Shown here: positions 1 through 64,000 of the stretch, one piece after another
Layout: each line of letters begins with the position of its first letter
Numbering within the stretch: position 1 is the stretch's first letter
From: Gordius sp. MW1
Lineage: Eukaryota > Nematomorpha > Gordioida > Gordea > Gordiidae
Assembly (NCBI GenBank): GCA_964036665.1
Contig: OZ038527.1
Location: forward strand, 8,339,835-8,403,834
DNA: 64,000 nt
Direction: 5' to 3'
Notes under the pieces: generated by a model
The model's database searches: none
Told to the model about the DNA's origin: nothing
Seen by the model: the letters and a program-made list of their open reading frames with translations, nothing else
Position numbers and translations under genes: made by a program

Positions 1-2486
1 TATAATAATTAAGGGCTAAAATAACCCGGAATTCAAGGACAGAGGCAAAACTTGACATACATTGTGGAAAATTTGGCAACTTTTGAAATCAAAATTACTC
101 TCTTCCCGATTAAACACGCAATTATGATTTCTTAGGCTTGTATCGTCGATAAATTGATTTTTGGAGCTGTTCTCTCAAGTGGAATTTATTAATTTTGACC
201 TTATTGTATATAATAACGCCTAAAATATATTGGTTATTGGCTTTATACAAAATTGTGGACCTTCAATTTGTATAGATTATCATCGGTAACCTTAATAAGC
301 GCTTGCTAGCTATTTTATTATTTTGATTGTTCGGATTTGGAAATAAAATCAAAGGAGGTTATAAAAATTGTTTAAAAACTTTTGAACTAGAAAAAAAATG
401 TCAATAAAAATATCATAGTAAACATTCTTGCTGTTTTTAATTTTTGATTTATTAATGCCTCCCGATTTTTGAAAAGAAAACGAATAAATTTTAGCTATAA
501 ATTATCGCTGCATATGTATCATATCATATGCACAAACACAAGTCCTACGATTAATTTATTTGATATATTAACCCATAGGGGCAAATTATATGAGAGTAGC
601 TCAATGGACAACACACCTTACCCCTTCGCTGTAGTTTAATTAAAAAGCTGCTCATCGTTTCAAATTTACCATTATTAAATGAATAGAGTGAGAATGATAT
701 CAAATTCCAACCGTATTAACCCATAAATTAATATTAAATAGCGATGAAAAAGATCAAAAAGGGCAACGCGATTGTAACAAGAGATAGTTTCACATGAGCG
801 TCGCAAATTTATTCATATTGCTAACCATTTAAAGGGAAGATTAAGTTTGATAAGGGGTAAATTGATGACACTAATAAATGGTGGTAAGGCTCCGCTAAAT
901 TAAGCTGTCCACTTGTATTACAGAGAAAAAGTGTAAAAATCTAAATGACCGGGGAGCTCAAGTTTCATATTGGTAGTTACGGAACAATGGCGTCTTTTTT
1001 GAGAGTATGCAAGGGGTCTTGGCATAATTTATGCAATTCCCAAGCTAAACATCTATATACAAGACGGTTAATATATAAATTCATGATTTTGGCTCCTTTT
1101 GGCAATATATTCGGACAAATTTATTATGCATATCATTTTGTTACACCCAGAATTTTATTATAGGTCCTAATGTCATTTAAAAGTTTTTATTGAATTCAGC
1201 CTATGCCTATACTTAAAGCAACGGGAATATCTTAGTACTTAAGGACACTATTTTAATAACGACAATTTATATTTCCAATCTATAAAACAATTGATTAATA
1301 AAACTATAACAAATACAAGGTCAGACGTGTGTAAAGAATATTAATAAATATGTAACGTATAAATGATGTTTTGATGCCTTGTAATATTAAAAGGTGAGCC
1401 ATCTATCTAATATTTTAGTCACAGCAATAGGAAAAGAGTATAAATCCCCCTGGGAAATTAATGAAACAAAATATACATAGCGAATAAGCTGCTCACACAT
1501 TAAGCGAGAGTTATTTTTATAATAACGTTTATATATTACAAATAAATTGTGTATTTTACAATCTATAATTGTATGTCAATTACAAATTGACTATGACTAC
1601 ATTTAAATGGACCAATAAAACGAACTAAATTTGTAAATAAACTACTATATTATAAATGGTAAATTTGATACGTGTGCCGTCTTAGTTTTTATTCAATTCA
1701 AATTATTAACTTTTAGAAACATTACTCTAGCAATTAAAGGAGGACAGAATACTTTTGTTTCGATTCATTAAAAGTATTTGGCTGTTGACGATTAAAATCA
1801 TTCTTACTAATTTTATATCAGTTTTATACTCATTATAAAAGGTTGAATAAACAAATTGCTCCTGTGATTATGTTGCAATATAAACTCATTTAAGCAAATG
1901 GCTTAAATGCGACAACGCACTGTCCGGTGCCATGATGTTTTAATCAATCAAGTATCCCCTACTTCCCAGTTAAATAGACAAATTGCTAATCAGCATCAAT
2001 GGGCCTAAGTCGCCCCTTTGATGACGCTTTTTATCGACCACACTTGTATAAAAATTGATTGTTTCCCAACCTATCCTCACCCTAGGGCTCGTGTGGTTGA
2101 AACTGACCTTAGTTCGGATGCCTTGGTTCTAATACATGCAAAATGGCGGACAATATGAGTGGATGCAGTGAATAGTCATTGATTTCAATTATTGAGCCGT
2201 TGGAGCAGATAGTTAAGGCTAATGAGCCGTATAAATGCGCTAAAGGTTTATTATTATTAATACACGAGTCTTGAGGGAATTGCCGATGGTGGTATGGTTT
2301 TGGTGATCATAAATAAAAGGCAAGCAGACGTATGTAGAAGCAAAAAATTATATTGATTCGTCACTTAAGCTTATGCCTCTTCCGATCCCAAATGTTACTA
2401 ATTTATAAGCCATTTAAAAACTATGTGTTTGTAAATTAAAACAGTTTTTTTAATAAATTTAAATATAAGCGCTGCATAGCAAATGA
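1..2486. other. AT-rich DNA upstream of the cholinergic locus, no gene seen
   Basis: No convincing exon was found on either strand; the short open frames, such as the one near 945-1163, have no recognisable domain and no splice context. A less AT-rich patch at about 1900-2290 stands out and could hold a promoter or a non-coding first exon of the cholinergic locus. That is only inference from composition and position. Confidence 0.4.
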
Positions 2487-2655
2487 CATGGGTGTAGCCA
2501 GCATTGGTATTAGAGAGGGGGGGGGGCAATACTGATTTAGAGAGGGGCAATCATTTTTTGATTTAGCCATATTGTTAATAAATTTCAACAATTTTTTGGA
2601 TTTAGAGGGGGGGGGCAGCCGCCCCTCCATGCCCCCCCCTTTGGATAGACCCATG
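2487..2655. mobile_element. hAT-like MITE (CATGGGCGTAGCC family)
   Basis: The element begins catgggtgtagcc and ends with a degenerate complement (ggatagacccatg). Poly-G and poly-C runs lie just inside the ends. It is flanked by related octamers, gcaaatga on the left and gcgaaaga on the right (6 of 8 identical), as expected for an aged 8-bp target duplication. There is no coding capacity. Other copies in this window have perfect duplications, which supports the assignment. Confidence 0.75.
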
Positions 2656-2663
2656 GCGAAAGA

Positions 2664-5600
2664 TGAATACGAAATTGAAATTATTGTTAATTTCTAATTT
2701 AGATTTGGAACAAATATAGAATCCAATCAAATATATTTGTATGCCAATGGCATGTAAAACAAATTATGGTTGCATTTCTATTAGAAATGATTTTGACCAT
2801 TGAAAAGAGGCCTCGGTTTAGTATATATTTAATTAAATACTTATTAAGGCAAAACACTTTGACAACAATCCGCTTCTTTGATGCCATTTGTAATGTGTTT
2901 CGCATTATAATTTATCGCTAAATAATGGCTTCATCCATTACGAACGTCATCAAATAGGTACAAATTGTAGCGGCTACCACTATTGGCAACCTAGGTTCAG
3001 AGGCTCTCGTTTTCTTCAAACAAATCGGGAAAGCGATGACGAATTCTTCTTTAGAACCTAAGAAATTCTTCTACATCAGGCAAAAGATCACTATGGAAAT
3101 CGTCTAATCCAACACGATTTCCATATACGGATCAATGTCATCTAATTAGTTTTACCGCGTTTTCTTTTGTAGTATTTTATTTACCAATGCATTTTACCCA
3201 TGTGATCCTTATTTATATATTAAATAAAAAATATATTTCGTTTAAAATTGTAGCTTTAAGGCTCTGAAAGAACAATAAGATAATTATCTTAAATGACGGG
3301 AAAACATTAATGATAAACTATTATATAATAAACAAAATTTAATTTTACACTTGTGGTAAATTTTAAATATAGCCTAAAAAACATCAATAAAAACTTTGTA
3401 TTTTAACATACCACGTAAAAACTTAAAAGTCTAGTTAAATTCAATATGTAAAAAAACTAACAATTTTTAAGATTTGAACAATTTATTATAATTACGAAGT
3501 TATATGAGTGGGTGACAATATTATGGGGAAAATTGATTTATCTAAGGTTATAATGTTTTTAAGTGGTCAAGCATGCCTAGAATACTAATGCCCATTGATC
3601 ATCACTGTCCACTGTGCCTCTAATTATTACTTTAACGTCGTAGGTTGTAGAAAACCCTTTTTTAACTTATATAATTCGATGAGCAACCGCAGCATTTGTT
3701 TCAACAATTTTTTTTTAAAAACTTTACTACAAGGCTCTTTTAATATTATATACAATTTGACATGAGATTTTTTAATAAAACATATTCCATTAAACCTTAT
3801 AAAAAATATATAATACTTAATCTACAACATAAGTGTCGATATTAATATACTTAAATTAAAAAAAGCTAACAAAATAAGGAAACATGCGCTAAATTAAAAT
3901 CGAATACTGTAACTACATTGAAAGTCTAAATTTAATAAAAAAATACCTTAAAAACAAGAAACAATCACAAAAATGTTAAATTTGTACCTACTAGAAAAAC
4001 TCTTACGTTTAAGACTGAGAATAATAGTGTGTTAAGGCTACTAAATACGATAAATTTTTATAGAATCTTTCAATGCCATTTTTATTAAAATTATTAAGTT
4101 TTTAAAAGCTGTTTTTATTAGGTAATATAATTTTTAGATAAGTCTAACATTGAACGTTTTTAAACATAATTTTAACGGCAAAGTTAATTTTTAATTATTT
4201 AAAGGAAGTAATTATGAGAAAATTGTAAGATGGTTTTAAAAAGAACTTTATTGATAGTTTATGTAATAAAGTTCAATTACTCATTTGTTTCGATTCAAGC
4301 CAATGTGCTTTAAAAATAGCTAATTATTTAATATTCAAAAATAAATTCAAAAAAACCTAGAGAATATTATGATGTAGGTTAAAACAGGAAATTATTGACC
4401 AATGAGGGATCTCAAAGTGATTGATAAATATTGATTGGCCAGTCTCAAACTCCGATAAAAAATCGATGGAATGTCAATCAAGTCAAAAATATCAAGATTA
4501 CTATCCTTATTTGAACCCAATATTAAATTTTGAACCGCAACTATATCATTAAATTTGTGCGTGACTTTCAGGACAAAAGTTAACCCATCTAATTCATTAA
4601 ATTTTCAAAAGCACCTCATTATACATTGAAGCTACCAATTATTTTTCCAAGAAAAAGCAAAAAAATACAAACTTAATTCTTCTAAAAATGAACCCCCCAG
4701 TAGTTAAATACTATCTTAATATAAGGAGCATCAAATTGACCGATGAAGTTACTGACAATAAATATTATGCATAAAATCAATAAAATTGTGAAATAATTTC
4801 GGATAATTCACGTTTGAATCAATATTTGTTAATTGTTTAAAAAATTTGGAATACCGTGCTCCTGGCCATCTATTTACCACCTTGAATACGCCTATCTGGG
4901 AACTTGGACTTAGAAAGTAATTAATCTTCCAAAATATATAGATATTTTTATTGTTAATTAAATAACTTTTTACAATTTTAGCATTTTTATGTTTAATTAA
5001 TTATATCAAATATGCAGCATGTTGAGCATTTAAGCATGAAAACTTATTAAAGCCAAATTTAAAATGTCCCCTCCTCAATAATTTGGAAAAGTTTAATTAA
5101 AATATGTCAAGAGTTACTTCCTTGAATTATACTTTTTGATATATTAAAACTTTCATTGTTCTGAATATATAACTGTGTAGCAATTTTTAAAAGTATTTTT
5201 AAAAGCAAAAGCAGAAATTGTTACTTTGTGATAACTATATTGTTAGTGTTAGTTAACGGTGCTTGTTCATTAAAATTTTTTACAACATTCAAAAGCTGAA
5301 CAGTTAGCTAAATTTATTATTAATCGCTGTTTGTAAAATAATAATCAGAGTAACCTTTTTTATTATTTATATATAAACTGGCAGAAATCTTTAATGTAAA
5401 GTGTGAAAAAGTCAAAAAAAAACTTTGATTAAACTTTTAAACTATCATTGACCTAAGCAATCGGATATAAAGTTAATTAATTTTAGCCAGCAAATAATAG
5501 TTCACACCTATCTCTCCTATGTTACGTATCCATAAAATGCTAGACGAACTAAATTAAATTTTTATACTTTTTAAATTTGCCACCTGTTTTAAGTGACTTC

Positions 5601-7301
5601 CTTTTTTGATCTAAATTAAATCTTAAAAAATGTAACTCTCCCTCTCATTTTTTTGATAGGATCAAAATCACAAAGATCCCAGCATATGTAAGTCCAAATA
5701 AGATTTTATAATAAATAACAACCACAATTTTTTTGGCATCACGATTAATTTCTAGGCATAGCAGCTCAATATAAGTTACTGAAATTTCAGGCCAATTATG
5801 ATCACTTAAATCAGCTTTGTAATAATGACCACATTTAGGAGATAATTTGCGGGGTTAATTTTAGTGTTTTTTAAAAATTGTACGTAGCCTACAATTTAAA
5901 ATGAGCGTGCTGTCCACGAGTGGACTTTACATTAAACAGGTGACATTTCTACATCTCTAGCATATATATGAGTATGTACAATAGTTTGGCGAGTCCCTTT
6001 GATTATTTTGACTCCATTCTCGCCTCCCCGAATATTTTTACATGCCATTGTCGCGTTGCTGAATAGATCTATATATTCCACCCCTAATTTGCACCGCACG
6101 AGTTAATTTGGGACGGTCAGTACGAATAAATTTACACCTGATTCGGTGATGTTAAATTAATAGATGAAAGGATTCAACAACCTTTGATACACTAAAAATT
6201 ATTCCTATGCGTGATTGGGATGCTTGTGAAAGGTAAACTAAATTACACCATCTTTATTTTTCAGGCCGCCCCAATCTATGGGATGTTATATTATTAACAA
6301 ATCAACGGTTTTTCTATATTTTTCTGCATTACCCTATATAGCAAACACATTTGTATTAAGTGAAAGATATAGTGTATGTTTAGCTATTATAATTTGATAA
6401 ATTATGTGAACTATTTATAATAACATAACAAATCATCTTATTTAGTTGTTACAGAACTTTTAATTAAAATTGCTCATAGGATCCTAAACCTTGTAATTTA
6501 TCTTAATGTTTGAGCAACAAATTATCAATACTCTATACCTTACTTTTGAGGAATCTTTCTGATTAATTTTTTTAATTTAGCTGAAAGCGTCGAAGGTTTT
6601 TAATTAATATAATAGGACCATTGATGAGATATCTCTTTAATATACTCAATTTCGGCTCCCTTTGTATAATCAATCATCACGGAGATTCTTAGAGAAATCG
6701 TATTTAAGTCAAAGTTTTTTTGCATCAATTTTTATTTTTTTTTTAATGGGTGAGGCATCAATGGTTAAAGCAGAATTATCTATTATAATGTTAACAATAA
6801 TAAACAACTAATTAATATGCATAATAAATAATAACATTTCACAAATCTTTATTTGGCAAATTATATCTAAAAATATGGCAAATTTTTGTTTTAAAAGCGT
6901 TTGCCTTAATTTATACTAAGGGTGGAAAAATGTTTCAGGCTTTTATATATTATTTACGACCGATCATTAAAATTAATTGGTCAGGAGCTTTTTATATCCA
7001 TTTCTATATTTTGCTCGTTAGATTTTTGAATGAGGTGACAAACCAAGGACAAATCATTCAAAAATTTTAATTATAATTTCAAATATAAATAAGCTTAAGA
7101 TAGCCAAATTTAAATTTATTTTCAAATAAACTGTTTGTTAATGCTTGATGTTAAATGCTAATTATGTTATTGACCGTGCGTAATAGAGCCGAATTTGGTG
7201 TTTTTCTATTTGTAACAATGTTCAGAGTGATGTTTCGTGTCTTATAATTTTGATCTCCTAAGGTTTATTAAAATGTTTTTTGTTTTGTTTATATCCTCTA
7301 G
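2664..7301. other. Long AT-rich non-coding stretch before VAChT
   Basis: No exon with recognisable protein similarity was found. By analogy with other cholinergic loci this is probably promoter and/or first-intron DNA. A less AT-rich patch at about 5880-6140 contains GTGCTGTCCA, which resembles half of an RE1/NRSE site. A long pyrimidine-rich tract at 7276-7301 ends in a consensus AG acceptor just before the VAChT exon. Confidence 0.4.
5890..6140 (+). promoter_or_regulatory. Possible regulatory patch with an RE1-like half site
   Basis: This roughly 250-bp patch is less AT-rich than its surroundings and lies about 1.2 kb upstream of the VAChT start. It contains gtgctgtcca, which matches the GNGCTGTCCA half of the REST/NRSF element known at vertebrate cholinergic loci; the second half does not match. 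Tentative. Confidence 0.15.
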
Positions 7302-7367
7302 AAATTTTGCTGATTAAGAAACCTCTCCAAAAATTATAATAAGATCCAAAATTCAAATTCAAGAACT
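7302..7367 (+). other. Probable 5' UTR of VAChT after a splice acceptor
   Basis: A pyrimidine-rich tract ending in tatatcctctag gives a good 3' splice site, so the VAChT exon probably starts at 7302. In other animals VAChT mRNA is made by splicing a shared upstream cholinergic exon onto the VAChT exon. The shared exon itself was not identified. Confidence 0.5.
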
Positions 7368-9668
7368 ATGTTGCTAAGGAATGTATTGACATCATTTATG
7401 GATGCCTTTCAAAACGTTCGTTATGTTATAGAGGCTCAAGTAGTGGATCCTAAAACGCGACAATTGTTTGTTCTTCTCATAGTTTGCGTTGCACTTCTAC
7501 TTGACAACATGTTGTACATGGTCATAGTACCTATCATACCTGACTATTTAAAAACGTTGTACGAATCATCGCACACCACTATAAATACTGAGGTCTCGTC
7601 AACTATAAGTTTAAGCAGTCCAACCACAAAACCTATTGAGCTAACGTTTGAAAAAGTTAAGGGGCTAAGATATCGTTATGCACGTGATTATTTCGGCTCT
7701 ATTACAAACGGTTTGCAGCGGCGCAACGCATTAAATAACCGCTTTAAAAGACAAAATGGCGCAGGTAGAAGACGGCCTAAGGTTTACAAAACGACCTTAT
7801 CAACAGAGGCTGCAGAATATGAGTATTATTATGTTGATGAAGACGAACCCATTAATGCCACTCATACCTTGGCCCCTAGAATACTAACAAATCAATTTAC
7901 CACTTCCATAGCAGCGGCTACCTACACCAATCAAACATTAAACCTTGACATAAAACAAACATATACCGAGCCCACAGCTATAACGTCCACATCATATAAG
8001 GTCACGAGTGTCAAACAGAAAGTTGTTGCAAAAGTGGAGGAGCACGATTTACACATTGGAATTTTATTTGCGTCAAAAGCAATTATTCAACTATGTATAA
8101 ATCCTTTTTCAGGCGCAATTATTGATAGAGTTGGATACGACAGGCCATTGTTATTTGGTCTGATAATAATGTTTGCCTCAACTGTATTTTTTGCCTTTTC
8201 CCGAACATATGGGGCTCTTTTCTTTGCAAGGAGCCTCCAAGGACTGGGTTCGGCATTTGCTGATACAGCTGGGTTAGCGATGATTGCCGATCAATTTAAA
8301 ATAGAAGCCGAAAGGAGCAAGGCCCTAGGATGGGCTCTTGCATGTATTTCATTTGGATCTTTAATTGCTCCTCCTTTTGGAGGAATACTATATCAATTTG
8401 TGGGGAAAAAGGTACCCTTTCTGGTCCTATCAGGTATTGCATTGGCGGATGCAATTTTTCTTGCCTTTGTGATGCGAGAAATTCATAAAAAGCACCAAGA
8501 ACATCGTCGGACCTTGAGCGTTAGCGGCAGGGGAAGTCGGGGTGCAAGTTTGAAAAGATCAAAAAGTGGAAAGAACGGTGGGACAAGCATAGGAGATGTG
8601 TCTCAGAGATCCTCTTTTGTAAGCCAAAAGGGAGGCAGTGTCAAGAACCACCTTCGCATGAACAATAGAGATGAATCGTCTAATGATCTATACGAGCCTT
8701 TCTCCAGACCGGGGGCTGGAACGGGCAATTTACTTTTACCTCCTGTCCAACCGACCCCCATATATCGCCTCCTACTCGACCCTTATATAGCAATAACTGC
8801 TGGAGCTTTAAGCATGTCTAACGTTTCCTTAGCATTTTTGGAGCCAACCATAGCTGTTTGGATGCAGGATACTATGAAGGCGTCTGAATGGCAAATTGGC
8901 CTAGTTTGGTTCTTTGGATTTCCACCACATTTGATCGGTGTATACACAACAGTTCGTTTGGCAAGAGCTTACCCTAAATATCAATGGTTCATGGCAGCAG
9001 TTGGCCTAGCAATTGAAGGCGTAAGTTCCTTCTTGGTACCCCTATGTAGAACGTACTGGGCCTTGATAGTCCCCATCAGCGGTATATGTTTTGGAATAGC
9101 TTTGGTAGATACTGCTTTGCTACCGACATTAGGCTACGTAGTAGATCTATTTTATGTTTCGATATACGGAAGTGTCTACGCTATAGCAGACATATCATAT
9201 TGCCTAGCCTATGCGTTTGGCCCAGTACTGGCCAGTCGAGCCATGCGTGACATGGGATTTCTAAATATGAATATTGGCATAGCCATGAGTAGTATAATAT
9301 ATGCCCCACTGTTGATCTTACTCAAAAACATTTACACCTATAAACCCCTTGATGAATTTGATGACGATGTTTATGACGATAACGACAATTTTGAGGATAG
9401 CAATTACGCCCTCAAGTCCAATGATAGAATGAACCGAATGGCAAACAAGGACTTTACCAACCATCATCCTCAAGGCTACCACAATTTTCCAGTTGAAGCT
9501 ACTCCGCTTACTAGTCAGGGATATCAAAATCGTATCGTTGATCCACAATTTAATGCCACCCGTCGAAATTCGGATGGTAGGGAGGGTAATCTGTTAGATT
9601 TTTCTGGAGAAACTCAAGACATAATTCATGGATCAGGTGTGACTTACATTCCATACATGACAAAATAA
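7368..9668 (+). CDS. VAChT: Vesicular acetylcholine transporter (SLC18 family, UNC-17/VAChT)
   Basis: This is a proton/acetylcholine antiporter of the major facilitator superfamily that loads acetylcholine into synaptic vesicles. The single uninterrupted ORF encodes 766 residues, as expected for the intronless VAChT exon. TM1 (about 33-60) carries the hallmark LLLDNMLYMVIVPIIP with the conserved Asp46. The MFS loop motif GAIIDRVGYDRP is at 249-260. The TM10-TM11 block includes ALVDTALLPTLGYVVD (578-593) and YGSVYAIADISYCLAY (600-615). The protein is long: most family members have roughly 530-600 residues. The excess is mainly a TM1-TM2 luminal loop of about 165 residues (61-225), with sequons NATH and NQT, a basic RFKR site and an acidic tyrosine cluster, plus a basic/Ser-rich cytosolic loop (372-465) and an acidic C-terminal tail with a LeuLeu pair (742-743). 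ChAT follows on the same strand. VMAT is a less likely alternative because the TM1 signature and the ChAT linkage favour VAChT. Confidence 0.96.
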   Translation: MLLRNVLTSFMDAFQNVRYVIEAQVVDPKTRQLFVLLIVCVALLLDNMLYMVIVPIIPDYLKTLYESSHTTINTEVSSTISLSSPTTKPIELTFEKVKGLRYRYARDYFGSITNGLQRRNALNNRFKRQNGAGRRRPKVYKTTLSTEAAEYEYYYVDEDEPINATHTLAPRILTNQFTTSIAAATYTNQTLNLDIKQTYTEPTAITSTSYKVTSVKQKVVAKVEEHDLHIGILFASKAIIQLCINPFSGAIIDRVGYDRPLLFGLIIMFASTVFFAFSRTYGALFFARSLQGLGSAFADTAGLAMIADQFKIEAERSKALGWALACISFGSLIAPPFGGILYQFVGKKVPFLVLSGIALADAIFLAFVMREIHKKHQEHRRTLSVSGRGSRGASLKRSKSGKNGGTSIGDVSQRSSFVSQKGGSVKNHLRMNNRDESSNDLYEPFSRPGAGTGNLLLPPVQPTPIYRLLLDPYIAITAGALSMSNVSLAFLEPTIAVWMQDTMKASEWQIGLVWFFGFPPHLIGVYTTVRLARAYPKYQWFMAAVGLAIEGVSSFLVPLCRTYWALIVPISGICFGIALVDTALLPTLGYVVDLFYVSIYGSVYAIADISYCLAYAFGPVLASRAMRDMGFLNMNIGIAMSSIIYAPLLILLKNIYTYKPLDEFDDDVYDDNDNFEDSNYALKSNDRMNRMANKDFTNHHPQGYHNFPVEATPLTSQGYQNRIVDPQFNATRRNSDGREGNLLDFSGETQDIIHGSGVTYIPYMTK

Positions 9669-9902
9669 AAGTCCCCAAATACTAATTAATTTTTAAAGAT
9701 AAAAGGATTATTAAATATAATCACCAGCAATAGCTAAAAAAAAAGTATACACAAGTAACACTGTGCCAACGTTTTTATGATAGCGCCACTTCGTTATTCT
9801 AGATTATTATAAGTGAATTCCTTCTTGTCTCATTTGTCGTTATATGTATTTAAATTTTATTAATCATCTGTTTTTAAATTTGCTTTGTTAGAACACAATC
9901 GA

Positions 9903-9908
9903 AATAAA
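9903..9908 (+). terminator. Candidate VAChT polyadenylation signal
   Basis: AATAAA lies 235 bases after the VAChT stop codon. A nearer AATAAA-like string overlaps the stop codon itself (about 9664) and is an unlikely cleavage signal. No downstream element was scored. Confidence 0.35.
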
Positions 9909-10332
9909 AACGTCTAAATATCAACAAAATGGTTTAAGATAAAAATTCGGTTTGAGTCAAGTTAAACACATAATTCGATTTAGCTTACCAAGGCTTTTTA
10001 AATAAACCCATTTCTATAAGCTCAAGATTCTATTGTAAGAGATACCTGTTCGATTCCCAACCTTATAAATTAGCTATCATATTAACATTTTAATCATCAA
10101 ATGTGGTTTGAAATTTATTTGGCATCTGAAAAGATTTTGGGTAATCATTATTATGTGTTGGGGGGTGGGGGTCTGGGATGGCCGGGGAGTATATATCAGA
10201 ATTCAGGTGGTTTGGGTTGAAAAATCTAAGCAGGGCTATGAGGGCCATGTATCAGGTATAAATATAACAATCTCGGAAAGGCTGAATTTAGGTTTATAAA
10301 TCCTTAATATAGACCTAAGATATTTGTTAATA
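9909..10332 (+). other. Spacer between VAChT and the next repeat; no gene seen
   Basis: This is AT-rich DNA, probably within a ChAT intron. It holds a short tRNA-B-box-like string near 10047 (gttcgattcc) without a matching A box, so no tRNA is called. Confidence 0.4.
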
Positions 10333-10516
10333 AAAAGCTGGCTAAGTTATTTACTACTTTTGAATTAGGGGGGCAAAACGTTTAAAAGTTCAATAAGAGG
10401 AGAGCAAAACATGTTTTTTTTAATTTTCAACGTTTTTGCATTAAATTTTTTTTAATAATTTAGGGGGGGGGGGGGAGCAGCCCCCCCCCCCCCTGCTTCC
10501 CCTGTCTACGCCCATG
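10333..10516. mobile_element. Degenerate hAT-like MITE (CATGGGCGTAGCC family)
   Basis: The right end is clear: a poly-G/poly-C core and then tctacgcccatg. The left end is eroded and placed by alignment to better copies. Flanking octamers tgttaata (left) and tgtaaata (right) match at 7 of 8 positions, which supports the chosen left border. The short open frame at 10108-10299 lies outside this element and is not a gene. Confidence 0.6.
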
Positions 10517-10524
10517 TGTAAATA

Positions 10525-11490
10525 TAATCGACATAATTACACAACGACGCATTAAGGTAGGATTGAGTTATTTGACTTAAGTTTAAGATTATTTTGGGGG
10601 CGAATTCATGAAAAAAATCAATTTTTTATCGTAACAATGGAGCAAAACTTGGACCAAAAATGGCTCTAAAATACATTTGTAGAAAAATTACTGTCTAATT
10701 TTCGTTTTTTTAATAATTTATTAAAAACTACCTGAAATAACAAGATTGGGAGCTTGTCCAAAATAAACAAAAGGCAATTATTCAAATAATGTGAAAACCA
10801 CGGCTTAAAAAATAACTCTTAATTAATGTAAATATAAGTTTATTATTTATTTGTCTATTTTACAATGAGAATATTGCAATTATGATTTTACCTTGTAAAA
10901 ACGCTAGTAATATATAGGAAAAGTTTAGACTTGTTCAAAAAAATATAAGCTTTTTTTATATTAATTTTTGCGCCTGCTTTATCATCATATTTAAATTCAC
11001 ATTTTCTAAACTTTATCTAACTGATTTTAAAGTACAAAATTGAATACATTTCATAAATTGTATATATGAAAAGGTCACATTAGACTAAGATGGACGACAA
11101 TCAAAAGAACGCACGCCCTCTGTTTAGACAAGTAATTAAAATATAAAAATAATATATGTAAATTAATTATAATGTTAAAAATTGCTTCATTTTGTATCTA
11201 AATTTTATATCATAGCTCTCCAGGCCCGACCTAAGGCACAATTAACGTATAAATTATAAAATTTAATAATTTATTAAAACTAAAAAAATGATCAAATTTT
11301 AAATTGAATCCTTGCTTATAATTCAAATTTTGGGCTTAATTACAAGTTATGGCATTACTTGACAAATTAAAAAAAAATATAATATTAGAGTTGGGCATTA
11401 AAAAGGTTCAAAATTTTTAACAAGATAAATAACATTTTTTGAATTCTGATACTTAAAAGTTCTTTATACTTCTAATTATTATGCCTCAAG
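10525..11490 (+). other. Intronic DNA before the first identified ChAT exon
   Basis: AT-rich, no exon recognised. The initiator methionine of ChAT must come from an exon further upstream or be spliced in from one. I could not locate that exon. Confidence 0.4.
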
Positions 11491-11691
11491 TTGACTTGCC
11501 TTCCAAAACTACCCCTTCCAGAGATGGAGGAAACACTGACTAAGTATTTAGAAAGTTTAAAACCGTTTGTGGAAGGTGAAAAATATCAATTATTAGCAAA
11601 GACAATCTATGAAAATATTTTAACATCGGAAGGAGTTGGAGGAAAATTGCAGAGCGTCATCCAAGCATATGCCCAGGAACATATAAATTGG
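11491..11691 (+). CDS. ChAT: ChAT exon with N-terminal LPKLPLP motif
   Basis: Encodes 67 residues beginning just before [14 protein letters not shown], which matches the conserved ChAT N-terminal LPKLPVP motif, and ending in HINW before a GTAATA donor. The acceptor is cctcaag at 11484-11490. There is no in-frame ATG before the motif, so translation starts in an earlier exon. The nearby ATG at 11481 is out of frame. Confidence 0.9.
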
Positions 11692-14600
11692 GTAATATTT
11701 TTTTACATACGATATATTAATTTTTCTAAACGTGATGGCTGAAATTCTAATTGGCAAATAACAAGATTTTTTTTATAATGAATAATATTTTGCACTGTAA
11801 GGAATTAACAATTTTCTGCTAAACTTATTGTTAATTAACGAGTAAAATAATTCATTATCAGTGATTTGTTTTTGATCCTTTTTTTATAAAGCAATAAAAA
11901 TAATAAAATTATTGCACTAAAACCATCGTGCTTATGTAAAAATTTTATTATGAAGGCTCGCATTCCAATTTATAGGTTTTGTTCAATTGGTATCGTATGA
12001 CTTTTGATTTATGATGATCGAATTTAATTAAATTGTCAGCAGTATGGAAACTAAATATATCTCGTCCAATTATCCTTGTCATGATAATTCCAACGATGGT
12101 CCTCAAATAAATTATACACTATTTTTATATATAAGCATAGTGTCACCACAAGTCGCTATTTGAATTTATGAAAAAAATTTTATTGAGATTATTAAAAAAG
12201 ATATACACGCAATCGTTCTTAATATACCCCTACAGCCATATAAATGATTTAAAACAATGCATATGTCTATCAATTAATTATTTAATTTTTATTCCTTTAT
12301 TTGATCACTAACTCTTATAATCTTGAGACTTTTTCGATTGATTTCACCCAATCTATCTTCATGTTTTTGATTGAAAAGCGACATTTCAGACTATTGATTG
12401 TGTATCTTTTTCTGAGTATCTTGAGGTTATGCGACTTTGCAATATAATTTAGTAAACTTTAAATTTCAACTCATTCGAAATGCCAGGCTTTTAAATATAA
12501 CTTTTTTTTAGTAATTGCTTACCATTATGAACAAAGCGCGATCTTGTAATAGTATGCTTATATCTTTAATTAACGGTCAACTTAGAACCAAGACCAAAAA
12601 GTGTTTTGTGGTTAAGGGCATATTTAATTTATAGATTTGCATGCTAAAATGCATTTTTGAATTTTGCCTGCTCAAATATATATAAGATAAGTCTAAAAGC
12701 TCCTGATATTTCAAACTTATACAATTACCGATAAACTATGGAAAACTGAGAGCACAAGCTTAATGTAAATTTTTTTTAGCTCTATTCGTCTCATTCAGCT
12801 TAATCAACGTGTTTTTCATTTTATACAAAAGGAATTAGTCTCATAAAAATATAGCTGTAATTTTAGACATTCATTAGTCATTATGAGTGATTTAAAAATT
12901 CATTCCAAATTTAATAATAATAACAAAAACTCGGGCCTTCGGCCCTCGTGGGAAGGGGGAGAAGGGAAGGGAAGGGAAGGGAAGAGGGGAAGGGAAGGGG
13001 GGACGACTCATCTGTACTTCGTATAAATGTATCATATTTGCTATGCAATTTATGGGCGGGAAAGGTGGGAAGGGGCGAGAATGCCTATAGGGGGGGGGTA
13101 TTAAATGCCTGATGATTAATTAATTATTTATACAAATTTTCCATTTATAGGCAAAATGTAATATAGGCAAAATGTAATATAGACAAGGGTTAGGGTTAGA
13201 TTTAGTGTTTGCATCTAGTTGCGTATTACATTAGTTTTTATGGCCTTCAGTGATTATGGGTCTAACAAACATTATATTATAAAACAATTTGCAGAATTGA
13301 TGGGAGAAATTTTTCGTTGAATTTGAACAATTTTTAATTAAAAAAATCAAAAATTTGGCCAATGGTCATTTTTTCTCTATTGGTCAGTACCAACATATAC
13401 TCTATAAGTCAATGATAGCCAAAAAAAACGAAAAAAAAAATTTTGATGCTCACTTTGGTTAATGGTCATTTTTTCCATTGGTCAGCAGCCAGCACACGGT
13501 AAAAGTGGATATAAATTCATAAGAGTAAAAAAAACGAAAATAAAAGTTTTCGAATCACATTTTGGCCAATGGTCATTTTTTCCATCGGTCAGGAGCCAGC
13601 GGACGGCCAAAAAGTCATAATAGCAATGGTAGTAACAGGAACAATCATAATAGTCAAAAAAAAACGAAAAAATAAACTCGGATTCACATTTTGGCCAATG
13701 GTCATTTTTTCCATCGGTCAGGAGCCAGCGGACGGCCAAAAAGTCATAATAGCAATGGTAGGAACAGGAACAATCATAATAGTCAAAAAAAAACGAAAAA
13801 TTAAACTCGGATTTACATTTTGGCCAATGGTCATTTTTTCCATCGGTCAGGAGCCAGCGGACGGCCAAAAATTCTTATTATCAATGATAGTAACAAGAAC
13901 AATCATAAGAGTCAAAAAAAACTCCGAGATTCTAACCCAAAAACTAGTTAAATTGCATAGCAATTAAAAGTAAACAACTTTTATTTATGTTTATTATATA
14001 ACATTGGTCAGCAGCCAGCGGACGGCCAAAAAGTCAAAATAGCAATGGTAGGAACAGGAACAATCATAATAGTCAAAAAAAACGAAAAAAATAATTTCGA
14101 TTCACATTTTGGCCATTGGTCATTTTTTCCATCGGTCAGGAGCCAGCGGACGGCCAAAAATTCTTATTATCAATGTTAGTAACAAGAACAATCATAAGAG
14201 TCAAAAAAAACTCCGGGATTCTAACTAAAAAACTAGTTAAATTGCATAGCAATTAAAAGTAAACAACTTTTATTTATGTTTATTATATAACTAGTTAAAT
14301 TGCATAGCAATTAAAAATAAACAACTTTTATTTATGTTCATTATATAATAGATAATTTAACAAATCTTATATATAACACACCGAGGGAGATAGAGATGAG
14401 GGGTGGGGCACCTCTTATGCATTAATTTTAAAAATAACACAGCGAGGGAGATAGAGATGAGGGGTGGGGCACCTCTTTCTCATGCATTAATTTAAAAAAT
14501 CGATAACCTAATATACCCAATGCAAATAGATAGGGATGGACGGACAGACAGACGGACAGACAGACGGACGGACGGACGGACAACCAAAAACGAGCCCATA

Positions 14601-17600
14601 AATTGCATAGCAATTAAAAGATATTCCTAATTCTCTAGCTTCAAATATTGTTGAATTTTAAAATAACTTTAACTATAGATACAGTGCTCATGAGCGTTGC
14701 CAGGATTGGAGATAGGGGGAAATTTAATGGTTTTAGGACGGGCACAGTGACAATTTTTTGAAATTTATAACCTTTTAAAAAAAATTTGGATTTAGAGGGT
14801 GGCAGTTGCCCCTCCCTGCCTCGTTCTGGCTAAGTCTATGCAACTGCTAGTGTGTATTAAGCTCTTAATATTATTGATTAAAACTTGTATTTTATTCTGG
14901 GTCTTGTAAAAACATATTTATATTGTGAATGCATAGCATCTGATTTGGGAATGGACAAAAATTATTATTAACAAATTTTTCTGCGAAATATACATCATTT
15001 TCAATAGGGTTGAAAAATGCCTTTACGGATTCTCACGTTATTCGAGATCATCAGTTTAAATGAACTAATTATTTTTTAGCCAATTTTATAATACATATTC
15101 CGAATTTTTTTGGAAGGCTTATGACATTTGGTTGCAAGATATGTACTTGTCGTGGAGAATACCCTTGCCGATAAATTTCAATCCCGGCATGGTCATGCCA
15201 CAACAAAATTTTCCTGACAATGATTCATTTTGCTTGTAAACATTAGTTTTATATAAAAATTTAATTTTATCCAACGCAAAATTATTGTCAATGTTTTCAT
15301 AAATCATAGATATGCATCAAAGGTGGTTTACATGATCCTTAACTTCAAGCAAATGATTGAAAGGTTTGTTTTTAATTATGTACAAAAAACGTTAAAATAA
15401 ATCAGTACTATTTGACACTTCTTATTTTGTTTTATTATATGTTAATACAACTCGACTTCAAAAGTCAAAAACTTTTGTAATTTTTTAAAACTTCAAATTT
15501 TTCTAGTTTTTAAAATTTCCAAGCTGGCAACAAAATATAGACTCCAGCTTTTAAAAATGTAGAAAGATTAACCCCGAGTTTGTACTTTAAAATTGATTGG
15601 ATTTTAAGATTTCTTGAATTTAAAAACACCTGCTCCATTCTTTTTTGCAATATAATGCTAGAAATATACATTTAGTAATCTACATAATATGTAGGGTGTT
15701 CAATTAAATTATATAATGATTATTAGCAACAAATTGGATATGGATCTCGTGAGTGAAAAGTATCGTCAGCACCTATGCATGAAACAGTATCAGCATTTAT
15801 TCGACTGTTACCGTTGCCCGGGTATAGAGAGGGATAAATGGTTATTCGCACCCCATAACTCATCTCACATCGTAGTTATGCATCAAAACAAAGTTAATTT
15901 TATAGCGGTTAATTATTGTAGTTCATTTTGGTTGACTTTTTTGGACGGTATTTGCCCCATAAATTTAAAACTAATTCATAATCTTGATTTTATACAATTT
16001 GAGGCTCCTTAAAGATTATAAGCTCTAATAGAACAAGTAAGAAGCTGATAGTGGTTTTCTGTCATATACATGGGCGTAGCCAGGGGGTGCAGAGAGGGGC
16101 GGCTGCCCCCTTTAAATACAAAAATTTGTTGAAATTTATTAAAATTATGGCTAAAATTTCAAAAAATTATCATTTTGCCCCTCCCTAATCCCAATGCTGT
16201 ACGCCCATGGTCATATATTGATCGCTATTTGCATTATAGTTTGCATTAATGCGATGAAATGCCAATAATGTTCATTATTAATCAATTGGCCTATTTTGAA
16301 CAGAACCAATGAGTTTTTTGCTAACATTCCTTAAAATTATTTTTATCGAATTTTACAGTCATCGCAATTTTTTAAAAGGCGTATAAAGTCGATGTTCTTG
16401 AGCATAAGCAAATTTCCCCTTTATCATCAATCTATGGAGCGCTAAATCAAATTACTTCGATCAAAAACTCCTTAAATACCGGCGAAGTGACATCTGTTGA
16501 TCATTCTGTTGGATATTTGACTACAGGACAGAGGGGAAAGTGGGCAGCGTTTAGACAAGAGCTTTTAATTGGTTTCAAATTTGATTTACTTAAATTTTGA
16601 ATTGTCTAGAAATACTAAAATATTTATAAGATGGTTAAATTTAGTTGTTACCTTTATGCATCCTAAATGTATCTTGCAATTTATTTAATGATGTTAATTA
16701 AATTTTAATCTATTATTTAATTATGCATAAGGTAGTGATGATTAACAATTTATTATCAGTAGATAATTAATATAACTTTGCATATATTTATATTATAGAT
16801 ACAAAATAAATTTAGAATATTGAATTTTATAGACGAAAGCAACGCACAAAATTTGGAAATTTTACAAACTTGCCTGTTCGTGCTATGTTTGGACGAGATG
16901 GTCGAGGCTGAACAAAACAATTTTGATGAAAGTGAATTGAACAAAGATACAAATAATCATAATTTCATGGGTGATGATCATTTCGCAAGTTACCGATCAA
17001 ACAAATTGTTCAAAATGGTGATGCAAGAAAGTAAGCAAGCCAAAAAGTATGACATTTGGCCTGAACATAAACGAACCGAGGAGTCTATGTTTTTGCAAGC
17101 TAATAATGGTGCTGGCATTAAACACAATTCTGGAAACCGATGGTTCGATAAAACATTACAGGTTATTGCTGCAGGTCATATAATTTGTGTCTTAATAGGT
17201 TGTTCAACGCACATGGGCGTAGCCAAGGGGGTCGCCCCCCCTAAATTACGAAAAAAAGAAATTTTCAATGCAAAAAATTTGAAAAATTAAAAAAATTTAT
17301 GTTTTGCCCCTCTAAACTTTTAAACATTTTGCCCCCCTCCCTAATCCAAAACCTGGCTACGCCCATGGCAATGTACCATTTGAAAGCAATAATCAACGAA
17401 AAAATATTTTTTCTACAATCTCATCGTTGTCAAAATTATTAAATAGGTGTCAGGAAAAAGTATTAACATGGTCATGCCTACTTTGTGCCAGGCCTCTATT
17501 TTTAAACAGAAACATATTATATTAAAATATAATAAATAATCAGCTATGCTACGCCCTTCCTGGTAGTGAGAATAAAACATGTTTTTATCGTTAAACATAA

Positions 17601-19958
17601 CTGATATACATTTTCTCAAACATCAGTATTACTTGAATTACTCATAAATATTTAAATAAATAACGTCGAAATTTTAATATTTAAGAAATAATCCATGTCA
17701 AGACTCGAGGTCAACCAAAGGAGAAAATGTTATTTTGTTTAATTCGAAAACAGGGCTTCTAATAAATTAATTTTTTCAGAGCCACGTTAAATTGTTCATA
17801 TTGTCATTTATTTAAGGTGTTAATTGGCAAAGATGGCTTTTACGGATTGTGCTATGAACACTCTTGCTGCGAAGCTATAGTGATAATACGGCTATTTGAA
17901 TATGTGTGGAACGAGATGTAAGTTTGTAATTCTTCACTTAATTTACATAATTTAAAAATTTGGCATTTTTTTGCTTTTACTAAAAAGCGCTAAGAGTGAC
18001 GCGGTTGTTCCAAAAAATTACACCAGCTCATGCGATGTTTCACTTCTTCAATGGACACTGTCAGATACTCTGATTACTCACATCCGTGATTGCGCAAAAT
18101 CTTTGCAATAGTAAATTTTTACCATCAGAACTAAGATAATATTAAATCAAGTTTATCTTTCGATTTATTATTACATTTACAAGCATGGATTATTTTGATT
18201 CAACATTGTTTTTAGTGAAATTAGTCGACTTCAACCATACATACTACGATTTCGAGATTATGGCAAAGAATTCCCTAAATCCCAGAGTTGTAGCCCCGAC
18301 GGTTATATACAAATGGCTATGCAGTTGGCTTATTACAAGTGAGCTGAATTTGTTAATATTTTGAAGCTCTTTATACTCCCAACTAAAGATCTTTAACAAT
18401 ATGCGACCTATAAAGCAAAAATTAGAATCCATCAAAGCTCTAGATATATATGTTATTGAAATTTTGTAATAACGCTGGGCCTTCGCAAATATTCGTAATG
18501 GCTAAACTAATGTTCTCGCTTATTCTATCAGTAATTAATTAAAGGCTGAGCAAGGCTCACGTGTGAAAATAGTAGTGAATATGGGTAAAAATAAATTTTC
18601 TTAAATTCCGTAAAATTTCAATAACAAAGGGTTATGAAGTAGTGCCAATGTCATTAAAAATTCATTAAAAAATCATGAAGCGGCAAAATAATTATAAAGA
18701 GTTCGCGAGTGTGGCGTTCCAAATTTTTTTCTAACTATTATAAAACTTTAATAACATTAAACTCAGAAAGGTTCAATCCATTGTATAAGAAAGTTGGATT
18801 TATTAATGTTTAATAAACAACTTTTAGTATTGTTATTTTTTTAAGCAAACTTTCTAAATGTTTGACTCACACTTCCAATTATGCTAATAAAGTAAATTCA
18901 CTTTCTTTAAAGAACCCACAAAAACATTGTTCACACTTATGAAAGTGCTTCGCTTCGGAGATTTATTGATGGACGCGTCGATAATATAAGATCGGCTCAT
19001 ATGGAAGCTTTGGCTTGGGTTACTACCATGGAAAATCCTTATACGAACGTATATTTTATGCAAAAATATTTTCAAAGCCATGTTTTTTGATATTTAGGCC
19101 ATAAATAATTTCAAATTTTAACTTTTAACATTGCTATCTTATATAGGTGGAAGAAAAGAGACGCTATTTTGAGGTAGCCATGGAAAAGCAATCAAAACTG
19201 ATTAACGAAGTAACATAGTTTTTAAACTATTTTTATCAACTCTGGATCATATTTAATGATAAAATATTTCACGTTCAAGTACTTTATTAAACTAAACCAG
19301 GTGTTTCAACAATTTAGTTTAGTTCATACAAATTTCCTCAAATAAATATATAATTATCAATTGTGCAATACAAATAGAATATAACAGGATATGGTATTGA
19401 TAACCATATATTGGTTATGCGGGTCCTAGGAGAGCGATCCGGTTACAAGCTGCCCCTTATTTTTGACGATACCTCATATATGGAATGGAATTATTTTCGT
19501 CTATCAACCAGTCAAGTATATAAATCATCTCATAAAACCCGAATAACAATCAGCCTTTAAGTTTCATATTAAGCTAATTTAAAAACTTGGCAAAAAATTA
19601 AAATTAGCACATTATGATAAACACATTTTCGACAATTTATGGGCAATGAAATAATTAAATAACTATAGATAAATAATTGATAGATAAGAGAATAGGAGTA
19701 GACAATTAATCTCTAAACAGTTTTGTTTAAATTAAGATTCCAACTACAGAAGATTTTTATATGGGATATGGACCAGTAGTCCCGGACGGTTATGGATGTT
19801 CATATAACCCACATCCAAACAATATAACATTCGTTATTACTGCTTTCAATGACTCCACCATCACCGATCTCCATAAATATAAAAACAACCTGGTTGCTAG
19901 TTTGAGAGAAATGCGAGATATGTTAACCTCAACTAATGCTCTGCCTCTAGACCCCTAA
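11491..19958 (+). CDS. ChAT: Choline acetyltransferase, 13 coding exons (5' end missing)
   Basis: ChAT transfers the acetyl group of acetyl-CoA to choline in the nerve-terminal cytosol. I joined exons 11491-11691, 15117-15235, 15310-15363, 15727-15892, 16379-16571, 16833-17161, 17817-17917, 17988-18110, 18216-18338, 18913-19048, 19147-19209, 19378-19515 and 19737-19958. Every junction has GT/AG and matching phase, and the total is 1968 nt (655 residues plus stop). Family landmarks appear in order: LPKLPLP at the N-terminus; LCMKQY and the YR.PG block in exon 4; NRWFDKTLQ ending exon 6; the catalytic His in YEHS (cac at 17859-17861, model residue 369); DYGKEF..SQSCSPD in exon 9; [19 protein letters not shown] in exon 10; GIDNH in exon 12; STSQ at its end; and [10 protein letters not shown] in exon 13. 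Carnitine acyltransferases share the fold, but the order, the N-terminal motif and the linkage to VAChT point to ChAT. The start codon is not located. Exon 6 carries a longer, polar insert than vertebrate ChAT. Confidence 0.94.
11692..12927 (+). other. ChAT intron, 5' part; nothing recognised
   Basis: AT-rich intronic DNA between the first identified exon and a composite repeat element. No exon with ChAT similarity was found in it. Confidence 0.45.
12928..14619 (+). repeat. Composite tandem-repeat element, copy 1 (inside a ChAT intron)
   Basis: Its modules are, in order: a GGGCCTTCGGCCC hairpin just inside the left end; a purine-rich GGGAA tract (12952-13002); a unique part with two TTAGGG-like units and repeated 'aggcaaaatgtaata'; a ~129-bp tandem array (13561 to about 13930), each unit with ggccaatggtcattttttcc; ~58-bp units containing aattgcatagcaatt; two ~62-bp units with gagggagatagagatgaggg; a (GGAC)/(GACA) microsatellite; and a terminal aattgcatagcaattaaaa. 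A second copy lies inverted at 47353-51396 and a diverged third at 29269-30680. No protein is encoded. The 129-bp period is a multiple of three, so long open frames run through the array by chance. Class unknown. Confidence 0.85.
14537..14582 (+). repeat. (GGAC)/(GACA) microsatellite inside the composite element
   Basis: A tract of ggac, gaca and related tetramers next to the right end of composite element copy 1. The same place in copies 2 and 3 has gtccgt repeats on the opposite strand, so the microsatellite is part of the element. Confidence 0.85.
14689..14840. mobile_element. Old, degenerate hAT-like MITE
   Basis: Begins catgagcgttgccag and ends ctggctaagtctatg, recognisably the CATGGGCGTAGCC family with several substitutions. 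It keeps the gggtggcagttgcccctcc core seen in better copies. The flanking octamers match only partly. Confidence 0.6.
15117..15235 (+). CDS. ChAT: ChAT exon (second identified)
   Basis: Encodes [20 protein letters not shown] and the following block, matching the ChAT segment that reads ..YWLNDMYLNNR.PLPVN in vertebrates. Enters in phase 0 after ttggaag and leaves with two bases before GTAAAC. Confidence 0.88.
15310..15363 (+). CDS. ChAT: ChAT micro-exon of 54 bases
   Basis: Encodes [17 protein letters not shown], aligning with the LRFAASLISGVLSYK segment of ChAT. Acceptor aatcatag; donor GTTTGT (weak). Both phases fit the neighbouring exons, which supports so short an exon. Confidence 0.8.
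15727..15892 (+). CDS. ChAT: ChAT exon with LCMKQY motif
   Basis: Encodes [20 protein letters not shown] and then the [11 protein letters not shown] and [15 protein letters not shown] blocks, matching the ChAT active-site tunnel region. I end it at a GTTAAT donor because the next exon then continues NK-AYKVDV like the vertebrate NQFFVLDV. The open frame runs on to 16012, but that part has no family match. Confidence 0.87.
16069..16209. mobile_element. hAT-like MITE with perfect 8-bp target duplication, in a ChAT intron
   Basis: The 141-bp element begins catgggcgtagcc and ends with a tacgcccatg inverted repeat. gtcatata is duplicated exactly on both sides (16061-16068 and 16210-16217). It lies in the intron between the LCMKQY exon and the next one. 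Confidence 0.92.
16379..16571 (+). CDS. ChAT: ChAT exon with [13 protein letters not shown] block
   Basis: 64 codons plus one base, [20 protein letters not shown] through [15 protein letters not shown]. It aligns with the ChAT stretch from FFVLDV to SEWAEARTVLV. A decayed copy of this exon lies at 34378-34545. Confidence 0.88.
16833..17161 (+). CDS. ChAT: ChAT exon with CLFVLCLDE and NRWFDKTLQ
   Basis: Starts after ttttatag, and the junction reads [14 protein letters not shown], the same length as the vertebrate segment. After VLCLDE it has a polar insert of about 60 residues rich in Asn, Asp, Lys and Glu before [10 protein letters not shown]. The insert sits just before the catalytic-His exon and is longer than in vertebrate ChAT. 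Confidence 0.9.
17212..17367. mobile_element. hAT-like MITE in the intron before the catalytic-His exon
   Basis: Begins catgggcgtagcc and ends ggctacgcccatg, 156 bp, with G and C runs inside. The flanks tcaacgca and gcaatgta match at 5 of 8, and two of the three differences look like C-to-T changes, as expected for an older insertion. Confidence 0.82.
17817..17917 (+). CDS. ChAT: ChAT exon carrying the catalytic histidine
   Basis: Encodes [20 protein letters not shown] and the next 13 residues. The histidine of YEHS corresponds to the general-base histidine of the choline/carnitine acyltransferase family (CEHSPFDG in vertebrate ChAT). The following PFDG is replaced by CCEA here, a local divergence. 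Confidence 0.9.
17988..18110 (+). CDS. ChAT: ChAT exon ([14 protein letters not shown]..)
   Basis: 123 bases between acceptor aaaaag and donor GTAAAT. Aligns with the weakly conserved ChAT stretch ..[20 protein letters not shown]. Placed mainly by frame and by its neighbours. Confidence 0.8.
18216..18338 (+). CDS. ChAT: ChAT exon with [14 protein letters not shown]
   Basis: Encodes [19 protein letters not shown] and [18 protein letters not shown], matching the CoA-binding region of ChAT ([25 protein letters not shown]). Acceptor tttttag, donor GTGAGC. Confidence 0.92.
18913..19048 (+). CDS. ChAT: ChAT exon with [19 protein letters not shown]
   Basis: One of the most conserved ChAT/CrAT blocks. 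The acceptor tttaaag restores the lysine codon split at the previous exon. Donor chosen as GTATAT at 19049. Confidence 0.92.
19147..19209 (+). CDS. ChAT: ChAT micro-exon of 63 bases
   Basis: 21 codons, [20 protein letters not shown] plus E, which align with the EKLLLLKDAIRAQT helix. Acceptor ttatatag, donor GTAACA, phase 0 at both ends. Confidence 0.85.
19378..19515 (+). CDS. ChAT: ChAT exon with GIDNH and STSQ
   Basis: 46 codons: [18 protein letters not shown] through YFRLSTSQ. The STS motif contributes to substrate binding in this acyltransferase family. Phase 0 at both ends. Confidence 0.92.
19737..19958 (+). CDS. ChAT: ChAT terminal exon with [10 protein letters not shown]
   Basis: 73 residues and [23 protein letters not shown], then [16 protein letters not shown] and a C-terminal helix ending ALPLDP. 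This is the last conserved block of ChAT. Confidence 0.95.
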   Translation: MPTTEDFYMGYGPVVPDGYGCSYNPHPNNITFVITAFNDSTITDLHKYKNNLVASLREMRDMLTSTNALPLDP

Positions 19959-20098
19959 ATTATTTAATTTAACCCTAATTATTATATAGATATTGAAACG
20001 CAAACATTACAACCTCAAAACATCCGTGCAATACATATTATTTTTTGGACTTATATAATCGTTTAGTCTTGCGAATCCTTTTTTGTAGTCTTAGTTAA

Positions 20099-20104
20099 AA
20101 TAAA
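20099..20104 (+). terminator. Candidate ChAT polyadenylation signal
   Basis: AATAAA about 140 bases after the ChAT stop codon. Another candidate lies near 20240. Confidence 0.4.
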
Positions 20105-20918
20105 TTTAGATGAATAGTATTTTTAAATTGATTCAATCGGTCTAGTAAATTTAACCATGGAAAATCAACCAGAGATTAAGAGATCTCAAGAGAGTTATCT
20201 AAGCTGGTTATTGATTTTATTTGAAACTATTAGCTTTTAATAAAATAAAAATGGCGTTTCCTTAATTGATAGTGAACAAACCCAAAACTATGCCTATTTC
20301 CAATAGCAAAATATTACCAATATACAAAAATTGCATAGCAATTAAAACTATTGTTAATTAACTTTTTATATCTCCCTTTCTATTATGTTAGATAAATCTC
20401 AGTAGAAATTTGCACGGGTAACCCGAAACCCGACCCTACTTTTTAAAAAACACTCGGGTCAGGTCGGGTTGGATGAGAGTCGGGTCAAAGTATGAATCTT
20501 ACATTGCAAAATACACGGGACATATACTTTAATCGCTATTATGTATAATATTTTAATTAATATCCAAATGTATAATCAGTGGCGTAGCTAGAGATTTACC
20601 CTTGTGGAGGCGCGACCAAATTTCACCCAGGTGAAGAGGGGGGAAACGACAGTTGATATCTATTTGTCAAACTAAATGGTTAAATGATCATTCATTTATT
20701 TTCTCCCTTTATACCACCGAATTTGCTTAAACGCGTACCTTTTCAATCCTTATCAATATTATGTATCCATTTAGCTCAGATCTTCCCTTTTGGTTTACCT
20801 TCAAATTACACCTCACTAGAGCCAAAAAATATCCACAGTAAGATATTTTAATATATGTAAAAAACGACTATATTAAGACTCTTTAAAATTATTAGAGTAT
20901 ACTGAGTTTCAAAAATGA
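20105..20918. other. Intergenic DNA with solo repeat fragments
   Basis: Holds a solo aattgcatagcaatt (20329-20343) identical to the end of the composite element, a local patch of cgggt/acccg repeats (about 20416-20485), and an unpaired hAT-type end cagtggcgtagctag at 20577-20591 identical to the ends of the element at 39564-41731. No gene seen. Confidence 0.55.
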
Positions 20919-22360
20919 TTTTCTTCTTCTTCTTTATCAGTTATTTGGTCTCACAGTTGTGGGGTTTGTTTTAATAAGTTTCTTCCATTTTAACCAGGTG
21001 AGTGCCATGTCTCCACTAATCTCTTTAGTTTTCATAACTTTCTCGACTTGCCCTTCCCACGTGACAAGGGTTCGTCCTCTTCCTCTCTTCCCCGGTACCT
21101 CTATCCAGTACTTTTCAATTTACGTCATTTGTGTCCTAGCCGTTTTTCATTAATCATGTCAGCCATAGGTTGAAAACCCGTTTTATCATGAGAAAGTCAT
21201 TCGTCATGTGGTCCAGCTTAGTATAACCCAAGCTCCACCGTATCATTCTTATCTCCGTGGCTTGTAATAGCTTTCCTTCTATGGTGTTTAATGCCCGTGT
21301 TTCACTTCCATAGATTAACACCGATCTTGCGATGGATTTGTAAGCTTTGCTTTTTAACCATATTGGCATTTTCTTGTGGCACGTTACACCGATATACTTC
21401 GCCAGTTAACATTCTTTTTAAATCCGGGCATTGACCTCTGTTGCACAACCTCCCTCTTAATGCGGCATTGAGCCGAGGTATGAGAACGTGTCCTGTCTAC
21501 TTTTGGGCACTTTATATGGTCATTTAGCGATGGGCTGCCTATAACGTTCATTTCAATGTATATCGTTTTTCAATCGTCGACCTTTAAACCATATCCATCC
21601 AAGCGCTTTGACTACTTTTCGGCTTCTTCGAATACTTTCTCTTTTGTTTTTTCACATAGTACTATATCATCGGCATATAGCATACACCGTGGCGATGACT
21701 TTTGAATGTCTCTCGTTATCGTGTCTATAATTATATTAAATAAAAAGGGACTTAAAATAGATCCTTGATGTTATTCAATATGAACCCAAAAAGGTTTAAA
21801 GTCTCGGACTGTCGTCCTAACGCAAGAGTTAAAGGCTTTATAAAAAAATTCATAAGCCGTATGCGTCAGGGGTATTTTGTTTTCTCAGTCATCACCATAT
21901 TAAATCGCGAGGGATCGTGTCATAAGCTTTCTCAGAGTCAATAAAGACCATATGTAGGTCTCGCGTATTTTCACCATATTCAACCATCATTTGTCTTAGT
22001 GTGAAGATTGGGTCGATTGTGGATTTGCCAGCCACAAATACGAAGTGGTTAGCCGATATTTTCACCTCGTTTTTCAGCCTTGTTACTAAGATCCTTTCCA
22101 TAAGCTTCAAGGAGTAGCAAGTTAGCTTGACTCTGTAATTGCCACACTCCTGAGAATCTCCTTTGCCTTTGAATAAGGATATACTTGTGCTTGCTCTTCA
22201 TTGATTAGGTATTCGCTCTTCTACCGATATCTTGTTAAAGAGGTTCGTCATCTCGTAACTCCTTCTTTGTGGCATCCGAGCGATGCTTCCATAAATATTC
22301 CACAAGAGCTTTTAGCTTTTTACTTATCCAAGTATACCAAGCATTCGACATGGGGATCGT
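20919..22360 (-). mobile_element. Decayed non-LTR retrotransposon (LINE), copy A
   Basis: On the minus strand, fragments read FVAGKSTIDPIFTLRQMM and DLHMVFIDSEKAYD of the reverse transcriptase, YADD at 21666-21677, and the C-terminal ARSVLIYGSETRALNT. The 3' end is a gataaagaagaagaagaa tail. Stops and frameshifts break it, and the 5' part is missing. Copy B of the same family lies next to it in the opposite direction. Confidence 0.85.
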
Positions 22361-22369
22361 TAGCACCTA

Positions 22370-24280
22370 TTTTCAAAAAAGATCATATTGTGACTTATAG
22401 AAGTGGGACGCATTGTAGTCAAATTGACTATCTGCTCATAGGGCGAAAGTATACTTATGGAATATCGAAGATTGCAAAGTGTACCGGGAGAAGAAATCGC
22501 CATGCAACATCGTCCACTTGTGATGAATCTCCAAAGAAAAGTATTTCCTGAAAGAATAAGGGTCAATGAACCGCGAAATCTATGCAAAATGCTAAATGAT
22601 ACGTCGACGAACGATAAATATTATCAAAAAGCCTCCTCATTTTTGGGTGCAAGCAAGTTCCAAAGGTAGATGATTGAGAGACGCTAACTAAGAACATAAA
22701 GGGCACAGCGATTCGAGTTCTAGGATAGACCAAAGGAGGCAAACCTATGAATATGGAATATGGTGGTGGGATCAATCGGTGAGGGATTTCATCGAAAGAA
22801 AAAAAAATCTATATAGACGGTGTCATAAATCAAAAAAGTCGGAGGATTAGCAAGAGTAAAGGGAGAAGATAGCCGCAAAAAGGCCATTACAAGCGAAGAA
22901 CGCGTACAATGAGATGACAAACAAACTGGACCATAAAAAGCTTATGTACAGATTGGTCAAGATAAGGGAGAAGTAAAGTCGCGATGTCGAAGTTCTTAAA
23001 GTAGTCAAAATGGCCCAGATGGAATACCTATAGAAGCATTGCTCGGATGCCGTGAAGAAGTAGTCACGACCATGACAAACCTTTTTGACAAGATATTTGC
23101 AGAAGAGCGAATTCCTAATCTTGGAGTGTAAGCACGATTATACTCTTATTTAAAGACAAAGGAGACCCTTAGAACTGTGACAATTACCGAGGTTTCAAAT
23201 TAATTTACCACTCCTTCAAGCTTATGGATTGTAAAAAAAATGAAAATCGAGGTCGAAATATTGGTTGCCCAATTCTTTGTGGCCGGTAAATCCATAATCG
23301 ATCTAATCTTCACACTAAGACAAATGATGGTTAAACATGGTGAAAATACAAGAGACCTACATATGGTCTTTATCAACTTTAAGAAAGCTTATGACAAAGT
23401 TCCTCGCGGTTTAATATTATGAAGTCTCAAATTCGTGTGTTAGGACGACAGTTGGAGACTCTAAACCTTTTCGGTTTTAAATTGAATTACATCAAAGATC
23501 TGCTCCAAGTCCCTTTTTATTTAATATAATTAGGACATAATAACGAATAAGTATACTATATGCCGATGATATAGTACTATGCGAGAATACAAACGAGAAA
23601 GTATTTGAATAAGCCGAAGAGTGGCCAAAGCGCTTAGAATATGGTTTAAAGATCAACGATCAAAAAACGGTATACTTGGAGATGAACGTTACAGGCACCC
23701 CATCGCTAGATGACCATCCACCCAAAAGTAGACAGATTTATATACCTCGGCTTGATTTTACATCAAAATGAGGTTGCGCAATAGAAGTTAATGCCCGGAT
23801 TTAAAAAGGTGGCTTAAATAGTGGAGTTAAGGGCAAAGCTTTATAATGCATCGTAAGACCTGTTTTACTCTATTAAATTGAAACATGGGCATTAAACACC
23901 ACGGAAGAAAAGCTATTGCAAGTCACGGAGATGAGAATGGTACGGTGAGCTTGGGGTATATTAAGCTCGTCTATATGATGAATGACTTTCTCGTGACAAA
24001 AATAAGTATTCAATTTATGGCGGACATGAAACGAAAATTGGCTAGGAGTATGGGCATACTGAGAATTGAGACGAATAAGGCAAATCAAAAGAACTGGACA
24101 TGGAGAAACGGGGGAAGAGAGGACAAGACGACCACGCGTCACGTGGAAAGGGCAAGTCAACTAAGTTATGAAATCTAAGAAGATTCATCAAAACATGGCA
24201 TTTACCCGATCAAGAGAAGATAAACTCATCAAAACAAACCCCACGATTGTGGGGCCAAATACTTGATAAAGAAGAAGGGA
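22370..24280 (+). mobile_element. Decayed non-LTR retrotransposon (LINE), copy B
   Basis: In order: the end of an endonuclease domain (TYRSGTHCSQIDYLLIGRKY, then VPGEEIAMQHRPLVMNLQ), reverse transcriptase (FVAGKSIIDLIFTLRQMM, DKVPRGL, YADD at 23559-23570), and the C-terminal ETWALNTTEEKLLQ region. It ends in the same gataaagaagaag tail as copy A. Many stops and frameshifts; 5'-truncated. Copies A and B lie head to head. Confidence 0.88.
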
Positions 24281-27200
24281 GAGATCGCTTTGCGTGGGCA
24301 AGTGCCTGTAAACGCTATGTTGAATCACGCAAATATTTTGCAAACCCCTTGATCACAAATATTCCTTTAAATTTCTTAAAAGTTCCGCGTTCGTTGTGGA
24401 TATCAAGGAAGCCCTAGGCTAACCTAGATTTGCTGACGGTCTACGCTCTGATAGTCAAGTTGATCCTGATCTTATATAACCGCTAAATTCACTCCAATAT
24501 AAAACGGATTCCTTACTATTTATTTGTAGCCAACCACTCTGTCAAATCATTCTTCACAAATTCATTTTTTTCCACGTGCATATGGCGGCGTTTTTCTTAA
24601 GCCATCACATGGACGTTCTACAGGTTTGGACATTTAGTCCCTTCCACATATTCATTTGGGCCTAACGTTATAGTCTATATTTGATCAATATGTTGATTGA
24701 GAGCAATTATCACTTTTAATTTCAAAACTCCTGTATATCTCATGAAATTCTGGTTAAGATTTCGAAAAAACATCATTTATACCGTCTCTCCATTTTCGCC
24801 CCTTTATATTGGTATAGGAAAGTACTTTGATGGTAGAATGCAAAGGAGGTAGTACCTGGCTGCTGATTGCGGCAGAGAGACATAGATGTGGGACGAGAAA
24901 CGAGGATAAGATGGAGCGGAGCGAGCGATGTTGGGGAAGAATGTGGGACAAAACGAGGTCCTAGGGCTGTAGGAAGGCAATGGGGGATTGAATCCTGGGA
25001 GAGGCTAGGCGTACTTGAGAGGGGTATTTTTAGGAATGGAACAGGAGCTGGGGGTCATGTGGATTAGATACCGATATGGGGTAGATTTGAATTAAGGTAC
25101 TATGCATTTGTAAAACCAATGCTCATAGGGTAAAGCTTTTCTTTTATTTGGATTTAATGAGAATTCCTTAACTGTAGATAAACCCCCCCCCCCCCCCCCC
25201 CAAAACACACACACACTATATTTAGGCCCCATTAACTTTAAACTATTCATTTAAGGATTAGAGTTGTAGTCTATTCTGATTACACCTAGCTTTTAGTCAG
25301 TTCCACTTTTGTAATGTAATAACATTTTGAATCAAGTTATCCTAGTTATAAATATCTTTAAACAGAGAGCCACAGGTTTATAACCTAATTCCTGCCTCCG
25401 AGACTAGTGTTGGCTTAACTAAGACATTGCCTTAATAACAGAGCATACAGGTTCATCTTAAGATATAACTGTAAAGAAGACCAACAATTTATTTAAATAT
25501 CTAAACAAATTATCAATTCAAACATAAATTAGCTTTAATATTTTATGAAAATAATGATATATCAAAAAAATATATTGAATTATTTTATCAATTTAATTAA
25601 TTAGCAGAATTTTCAAATAAATCTTAAGCGATTATAAATTTTAATATAAAAATGATATTTGTTGCAAATATACTGAGTTCGATTTTGACATCACATTATC
25701 ATTTTTTACTTTATTAATCTATATGTATATTAGAATGTAACACACCTTTTTTTGTGGGTCTGAAAATTCTCTACTGATTGCTCTGAAAGTTTGCATAAAA
25801 TTGGCTTGGTATTCTAGATGCTTTGAGTTTGAGTCATCAAGCGGATGCTAAAACGTACTTTTTACTTTAATATTTTTCGCAATGTTATTCATTGCCTTTA
25901 AAGTTGTTCCCCTATTGTTTTGCCATTTTTACTTCAACTTTATATTTACAAGATATATGCCTGTGACAAATAAAAGGATAATAGTTGAAAAACATCACTA
26001 ATTCCTTACTATGAGTACAACACGTGAAAAACGGAGCAGGAGTTAAGTCTTTAATTGCACTTTTTTTAAATTTAAATCTCAATGTATTTCTTTGTGTTTA
26101 AAAATTTTTTGATCATAAACATGTTAAATAAAATTTACCCTTTTCAAGAATTAAAGTTATTTGCGTCATAAAATTTTATGTCAAAAAATGGGAGCTAAAA
26201 GTTTTTTCTGAACTTATATTTTATAAAGTTTGCTTTCTTTCTATGCTAACTCTGCTTCATGGCACAAGTCTGTAATTAAAGAGCAGGATTAATGTATATA
26301 AAAGATAAAGAATTGGCTAAGCCATATTAAACAATTTTACCTTGTACTTCGTTATTATAGGGCCCTTGGGTCTAGCCGGACCAGGCAACTGCGTGTAGTT
26401 AGATTTTCAATCGGGTTTTTATATAGTGTATTATTTTGTTTCTCCCTATTATTTTGTTGCTTTTTTATTTGTAATCCATACATTGAAAATCCGAATTTTA
26501 TACTAAAAAATGATCATTTTGCTACACTTCTTAATTCAAATCTCTGGCATTATTCATGAAAGGAAGTGAAATATTTATGTAGCCTTTTAATTGCACGCAT
26601 ATATTTAGTTTTATGTACTAACGTGTAATAGTGGTTGAAATAATTTGGAATACCATTAATTAGGGCCTAAAGGGCAAATATGCTATTTCAGGCCGGGCAG
26701 TTCGGGAAGCTCTAATGATTCGATCATAGTGGAGAGGACATTTTGAAGAATTATGAAAGGTCCGGGCGGGCAATTAGGTTATAAAATTGGACCCGGCCGG
26801 GTTTGGGCAGAAAAGTTTAAACAAATGTTACCTTTTATTCATACCCCCTAGCATCTTTAAGTTAACAAATTATATGCAAAGTTAAAAGGTAAATTTACCA
26901 AATATTTATAAGGTTTATAATTATTTTATAAGTCTGCAAGCATATTAATATTAAAGCTTGAAAAACCTCGGAAATTTTTTTACATAAAAGTCTAAGTTCG
27001 ATCATATATCATCCTTAACAAATAAAAATCAATTTTGGAATTGAAGATTGAGCCAAAGCAAAGCTTGGCCAGGCTCAGCTAGTTTCTTATATAAGTTACA
27101 AAAGATTCTATCTTTAATGGTCTGAATTATAATCTATTTGTCTTTAGGCTTTCAATCTTATGAAAGTACTATCATGTGTAATAGCGTTTTATATAAAATG

Positions 27201-29268
27201 TTGAAAACCACATTTATTGTAAGGGTAACAACGATTATTATTTTTAAGGCTTTTTTCAGTTTTATTATGATCAATTATTCATATGTATTTGAATTGTGAT
27301 ATTGGAAATCAATAGCAATTACACGATATACTAATTTCTTTTTAGTACTTGTTAATGTCTTTTAAGTAACATGTAATGATTTTTTATGTCAACTTTCTTC
27401 TAGGAATAATATACATCTTATAAGGTTGAAATTGAAATATGTCAAAAACATTTACTTTTACTAAATAGATTGCAAATTACCCATTATTAGCAAATATTAA
27501 AACAATTGATTACCGGTTATATAGACATAGAGTAATCTTTGTACAAATTAAAACAAAAATTTGGAAAGGTATGTTGATTGAGAAAAGTGAACAAAGCATC
27601 ATTTATCGATATCGCCAGTTAGTATTGGTAATTCATTGAAGTTAAAAATTAACATTTATTTTTAATTTTTATTAGTATTTAAGGAAAAAGTTGTCTGCAA
27701 CTTAATATTTGAAACTATCTTCTCATATTTAGTTAGACGATCAAATCTCCTTTGGCAAATTTATCAGCGCTTTACTAAATAAGAATAAACTTAACAATCA
27801 CGTTATTGTTTTGCTCTGGCATAAACAAATTTAATTGAAAATACGTAGCATACGCAAAACCTGTTGATTCGTGAGATCATGAACAAAATGCTTTAAGGCT
27901 ATGATTATTGCATTTTACACAATTAGATAATTTATAAATATTAAGAAAACTTTTTCATTTTTTATTGAATCGCACTTGTGATTGTTTAGTAAACAAAATG
28001 TTTCAATTTATGAATATACAATACTTTCCATTTAAATATAAGGCGTGAAACAAATGTTATAATTTTTTATACTATGACAAGGAAGATTCATCGCTATTAT
28101 TTATTTCGGTGTGCGCAGGAAATAAGCATTAGATTTAAAACCACTTAATAGCGATTTCTAAAGTCTAATGACACCTTTGCTTATTTTTGGGGCAATGAAA
28201 TTGAAGACCTCAAAAGATAACGTTCTTTACAATTGGTTTAAATTATAGAAGAGGTATTTGACCTATCTGGATCGCTCTGCTCAAACAGGTTGTCTTAAAA
28301 CTGTGACAAAACGTAAAAAATTTTAGTCATCAATTTACCACGCAATAAGCTAAATGCTGGCCTCGCCTAGGCTCTCACTCAGTTAAATTTAGTTGATCGA
28401 TAGTGAAAGATTTTTCATAAAATAGATAAATTATTAACTATATGTCATGGCAAGAATAAATTATTTAATATTTTTTAACATTTTTAGAGAAGCACTTAAG
28501 TAAAAAGAGGGAGTTTATTAATTATAAAAGAGCTGAAAGATGACAATAACGATTTTTTAATTAATGAAAGTAGAGGTAGCACCATCAATTTTCACTCTCA
28601 TTTTTTGACCATCAGAATGTAATTTACTGAATGATCAAATAGGATTGATGAAGTGTAATGACGAGAAAAAGTTCTTTGAAGAATTAAGTTTTAAAGGGAT
28701 TCAAACTACAAAAGTAAAGCTTTGGGGTTACACAATAAAAGGAGTCAAGAAACAGTAATATTAGTCTTTCGCACAACATCATTTTTAAAAAAATAAATTT
28801 CGGAAATCATGCGCCTTTATCTCTCAAAGAAAATTTATAAATATACTATTTTTTGGTTTTTAGCATCTAACATATTTCTGGAGTAAATTATGATATAACA
28901 TGTATTTGCTAATATTTACTTGTCTTTTTAAATGCTACTCAATGGCAAACATTTCTATTGCCTTTGTGAAAAGATTGCATCATACAAAGTATCGATAATT
29001 AAAAGTAAGGGCACATCTTATTTTCAGACTAGTAAATAAAATAAAGACAAATTTTGAATAAAAACTAAATCTAGAAATCGGCATCAGCTGCTCGATTTCA
29101 ATATATTCCAATAACTTTTTGCTTGAACAAACCTAGTATCCTAATGGCAAGGTATAATCTCAAATCCCTGGCCGATAGCTGACCGTTGCACTTGGATTAT
29201 ACTTGTGATGCTTTCGAGCTATAATAAATAAATTAATTTTTGCCCTTTATTCATTTTTAAATTATATA
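24281..29268. other. Long AT-rich intergenic stretch, no gene seen
   Basis: Includes a less AT-rich patch at about 24840-25090 with no recognisable product, a poly-C run followed by (CA)n near 25184-25216, and GC-richer fragments at 26360-26400 and 26640-26810 that resemble one near 56835. No exon or RNA gene recognised. Confidence 0.45.
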
Positions 29269-30680
29269 TTAATTGCTATGCAATTTATAGGCTCGCTTTT
29301 TGTTGTCCGTCCGTTGTCCGTCCGTCCAACATGTATTTGAATTGCTGGTTAGATACCCGGAGAAGGCAATTTTTTTTTAAATTAATATATTGTCAATTGC
29401 TATGCAATTTATAGACTCGCTTTTTGTTGTCCGTCCGTCCGTCCGTTGTTCGTCCGTCCAACGTTCTTAATTGCTGTTCGATACCCGGAGAGGGCAAATT
29501 TTTTTTTAAATTAAATTAATATTAATTGCTGCGCAATTTATGGGCTCGCTTTTTGTTGTCCGTCCGTCCAACGTTCTGAATAACTGGTTCGATACCCGGA
29601 GAGGGCAAATTTTTTTTTAAATTAAATTAATATATTGTTCTTGTTAATACCATTGATACTGTGGCTTTTTGACAGCCTGGCTACTGAATAATGAAAAAAT
29701 GACCATTGGGACTATTGGCCAAAGTATAAATCGAAATTTTTTTTTGTTTTTTTAATTGCTATATTAGGTTAACATTGAAAATTACCTATACCCCCCTACA
29801 ATGGCCTATGCCTCTACTGATATGGGTCTCTGTGCTCCCCCCACAAAGGCTTATGCCTCTACAGATGTGGGCTCGTATCCCGGAGAGGGCAAATATTTTT
29901 TTTTAATTAATACATTGTTCTTGTTAATACCATTGATAATATGACTTTTAGGTCGTCTGCTGGCTACTGACCAATGGAAAAACATGGCCATTGGCCAAAG
30001 TAAGAATAAAATCGATCGTTTCTAGATTATTATTAGAGGTTAGTTATTTGGCTGTCTGCTGACCATTAGAAAAATGACCTTGGCCAAAGTCTATATCGCA
30101 TTTTATTATAATTATAGGCTATTTGGCCGTCTGACCAATGGAAAAAATAATGGCCAAGGTCTGATTGGAAATTTTTTTTTTAATATCTTGTTTATACTAT
30201 ACATATGCGCATGATTTGAACAGAGTCTATAGTCATAATTCAAATTATGGGTGGCCTACACCAAATTGTTTAAATTTATACAGTATCAAAAAACTCTAAA
30301 TTGAAAGTTGTACGTTTTGGAAGGATGACTATTGGCTTTTCCAAGCTCATACCCTCTATTTGCGTTCCTTTCGACATTTTGATTAATTTAGAAGTTGATA
30401 AATAAGAATGAATGAAAGAAAACCTATTCCTCAATAATAGCAAATTTTACAAAAATTTAACTTTTTAAATATTTGTATAAATAATTAACTAATCATTTTG
30501 CATTTTATACCCTCCTATAGGCATTCTCACCCCTTCTCCTCTTTCTCGCCCATAAATTGCATAGCAAATATGCTACGTTTATACGGAGTATAGATGAGTT
30601 TCGTTCCCCCTTCCCTCCTGCACCATTCTCCCCCTTCCCTTCTTCCCTCCCCCTTCCCACAAGGGCCGAAGGCCCGAGTT
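29269..30680 (-). repeat. Composite tandem-repeat element, copy 3 (diverged)
   Basis: Left end aattgctatgcaattta followed by gtccgt microsatellite, repeated three times with a period near 125 bp (29269, 29395, 29521). It then has diverged copies of the ~129-bp unit with gaccattggccaaa, and the right module with aggcattctcaccccttc, a pyrimidine-rich cccttccc tract and gggccgaaggcccgag. Same module order as copies 1 and 2. Confidence 0.8.
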
Positions 30681-31386
30681 ATTAATTTAATTTTATATCT
30701 TTTCTTTTAATGTTTATTACTTAAAATAAAAATAACAAAACTTAAAAAAAATTATTTGGTTGAGATTAATATTTCACATTATATATCTATCTAGTTAATC
30801 CCGGCAAACGTTGTTTTACCATATACATTATGTCTGGCAAATTAACTAACTTACTATAAGTGTGTGGGGATGTTTTTTGCAGAAGTTTTATCTAAATTGT
30901 AGTGTTATTTTTAAAATCGATGGAAAGTAAAGTAAATAACTAATTGCAAGTAAGGAGTTTGTCGGGGAATGAAGGGGAGAAAATTTTTTTTATTACTGTT
31001 TCCTGGGGGGTTGTTGGTCTACCGGTTACATTTTCTCACTCTTAAATAATACCTTTTTTATCATTCGCATCACTTTGTTATATATGGAATTATTATACTT
31101 TTAAATATCTAATCGGGAAAACTTCAGCCTTGTATGTATGACGTCATTATTGTATATGATGCTATAAATAAAACTGCTGGCCAAGAAATGTCCGATATTT
31201 TTAAAACCAAAAGGTATTTTAGGAATCTGAAAAAGCTAATTTGCCCCTGGCCGCCCTGGGCATCTACGGCTAAATTTTCGCGCGAATCGGGCCGGTAGTT
31301 TCAGAATTTAGCCCTTTTTAAAACTAAAAGGAATTTAAGGATTCTGCAAAAGTCGGGCCGGTAGTTTCAGAATTTAGCCCTTATCC
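30681..31386. other. Non-coding DNA with a short local duplication
   Basis: A segment with tcgggccggtagtttcag occurs twice (31287 and 31353, 66 bp apart) directly before the CATA microsatellite. A related, more diverged unit starts near 31198. No gene seen. Confidence 0.5.
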
Positions 31387-33341
31387 ACATACATACATAC
31401 ATACATACATACATACATACATACATACATACATACATACATACATACATACATACATACATACATACATACATACATACATACATACATACATACATAC
31501 ATACATACATACATACATACATACATACATACATACATACATACATACATACATACATACATACATACATACATACATACATACATACATACATACATAC
31601 ATACATACATACATACATACATACATACATACATACATACATACATACATACATACATACATACATACATACATACATACATACATACATACATACATAC
31701 ATACATACATACATACATACATACATACATACATACATACATACATACATGCATGCATGCATACATACATACATACATACATACATACATACATACATAC
31801 ATACATACATACATACATACATACATACATACATACATACATACATACATACATACATACATACATACATACATACATACATACATACATACATACATAC
31901 ATACATACATACATACATACATACATACATACATACATACATACATACATACATACATACATACATACATACATACATACATACATACATACATACATAC
32001 ATACATACATACATACATACATACATACATACATACATACATACATACATACATACATACATACATACATACATACATACATACATACATACATACATAC
32101 ATACATACATACATACATACATACATACATACATACATACATACATACATACATACATACATACATACATACATACATACATACATACATACATACATAC
32201 ATACATACATACATACATACATACATACATACATACATACATACATACATACATACATACATACATACATACATACATACATACATACATACATACATAC
32301 ATACATACATACATACATACATACATACATACATACATACATACATACATACATACATACATACATACATACATACATACATACATACATACATACATAC
32401 ATACATACATACATACATACATACATACATACATACATACATACATACATACATACATACATACATACATACATACATACATACATACATACATACATAC
32501 ATACATACATACATACATACATACATACATACATACATACATACATACATACATACATACATACATACATACATACATACATACATACATACATACATAC
32601 ATACATACATACATACATACATACATACATACATACATACATACATACATACATACATACATACATACATACATACATACATACATACATACATACATAC
32701 ATACATACATACATACATACATACATACATACATACATACATACATACATACATACATACATACATACATACATACATACATACATACATACATACATAC
32801 ATACATACATACATACATACATACATACATACATACATACATACATACATACATACATACATACATACATACATACATACATACATACATACATACATAC
32901 ATACATACATACATACATACATACATACATACATACATACATACATACATACATACATACATACATACATACATACATACATACATACATACATACATAC
33001 ATACATACATACATACATACATACATACATACATACATACATACATACATACATACATACATACATACATACATACATACATACATACATACATACATAC
33101 ATACATACATACATACATACATACATACATACATACATACATACATACATACATACATACATACATACATACATACATACATACATACATACATACATAC
33201 ATACATACATACATACATACATACATACATACATACATACATACATACATACATACATACATACATACATACATACATACATACATACATACATACATAC
33301 ATACATACATACATACATACATACATACATACATACATACA

Positions 33342-33371
<30 letters not shown>
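31387..33371. repeat. (CATA)n microsatellite, about 496 units
   Basis: 1985 bp of uninterrupted acat/cata repeats. The only deviations are three A-to-G changes spaced four bases apart at 31751, 31755 and 31759. The repeat contains no stop codon on either strand in most frames, so it gives artificial open frames of more than 500 codons (HTYI or MYVC repeats). These are not genes. Confidence 0.97.
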
Positions 33372-33373
<2 letters not shown>

Positions 33374-34377
33374 GATTATTGCATGAAAACTAAAAAAAAA
33401 TAGTTTCACACCAAAATGGGTAAGGATATCTTAAGGGTTCCAGTGATTGAAGTAAAATTTTAATTCTTAAGATATCAGTAGGCTTCGTGAATTATCGTCA
33501 TGTTTTTATTTAAATATTTTGTTTTAAACAAATTACTTCTATAATTTAACTAAGGTTCGTTATTAACCAATAAGGTAAGATAATTATCACCAAGATAGTT
33601 AACAAATTTAATTTCTATATTTGTATGGATTCAATGACTCTTTAACCCACCGATTTTTATTAAAAGTATTTATTAAGCTCTATAATGACAATAATGATAA
33701 TTTTCACCGTGATAAGTTGACAAATTAATTTGTATATTTAAAATAACTTTATGAACTTAACCTTTTTGTTTAAATTTTTTATTTAACTCTAAAAATAACA
33801 ATTACGACATTTGTCATCAATAACATTCGATTATAATCAAAATATGTGTAAAATTTTATGACATAGCAAGATATTAATATCAAATATGGCACTCAACAAT
33901 GATAACAATAAAAGTAATATCATGTAAAATGTTGCAAGCATATATGTCACTTAAATTGTTTTTAAGAAACTTAACAAAAGAATTTTTAGGAACCTAAAGA
34001 AAAAAAAATATCAAATATTTTTAAAACGTAGCATACAAGTAAAAAAATTTAGCAGGATTTATTTAAAAACTTAGCAAATGAATAAAAAACTTAGCATTTA
34101 ATTAAAAAAATGCGAATAAATTAAAAAATTTAGCAAGCGCGAAAAACTTAGCAATGAAACACAAGAAATTTGGTAATTTCTAATTTGATTATCAAAGTTA
34201 GCAAAATTAAACAGAAAATCGGAATTATAATTTGTCATTTCAACGCGATCGCAATTTTTGAATGTTTACCTCGCATATAATTTTTATAGTATATATAGTT
34301 TCATTTAATAAAAGATATCATTAGCAAAAAAAAAAAAAAAAAAATTTGTATTTGTATTTGTCGCTATTTTCCAAATG
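33372..34377. other. AT-rich spacer with a ~110-bp tandem duplication
   Basis: A unit beginning ataattatcaccaagatagt near 33580 is repeated in diverged form near 33698. From 33960 to 34160 there are several 'aaacttagcaa' repeats. A poly-A run lies at 34326-34344. No gene seen. Confidence 0.4.
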
Positions 34378-34545
34378 AAGTTTAAAGGCGATGTTCGTTT
34401 GAATAAGCAAATTGCCCCTATGGACGTTGGATCAACTCACTTTCATCAAACACCCTAGTTTGCGACGAAATGACGGTTGTTGATCATAGGTTCATAATTA
34501 ACTAAAAGACCCGGGGTAAAAGTGGCCAACTTTACAAGAGTTTAA
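34378..34545 (+). pseudogene. Decayed duplicate of a ChAT exon
   Basis: Aligns along its length with the ChAT exon at 16379-16571. Both share gcgatgttc/tcgatgttc followed by aataagcaaatt/cataagcaaatt, then tctgttgatcat/ggttgttgatcat, then ggggaaagtggg/ggggtaaaagtgg and acaagag. One frame reads VVDH..KTRGKSGQLYKSL against [19 protein letters not shown] in ChAT. There are stops and small deletions, so it is not functional. The upstream flank (tcgctattttcc against tcgcaatttttt) also matches, pointing to DNA-level duplication of part of the locus. Confidence 0.65.
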
Positions 34546-34689
34546 ACTAATGTATATTGTTCTTCTTAAATTGATTTATAAATTAACTTTAAATTCCATT
34601 TATAAAATAATGGAAATAAAGGGTTAACAAAATATGAACAGTCTTAAGGGCATCGCATATAATGGTAAAAAACACGGTTCAACAAGAAA

Positions 34690-34770
34690 AATCGACTGGC
34701 GAACTGTTTGCAGATTTTGGTAGAGTTTTTCGCGGTGAACTCGAATAAATTATTAATTAGGAAGAGGAAT
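34690..34770 (+). pseudogene. Possible decayed duplicate of the next ChAT exon
   Basis: The stretch aactgtttgcagattttggtag through cgcggtgaac resembles acttgcctgttcgtgctatg through cgaggctgaac of ChAT exon 16833-17161, in the expected order and spacing after the exon-5-like piece. The match is weak. Confidence 0.35.
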
Positions 34771-37700
34771 CATTAAATCGCTGTTGATTTAATAAACATC
34801 AAATATAATTACAATTACAAATAATAAAAACAAACCTTTGTTTATATTTTATAAAGCACAAATAAAAATTTAATTGATTCTGCAACGGACTTTTAGAGGG
34901 CCCTATGTATCAGACTCGCCCGGGCCCGTTAATTATATTATGGCCCTCCATTCCCGACTCGCTGTTTTATTTTTAAGCAGAAGCCCAGGCCGGGGTCGGG
35001 TAGGTTTCTAGTAGAAGTAGATAAACAACAAGACGCATTTAATTCCTACTTTTAAAAGGAAAGGAGGGCGACCTTATGTCTGGGGCAATTTGTCATTGTA
35101 AAAAGATACAGATAAGTTAATTTGAAATATATGTCAAAAATTAATAGAGCTAGGGTAAAAAAAATTGGTAATGGATTTCTATCCCCTTTATTTATAAATC
35201 AAATTTATTAAATTAAAATTTCCCAATTAATTTGCAATTTATTGACGTTTGAAATCACTAAAATCGCTGATTTTGGCAACTAGCAAATATTTCAAAAACT
35301 TGACCCATAGGAAAAAACTAAAATATATATTGTGTTACGCGTAAAAACTCTCCCAGATCTTTAAACAGTTTGTTGGTTGATTTAATAAGTACATTATTTG
35401 TTGATCAGTGATATTAATTATGCGCTAAATATAATTTCATTCTTCATGGGGTGTAATTTTAGTACGAGTTTAAATTCCTAATATTTGAAGTTAAAAAGTG
35501 TATTTGCCTGAAGACGAGGGATGACAAATATAAAAAAAGTGAATAAGAAATGGGATTTGACGATGGTGTCTAGAAATTAATGAGGATTGAGGCAACGATC
35601 AAGTAGTTTTAGAAAAACTACTGTTTCTATGCAAGCTATTTGTCTAATTTGCCGATGACCAACATTTTCATAACATTTTTTTACTTCTACAATTTATTTA
35701 AATTATACATTAAATAATAGCTGTTTTTCATATCTTGTCATTTTATTCAAATCATAATGATTATATCCTTTAATTAGAGTAACTTTTATATTTTAAGTCC
35801 TTTTTTAGCTTGCGTCACCCAGCCTCCTTTTACTCCTCCTTACTTATGTAAAACTAAAATTTATTTTTTCATTTAAGGGGTTGCAAAATATTTTAAATTG
35901 GACAATGATTTCATAAAATTTTTAGGGCAGATCATTTTTAATAATCCCACTCATTAAACTCTGATAGCCCTGGAACGTTATTTTCATAATCAAAAAGGAA
36001 AGGACATAGTATTAATTAATATATTATCGCTTGAATGCATTCCACAATAATTTAGACCTTATAATTTCAGGCCATTTAAAGGTATTAATTGCTACTTTTT
36101 AATTAATAAAAGCAAGAGCGTAGCAGCTACATTTAAACATTGTTAAAAAAATATTTAAGTAGGCAAAACTTAAGATTTTATATTAAATAAATTGTAAACA
36201 TCAGTCGTAAAATGATTTTTAGTTTTACAAATAGTCATCTTAATTATATGTAAATTGCGTTATTGGCCTAAAGGGCTATTTATTTAAGATTAAAGCACAG
36301 TAGTTTGATATGAAGTGGCTGGAAATTAATAAAATAGATATTAATGTCAATTTTAAATTAAATTTTGGCTCTATAACAAATGCTGTGACTTTAATGACGT
36401 CATCATAGTAAGGATGAAATTGAGAATTTTCTCAGGAATAAGAAGGCATTAAAATTATTAAAGTATACGTGCTTTATTAAAGTTTTAGGCTATTTATTAA
36501 AGACTGATAATCTTAGTATTAATTGCATAGCAATTAATTTATGATTTCTTATAATATATTTGCGTCATACAATTAAATAGCTACTAAGATGGCCTATTTG
36601 GTTTTAAATTTTATTATGATAACTTTTTAGAGTTAACCTAGAGGCCTATTTAAAAGCATAATTAATTGACACGTAATATTTGTTTGCTTATTATTTATAC
36701 CAAGAATAAAATCGAAGGGGCGACAAAATTGGTTGTACCATAAATTACTTTAAAAGAATGCCATAATATAACCATAGACTAGATAGACTGCTCATCAACG
36801 CACAAAATGTGTACCCTTTTTTCCACCATTTTGAAAGGCACGTTATAAAGTGGTGATCATGTAGAAATTAGTAATTTTGGCAAATTAATTAATCTTAAAA
36901 AGGTAAAGAAAAAATATTGAATTGGGTAGATGTCAAAAACAGCATTTTAAAATAAATATCGTTTAAAAATACATAAAAATTAAAAATGTAAAGCGATTAA
37001 AGTTTGTTTAATAATATAGCGCCATCAATATTAATTGATATTTTGTATAGTATTAATTTATTGACGTTCGTTTTAATTTATAAACCAGTGAGGAAGGTAA
37101 ATTGACTGTTATAGGGCAAGATTACATGGTTAAAATACACCAGTTGCCCTCTTCAAAATGGAGGAAAAAATGACACACAATTAACCATATGCAACAGATG
37201 GCATGAGCAGTCTATCTAGTCTATGAATATAACCAACCCTATATTAAACCTAGCTTTAGTGTAAACGACCGTGTCCACCCGTCTAAACCCGAGACTGAAA
37301 AAATATTTAATTGATAATTTGCAAAGCAGTTTGGCCTAGAATTCAAAGTGGGATTTATTGGTAGGAGGGGTGCCAAAATAGTTTTTATATAAAGGTTTAC
37401 CTAAATTAAAAAGATTTTCACCATTCCTTTTGATTTTGGTTAAGTTATGACTGCAATAACAATCTTGATATATGATTGATTGCAAATAATTAAAAGGCAG
37501 GGGTCAAATCAGCCTTGGACAAAACCATAATAAAATTGAGTTCTTGGCAAAGTCCCAATTAAAGTTCGGAATTTGATAACAAAATTTAAATTCGCATACC
37601 ATCAATAGCTATACTAGATCTAACGTTTATACTGGATTAGCTTGCAGTTTTCTTGCCGCCTCTTATTTTAGCATTTAACTAATTATAATGTTTAAAAATG

Positions 37701-38489
37701 ATATCTTAGTTTCCGAAAAGTATTCCCTCGATGCAATATTATAAATTTTTGGAATAAAACACAAGGTATTGCAATAACCTTAAATTTAATAAAATATAAT
37801 TTCTCTAATGTAATAATAAAGAATTAACAAAACAATTACCGCACTTGAAAATTTTGCCTGCATTCTATAACATCCCATTATTATCGATTGTAACAACATA
37901 TGTATAAATGACTAACATTAACAATTTCACATGTTTCATTTTTAATTTAATATCCCGAAATGAGCAACTATAAAAGGCTCCATTAAATTCTTTTGATTTA
38001 AAGGAAGTTTTATACAATAAAAACACATTTTTAAAAATTTAGTTTTTTATCGTATAGATTAATGCCAGTGCAAATGTTTTAAAAAACTTTAAAGCATGTT
38101 TATTTTAATACAGGGGGGGGGGGGCGGGGCAATAGATAAAATTTACTAAATAAATTTGTAAGTAACAATCGCAAAATCAAAGCAGTTTTTGCAGGTGTTT
38201 TAAAATATGATTACTACAATGAAAATCAAGATAATAAGTTTGCAGAATATTCACAAATTAATCCTTCTATCACTAATAATTGTAAAACTTTTTGATGCCA
38301 TTATCGCATCTTATATATTGAAAGGTCTTGTGTCATTTAATTTATTTAAAATAAAAGGAATTTCTGCGAGAAACGCACTATTTTTCATACCCAACTGCAT
38401 TGTTGTAAGTTCATCATAACATCTTTTAAAAAATCTATTTAATTTAACATATGAGCAAATTTGGTAAATATAGTTGTAGTTGTTTTAAT
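34771..38489. other. Non-coding DNA; 35700 onward belongs to repeat unit A
   Basis: No gene recognised. Has a solo aattgcatagcaatt at 36521-36535, a poly-G run at 38113, and a patch of gcccgggcccg-type sequence at 34897-35010. From about 35740 it resembles 55880-56530, and around 37850 and 38270 it resembles both 43290/43715 and 58430/59030. Confidence 0.4.
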
Positions 38490-39420
38490 GAATCTGGTGC
38501 ATTTCGTAATATGTGCATTTCGTAATAAGTAATACATATTATCAAATAAATCACTAAATCTAACCCTAACCCTTGCCTATATAACATTTTGCCTATATTA
38601 CATTAAATTTACAAAATAAACGATAATAATATTTACAAAATAAAAGATAGTAATATTAGAAAACTTAGTAAACGCGGAGGGTTATAACTGCGCATGCGCA
38701 TAAGCAATTCTTACCTGTATTACGAAATGCACATATTACGATTTGCACAGAAGTGGTTTTAATTTCTTGTTTTTTGCGGCCCTTTTATAAGTGTTCATGT
38801 TACTAAAGCTTTAAGTAATTAGTAGTTTAATTGAGTAAACTTGATTCACCATAGGGTCTTATTATTATATTAAATAATTTAAAATATATATACATTTACA
38901 AATATTATTACTATTTACACCATTGTGGTTTTGTCGTACCCACAGTTTTTCAGTAAAAATGCAAAGTTAAGAAAATCTCGTTTTATTTAAAAATAGCATT
39001 ACTATTAAGAAATAACAATAAACATTTTGACCTGTGTTGGGATATTAGAATTTTAATACTATCAAATTTAACAATTCCCTTTATAGCTAAGTTCTCTAAT
39101 TTGATGGAGACTAATTCTATTATATTTTCACTATCTGCTATTAGTTGAGATGACAATAAGAGATCTAAATAATGATTGTTTCAAACATAGTTAGTACGCT
39201 TAAAATAGTTTTTTTGTGTTGCGAAATTTTAGTAAATATGTAATAAAAAAGGCATAAGGAATAAGGTCTAGTGTTAAATTTAGCGAATGAGTTAATTGAA
39301 ATATTATAAAGAAGAAAATTTTTTAATATTTTGAAACAAAAATAACTCCCCCTTTTTCCCCTCAAAAAATAATTTATTTTCTTTCATAATTACGTAACAC
39401 AGAAAAAAGTTTAAATTATT
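35740..39420. repeat. Diverged long duplication, unit A
   Basis: Anchors shared with units B and C: ttatcgattgtaa..tataaatgactaacatta (37880-37920); gccattatcgcatcttatatattga (38297-38322); ttttcagtaaaa (38947). Additional anchors with C only: catatcttgtcattttatt (about 35730) and tatacgtgctttattaa (36463). Interrupted by the 266-bp element at 38490-38755. Confidence 0.6.
38490..38755. mobile_element. 266-bp inverted-repeat element with 8-bp target duplication, copy 1
   Basis: gttttaat is duplicated exactly at 38482-38489 and 38756-38763. Ends carry repeated, inverted gtgcatttcgtaat / attacgatttgcac strings. Inside are ctaaccctaaccc and a perfect TGCGCATGCGCA palindrome (38689-38700). The same 266-bp length and content recur at 61596-61861 with a different duplication. 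Non-coding. 8-bp duplications suggest a hAT-type mobiliser, but the ends do not resemble the other hAT-like families here. Confidence 0.88.
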
Positions 39421-39613
39421 TTTATATTATTTTTTTGCATAATTATATGATAAGATCTTGTTAATAATAGTAAACTTTTTTAACGATCACATCTGACCCT
39501 TTATGAAATCTTTTGTTTCCCTAGGTTCTTTTCATAAATAGCTACAAATTTGATTACCCTAATCAGTGGCGTAGCTAGCCTTTTTGCCTTGGGGGGGCTG
39601 AGCTAGTCAAATA

Positions 39614-39711
39614 GGGGGGGGGGACAGAAAAATTTTCCTACCCACACCTTTAAGAATAAAAAATATGTTTTGCCCCCCCCCCCCCCAATCCAAAACCTAA
39701 ATACGACCATG
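39614..39711. mobile_element. MITE fragment nested in the hAT element
   Basis: Right half of a CATGGGCGTAGCC-family MITE (poly-C, aatccaaaacct, ending accatg). gtcaaat occurs directly before the poly-G start and again directly after the right end, suggesting a real insertion whose left end was lost. Confidence 0.5.
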
Positions 39712-40783
39712 GGTCAAATGCAATTAAAAAAATTTTCTTTCATAAACGTTGGACAAACTTAAAATTCCGCTACTACTTTGTGTATTTTTTCTATTTATAT
39801 CACACTAATATGTCCCCTCATGTTTATAGGGCATAAAATTAATAAAATTTATTCATAAATAAAACAAAGTGATGTAATTAAAAAAACAATGTAGAAAATT
39901 TCACATGGTATAATAAGTTTGTAAGGGTAAAAGTGGAACGGGGATATTGACGAGAAATCGTTGACATTTTAAAAAATAATGCAAATAGTTAAAAACTATA
40001 TAACAAAGTTTTTATAAAAATTATTGCCACAACCCAAAGAATTTTGGCCATATATATAGCAAATTTTAATTTTACATATGCAATATTGGCAGCATTTTCA
40101 GGCAGCATTTATATCAGGAAAACAATGAGAACATTTAAAAGTCTTTTTTAGGTTAGATCCTCAAAAGGCGCAATCATAACATAAGATATAAAAAATTAAT
40201 TATGAAATTAAGATTAGTATTTAGAAGTTATTGCCCCTTGATATTATAGATATATTTGCACACCCCCCCCCCCCCCCTTCACCACCTAAAAATTAAAAAG
40301 AACTAATAAATTTAACGGCTAAATGAACCTAAAAATATTCTGTCAAAATTAAATGAATCAAAATTTTATTTGACAATTTTAGATGAAATTAGAGATGTGA
40401 GATGCACAGAACAACTTAGCGTCCAAAGACAAACATAATGATTTTTTTAGGATTTTTATCCCTTGAAAGTTTTGATACGTTAACAATTGTCTATAAAATT
40501 CAGGAATTGGTTATTAATATTAATTTATCAAACTTATGATGGGATATCACTAAAAAAGGGGAAAAAATGGTGTACAAACAATTTTTTGGAAAACTATTGG
40601 CTTTATATGTGCATGTGGTACATAAAAATATGCAAGATATGTTAAACAATAAGCATGTGAGATAAACAATTAAATTGAAACTAGTATGGAATTTTCGTAA
40701 ATTAAATAATATTTTAATATATTTTGAAAGTGTTACAAAGCTTAAAACAAGTTTAAAAGCCCAGATAATTTTAAATATTAAAA

Positions 40784-41567
40784 TTAGTCTTTTAATAGTA
40801 GTTCATTACGCCTTTTACTCGATGTTGCAAACGAATTTATAATATCTTCCGGGGGAATAACATTTATAAAGTCATGTTCTAAGCTCAATAAAGCTAAGGA
40901 AGATAACCTATCTTGTCCAATTGTGGAACGAAGATAAATTTTAATCCGTTTTAGCAGTGAGAACGATCTTTCGCATGAACCTAAAGTTATTGGGATAGTT
41001 AAAATTATTTTAAGCAAAATAATACAATTTGGAAACACTACTGAGGGCAAAATTTTAATAAGTGAAAAAATATCATTGCATTTTATTTTATTTGAAGATA
41101 AAGAGTTATAATGTTTTACAAAAAATGTTGCCATATTTATTTCGCCGTCTTCCAGTTTTAATTCATAATGGTTAATTATTTCTGATAAAAGAGATTTATC
41201 GCAAAAGGATGAAGGGTTTAAACCTTCTAAGGACTTAAATAAATTACAATTAATTTTCGAAAATCTTATGTTTGATTCTGCTATTATTCTATCAATGATA
41301 GGATAATATAAATCAATTTTGAAATCAATTAATGAATTAGTAGATTCAAAAGAGTAAAATGTGTCATATTTTTTGGTTTTTTAATACGTTTAGAAGGTAA
41401 TAAATCAAAAATTGCAGCTAAATCTTTTGCCTTATTATAAAGAATTTGATAGTGGTCCTCATTTCTAATATCATTTAAAGTTAATATTAGGCTATTAACC
41501 GTTGTAATTGCATTTATTAAACAAATATTTGGGCTTTGAAACTCGTTAATTAAAACTTTTATTCAGA
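40784..41567 (-). pseudogene. hAT transposase remnant (ZMYM1-like C-terminal half)
   Basis: Reading leftward, it begins FQSPNICLINAITTVNSLIL, runs through KAKDLAAIFDLLPSKRIKK, then SLLSEIINHYELKLEDGEIN, and ends with the hAT dimerisation-domain signature TLGSCERSFSLLKRIK and LSSLALLSLEHD. A single missing A in an A-run near 41370-41376 shifts the frame; on either side both frames stay open and similar to the family. The zinc-finger and N-terminal catalytic parts are absent. The element's own inverted repeats enclose it. Confidence 0.9.
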
Positions 41568-41739
41568 AACAATAATAATAATCTTTATATTGTTTCTAAT
41601 TAAGATTAAAAAAAAATGGTGGAAGGGGCCCGGGGCCCACGATTTTTCGCTTGGGGGGGCCCATGGGGCCTGGTTTTTGCTCTTGGGGGGGCCCGGGCCC
41701 CCTGGGCCCCCCCCCCCTAGCTACGCCACTGACCCTAAT

Positions 41740-43258
41740 GAGATTATATATCTTACAATTGTAATCGATTTACTTTTTAATACTTTTTAAATGCATTATT
41801 TTATACGAATTTATATATTAAATAATCCAATGTATTCCATCTAATCAACTATATTTTACTAGAATTGTTGTCTTCTCATACTAGATAAGTTAATTAAAAT
41901 AAATCTTTTTATGTTGGTAACCAAATTTTAATTAAACTTTCAAATATAAGAAATGTCTATTCTACTAACATTTTATTAATTAGATAAAGAGGTATTTTAC
42001 AATGCATCTTTATTTGATATATTATAATTAAAGCTGGACTATCTGATAGAGGCAACACAATAAAAGAGCTCTCATCTTACAACCTGTTTTATTAATTTTG
42101 TTAATAACTCTGAAAATATTTATATTTAATGACTAAAAATCCATGTTTAACCAATTATTTGCAAAACAGAAAAAAAACATAATATGCTAAATTAATTTTT
42201 GCTTTAATTGAAGCTAATTTTAAAATTTAATTATACATTTTTATCATATCAACGCAAAATTAAATCAAATATCTTAACCCTCCGACATTTTTTCCACCGT
42301 GGCTGGTAATAAAGGTTTCAATATTGTCAAAATTGAAAGTGGACGCTTCAAATTATGGGGAGTTTTTTTGGAATTTTACACTTATACTTTTTAAGCTTTT
42401 CGTTTGATTTGATCTCTTGTTTATATTTTGATCATAGTTTTAATTTATAGCCATTGAAAGGTTAAGGAAGTAAATGGTAGGTTAGGTTGTTTTTCATTGG
42501 GATCTATATTAACAATATTTATTAATAATGTAAAGTTTGTCCTATTTCAAATAATAAATTGACATAACTAGGTTTTAAGGCAAAAGAATTCAGGTCATAA
42601 AAATCATCAATTTTCAAAGATGTATTTAAAAAATCATCCTAGATATCTAAACCGTTTTAAATTATTATCTATTAATAATAAATGAATTTTAATATTAAAT
42701 TATTAGGTATCTAACATTTTATCAATGACTACTTAAAACTATTTAGGTCATTTAGCTATAACTTTATCGCTCCAATATGTAATCGCTATTTTCTTTAGAT
42801 TTTTACCTATTTTATACCAAAATCATTATTTTTTTAATCTTATTTATTCTCTTGATAATTTAGAACAATATCTATAATTATAAATAACTCTAAGGTCAAA
42901 ATAGGTCAAAATTTATCATAAAAATATTAAAATCAACATAGGATAGAGCTTCCAAACAAGTGAAAAATATTGTCAACAATCTATTCATCATAGGAAATGA
43001 ATATAACGACATCGTGATTCATAAAAGCATACATTCAATCCTAATTGTTTTTATACTCAATTTTTGTGAAACCTATAGGAAGCGTGAAACTATATAGGGG
43101 GAAAAAATATTGAATATTAATAAAAATTTTATGATAGTTCAGACTTATGAATTTTATTATTTTTTTTGCAAATCATATAAAAAACGTCTTCTCTAACATT
43201 TAAATTTAATTGATATGAATTTCAAAATTTAACTATAAGTAAATTTTAAAACATATGA
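41740..43258. other. AT-rich DNA, no gene seen
   Basis: No exon, RNA gene or clear repeat recognised on either strand. Confidence 0.4.
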
Positions 43259-43259
43259 A

Positions 43260-46200
43260 AATTGGATTTAAATTTTTAAGCATTAACTCGTAATCATCTC
43301 ATTGTTATTTAAATCGAGGATTAAGCTTATCGATTGTAAATAACATTGGTTTTATAAATGACTAACAATACTACTTTTTTGTGCTCCTTATATTCGGTCT
43401 CCCAAAATTTATGAAAAACCACTAGGAATTCTCAAAATTTTAAGTAAGTGCGATTATTAAACACATATTTTAAGAAAATTTTTAACATTTTAGTTCTAAA
43501 TATTATCATTTATATATAGATAAAAAGTTATTAATGCAAGTGCGATTTAACAGATGATCTTAAAATTTTGCTAATGAAGGGAGTATCATTAGATAAATAG
43601 CATTGCAAAATTTACGGTTTCCGGTTATTTAGAATTAATTTTGATAATTATAAAAATCAAAGGTAATATCTAATATGGCAAAATATTAATAAATTAACCC
43701 TTGAATTCTAAAAAATGTAAAACCTAGTAGTCATTATCGCACGTTATATATTGAGTCGTATGTCCATTACTTTACATTAAGCAAAATAAATCAGTTCAAC
43801 CAAAAAAAATCATTATATTGCACAATCAAGGGCAGTTTTATAATTTTTCATTCAAACTAATTGATTAAACAGATGATGAAAATGTCAAATATAGTTAATT
43901 CGATTTCTTATTTTTTGGTTCCCATAAAACTGTTAATACAGTCGAAACTTCTTAATCGCAAATCGGATTATCGCGAAAATCTTTTAATCGCGAAGTTAAC
44001 CGCCATTGTGTTTATTTTAAACGATAATATTAACAAAAACATCCTTTATTGACAAATCGCTTAATAGTACAATATCGGATATTCACAAACATTTTCAAGT
44101 CCTTAAATCAACCAGATAATTATATAAAATATCGTTTTATTGCGAAGCGTAAGAAATGAATATTTAATATAATGTACATATACTTTTATTTCCATCGTTT
44201 AATCGCGAAATATCGGTTAATCGCGAAAAAAAATTCAGTCCAAAGGCTTTGCAATTAAACGGTTTTGACTTACTAAAGCTTAAAATTTAATTCAATAGAC
44301 TCTATTTTTAATAAGGTGCTAAGCTAATACATTAATGTTAGAAATTAAAATAATGTTGACTAAATATATCTTTTGTTAATATCTATAAATAATTGAACCC
44401 CCAATTTTCAGTAAAAACCTTAAGCTCGGAAAAAATCTTTTTGTGTTATTTAAAATAAAATTGCTATTAAGATATTTTTCAAAGAATGTCGAGATAATTT
44501 TGATTTTTAATTAAAAATTAAATGCCACACTAGTCAATTTTGCAATTTCCATCAAAGATAAAGTCTCTCTTACATTTCTTCTAGTAATTTATTTGTGAAT
44601 GGCTTAACTATTACATTGTCATCAATAAATAATTCTGTTATTTTTTAAGACAATAGGTATGTAGAGACTTAAATTATGTTTGTTGAGCAAGGATTTATTC
44701 CGTCTTAAAAAGTTATATAATGCGAAATTAATTTGAATACATAATGAGAAAATACAAAATCAATAAGCTCTAAGTGTAATATTTGCAAATAGATAGATGT
44801 AAAGTTATAATTTATAGAAAAACCTTTCTTAATATTGAAAGCAACACATAATTATGGTCTCGTATGGTTTTTCTCAATATAACTATTTCCTCCTCTAATT
44901 ATTTCATAAATATTTAAACAGTAAACTACTCGTAAAAATGTTCTTATTGCTTAAACAAAAAGATTTATAGGAAAATTTGACTTTGAAATAACTTTTTTGT
45001 CCTAATACTTTTTGTACGATCTCATCTGATAAATGTTGCTCCTGAAAAAACGTCACCTTGCCTAAAAAATAAGCTAATTCAGTTCCAAGTTTCACATTTT
45101 TTAAATGAGCATACCAAAATTTCGGCTCCTTTAAAATTTTCGTTTAAATTATTTAAACAATCAAAACATGTGCACTCATATTTAATAAGAGGCATGAAAA
45201 TTTAAAACTGCACGGAAAAGTGAAGAAGTTTTGGAAGCAGTAACGTTAATCATAACCATTTTACATTTAATTGTTTAAGCTGTAATGATTTTAAAACTAT
45301 AATTTAAAACATTTTTATTAAATCATGTTAAAAAATTAATATTAAAATAGCTCACGACAATTTTTGAGAGGTCGATACGAATATCTCGTAATGCCTTAAA
45401 TCGTAGACTATAGGTTAAAAATGCAAAAATGTACTCTATTATATTTGTGCTATTGGAAATTCAAGATGTCTACACCTAGTGACATCGTTTTATAAATGTT
45501 GAAAATAAGTCGTGGGTTATATTGACGCATAAAACCAAAGAACTAATTTTAAATTGATTTAAAAGATTGTATGAACGATACTTAATTTTAACAAATATTA
45601 TAAGTTCAAACATCATTGAAAAATGCTAATAATAAAGCGTCTTAATTTAAATTTATGAATGGTAAGATAATATTTTTGTGCACAAATATTCTTTTTGGAA
45701 TCCGGACAAAAAAAACATATAAACTTGGTTGTGAAGTAAAAAACTTTTATTTTTATTAACAAAATATTGTGAAAATTATTAATAGCACCGGTCGTGTTAA
45801 TTTAGCAAAAAATGTTTTGTTCGGTTCTTTGTAAAAAGAAAGCATAGAATGTGAATCTCTTGCAAATTAACACGAACTATTTTGGTTAAATGGTGCTCTA
45901 GTGGATGTCGGTACTTTCATTAATCAGCATTATACAAGATTATTGATATATCAAACAAATAAGATTGAAATAAAATACAATATTTATTAATTTTGTGATT
46001 TGTAAATTTAAAGTGGGGCTGGGGACCTAGCGTAGAGAGCTTGAAAAGCAGATATATTTTACCGGCATAAATTTAGGTGCAATTTTAAATAAAGTTTCGC
46101 AAATGAATTAAAAGGAATTAAAAATAAATCTTTTATTATTGGTCAAGATTTCGAGAAATAAGTTTTGTTAAATACATCGATCAAATTGGTTGTATTTTTA

Positions 46201-46640
46201 AATTTTACCAAAGCCGACCAAGTTAGAGTTTGTAATTATCTGAATACTATGGTAGGGTAAGAGCCTCGAAGGAATCTGATTTAAAGATGGGCATAAAGGT
46301 AAGTTCATACCGGGGCGGGGAATTACGACTTTATAGAATTCATTATATTATTACTTGAGTAACATTTTATTAGGAATTAAGAGGGATTAGCTGATCTTCA
46401 CTGCTAACCCATGATTAAGCAATTTAGCTTTTGGAATAGATTATTATTATATTGGTCGCGAGGAAAACGTGTGTTCGAAATCTGGACCTTTAGCTCTAAG
46501 TTAACCATTTCCGTTTGTAGTTTTAAAGAAGGGTTTATAACCCTTGCAGCAATTTATTAATAGTTTTCTTTTGAGTGTTTCATCAAAACACACCAATTTC
46601 ATTACTTTTAGCATAAAATTTAGCCAGTTTATAGAAAGGA
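43260..46640. repeat. Diverged long duplication, unit B
   Basis: Closely collinear with unit C: 44700-44900 against 59760-59960 shares long strings such as aatgagaaaatacaaaatca and gctctaagtgtaatatt; also 45680-46000 against 62150-62540, and 46370-46640 against 62860-63300. On the minus strand, short frames near 44560-44640 (ELFIDDN) and 59620-59720 (ELFIEDN) are similar but both broken. No intact gene is called. Confidence 0.7.
43939..44270. mobile_element. Small mariner/pogo-like MITE
   Basis: Begins cagtcgaaacttcttaatcgc after TA and ends gcaattaaacggttttgact before TA, with internal inverted ttaatcgcgaa repeats. 332 bp, no coding capacity. Absent from the matching place in unit C, so it inserted after the duplication. 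Confidence 0.75.
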
Positions 46641-47352
46641 TTAATGTTTATAAGCATTTATGTAGCTAAAACGTTTGAAGGTCGAAGACTATTCAAATTG
46701 AGAGTATTTGCTAGGCATTTCGTCTTTAAGCAAAATAGTTTAGAAATTTTCTTATGAAGCCCTAACATTTAAGTTTTGTATTAAATAGACGATGGTTAAG
46801 AAGTTTTAAGTTTATGTATTAAAATATTTGAATATTTATTCAATATTATATTGATTCAGATTTAGAAACAAAATAGCCATTGTCGCTTCTGATTACCTAT
46901 CCTTCGAAATATATATTGCAGAATAATTTGTAAAATTCCTAAAAAGTAGGATTAAATATGCAAAATTTTGGAGATTCTTTAATCGATTTATGAATTGGGC
47001 TGGATCAACCAAAGGGAAATTATTACATATAATCTAACCGGTGGGAGAAAATAGAAAAATTAAAGCTTACCAGGAACTTTGATTATTAACAAATAGAACA
47101 TTTGTATGCTTCACGTTATTATAAAAAATTATTCAAAAAGTTTCCAATTTGTATAATTTGAAAAATAACTGATTTTTGCGCAGCATTAATAAATAAGATA
47201 CGAAATATTTATAAGGTTGTCTATAATTGCTCAAAAAATTGATTAACTTAATGGAACATTAATGTTGTTAATAAGCAGAACAATGAATTCTAAAAGTAAA
47301 CATCGAAAGATTATATACTGACGATGACCGCGACTGATAATTAAATTTCGTA
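46641..47352. other. AT-rich DNA, no gene seen
   Basis: Non-coding stretch between unit B and composite element copy 2. Nothing recognised. Confidence 0.4.
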
Positions 47353-50300
47353 TTTTAATTGCTATGCAATTTATGGGCTCGTTTTTGGTTGTCCGTTGTC
47401 CGTTACCCTATCTATTTGCATTGGGTATATTAGGTTATCGATTTTTAATTGCTATGCATGAGAAAGAGGTGCCCCACCCCTCATCTCTATCTCCCTCGCT
47501 GTGTTATTTTTAATTGCTATGCATAAGGCTACGTCTTAATACGCGCTACAACTTCAAGCCCGCAATTTTTTTTTCTGTCCAAATACGCGCTTCACGTTTC
47601 ATGGATACAATTACTTTATTAATCATTTTACATGTTTAGGATTGAAGTTTAGAAAATAAATATACATTATCAACTTAATATATTGTTATTAATGTTTAGG
47701 ATTGTCAAGTTTAGAAAATAAATATACATTTTATTGTCTACAATATCAACTTAATATGTTGTTATTAATGTTTAGATTGTCAAGTTTAAAATAAATATAC
47801 ATTATCAACTTAATATATTAGATTAATGTTTAGGATTGTCAAGTTTAGAAAATAAATATAGATTATCAACTTAATATATTGTTATTAATGTTTAGGATTG
47901 TCAAGTTTAGTAAATAAATATACATTTTATTGTCTACTATATCAACTTAATATATTGTTATAAATGTTTAGGATTGTCAAGTTTAGTAAATAACTATAAT
48001 TAAGCTTATACTTCAAAATACACATACCATTTTATTAGTATTTAATATAAAATAAATCATAAACATCAATTAGTTTTCAAATAATGTAGAACATTTAGTT
48101 TAAACAAAAATTTATTAGCCTACCAGACTTAAAGTGTGAAATTTTTAAGATTTAGTATACTTAAAACTCCTATAAATACAAAGCTTAAAAAGGCTGAAAA
48201 GATAGTTCAGGGTATTTGTTCACTACAAAATGTACTGATAATAAAGCTTTGCCTATATATGATTATGAGATTAACAATAACAATACATAACAGTGTGCGT
48301 CTTAATACGCGCTTTTGTAGCTAGCTTGAAAAAGCGAATGCATGTTAAAACATAGACGCGTCTTAATACGAGCGTCACGTCATTTTTGTAGTTTTGCCGT
48401 ATCAACTCAACCGCGATCAACAAGCTACAAGCTATTGAGTAAGCTATTACTGCGACCTAATATGTTTACATAGATAGACAAGATCAAGTAAAAACATTAT
48501 TAAGAAGTGTGGAAAGGCACATGAAAAGCTCCACATGAATAATTGAATGGAATAAGCCTGGGGTTTGGTGGCCACATAATGCAACTTGGCTGGTAACTAG
48601 TGTCAATTAAAATACTAACTTTAAAAGTGGATTATTGCAAAACTAAATGGAAAACACTCTGAAGAAAATAGACATAGAGACAGAGAAGCAAAGAATTCTT
48701 AGGATTTGGAAAAGACATTCCTTGATTCTCTTCTTCAAGTTTTAAAGCCTTATCTGATCCCAATAAATTTTTGTTAATAAATGTTTTACAAAACTTGTAT
48801 TTTTACATGAATAAAGTATTAAAATTATTGGAATATGAACAAATATCTCATATCTCTCTAGCTTGTTGGGTTGAAAGATATTTTCAACTGTTAGGTATTG
48901 TTATTGTTAATCTCATAATCATATATAGGCAAAGCTTTATTATCAGTACATTTTGTAGTGAACAAATACCCTAAACTATCTTTTCAGCCTTTTTAAGCTT
49001 TGTTTTTATAGGAGTTTTAAGTATACTAAATCTTAAAAATTTCACACTTTAAGTCTGGTAGGCTAATAAATTTTTGTTTAAACTAAATGTTCTACATTAT
49101 TTGAAAACTAATTGATGTTTATGATTTATTTTATATTAAATACTAATAAAATGGTATGTGTATTTTGAAGTATAAGCTTAATTATAGTTATTTACTAAAC
49201 TTGACAATCCTAAACATTAATAACAATATATTAAGTTGATATTGTAGACAATAAAATGTATATTTATTTACTAAACTTGACAATCCTAAACATTAATACA
49301 ATATATTAAGTTGATAATCTATATTTATTTTCTAAACTTGACAATCCTAAACATTAATCTAATATATTAAGTTGATAATGTATATTTATTTTAAACTTGA
49401 CAATCTAAACATTAATAACAACATATTAAGTTGATATTGTAGACAATAAAATGTATATTTATTTTCTAAACTTGGCAATCCTAAACATTAATAACAATAT
49501 ATTAAGTTGATAATGTATATTTATTTTCTAAACTTGACAATCCTAAACATGTAAAATGATTAATAAAGTAATTGTATCCATGAAACGTGAAGCGCGTATT
49601 TGGACAGAAAAAAAAATTGCGGGCTTGAAGTTGTAGCGCGTATTAAGACGTAGCCTAAGAGGTGCCCCACCCCTCATCTCTATCTCCCTCGCTGTGTTAT
49701 ATATAAGATTTGTTAAATTATCTATTATATAAACATAAATAAAAGTTGTTTACTTTTAATTGCTATGCAATTTAACTAGTTATATAATAAGCATAAATAA
49801 AAGTTGTTTACTTTTAATTGCTATGCAATTTAACTAGTTTTTGTTATATAATAAACATAGATAAAAGTTGTTTACTTTTAATGCTATGCAATTTAACTAG
49901 TTATATAATAAACATAAATAAAAGTTGTTTACTTTTTAATTGCTATGTAATTTAACTAGTTTTGGGGTTAGAATCCCGGAGTTTTTTTTGACTCTTATGA
50001 TTGTTCTTGTTACTATCATTGATAATAAGAATTTTTGGCCGTCCGCTGGCTGCTGACCAATGAAAAAAATGACCATTGGCCAAAATGTGAATCGAAATTA
50101 TTTTTTTCGTTTTTTTTTGACTATTATGATTGTTCCTGTTTCTACCATTGCTATTATGACTTTTTGGCCGTCCGCTGGCTGCTGACCAATGTTATATAAT
50201 AAACATAAATAAAAGATGTTTACTTCTAATTGCTATGCAATTTAACTAGTTTTGGGGTTAGAATCCCGGAGTTTTTTTTGACTCTTATGATTGTTCTTGT

Positions 50301-51396
50301 TACTATCATTGATAATAAGACTTTTTGGCCGTCCGCTGGCTGCTGACCAATGAAAAAAATGACCATTGGCCAAAATGTGAATCCGAGTTTATTTGTTCGT
50401 TTTTTTTTTAACTATTATGATTGTTCCTGTTACTACCATTGCTATTATGACTTTTTGGCCGTCCGTTGGCTGCTGACCAATGGAAAAAATGACCATTGGC
50501 CAAAATGTGAATCGAAATTATTTTTTTCGTTTTTTTTGACTATTATGATTGTTCCTGTTCCTACCATTGCTATTATGACTTTTTGGCCGTCCGCAGGCTG
50601 CTGACCAATGGAATAAAATGACCATTGACCAAAATGTGATTCGAAAATTGTTTTTTCGTTTTTTTTTGACTATTATAAATTTATATCCACTTTTACCGTG
50701 TCCTGCCTGCTGACCAATGGAAAAAAATGACCATTGGCCAAAATGTGATTCGAAATTTTTTTTTTCGTTTTTTTTTACTATTATGAATTTATATCCACTT
50801 TTACCGTGTCCTGGCTGCTGACCAATGGAAAAAAATGACCATTGGCCAAAATGTGTTTCGAAAATTTTTTTTTCCGTTTTTTTGGCTATCATTGACTTAT
50901 AGAGTATCTGTGGGTACTGACCAATAGAGAAAAAGTGACCATTGGCCAAATTTTTGATTTTTTTAATTAAAAATTGTTCAAATTCAACAAAAAATTTCTC
51001 CCAACAATTCTGCAAATTCTTAACATTGTGTTGTTTTATAATATAATGTTTGTTAGACCCATAATCACTAAAGGCCATAAAAACTAATGTAATACGCAAC
51101 TAGATGCAAACACTAAATCTAACCCTTGCCTATATTACATTTTGCCGTTATTACATTTTGCCTATAATGGAAAATTTGTATAAATAATTTATTAATCATT
51201 AGGCATTTAATACCCCCCTATAGGCATTCTCGCCCCTTCCCACCTTTCTCGCCCATAAATTGCATAGCAAATATGATACATTTATACGAAGTACAGATGA
51301 GTCGTCCCCCCTTCCCTTCCCCTCTTCCCTTCCCCTCTTCCCTTCCCCTCTTCCCTTCCCTTCTCCCCCTTCCCACGAGGGTCGAAGGCCCGAGTT
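47353..51396 (-). repeat. Composite tandem-repeat element, copy 2, split by a foldback element
   Basis: Inverted relative to copy 1 and collinear with it: terminal ttttaattgctatgcaatttatgggctcg (positions 47353-47381), gaggtgccccacccctcatc units, ~58-bp units with aattgctatgcaattt (about 49750-49975), the ~129-bp units with gaccattggccaaaatgtga (about 49980-50880), the ggcaaaatgtaata region (about 51130-51170), the cccttcccctctt tract (51307-51371) and the gtcgaaggcccgag end. The foldback element at 47527-49655 interrupts it. Confidence 0.88.
47527..49655. mobile_element. Foldback element with ~760-bp inverted arms and TAA duplication
   Basis: Left arm 47527-48286 and right arm 48895-49655 are near-perfect reverse complements. 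Arms begin GGCTACGTCTTAATACGCGC and contain about six copies of a 60-75-bp unit (tttaggattgtcaagtttag..). The 608-bp loop carries further gtcttaatacgcg strings. TAA flanks both ends (47524-47526, 49656-49658). The empty site (atgcataagaggtgcccc, read on the minus strand near 14410-14425) survives in composite copy 1. No transposase inside. The TAA duplication and GGC ends suggest mobilisation by a PIF/Harbinger-type enzyme. Confidence 0.9.
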
Positions 51397-52255
51397 TTAT
51401 ATCTAATTTATGATGTAATTAAAAAAATATACGAGTGATTTGTAAACTATTAAATAATAAAAGCTTAATGATTGTATAATGTAAAACCATCCATTAATAA
51501 TAATATTAAAATAGCAAAATAAATTTAAATAATTTAATTTAAAATTTAACATGATTGTGAATAGGAAATTAATGTAATTTGCACGTTTTCAAACTTCTTA
51601 TTCATTACACTTAAAGCCTCAAAGGAGTTTTATAATTTTGCACAGAATATATTTATAATTACAAAAGGGATTAAAACTTAATCTCTCAGTTAAAATCAGA
51701 ATTCACAATGCCAAAAGTAATTAATAAAAAACTTGTAAACCGTTAAAATTGTAATAAGTATTTATACTGTTTTACACCTTTCTTATACTATGTAAATACA
51801 ATCATTTAGAGTCAAGAAGTTGTTATTTAATATGGGCTCATGGGATTAATAAAATGTGTACGAGGGAGAGGGTTCCAATATTTAGAGGGATCATCATCAA
51901 GAGTGAAACAGTAAATAACTTTTCAATTTCCTATTATAATGCAAGAGGTATATGAGCGAAACTAGAACGGTTCTTGTAAGTTATTAGTAATATCTAATGT
52001 GTTCTTCAAAGACACAGTTTTATCTAAAAATATTCATAATTAATATTATTGTTCCTCAAAATTTGAATATATTTTATCATAATTAAATGCAGGAAAAAAT
52101 GATTGTATTTCTGAAATAGTCATTTTAACTTTTATTTAAAAAACACATATTTCTTGGCTTTACCAATTTTTTTTTATATCTTGATATATTATATTGTTAT
52201 TAAATTTTTGACAAAAAATACCAATTTATAGTTTGTATATTACTAGGCTTTCATT
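51397..52255. other. AT-rich DNA, no gene seen
   Basis: Nothing recognised on either strand. Confidence 0.4.
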
Positions 52256-52261
52256 TACTTC

Positions 52262-54480
52262 ATCGCATATTTGCTCCCACACTCTTGGGGTTTGTTTAAT
52301 CAAGATCTTCCATCTTGATCAGGTAAGGTTTATTCTTATTCATCATAACTTTTTACATCTGCCCTTTCAACATAACACGAAATCGTTCTATCCGCACCTG
52401 AATATCTAATATTATTTTCTATATCACCTGCAACTATCTTAGCGATACCCATGGGGGTAGCCAGGTTTCTGATTAGGGGAGGGGCAAAAGTTGTTTAAGT
52501 TCAATTAAGGGGGGGGGGCAAAACATAAATTTTTTAATTTTTAAGAGTTTTTGTATTAAAAATTATTTTTTGTCATTTAGGGGAGGTGGCGCCGCCCCCT
52601 GGCTAAGCCCACGGCGATACCCATTTAACTCGTAACGCGTCATCGTTTTGATCGAGCTTTGTGTACCTTAAGCCTTAGCCTATCAATCTTAACTCGGTGA
52701 TTTGTCTAAACTACGTACCTTTTAATGCCTATGTTTCACTTACGCAGAGTAAGGCTGGTCTTAGGATATGTACTCTGCTCCGCTTTGGCAGGCCACATTG
52801 CATCAAAGATAGTTCGCCATCCTTCTTTTTTGAATCCCTGCGCTGAAAGCATTCGTGAATATAACCTCTTGATGCAGCATCAAACCAAATTCTGAAAACC
52901 TGTATATTTCCTGGTGCTTTTTATAGTCATCAAGCAGCGGCTAGGCGCCTGTGACTTTCATCTCTATGTATACAGTTTCTCGATTATTTAGTTTTAAACA
53001 ATATTTAACTAACTATTGACCCTTCTTCAAATTCTACTTTTTTGTCTCTTCGTATAGTAACATAACATTGTCATATAGCTTACACCAAGGAGATGGCTTT
53101 TGTCTGTCCCTGGTCATCGCTTCCATAATTATATTCAATAAGATTTATGCAGGCTCAATTTGATTCAATCTAGCCGAAAGGGTTTATACTTCCCCATTGT
53201 CGATCTAGCATGAAACTTAAAGCTTCATAAATATTTTCCTAAAATGGGCATTTTTAGAATATTTTTCTTTTTAAGCACCACTATCAATCATAATACCCCA
53301 TGTAATAAACCTTCTCCAGATTAATAAAGACCATATGTATCTATCTTTTCTTTTCCCCATATTTACCCATCATTTGCCCGGGCGAAGTTCATGCCACTGT
53401 GGATAGGCACCGGCCACAAATCCAAACTGGTTAGTTAGTATGTCCATTTTGTACTACAATCTTTCTATCACAATTTATCCATAAATTTTGAGAAGTGATA
53501 AGGTAGCTTTATACCTCTCTATTAGTCACACTCCTGAAGATCACCCTAGTCCTAAAATAGGGGTAAAGCATCTGCTTAGCCAGACATCACGATTATGCTT
53601 CTCCCTTTGCTAATTTGCAAATTAGCCTCTTGCCCCCTTTATGATCGAGTTCCTAACCATTGCCTGTTTTGGTCTCCTGAAACCTTATTGCCACTTCTTT
53701 TAGTTAGCGAATAGCGTTTCTCATTCCTCGTCTACGTTCCGTTCTAACTTTATTGTACCACTAAGTGTATAAGCTTTCTGATAAATATATTGCCTATCGA
53801 TATTTCCATCAACATTTCATCTCTAATTAATGGTATATATATTTCTTCTTTCCTGAAATAATCCTCTTTGTGATTCCATAAGCATATAATAAGCTTACCA
53901 TTTTTGCAAGTAAAAATGTGATCTTTGCGCTTTTGAAAGTAAGTGATAACTATCGCCATGTCCTTTCTACCCTTCCTTGTTCTTTAGGTGATGCCCATAT
54001 GCTCTTTCATTCATATCCGTGGCAGAAGTTTTGTACGCGACCCTTGAAGTCTACCCCATAATCATTTCCTTCTCCTATTCCAATGATCAGTCATATTTTG
54101 TCTTCAAACTCCCAATTTAAGGATCACATAAACACATGGAAGGTAGAGGACCTCCCTGACTTGCAATCTTCACCCCTTTACCAATTCTAAGCTTTTGACT
54201 CCCACTACCCTGTCTTTGAGCAATTCGTTTGCAACATATTAATCCCATTTCAACTATTTGCTGATGCACAATATAACAAATATTCTCGGCTTCCGAGCTT
54301 TGGTTCCATCCCACATTGTTTCTTATACACGTGATGTATGGCTTGGCATCATAGTCGCATTACACGGGCAGAAATTGAACTGCACGTTATTTGAAGAGGA
54401 AGCCCTAGCTTTCTAATATAGATTTTCATTTCTAACCTTTCGACATGGGCAGCTTATGCTGGTTTCGACATGAGCCAACC
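52262..54480 (-). mobile_element. Decayed non-LTR retrotransposon (LINE), copy C
   Basis: The 3' end, with ctcttggggtttgtttaatcaag near 52285, resembles the 3' ends of copies A and B. On the minus strand, fragments of the reverse transcriptase and the C-terminal region are visible (for example a relic of DLHMVFIDLEKAYD near 53310-53340), heavily broken. It is older than copies A and B by appearance. A MITE is inserted at 52450. The 5' border is uncertain. Confidence 0.7.
52450..52613. mobile_element. hAT-like MITE with perfect 8-bp target duplication, inside LINE copy C
   Basis: Begins catgggggtagcc and ends ggctaagcccacg. gcgatacc is duplicated exactly at 52442-52449 and 52614-52621. Confidence 0.92.
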
Positions 54481-54569
54481 CTCTACTTTTTACAGATGAG
54501 CTGTCGTCAATAATGTTATTATTCTTTATTTGAAAAATTGGAAAATAAAAATTATATTTTTCACTTATT

Positions 54570-54665
54570 TAAGGGCGTAGCCTGGATTAGATGGGAAGGG
54601 GGTAAGGATTAAAGTGGTTAAGAGAGGAACAAATTGATAATTTTTTAAGATTTCAGCCATAACTA
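54570..54665. mobile_element. Truncated CATGGGCGTAGCC-family MITE
   Basis: Starts aagggcgtagcctgg and continues with a G-rich stretch and ttttttaagatttcagccataa, like the 5' half of better copies. The right end was not found. Confidence 0.5.
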
Positions 54666-57333
54666 TGTTACATGTTTTTTCGTTTAATTTGTAAACTAGC
54701 GACTGCGCCTTGAAGCCTCTCCTTGGCATACTCATGGATCTATTGCATACTATCAACTCATTTTGAAATTATAACTGGCATATATTTTACTAATTAGCCT
54801 ACTTAGAGATTAAATGGTAGTAATCATTTATTTTGTATTTTGATCACTGGCATTTATATTTCTAAATAATTAAAATTTAGGGAAAAATAGATGAATTAAT
54901 AAATTTAGACAAATTAAACAAATTAGTAGCTATATTAAAGAGTGAATATGATAGGGTCAAGCATATAATACGAAATTTTGGCACTAAATTGATAATTTAG
55001 TAAATAATTTATTAAAAAATTGATTTCGGAATTATTATATTTTTACTTTTTTTAATTTAGATAAACAAAAAATCCAGAAAGCCCCGTGTAAACAAACGTT
55101 CATCTTGGCAAGCATAAAATTAACGTGAATTAAAGATATGGCGAATATTGACCAGTTAGGCTGATTAAGGCTACATCCGCACCACTAATTTTAATAAAGA
55201 TTTATATTATTAATAATTAATCATTATTATACGCGTTAATAATAACTAATTAAATCAAAACTTAATTGCGCTTACTAAAACTCACAAGAGCATGCTATCT
55301 CTAGGTTTCGTTTAGAGAGATAATTTAGTAAGGCTCTAAAATATCTATCAATTAAAGGTTAAATTAAATTAATTTTACTAAAATTCTTAAATTGCGAAGA
55401 GTTGATCACGCGTCAATATCTAGCTGTAAGGCTCTGGGGAAAAGCGAAGCTGATTAAATTTGTTTTAACAAAATTTGATTTTCTTAAAATCCAATTTGAG
55501 ATTTATGGAAAATGAGTGCTTGCTAAAAATATGATTTCAATCTTTTGTGCTTCGCAGAAAGTTCTAATTAGAAGTCGTATCAATATCTTACTAGCACGTG
55601 AACAAATGTAATTTTACTTTTCTGCAAGTTATTGAAGGAATTTAGATTCTTGCTATAATTGCATCTTGTGCGTCTTAGTGTGGATTTTCCTTGTGGTATT
55701 TGACATGACATAACAAAAAATGACGCCACGACCATAAAAATTTCCTGTTTTTGTGTAAGCTTTTGGATAATTTACCTTTGACCATAAATTTCATAATCGA
55801 ATCACGTACTTTAATTTTTACTAACAGAATTTAATTTTATAAGCTACTTTATACAAAAAAGATTCACATTCACAACCTTACCGTTATTTCACATCTTGTC
55901 GTTTTTATTTCAAATTAAAATATAACAATTTAAGTTTTATGTTTAACTTCCTCTCAAGGAACTGCGTTATTATAATTTATCATTATTTGATACAAATTTG
56001 GGAAAATAATTGTTTAAATTGTCAAGATAAAAATTAATCAGGCAATCAGCTAATTTACTCATTTAATATTTTATAAATGTGTGATCAATCAGTATTGTGA
56101 TTTTATTTATTTTAAGGCCAACTGAAAGGTACCAATTGATTTATTTTTGACAAAAGTAAAAGCGAAACAACACTATTTTGCGGAACGGGTATAGAGAACA
56201 AAGCTTAAGGATTATATAATAAAAATAACTTGGGGGAAGGGGGCAAAAATGTCAGTTATGATTTTTAATTTTGAAAATTACAGTCGGGAAATAAAAAAAG
56301 CAGCTAATTTGGGTGTTAAATGTTTAAATTACGTCCAAACCCTAAAGGCCTGCTAGGTTTAAATACAATTAATAAATTAGAATGTTTGATGCCCTTAAAT
56401 AAGTTATGGCGATAGAAAAGATTCTGATTTTTAGTTATGGCGTCATTGTTGATATAACAAATTAAGGACTTTCATATGGAATACGAATATTTAATATACG
56501 TGCTTTATTAACATTTTACACTATTTATAAAATAAATTTAAAAATTATGTTGAAAATAATTTTTTCTAAATACATTTGTGAAAAATAATTTGAAAGGTCA
56601 CCAAAATATTTGATTCCAAATCATGATATTTTGTAATGGTGTTTTACGATAAATTACTAAAGTAAAATACTGTGCCTATTTTATATAATCATAATTTTAA
56701 CAACGCTTTGTTTGATTGTCATTTTTAATTAAAAGTAAAGTTAAAGAGAAAAATTGTTTGAACAAAAATTAATTTAAAATATAAACAACTCGGAATTGGT
56801 ATTATCTTTCATATATAAACTTAATCATTAAACTAGGTCTTTCGGATCTAGCCAGGGCCACTGCCCTGAACTTCTCCAGCACCCCCGGTCCCCGTTTTGT
56901 TTTTAGCCTTAATTCTAGGGTTCTATACTTCATTAACGCGTGGCATCAGGGGGGGGGGGCTTGGCAATGCCCAAGCTCACACCGGTTGCTTTGATAATTA
57001 ACAATTATATTTGCAATAATTGGTTACACTGCGATCGGTCCAAGTTCGGCTTAATCCCAATGTTTGTTTGTTTTTTGTCCGGGCCCCCCCTCCAAATATT
57101 TTATTTAAACCGATACTTTTAGACAAATTTTAAAATATAAATAATATTTAGTTAAGTATATATATATATCATTATGATCAAATGCAAAATAATTTCAGAT
57201 ATGAAAATGTTTGTCAATATAGCATGGTTAAGGACTATGTAGACATACTCTAGTCAGGCCTAAAAAATGGATTTTGTCCTTGGGACCGGGTCTGACAAAC
57301 TAAATTCCAACAGCCGTATTTATTTTTAATAAA
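54666..57333. other. Non-coding DNA; from about 55870 it matches unit A
   Basis: No gene recognised. Shared anchors with 35730-36500 include cacatcttgtcgtttttatt and atacgtgctttattaa. A G-run occurs at 56949. Confidence 0.4.
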
Positions 57334-57511
57334 CATGGGCGTAGCCAGGAGGGGCAGGGGGAGGGGCGGCCCCCCCCCCCCCACCCTAATTGACGAAGAA
57401 AAATTTCAATCCAAAAACCCTAAAAGATTTTTATGTTTTGCCCCTCCCCCTCCGCCTAATTGAGATGTTAAACTTCCCCCCCCCCTCATCCAAAACCTAT
57501 CTAAGCCCATG
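57334..57511. mobile_element. hAT-like MITE (CATGGGCGTAGCC family)
   Basis: Begins catgggcgtagccagg and ends aacctatctaagcccatg. G- and C-runs inside. The flanks ttaataaa and ataataga match at 6 of 8. Confidence 0.82.
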
Positions 57512-57740
57512 ATAATAGACATCACTTTATTCCAAATTCTAGTTTTCCATTATAAGCCAGCAAGTTGGATAGGACACCACTGGAAACCTCACGACACGCC
57601 AGGCCAATTGTGGGCCCATAAAATATATAAAATTAGATTTTTGTATTATGTTAATGCTCCTAATATTTTATAATAAATCAATACATGCATGACTAATTAA
57701 TCAATACTTTGTGTTATTAAAGAGCAATAACAAATATAAT

Positions 57741-57764
57741 AACAACCCCCCCCCCCCCCCCCCC
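57741..57764. repeat. Poly-C run
   Basis: About 18 consecutive C residues in otherwise AT-rich DNA. Similar runs occur near 25184, 40262 and 62791. Confidence 0.8.
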
Positions 57765-58737
57765 TAGAATTCATAGCATATAAATGCTGCTTCTCTGAGT
57801 TGTATTTAGAGCCTAGGTTTACAACTTAACAAATAAACCAGCCGATGCCGGGTAAGGGGTCTAGGGTGTAGCCCCTGGAGAGGTCAAAAGGACCCAGAAG
57901 ACAAAAATCAAATACGCCACAAAGCCATTATAATATTTAAACAATGAAGACGGGCCAATTGAAGCTAATTACTAAATAAAAATTTGCGATACCTTTACTC
58001 TCTTCCATTAGAATCTAAAGTTTAAATTGATAATTTTTTTTATTAAAAATCTTTATTAGGTAAAATCTATATATATGAAAAATATAAAACACGATCAATG
58101 AATAAATAAAAAGCGCGACTACTCTTCATTTTCATCGAGGGCCAGAGGCCAGGTGTCGGAAAATGCCTTATAATTGTATTTGGCTATTAAAATTCCTATT
58201 TTTTGGCAAAAGCAATTTGCATGCTGTCTTATTTTACCATATATAAATAATTAATCATTACAATTTAAACATGATTATACCCTGAACATTGCTTGAAATC
58301 AGATCTTTATTGATTCAATAAAAACACTGGGTAAGGCATTTAAATTAATAATTAATCTAATAAATATAAATCTTTAGTTAATGATAGAGAAAATAGAATT
58401 TAAATTTTAGGCATATTTTTTTACCATCTCATTGTTATTAATATTATCTATTCAGCTTAACGTTTGTAAACGGCATTTGTTTTGTATAAAAAATTGACTA
58501 ATAATATTATACTTTTATCAGCTTCTTCCTTCATTATATATCTCTCGAAACTTGAAACTATAATATTTCTATAAATTCTCAGAAGTTTCATTATTTTAGT
58601 TATAAATATTATCGTTTTCATTTATATAAATATACAAATTTATTAATGTAAGTTCCAACATTAAAAATTATTATTTTGTTATGATACTTTCATTTAGCAT
58701 AATGATTTGTAATTTTTTTATAAATTAGATTTGTAAC

Positions 58738-58899
58738 CATGGGCGTAGTCAGGGGGGCAGGAGAGGGGCCCTAAATTACGAGAGAGAAAAAAATTTTGAA
58801 TGCAAAAACGTTGAAAAAAATATATGTTTTGCCCCCCTCTTATTGAACTTTTAAACGTTTTGCCCCCCCCCCCTAATCCAAAACCTGGCTACGCCCATG
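58738..58899. mobile_element. hAT-like MITE (CATGGGCGTAGCC family)
   Basis: Begins catgggcgtagtcagg and ends acctggctacgcccatg. Very similar to the copy at 17212-17367. The flanks tttgtaac and tatgttac match at 6 of 8. Confidence 0.87.
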
Positions 58900-59303
58900 T
58901 ATGTTACACTAGATAAGTAGCATCGCAAATTAAAGACAATTTTTCATGTTTTTGGTAAATTTGATAACTCTGAAAAAAATAAAAAAAACCTAATATTGCA
59001 AAATACTAATGATGAACCCTTGAATTGCTCAAAATTGTGAAATTTTAAATGATAATATTGCACGTTAAATATTAAAAGGTTCTGGGTCCTTTAATTTAAA
59101 TCAAACCAAATAAATCAATTATAACCGAAAACTCATTATATTGCACACGCAAAGGCTGTGTTTAATTGTTTATTAGAAGAACAGCTTTAATACATTTACT
59201 TGTTGATTCAAGAGATGAATGAAAATTGGCAAATATAGTTCGTTCGGTTTTTTATTTTTTATTACCATCCTTACTTCATTTTACTAAAGCTTAAAATAGA
59301 TAG

Positions 59304-59340
59304 TTTTAATTGCTATGCAATTTATGGGCTTGCTTTTTTA
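59304..59340. repeat. Solo end fragment of the composite element
   Basis: ttttaattgctatgcaattt followed by atgggcttgctttttt is the terminal module of the composite element, found here alone inside unit C. Confidence 0.65.
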
Positions 59341-61470
59341 TTAAATAGATTTTTAATAAAGTAAATAAATAAATATATTAATGCTGAAAGTAATATTGAC
59401 TGACTATTTTTTGTTATTATTATAGCAATTTAAGTCAAATTGTAAATCCTACCACAAATATAATTATTCTAAATAACTGAACCCACAATTTTCAGTAACA
59501 AATTTAAGTTAAGAATAAATCATTTTGTTTATTTATAGCATAAAATTACTAATAAGAATGATATATTTCAAATAGTATAGAAATAATTTAGATTTAATAA
59601 AATGTCACAACAGTCAATTTTAAAATTTCCATTATTGATAAAGTCTCTTTTAATATTTCTTTAATGATTATGTGAGAGGCTCAGCTTTTAAATTGTCTTC
59701 AATAAATAATTCTTTTATTTAATAAAAGGACAATAAGTATTTAGAGACTACCAACGAGAAATTTATTTTAATGCATAATGAGAAAATACAAAATCATTAA
59801 GCTCTAAGTGTAATATTAGGAGATAAGTGTAATATTATAATATATAGAAAAACCTGACTTATTATTAAAAGCAACACAGATAATTTTTCGCCCCGTATGG
59901 TTTCTTTCAAAAAACAACAATTTCTTCCTCCAATTACTCCATAAATATTTAAACAGTATTCAAAAGCATTATATATAAACAGCGGTGATTTATAATAAAA
60001 TTTGAATTAATTCAATATTCACGTTTTAGCCTTATTATAAAATATTTGCTTTGATCAAATTTAATGAGAGTTGTTAAAGCTCCTCAAAAAATTGATCTAT
60101 TTTATCGTTTCTTTCCTGAAATATAGATCTAGTAGTTCCAAGTTTAATTTTGTCAAAAGGAATAAGGTTATTCAGTTTCTCTATAAACTTATATACCTAT
60201 TATTATACAAGGCATATAATTAAATTAGCGTTACAGTTTTTTGTTAAATATAAATCAATGTTAAAAATGTATTGTATTAAAAAATTTCACCGAAATACAA
60301 GTTATTTTATCTTTAAAACAGTAGTTAACTGAAATAAAATTTCCGTCAGCGCCGTAGAGGAAATAACAACATTATATTTAATTAAAATATATTATAGGTA
60401 AGAGGAAATCTTGAGTTGTAACTATATTCATTAAAATTGACATTTGCCTAGATTTATGTTTTATTTTTATTAGTATACCAAATCTAAGTCTAAGGAAGAA
60501 CTTTGCCGTGATTTTGCTCGCGCCTGCCGTCTTAAAGAATAAAACCATATTAACTTGTTTAACTCTTCATTTGGCTTATACTCGTTATTAATGGCCAATA
60601 TGACTTAGAAATTTAAGTTGCTATCAAATTATATTGTGATAAAGCTTGAGATTTTACATATATTCAGGTCTTTATAATTGATTTGAGCCAACAAAGTTTT
60701 TTATGACCATATGTTAGTAATTTCAGCCACATTAGGATACAAATTTTTGGTTATTTTTACGGGCCTATTATATTTTATCTCTCCAAATATTTAAGAAAAC
60801 AAATGTGTTATTAATATAAGGAAACTAATGTATTAATAAATCTAAGGTTGGCACTATTTATTTAAAAATACTGACAAGAATATTTTTCTCGGGTCGAAAA
60901 AGATGAGGCCGCAAAAATTATCACTATTAAACTATGGATTTTTTTTGTAAAAACGTCACGTATTTTTAAACATTTAAAATTAATATTACCGAAAAAATTA
61001 ATTAATTGCTATGAAATATGTGTAATTTGTTATTTCATATTTCTTTTTTCTTTTGGCAATAATCTCATCGCCTCAGCAAATTGTACCAATTTTTTAGAAT
61101 TTTGATTTATTTTTCTAAGAATAATAAACAATATAATTCCACCATAATCTATCAAATATTTTAATTTATTAGTTAGTTATGTTTAAAAATATAACTTAAA
61201 TTTTTTAATTAATTGCTGCAATTTATGGTTTATATATATAACTATAAAGATCTGTATATTTGTAAACTACTTATTTATATTTAAATAAATTCAAAAAAAA
61301 GTCTAACCCTTATAGCATTATCATTGCTCTGCAACCCGATAATCAAAAAAATCCAGTCTTCTAGAACTATTTTACGCTAAAATATTACTACCGTTTATTA
61401 AGTAATTATAAAAATTAATCATGTATCGTTCTATCCTTATTAAAAATATTAATCAAACTATCCAAATTTT

Positions 61471-62023
61471 CAGGCGCGTAGCCAGGATTTTCTCAAGGGG
61501 GAAGAAAAATTCAAAAAAATTTACGACACTTTTATTTATAATGTAACAAAAGTAAACTTCGCGTACAATATATGCGAAACTTCAAGGCGCTATATGAATA
61601 TGGTGCAAATCGTAATATAGGCAAATCGTAATAAGTAATACATATTATCAAATAAATCACTAAATCTAACCCTAACCCTTGCCTATATTACATTTTGCCT
61701 ATATTACATGAAATTTACAAAATAAACGATAATAATATTTACAAAATAAACGATAATAATATTAGAAAACTTACCAAACGCGGAGGGTTATAACTGCGCA
61801 TGCGCATAAGCAATTGTTGCCTGTATTACGATTTGCCTATATTACGATTTGCACAAAAGTGCGCTATATAACCAGCTTTAAAAAAATCTTTTCTCTTCAT
61901 TAATCAGAGCACTTACTACCGATTTTATACCTTAAAAAAGGACATAAACCTTCAAAGAAATTTTTAAATTTTGGTCAAGGGGGTAGAAAATTCCCGCTTT
62001 CTGCCCCCTTGGCTACGCGCCTG
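61471..62023. mobile_element. hAT-like element with CAGGCGCGTAGCC ends and perfect 8-bp duplication
   Basis: Ends caggcgcgtagccagg / ttggctacgcgcctg, flanked by caaatttt on both sides (61463-61470 and 62024-62031). It hosts the nested 266-bp element, so without that insert it is about 280 bp. Non-coding. Confidence 0.92.
61596..61861. mobile_element. 266-bp inverted-repeat element, copy 2, nested
   Basis: cgctatat is duplicated at 61588-61595 and 61862-61869. Same 266-bp length and content as 38490-38755, with ctaaccctaaccc and TGCGCATGCGCA (61795-61806). Its ends gtgcaaatcgtaatatag / ctatattacgatttgcac are a cleaner inverted repeat than in copy 1. Confidence 0.92.
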
Positions 62024-62879
62024 CAAATTTTAGATTAACTAAACATTTTATATTGACTTTACCTAATTTTGATGTTATAAATTTAAACATCATGTTAAAA
62101 TCAAATAAAATTAACTTAAATATATTGATTGATAAATTTTTCGAATGCCTCGGACAAATAAACATGTTAACTTGTGAAGTAATAACCTTTTATTTCTAAT
62201 TACTCAAACCAATGAGAAATTATTAGCACAACAGAGGGTGTGCCCATGTAATGTGTTAGGATGTGACATTTTTAATCTTTCATCGTTCTTATCAAAAGTA
62301 ATGGGATGCATAATCATTTGATATTAATTATTTAATTTAGCAAAAAAAATGTAATGTTTTGTTTAATTCTTTGTAAAAGAAGAAAGCCTTAGGATTATGT
62401 GGCAGAATTAATTATTATTTACAAAATTCATTTTGATAAAATGGATTTTTTAAAAGTACTTTAATTAATCAACGTGTTATATAAAACAACTGATATTAAT
62501 TAAGAATCTTGCCATTTTCTTTTGTCATGATTATATTAGTTTTTGAATCTTACGTCGTAAATGAAGGATGTTAAATAAAATTGTAAAGTTTGATTAAAGT
62601 AGACCTTTTTTTGGCAGTACTTTGTGAAATAAATTTAGAGTAAAACATTTCAAATGCATCTACTTATCCCGGACGGGCGATTAATTTGGGCAATGTGCAA
62701 GGCCATTGAAGTTATTTTTTAATAAACTTCAGTGAGCCACGAGCCTTCCTAAATTTAAATTATTAAGGTCAAAAGTTAGTAATAATTAGGGGGGGGGGGT
62801 GGAAAATAAATATATCTACATAAAAACATGATTGTATAGCAAGTTATTACATTTTATATGAATTTAGGATGGGTTAGCT

Positions 62880-63068
62880 CATGGGCGTAGCCAGCATTGG
62901 GATTAGAGGGGGGCAATAATGATTTATGGAGAGGCAATAATAATTTAGGGATGGGCAAAATAATCATTTTTTAAAATTATAGCTATAATTTTAATAAATT
63001 TCAACAAATTTTTGGATTTAGAGGGGGGCAGCCGCCCCTCCCTGCCCCCCCCCTTGGCTACGCCCATG
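62880..63068. mobile_element. hAT-like MITE with perfect 8-bp target duplication
   Basis: Begins catgggcgtagccagc and ends cttggctacgcccatg. ggttagct is duplicated exactly at 62872-62879 and 63069-63076. The matching site in unit B (near 46390) lacks it. Confidence 0.94.
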
Positions 63069-63076
63069 GGTTAGCT

Positions 63077-64000
63077 TCTTCCCTATGGTCTACAAATGTT
63101 TAAGCAATTTAGCTTAACAAATAGATTTTTATGTTAGCAAGTACAGCGTATGTCCTCAATTTAAACGTTTATCTTTACATTAACCGCATTTATAACTTTA
63201 AAAGAAGAGTTTCTTACCCATGCAGCAATTTCAGGTTAAAAATTTTGTATTTAATGTGTTTTATCAAAAATACTTCCTACGATTATGGGAATCATTATTG
63301 TTCACTCCTTGCAAATATTTGTTGAAAATTTTTTATATTTCTTGTATTTTATATCCAAGGTAATTAATGAAAAAAATTTGGATTTTTCTAGCATGACAAT
63401 TTACCAAGTTGATACAAAAAAGAAACACTGATTTTATATCAGTTGTAGTAATTTTATAAAACCTATTAATGTAATTGAGAGAATTGAAGAAATTACATTA
63501 CAAATTTTCCTATAAAAACTTTACCTTATGTTTTAACTTTAAAATTTATAGAGGATGGTTAAAAGAAAAGTAAAACATATAAATTTCCTAATTATATATA
63601 CCAGGTGATTTTAGATTTCCAAGTAAAGATCGTTTTTTATGCTAATTATTCAAATTAGAACAGAAAATCTACAGTAGCTCATTGGTAGCGTGTCTTTTGA
63701 AATAGATTCTTGAAGACCCTTAATTTAATTAATCAAACTTTTAACAAGTAGTGTTCAATAAGGAAAATTAGGCGACACTCTTACATTGATTACGAGTTAG
63801 GTTTTGGGAGAAATTATGAAAGTAATTAAATAATAATAAAGTTGCACGTGAAACATTAAATATTTATAAATAAAAAAGTTATGTGTTACATGTTAATCTC
63901 TAACTATGCTCGCTATGATAAGTTTCTAATTTAACCTCTTTTGGAAAGATAATTGGATTGTTGCAATGCAGTAATAAATTAAGATACAAATATTAATAAG
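63077..64000. other. AT-rich DNA, no gene seen
   Basis: The first part matches unit B around 46400-46640. A tRNA A-box-like string (tagctcattggtag) near 63675 has no matching B box, so no tRNA is called. Confidence 0.4.

Follow-up and report, generated by a model that had tools for sequence, protein, structure and literature searches.

Foldback elements are known from several transposon superfamilies, but how they originate has mostly been inferred from established families. The following background is taken from the accessible parts of the papers cited. Galileo, a foldback of Drosophila, is defined by a 7-bp target duplication and a P-type THAP transposase (PMC3573991, PMC3688188), and arm extension as well as chimeric arms have been described for it (PMC3573991). 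For Tetris, another foldback of Drosophila, the authors suggest a place in the Mutator superfamily (PMC4079207). PIF/Harbinger elements have a two-gene layout, in which the transposase is accompanied by a second, Myb/SANT/MADF-like gene (PMC9710019). Tourist/PIF/Harbinger elements are believed to excise by staggered cuts within their target duplications, leaving a break that is end-joined (PMC4561436). For inverted-repeat transposons of animals, others have proposed that templates are switched when gaps are filled or forks stall; the accessible text does not name Harbinger (PMC8277862). Judged by titles and the beginnings of abstracts, none of the matches listed in the literature searched reports a Harbinger foldback.

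Here we describe an element of 2,129 bp (positions 47527-49655) in a window of 64,000 nt, the whole stretch of Gordius sp. MW1 DNA that was analysed. An initial annotation, made from the sequence alone, took the element for a foldback transposon that combines foldback architecture with PIF/Harbinger-type ends in a new way. We consider it, with a probability of about 0.8, to be a one-off chimeric copy of a non-autonomous PIF/Harbinger family of ~1.36 kb. This reading and its rivals on route and mobility overlap, the rivals also with one another.

Results

Architecture of the element

Pairwise alignment of the two arms of ~768–769 bp (770 × 770 bases) gave 762 matches, 6 mismatches and 4 gap columns. 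At 1,376 positions of the element, the reverse complement of the 14-mer also occurs inside it, whereas 200 mononucleotide shuffles had 1.44 such positions on average and never more than 10. An array of ~60–75-bp subrepeats is visible in both arms and spans about half of each, and arms built of tandem subrepeats are a trait expected of foldback families. Counted in an ordinary sister copy (L012), the array has six units, five full and one partial. This confirms the near-perfect inverted arms with about six such units that were first described, while the loop, originally given as 608 bp, measures 592 bp.

Both outer ends of the element read GGCTACGTCTTAATACGCGC. The initial annotation had this sequence right, but the two ends are the 3′ end of the family, present twice. 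The family's own 5′ end (GGGTGCGTC...) is internal, at the left edge of the loop, and lacks its first two bases. An otherwise ordinary copy thus starts at its base 3 and is separated from the left TAA by an inverted 3′ arm of ~768 bp, and the two outward 3′ ends together with the spoiled 5′ end produce the look of a foldback. Judged by eye, decayed remains of a MADF-like frame, which is carried by a transposase-bearing relative (see below), persist in the loop.

Table 1. Features of the probably chimeric element and its flanking duplications (positions in the window).
Feature	Position	Strand	Evidence
Left TAA target-site duplication	47524..47526	+	Empty host site is GCATAAGAGGTG
Left arm, inverted 3′ part of a family member, six subrepeats, older-lineage alleles	47527..48294	-	Arm alignment; 6/6 diagnostic columns
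Left-arm subrepeat array, unit ~60–75 bp	47632..47998	+	Repeat analysis
Transposase remnant within left arm	48127..48246	+	C1:8387961-8388080, E 9.2e-5, 55% identity, 1 stop
Junction of inverted arm (...AACAGT) to base 3 of family 5′ end (GTGCG...)	48294..48295	+	Single genomic place, ≤3 mismatches
Ordinary non-autonomous element minus first two bases (GG)	48295..49655	+	27 sister loci (L010–L036) match (nearly) full length
Foldback "loop", 5′ part of ordinary element, 592 bp	48295..48886	+	DNA match
Decayed Harbinger transposase remnant	48827..49054	-	C1:8388661-8388888, E 1.7e-5, 46% identity, 4 stops
Right arm, native 3′ part of ordinary element	48887..49655	+	Younger allele at 4/6 diagnostic columns
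Right-arm subrepeat array	49180..49550	+	Unit single in transposase-bearing relative
Right TAA target-site duplication	49656..49658	+	Sequence

Ordinary members of the family

A genome search for the element's ends with alignment of all copies had been proposed at the outset. In the genome surveyed (211.8 Mb, 12 contigs) the exact 3′ end occurs 41 times (21 + 20) and the exact 5′ end GGGTGCGTCTTAATACGCGC 56 times (24 + 32); the sister copies that could be delimited are 1.34–1.37 kb long. Ordinary copies run from 5′ GGGTGCGTCTTAATACGCGC to 3′ GCGCGTATTAAGACGTAGCC, mostly between TAA or TTA duplications, and have one arm each, with six tandem units in the 3′ half. Because they are one-armed, the arm with the subrepeats is nothing other than the 3′ half that a normal non-autonomous copy has. 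Foldback is not the architecture of this family, and a foldback class of a new combination finds no support.

Searching with the whole element, with 40 of 585 candidates scored, yielded at least 94 match rows, among which only the window copy spans query positions 1–2129. The 27 rows L010–L036 start at query 742–772, around the left edge of the loop. Among 29 fetched sister copies, 24 could be delimited and are 1,339–1,365 bp long. In nearly all delimitable loci the left end GGGTGCGTC... directly follows TAA or TTA, and a perfect TWA duplication is present in 19 of the 24 (TAA in 11, TTA in 8). When these 19 sites are oriented to TTA, the preceding base is C in 13 and the following base G in 12. 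The other five comprise L028, which is one base off, L016, L019 and L024, which lack the right-hand repeat, and the nested copy L015; five further loci with a mutated or interrupted end (L031, L034, L036, L037, L038) were omitted from the count. Duplications of another length in other copies had been named in advance as evidence against the first interpretation: the 19 are 3-bp TAA or TTA, and L015 has TTAA.

In L015 (C2:14181114-14185478), one family copy is inserted in the 3′ end of a second one and is flanked on either side by TTAA; the terminal motif of the family (CTTAATAC) is therefore itself a usable target.

The right arm of the window element shows a single substitution (gaps uncounted) in 769 columns when compared with five sister copies. 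By this measure, the non-autonomous PIF/Harbinger family of ~1.36 kb is young.

Assignment to PIF/Harbinger and a transposase-bearing relative

DDE_Tnp_4 gave 49 match rows in the genome, 30 of which were fetched as loci. One of 2,462 bp (C6:9476509-9478970) has the same two ends as the family and a TAA duplication, and contains a DDE_Tnp_4 transposase (PF13359, 95 bits) whose frame is broken by a TGA. The longer open piece matches DDE_Tnp_4 with an E of 3.3e-24, and the shorter piece of 40 residues matched no family on its own. On the opposite strand a 53-residue piece shows a marginal match to PF10545 (MADF; E 2e-4, 22.1 bits against a cut-off of 22, positions 1–37 of 84). Transposase and MADF-like piece together would fit the two-gene layout of the superfamily. 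The terminal inverted ends GGGTGCGTCTTAATACGCGC and GGCTACGTCTTAATACGCGC are identical at 18 of 20 positions by count, and the 3-bp TWA duplication of PIF/Harbinger is found both at the window element, as TAA, and in the 19 sisters. Judged by these sequence features, the window element can be assigned to PIF/Harbinger. The duplications and the same-ended relative with its DDE_Tnp_4 transposase bear out the original attribution to this superfamily. For the autonomous element with the same ends, which was also to be looked for, the 2,462-bp transposase-bearing copy is a candidate, but its transposase is interrupted by the stop.

An ordinary copy (L012) is 85% identical to the relative over its first 362 bp and 95% over its last 105 bp, and many ordinary elements, the window body included, retain a decayed piece of the relative's transposase. 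The order is not collinear: positions 622–724 of the ordinary element match 1296–1399 of the relative and stand ahead of positions 852–964, which match 1036–1147. Thus, we regard the 2,462-bp copy as a relative and not as the direct parent. The relative has a single subrepeat unit, compared to six in the ordinary element, which places the array before the foldback.

Similar ends (CGTCTTAATATACGC) are also found at three further loci of related Harbinger elements (L039, L042, L055), in which transposase frames of 237, 237 and 199 residues, respectively, are open; L039 and L042 stand for related subfamilies, and their ends look nearly identical.

Search for further foldbacks

The 24-mer across the foldback junction has no second place in the genome at ≤3 mismatches. 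Among the 41 exact 3′ ends, no facing pair lies within 10 kb except that of the window, and the next pair is 22.5 kb apart. Foldback families are expected to have several copies; here we found one, a single end-to-end match among at least 94 match rows. With a junction unique at ≤3 mismatches, no other facing exact 3′ ends within 10 kb and one-armed sisters, a foldback transposon family was rejected.

A single copy could still be a true foldback transposon, in which the chimeric form is mobile, was excised by its two 3′ ends and was inserted here by a Harbinger transposase, with sisters elsewhere, in other individuals or in unassembled DNA. The perfect TAA duplication and the two intact outer 3′ ends, which keep the terminal motif of the family, are what such a mobile form would have. 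We nevertheless consider it unlikely, as neither a second junction nor another facing pair was found within the limits given above and as the duplication would be expected anyway if the foldback arose inside an ordinary insertion. More doubtful still is the stronger version, in which the two 3′ ends are a working pair and the chimeric event, with arms from two subfamilies, founded a new lineage of mobile PIF/Harbinger foldbacks. If true, the mobile form would be the Harbinger counterpart of a Galileo-type foldback origin, caught at copy number one.

Origin of the two arms

We aligned the two window arms with 37 other arms, from 29 loci (L010–L038) and 8 fragments (L075–L082); the remaining whole-element matches stand outside this alignment. 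Six columns separate an older lineage from a younger one that has expanded. At each of them the left arm carries the older allele, and the right arm has the younger allele at four and the older one at the neighbouring columns 467 and 469. All six older alleles are found in L034–L038 (5 of 5). The more diverged L075–L081 have the older allele at many of the columns that can be scored but not at every one (at column 442, two of the seven have it, L079 and L081), and the younger copies L021 and L023 have it at one column each. On these six columns, the two arms seem to derive from different parental lineages. We prefer different parents because, after a duplication within the element, the arms should agree at every one of the six columns. 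The odd columns 467 and 469 suggest a short conversion between the arms, or else that the body branched off the younger lineage ahead of the latest changes in it.

In a tree of 35 of the 39 rows (rows of <551 letters were dropped), the right arm (WIN_R) falls within a 27-row set (94/96) and the left arm (WIN_L) outside it; L080 is placed among the younger copies. The window arms were united in 0% of 200 bootstrap trees, in a bootstrap that had not settled and with no branch starred. By plain distance, the left arm is most similar to the right arm of the same element, with 6 substitutions in 767. Younger copies differ from the left arm at 7 of about 766 columns (L017 at 7 of 764), and L036 does so at 6 of 681. 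On these distances the left arm is not clearly nearer the older lineage. The comparison cut the body from 48297 and the left arm to 48296, which leaves two extra bases at columns 0–1, outside the diagnostic columns. The left arm has private changes at columns 133, 363 and 685–686, and no donor identical to it is present among the 37 other arms. By tree path its nearest row is L036, a disturbed copy whose exact 3′ end sits 161 bases before its main match. That end reads TAA|GGC, so a 5-nt TAAGG match is available. In the 5′ part no column diagnostic of lineage was found, and the lineage of the body therefore rests on its 3′ part.

These data also bear on an origin within one element, in which a copy duplicated its own 3′ arm in inverted form and the right arm was later converted by copies of the younger lineage. 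This would explain why both arms have the older allele at columns 467 and 469 and why the left arm is most similar overall to the right arm. It requires, however, conversion of the right arm at four of the six columns with two skipped in the middle, where simple duplication predicts equality at all six, and the bootstrap trees never joined the arms. We therefore give it little credence, and a purely within-element duplication was rejected, since the arms differ at diagnostic columns.

Alternatively, two copies may have stood head to head and lost the DNA between them, including the 5′ half of one copy, possibly after the outer 3′ ends had moved as a composite transposon. The order of an inverted arm followed by a complete copy agrees with this. 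Such a pair exists 22.5 kb apart at C5:16429145/16451634, with L036, the copy closest to the left arm in tree path, as one of the two. Its other half, L026, is 10 substitutions away from the window body, compared to 4 for L011 and L012, and is not among the seven sharers of the body allele at column 536. The junction moreover lies two bases inside the 5′ end, a place that a random deletion would seldom strike. We regard this deletion route as improbable. The L036/L026 pair was rejected as direct parents, as L026 is unfit for the body. Insertion of a complete copy into an inverted one at a TWA site was also rejected, because the junction ...AACAGT|GTGCG shows no TWA duplication and two 5′ bases are missing.

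Insertion site

The empty-site pattern TATGCATAAGAGGTGCCCC was found at 2,156 places (1,081 + 1,075) with ≤1 mismatch, and at none with the reversed control pattern. Six of these loci were fetched, and their surroundings are the same host repeat as at the window insertion site; being chosen by the pattern itself, they show the empty site by construction and are no independent count. Outside the set picked by TATGCATAAGAGGTGCCCC, the second host-repeat copy of the window reads an uninterrupted GCATAAGAGGTG near 14414 (minus strand). With TAA on both sides and an empty site in the host repeat elsewhere, the TAA duplication and the clean insertion hold. The preserved empty site reported initially is thus real, and the statement that the duplication proves a clean insertion stands for insertion at this site, but it is silent on whether the foldback form itself has jumped.

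The left host flank and its TAA are those of an ordinary insertion, and the inverted arm starts with GG, the two bases that the body lacks. Hairpin reads and misjoins are known to give inverted duplications as assembly or library artefacts, and a single copy could raise that suspicion. We consider an artefact very improbable, as the left flank is the host sequence expected there instead of repeating the right flank in reverse complement, and as the arms show, besides gaps, 6 mismatches and alleles specific to different lineages.

The host repeat lies at ~47340–51160 and ~12950–14640 (minus) in the window, is very abundant and has internal tandem units of ~129 bp. Three of its copies (window, L016 and L024) bear a family member at the same site, and L016 and L024 are without the right-hand duplication. 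Elsewhere the window holds an almost perfect 2-kb ACAT microsatellite of about 496 units (31387–33371), a one-exon open frame of 784 aa that by eye resembles a vesicular amine/acetylcholine transporter (7314–9668), and an open frame (40784–41380, minus) with what we take, by eye, to be a hAT-like C-terminal motif.

Discussion

Taken together, on present evidence the window foldback is a single rearranged copy and not a new type of transposon. We infer the route from the product, the event itself being unobserved; template switching or gap repair was probably involved, and for template switching alone we put the chances at about even. In the simplest path, an ordinary copy would first have been resident at the TAA of the host repeat. 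At its 5′ end a break, for instance after cutting by a transposase, or a stalled fork would then have called for repair, and an excision break of the Tourist/PIF/Harbinger kind could be the starting event. A new strand ending in ...TAAGG may have switched to the 3′ end of another copy reading TAAGG... and copied the arm of that copy inward for ~768 bp. End joining without overlap would finally have linked the copied arm to base 3 of the 5′ end; we saw no microhomology at this inner junction. Such a path would leave a 3′ end facing outward on either side and a spoiled 5′ end inside.

For PIF/Harbinger, the steps from an ordinary element to a foldback can here be read nearly directly, because the family is young, the parts are largely separable by lineage and the target duplication is intact. 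The locus also indicates that a subrepeat array in foldback arms can predate the foldback, as the array is already present in ordinary copies and its unit is single in the relative.

With PIF/Harbinger and Tourist-like non-autonomous elements the family shares 3-bp TWA duplications, inverted ends starting with GG and, in the relative, a DDE_Tnp_4 transposase, to which the marginal MADF/Myb-like piece may add the second gene. It differs from them in the extra inverted 3′ arm of the window copy and in the six-unit array of ordinary copies. Tetris likewise has long inverted arms with tandem units, but its accessible description gives duplications of 8–10 bp and several copies, compared to 3 bp and one copy here (PMC4079207). 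Galileo, with its "recombinant-TIR" and chimeric copies, is also a cut-and-paste element that recruited internal sequence into long, internally repetitive arms, and it too has chimeric arms from two subfamilies and a foldback look (PMC3573991). It belongs to a different superfamily, P, and the 3-bp duplication and DDE_Tnp_4 relative of the window family set the latter apart from it. In the available text long arms are the rule in Galileo, whereas here they occur in one copy, and its two-subfamily chimeras are without matching duplications, unlike the window copy (PMC3573991). Within the accessible parts of these sources, Galileo is the nearest published precedent that we found for arm extension combined with chimeric arms (PMC3573991).
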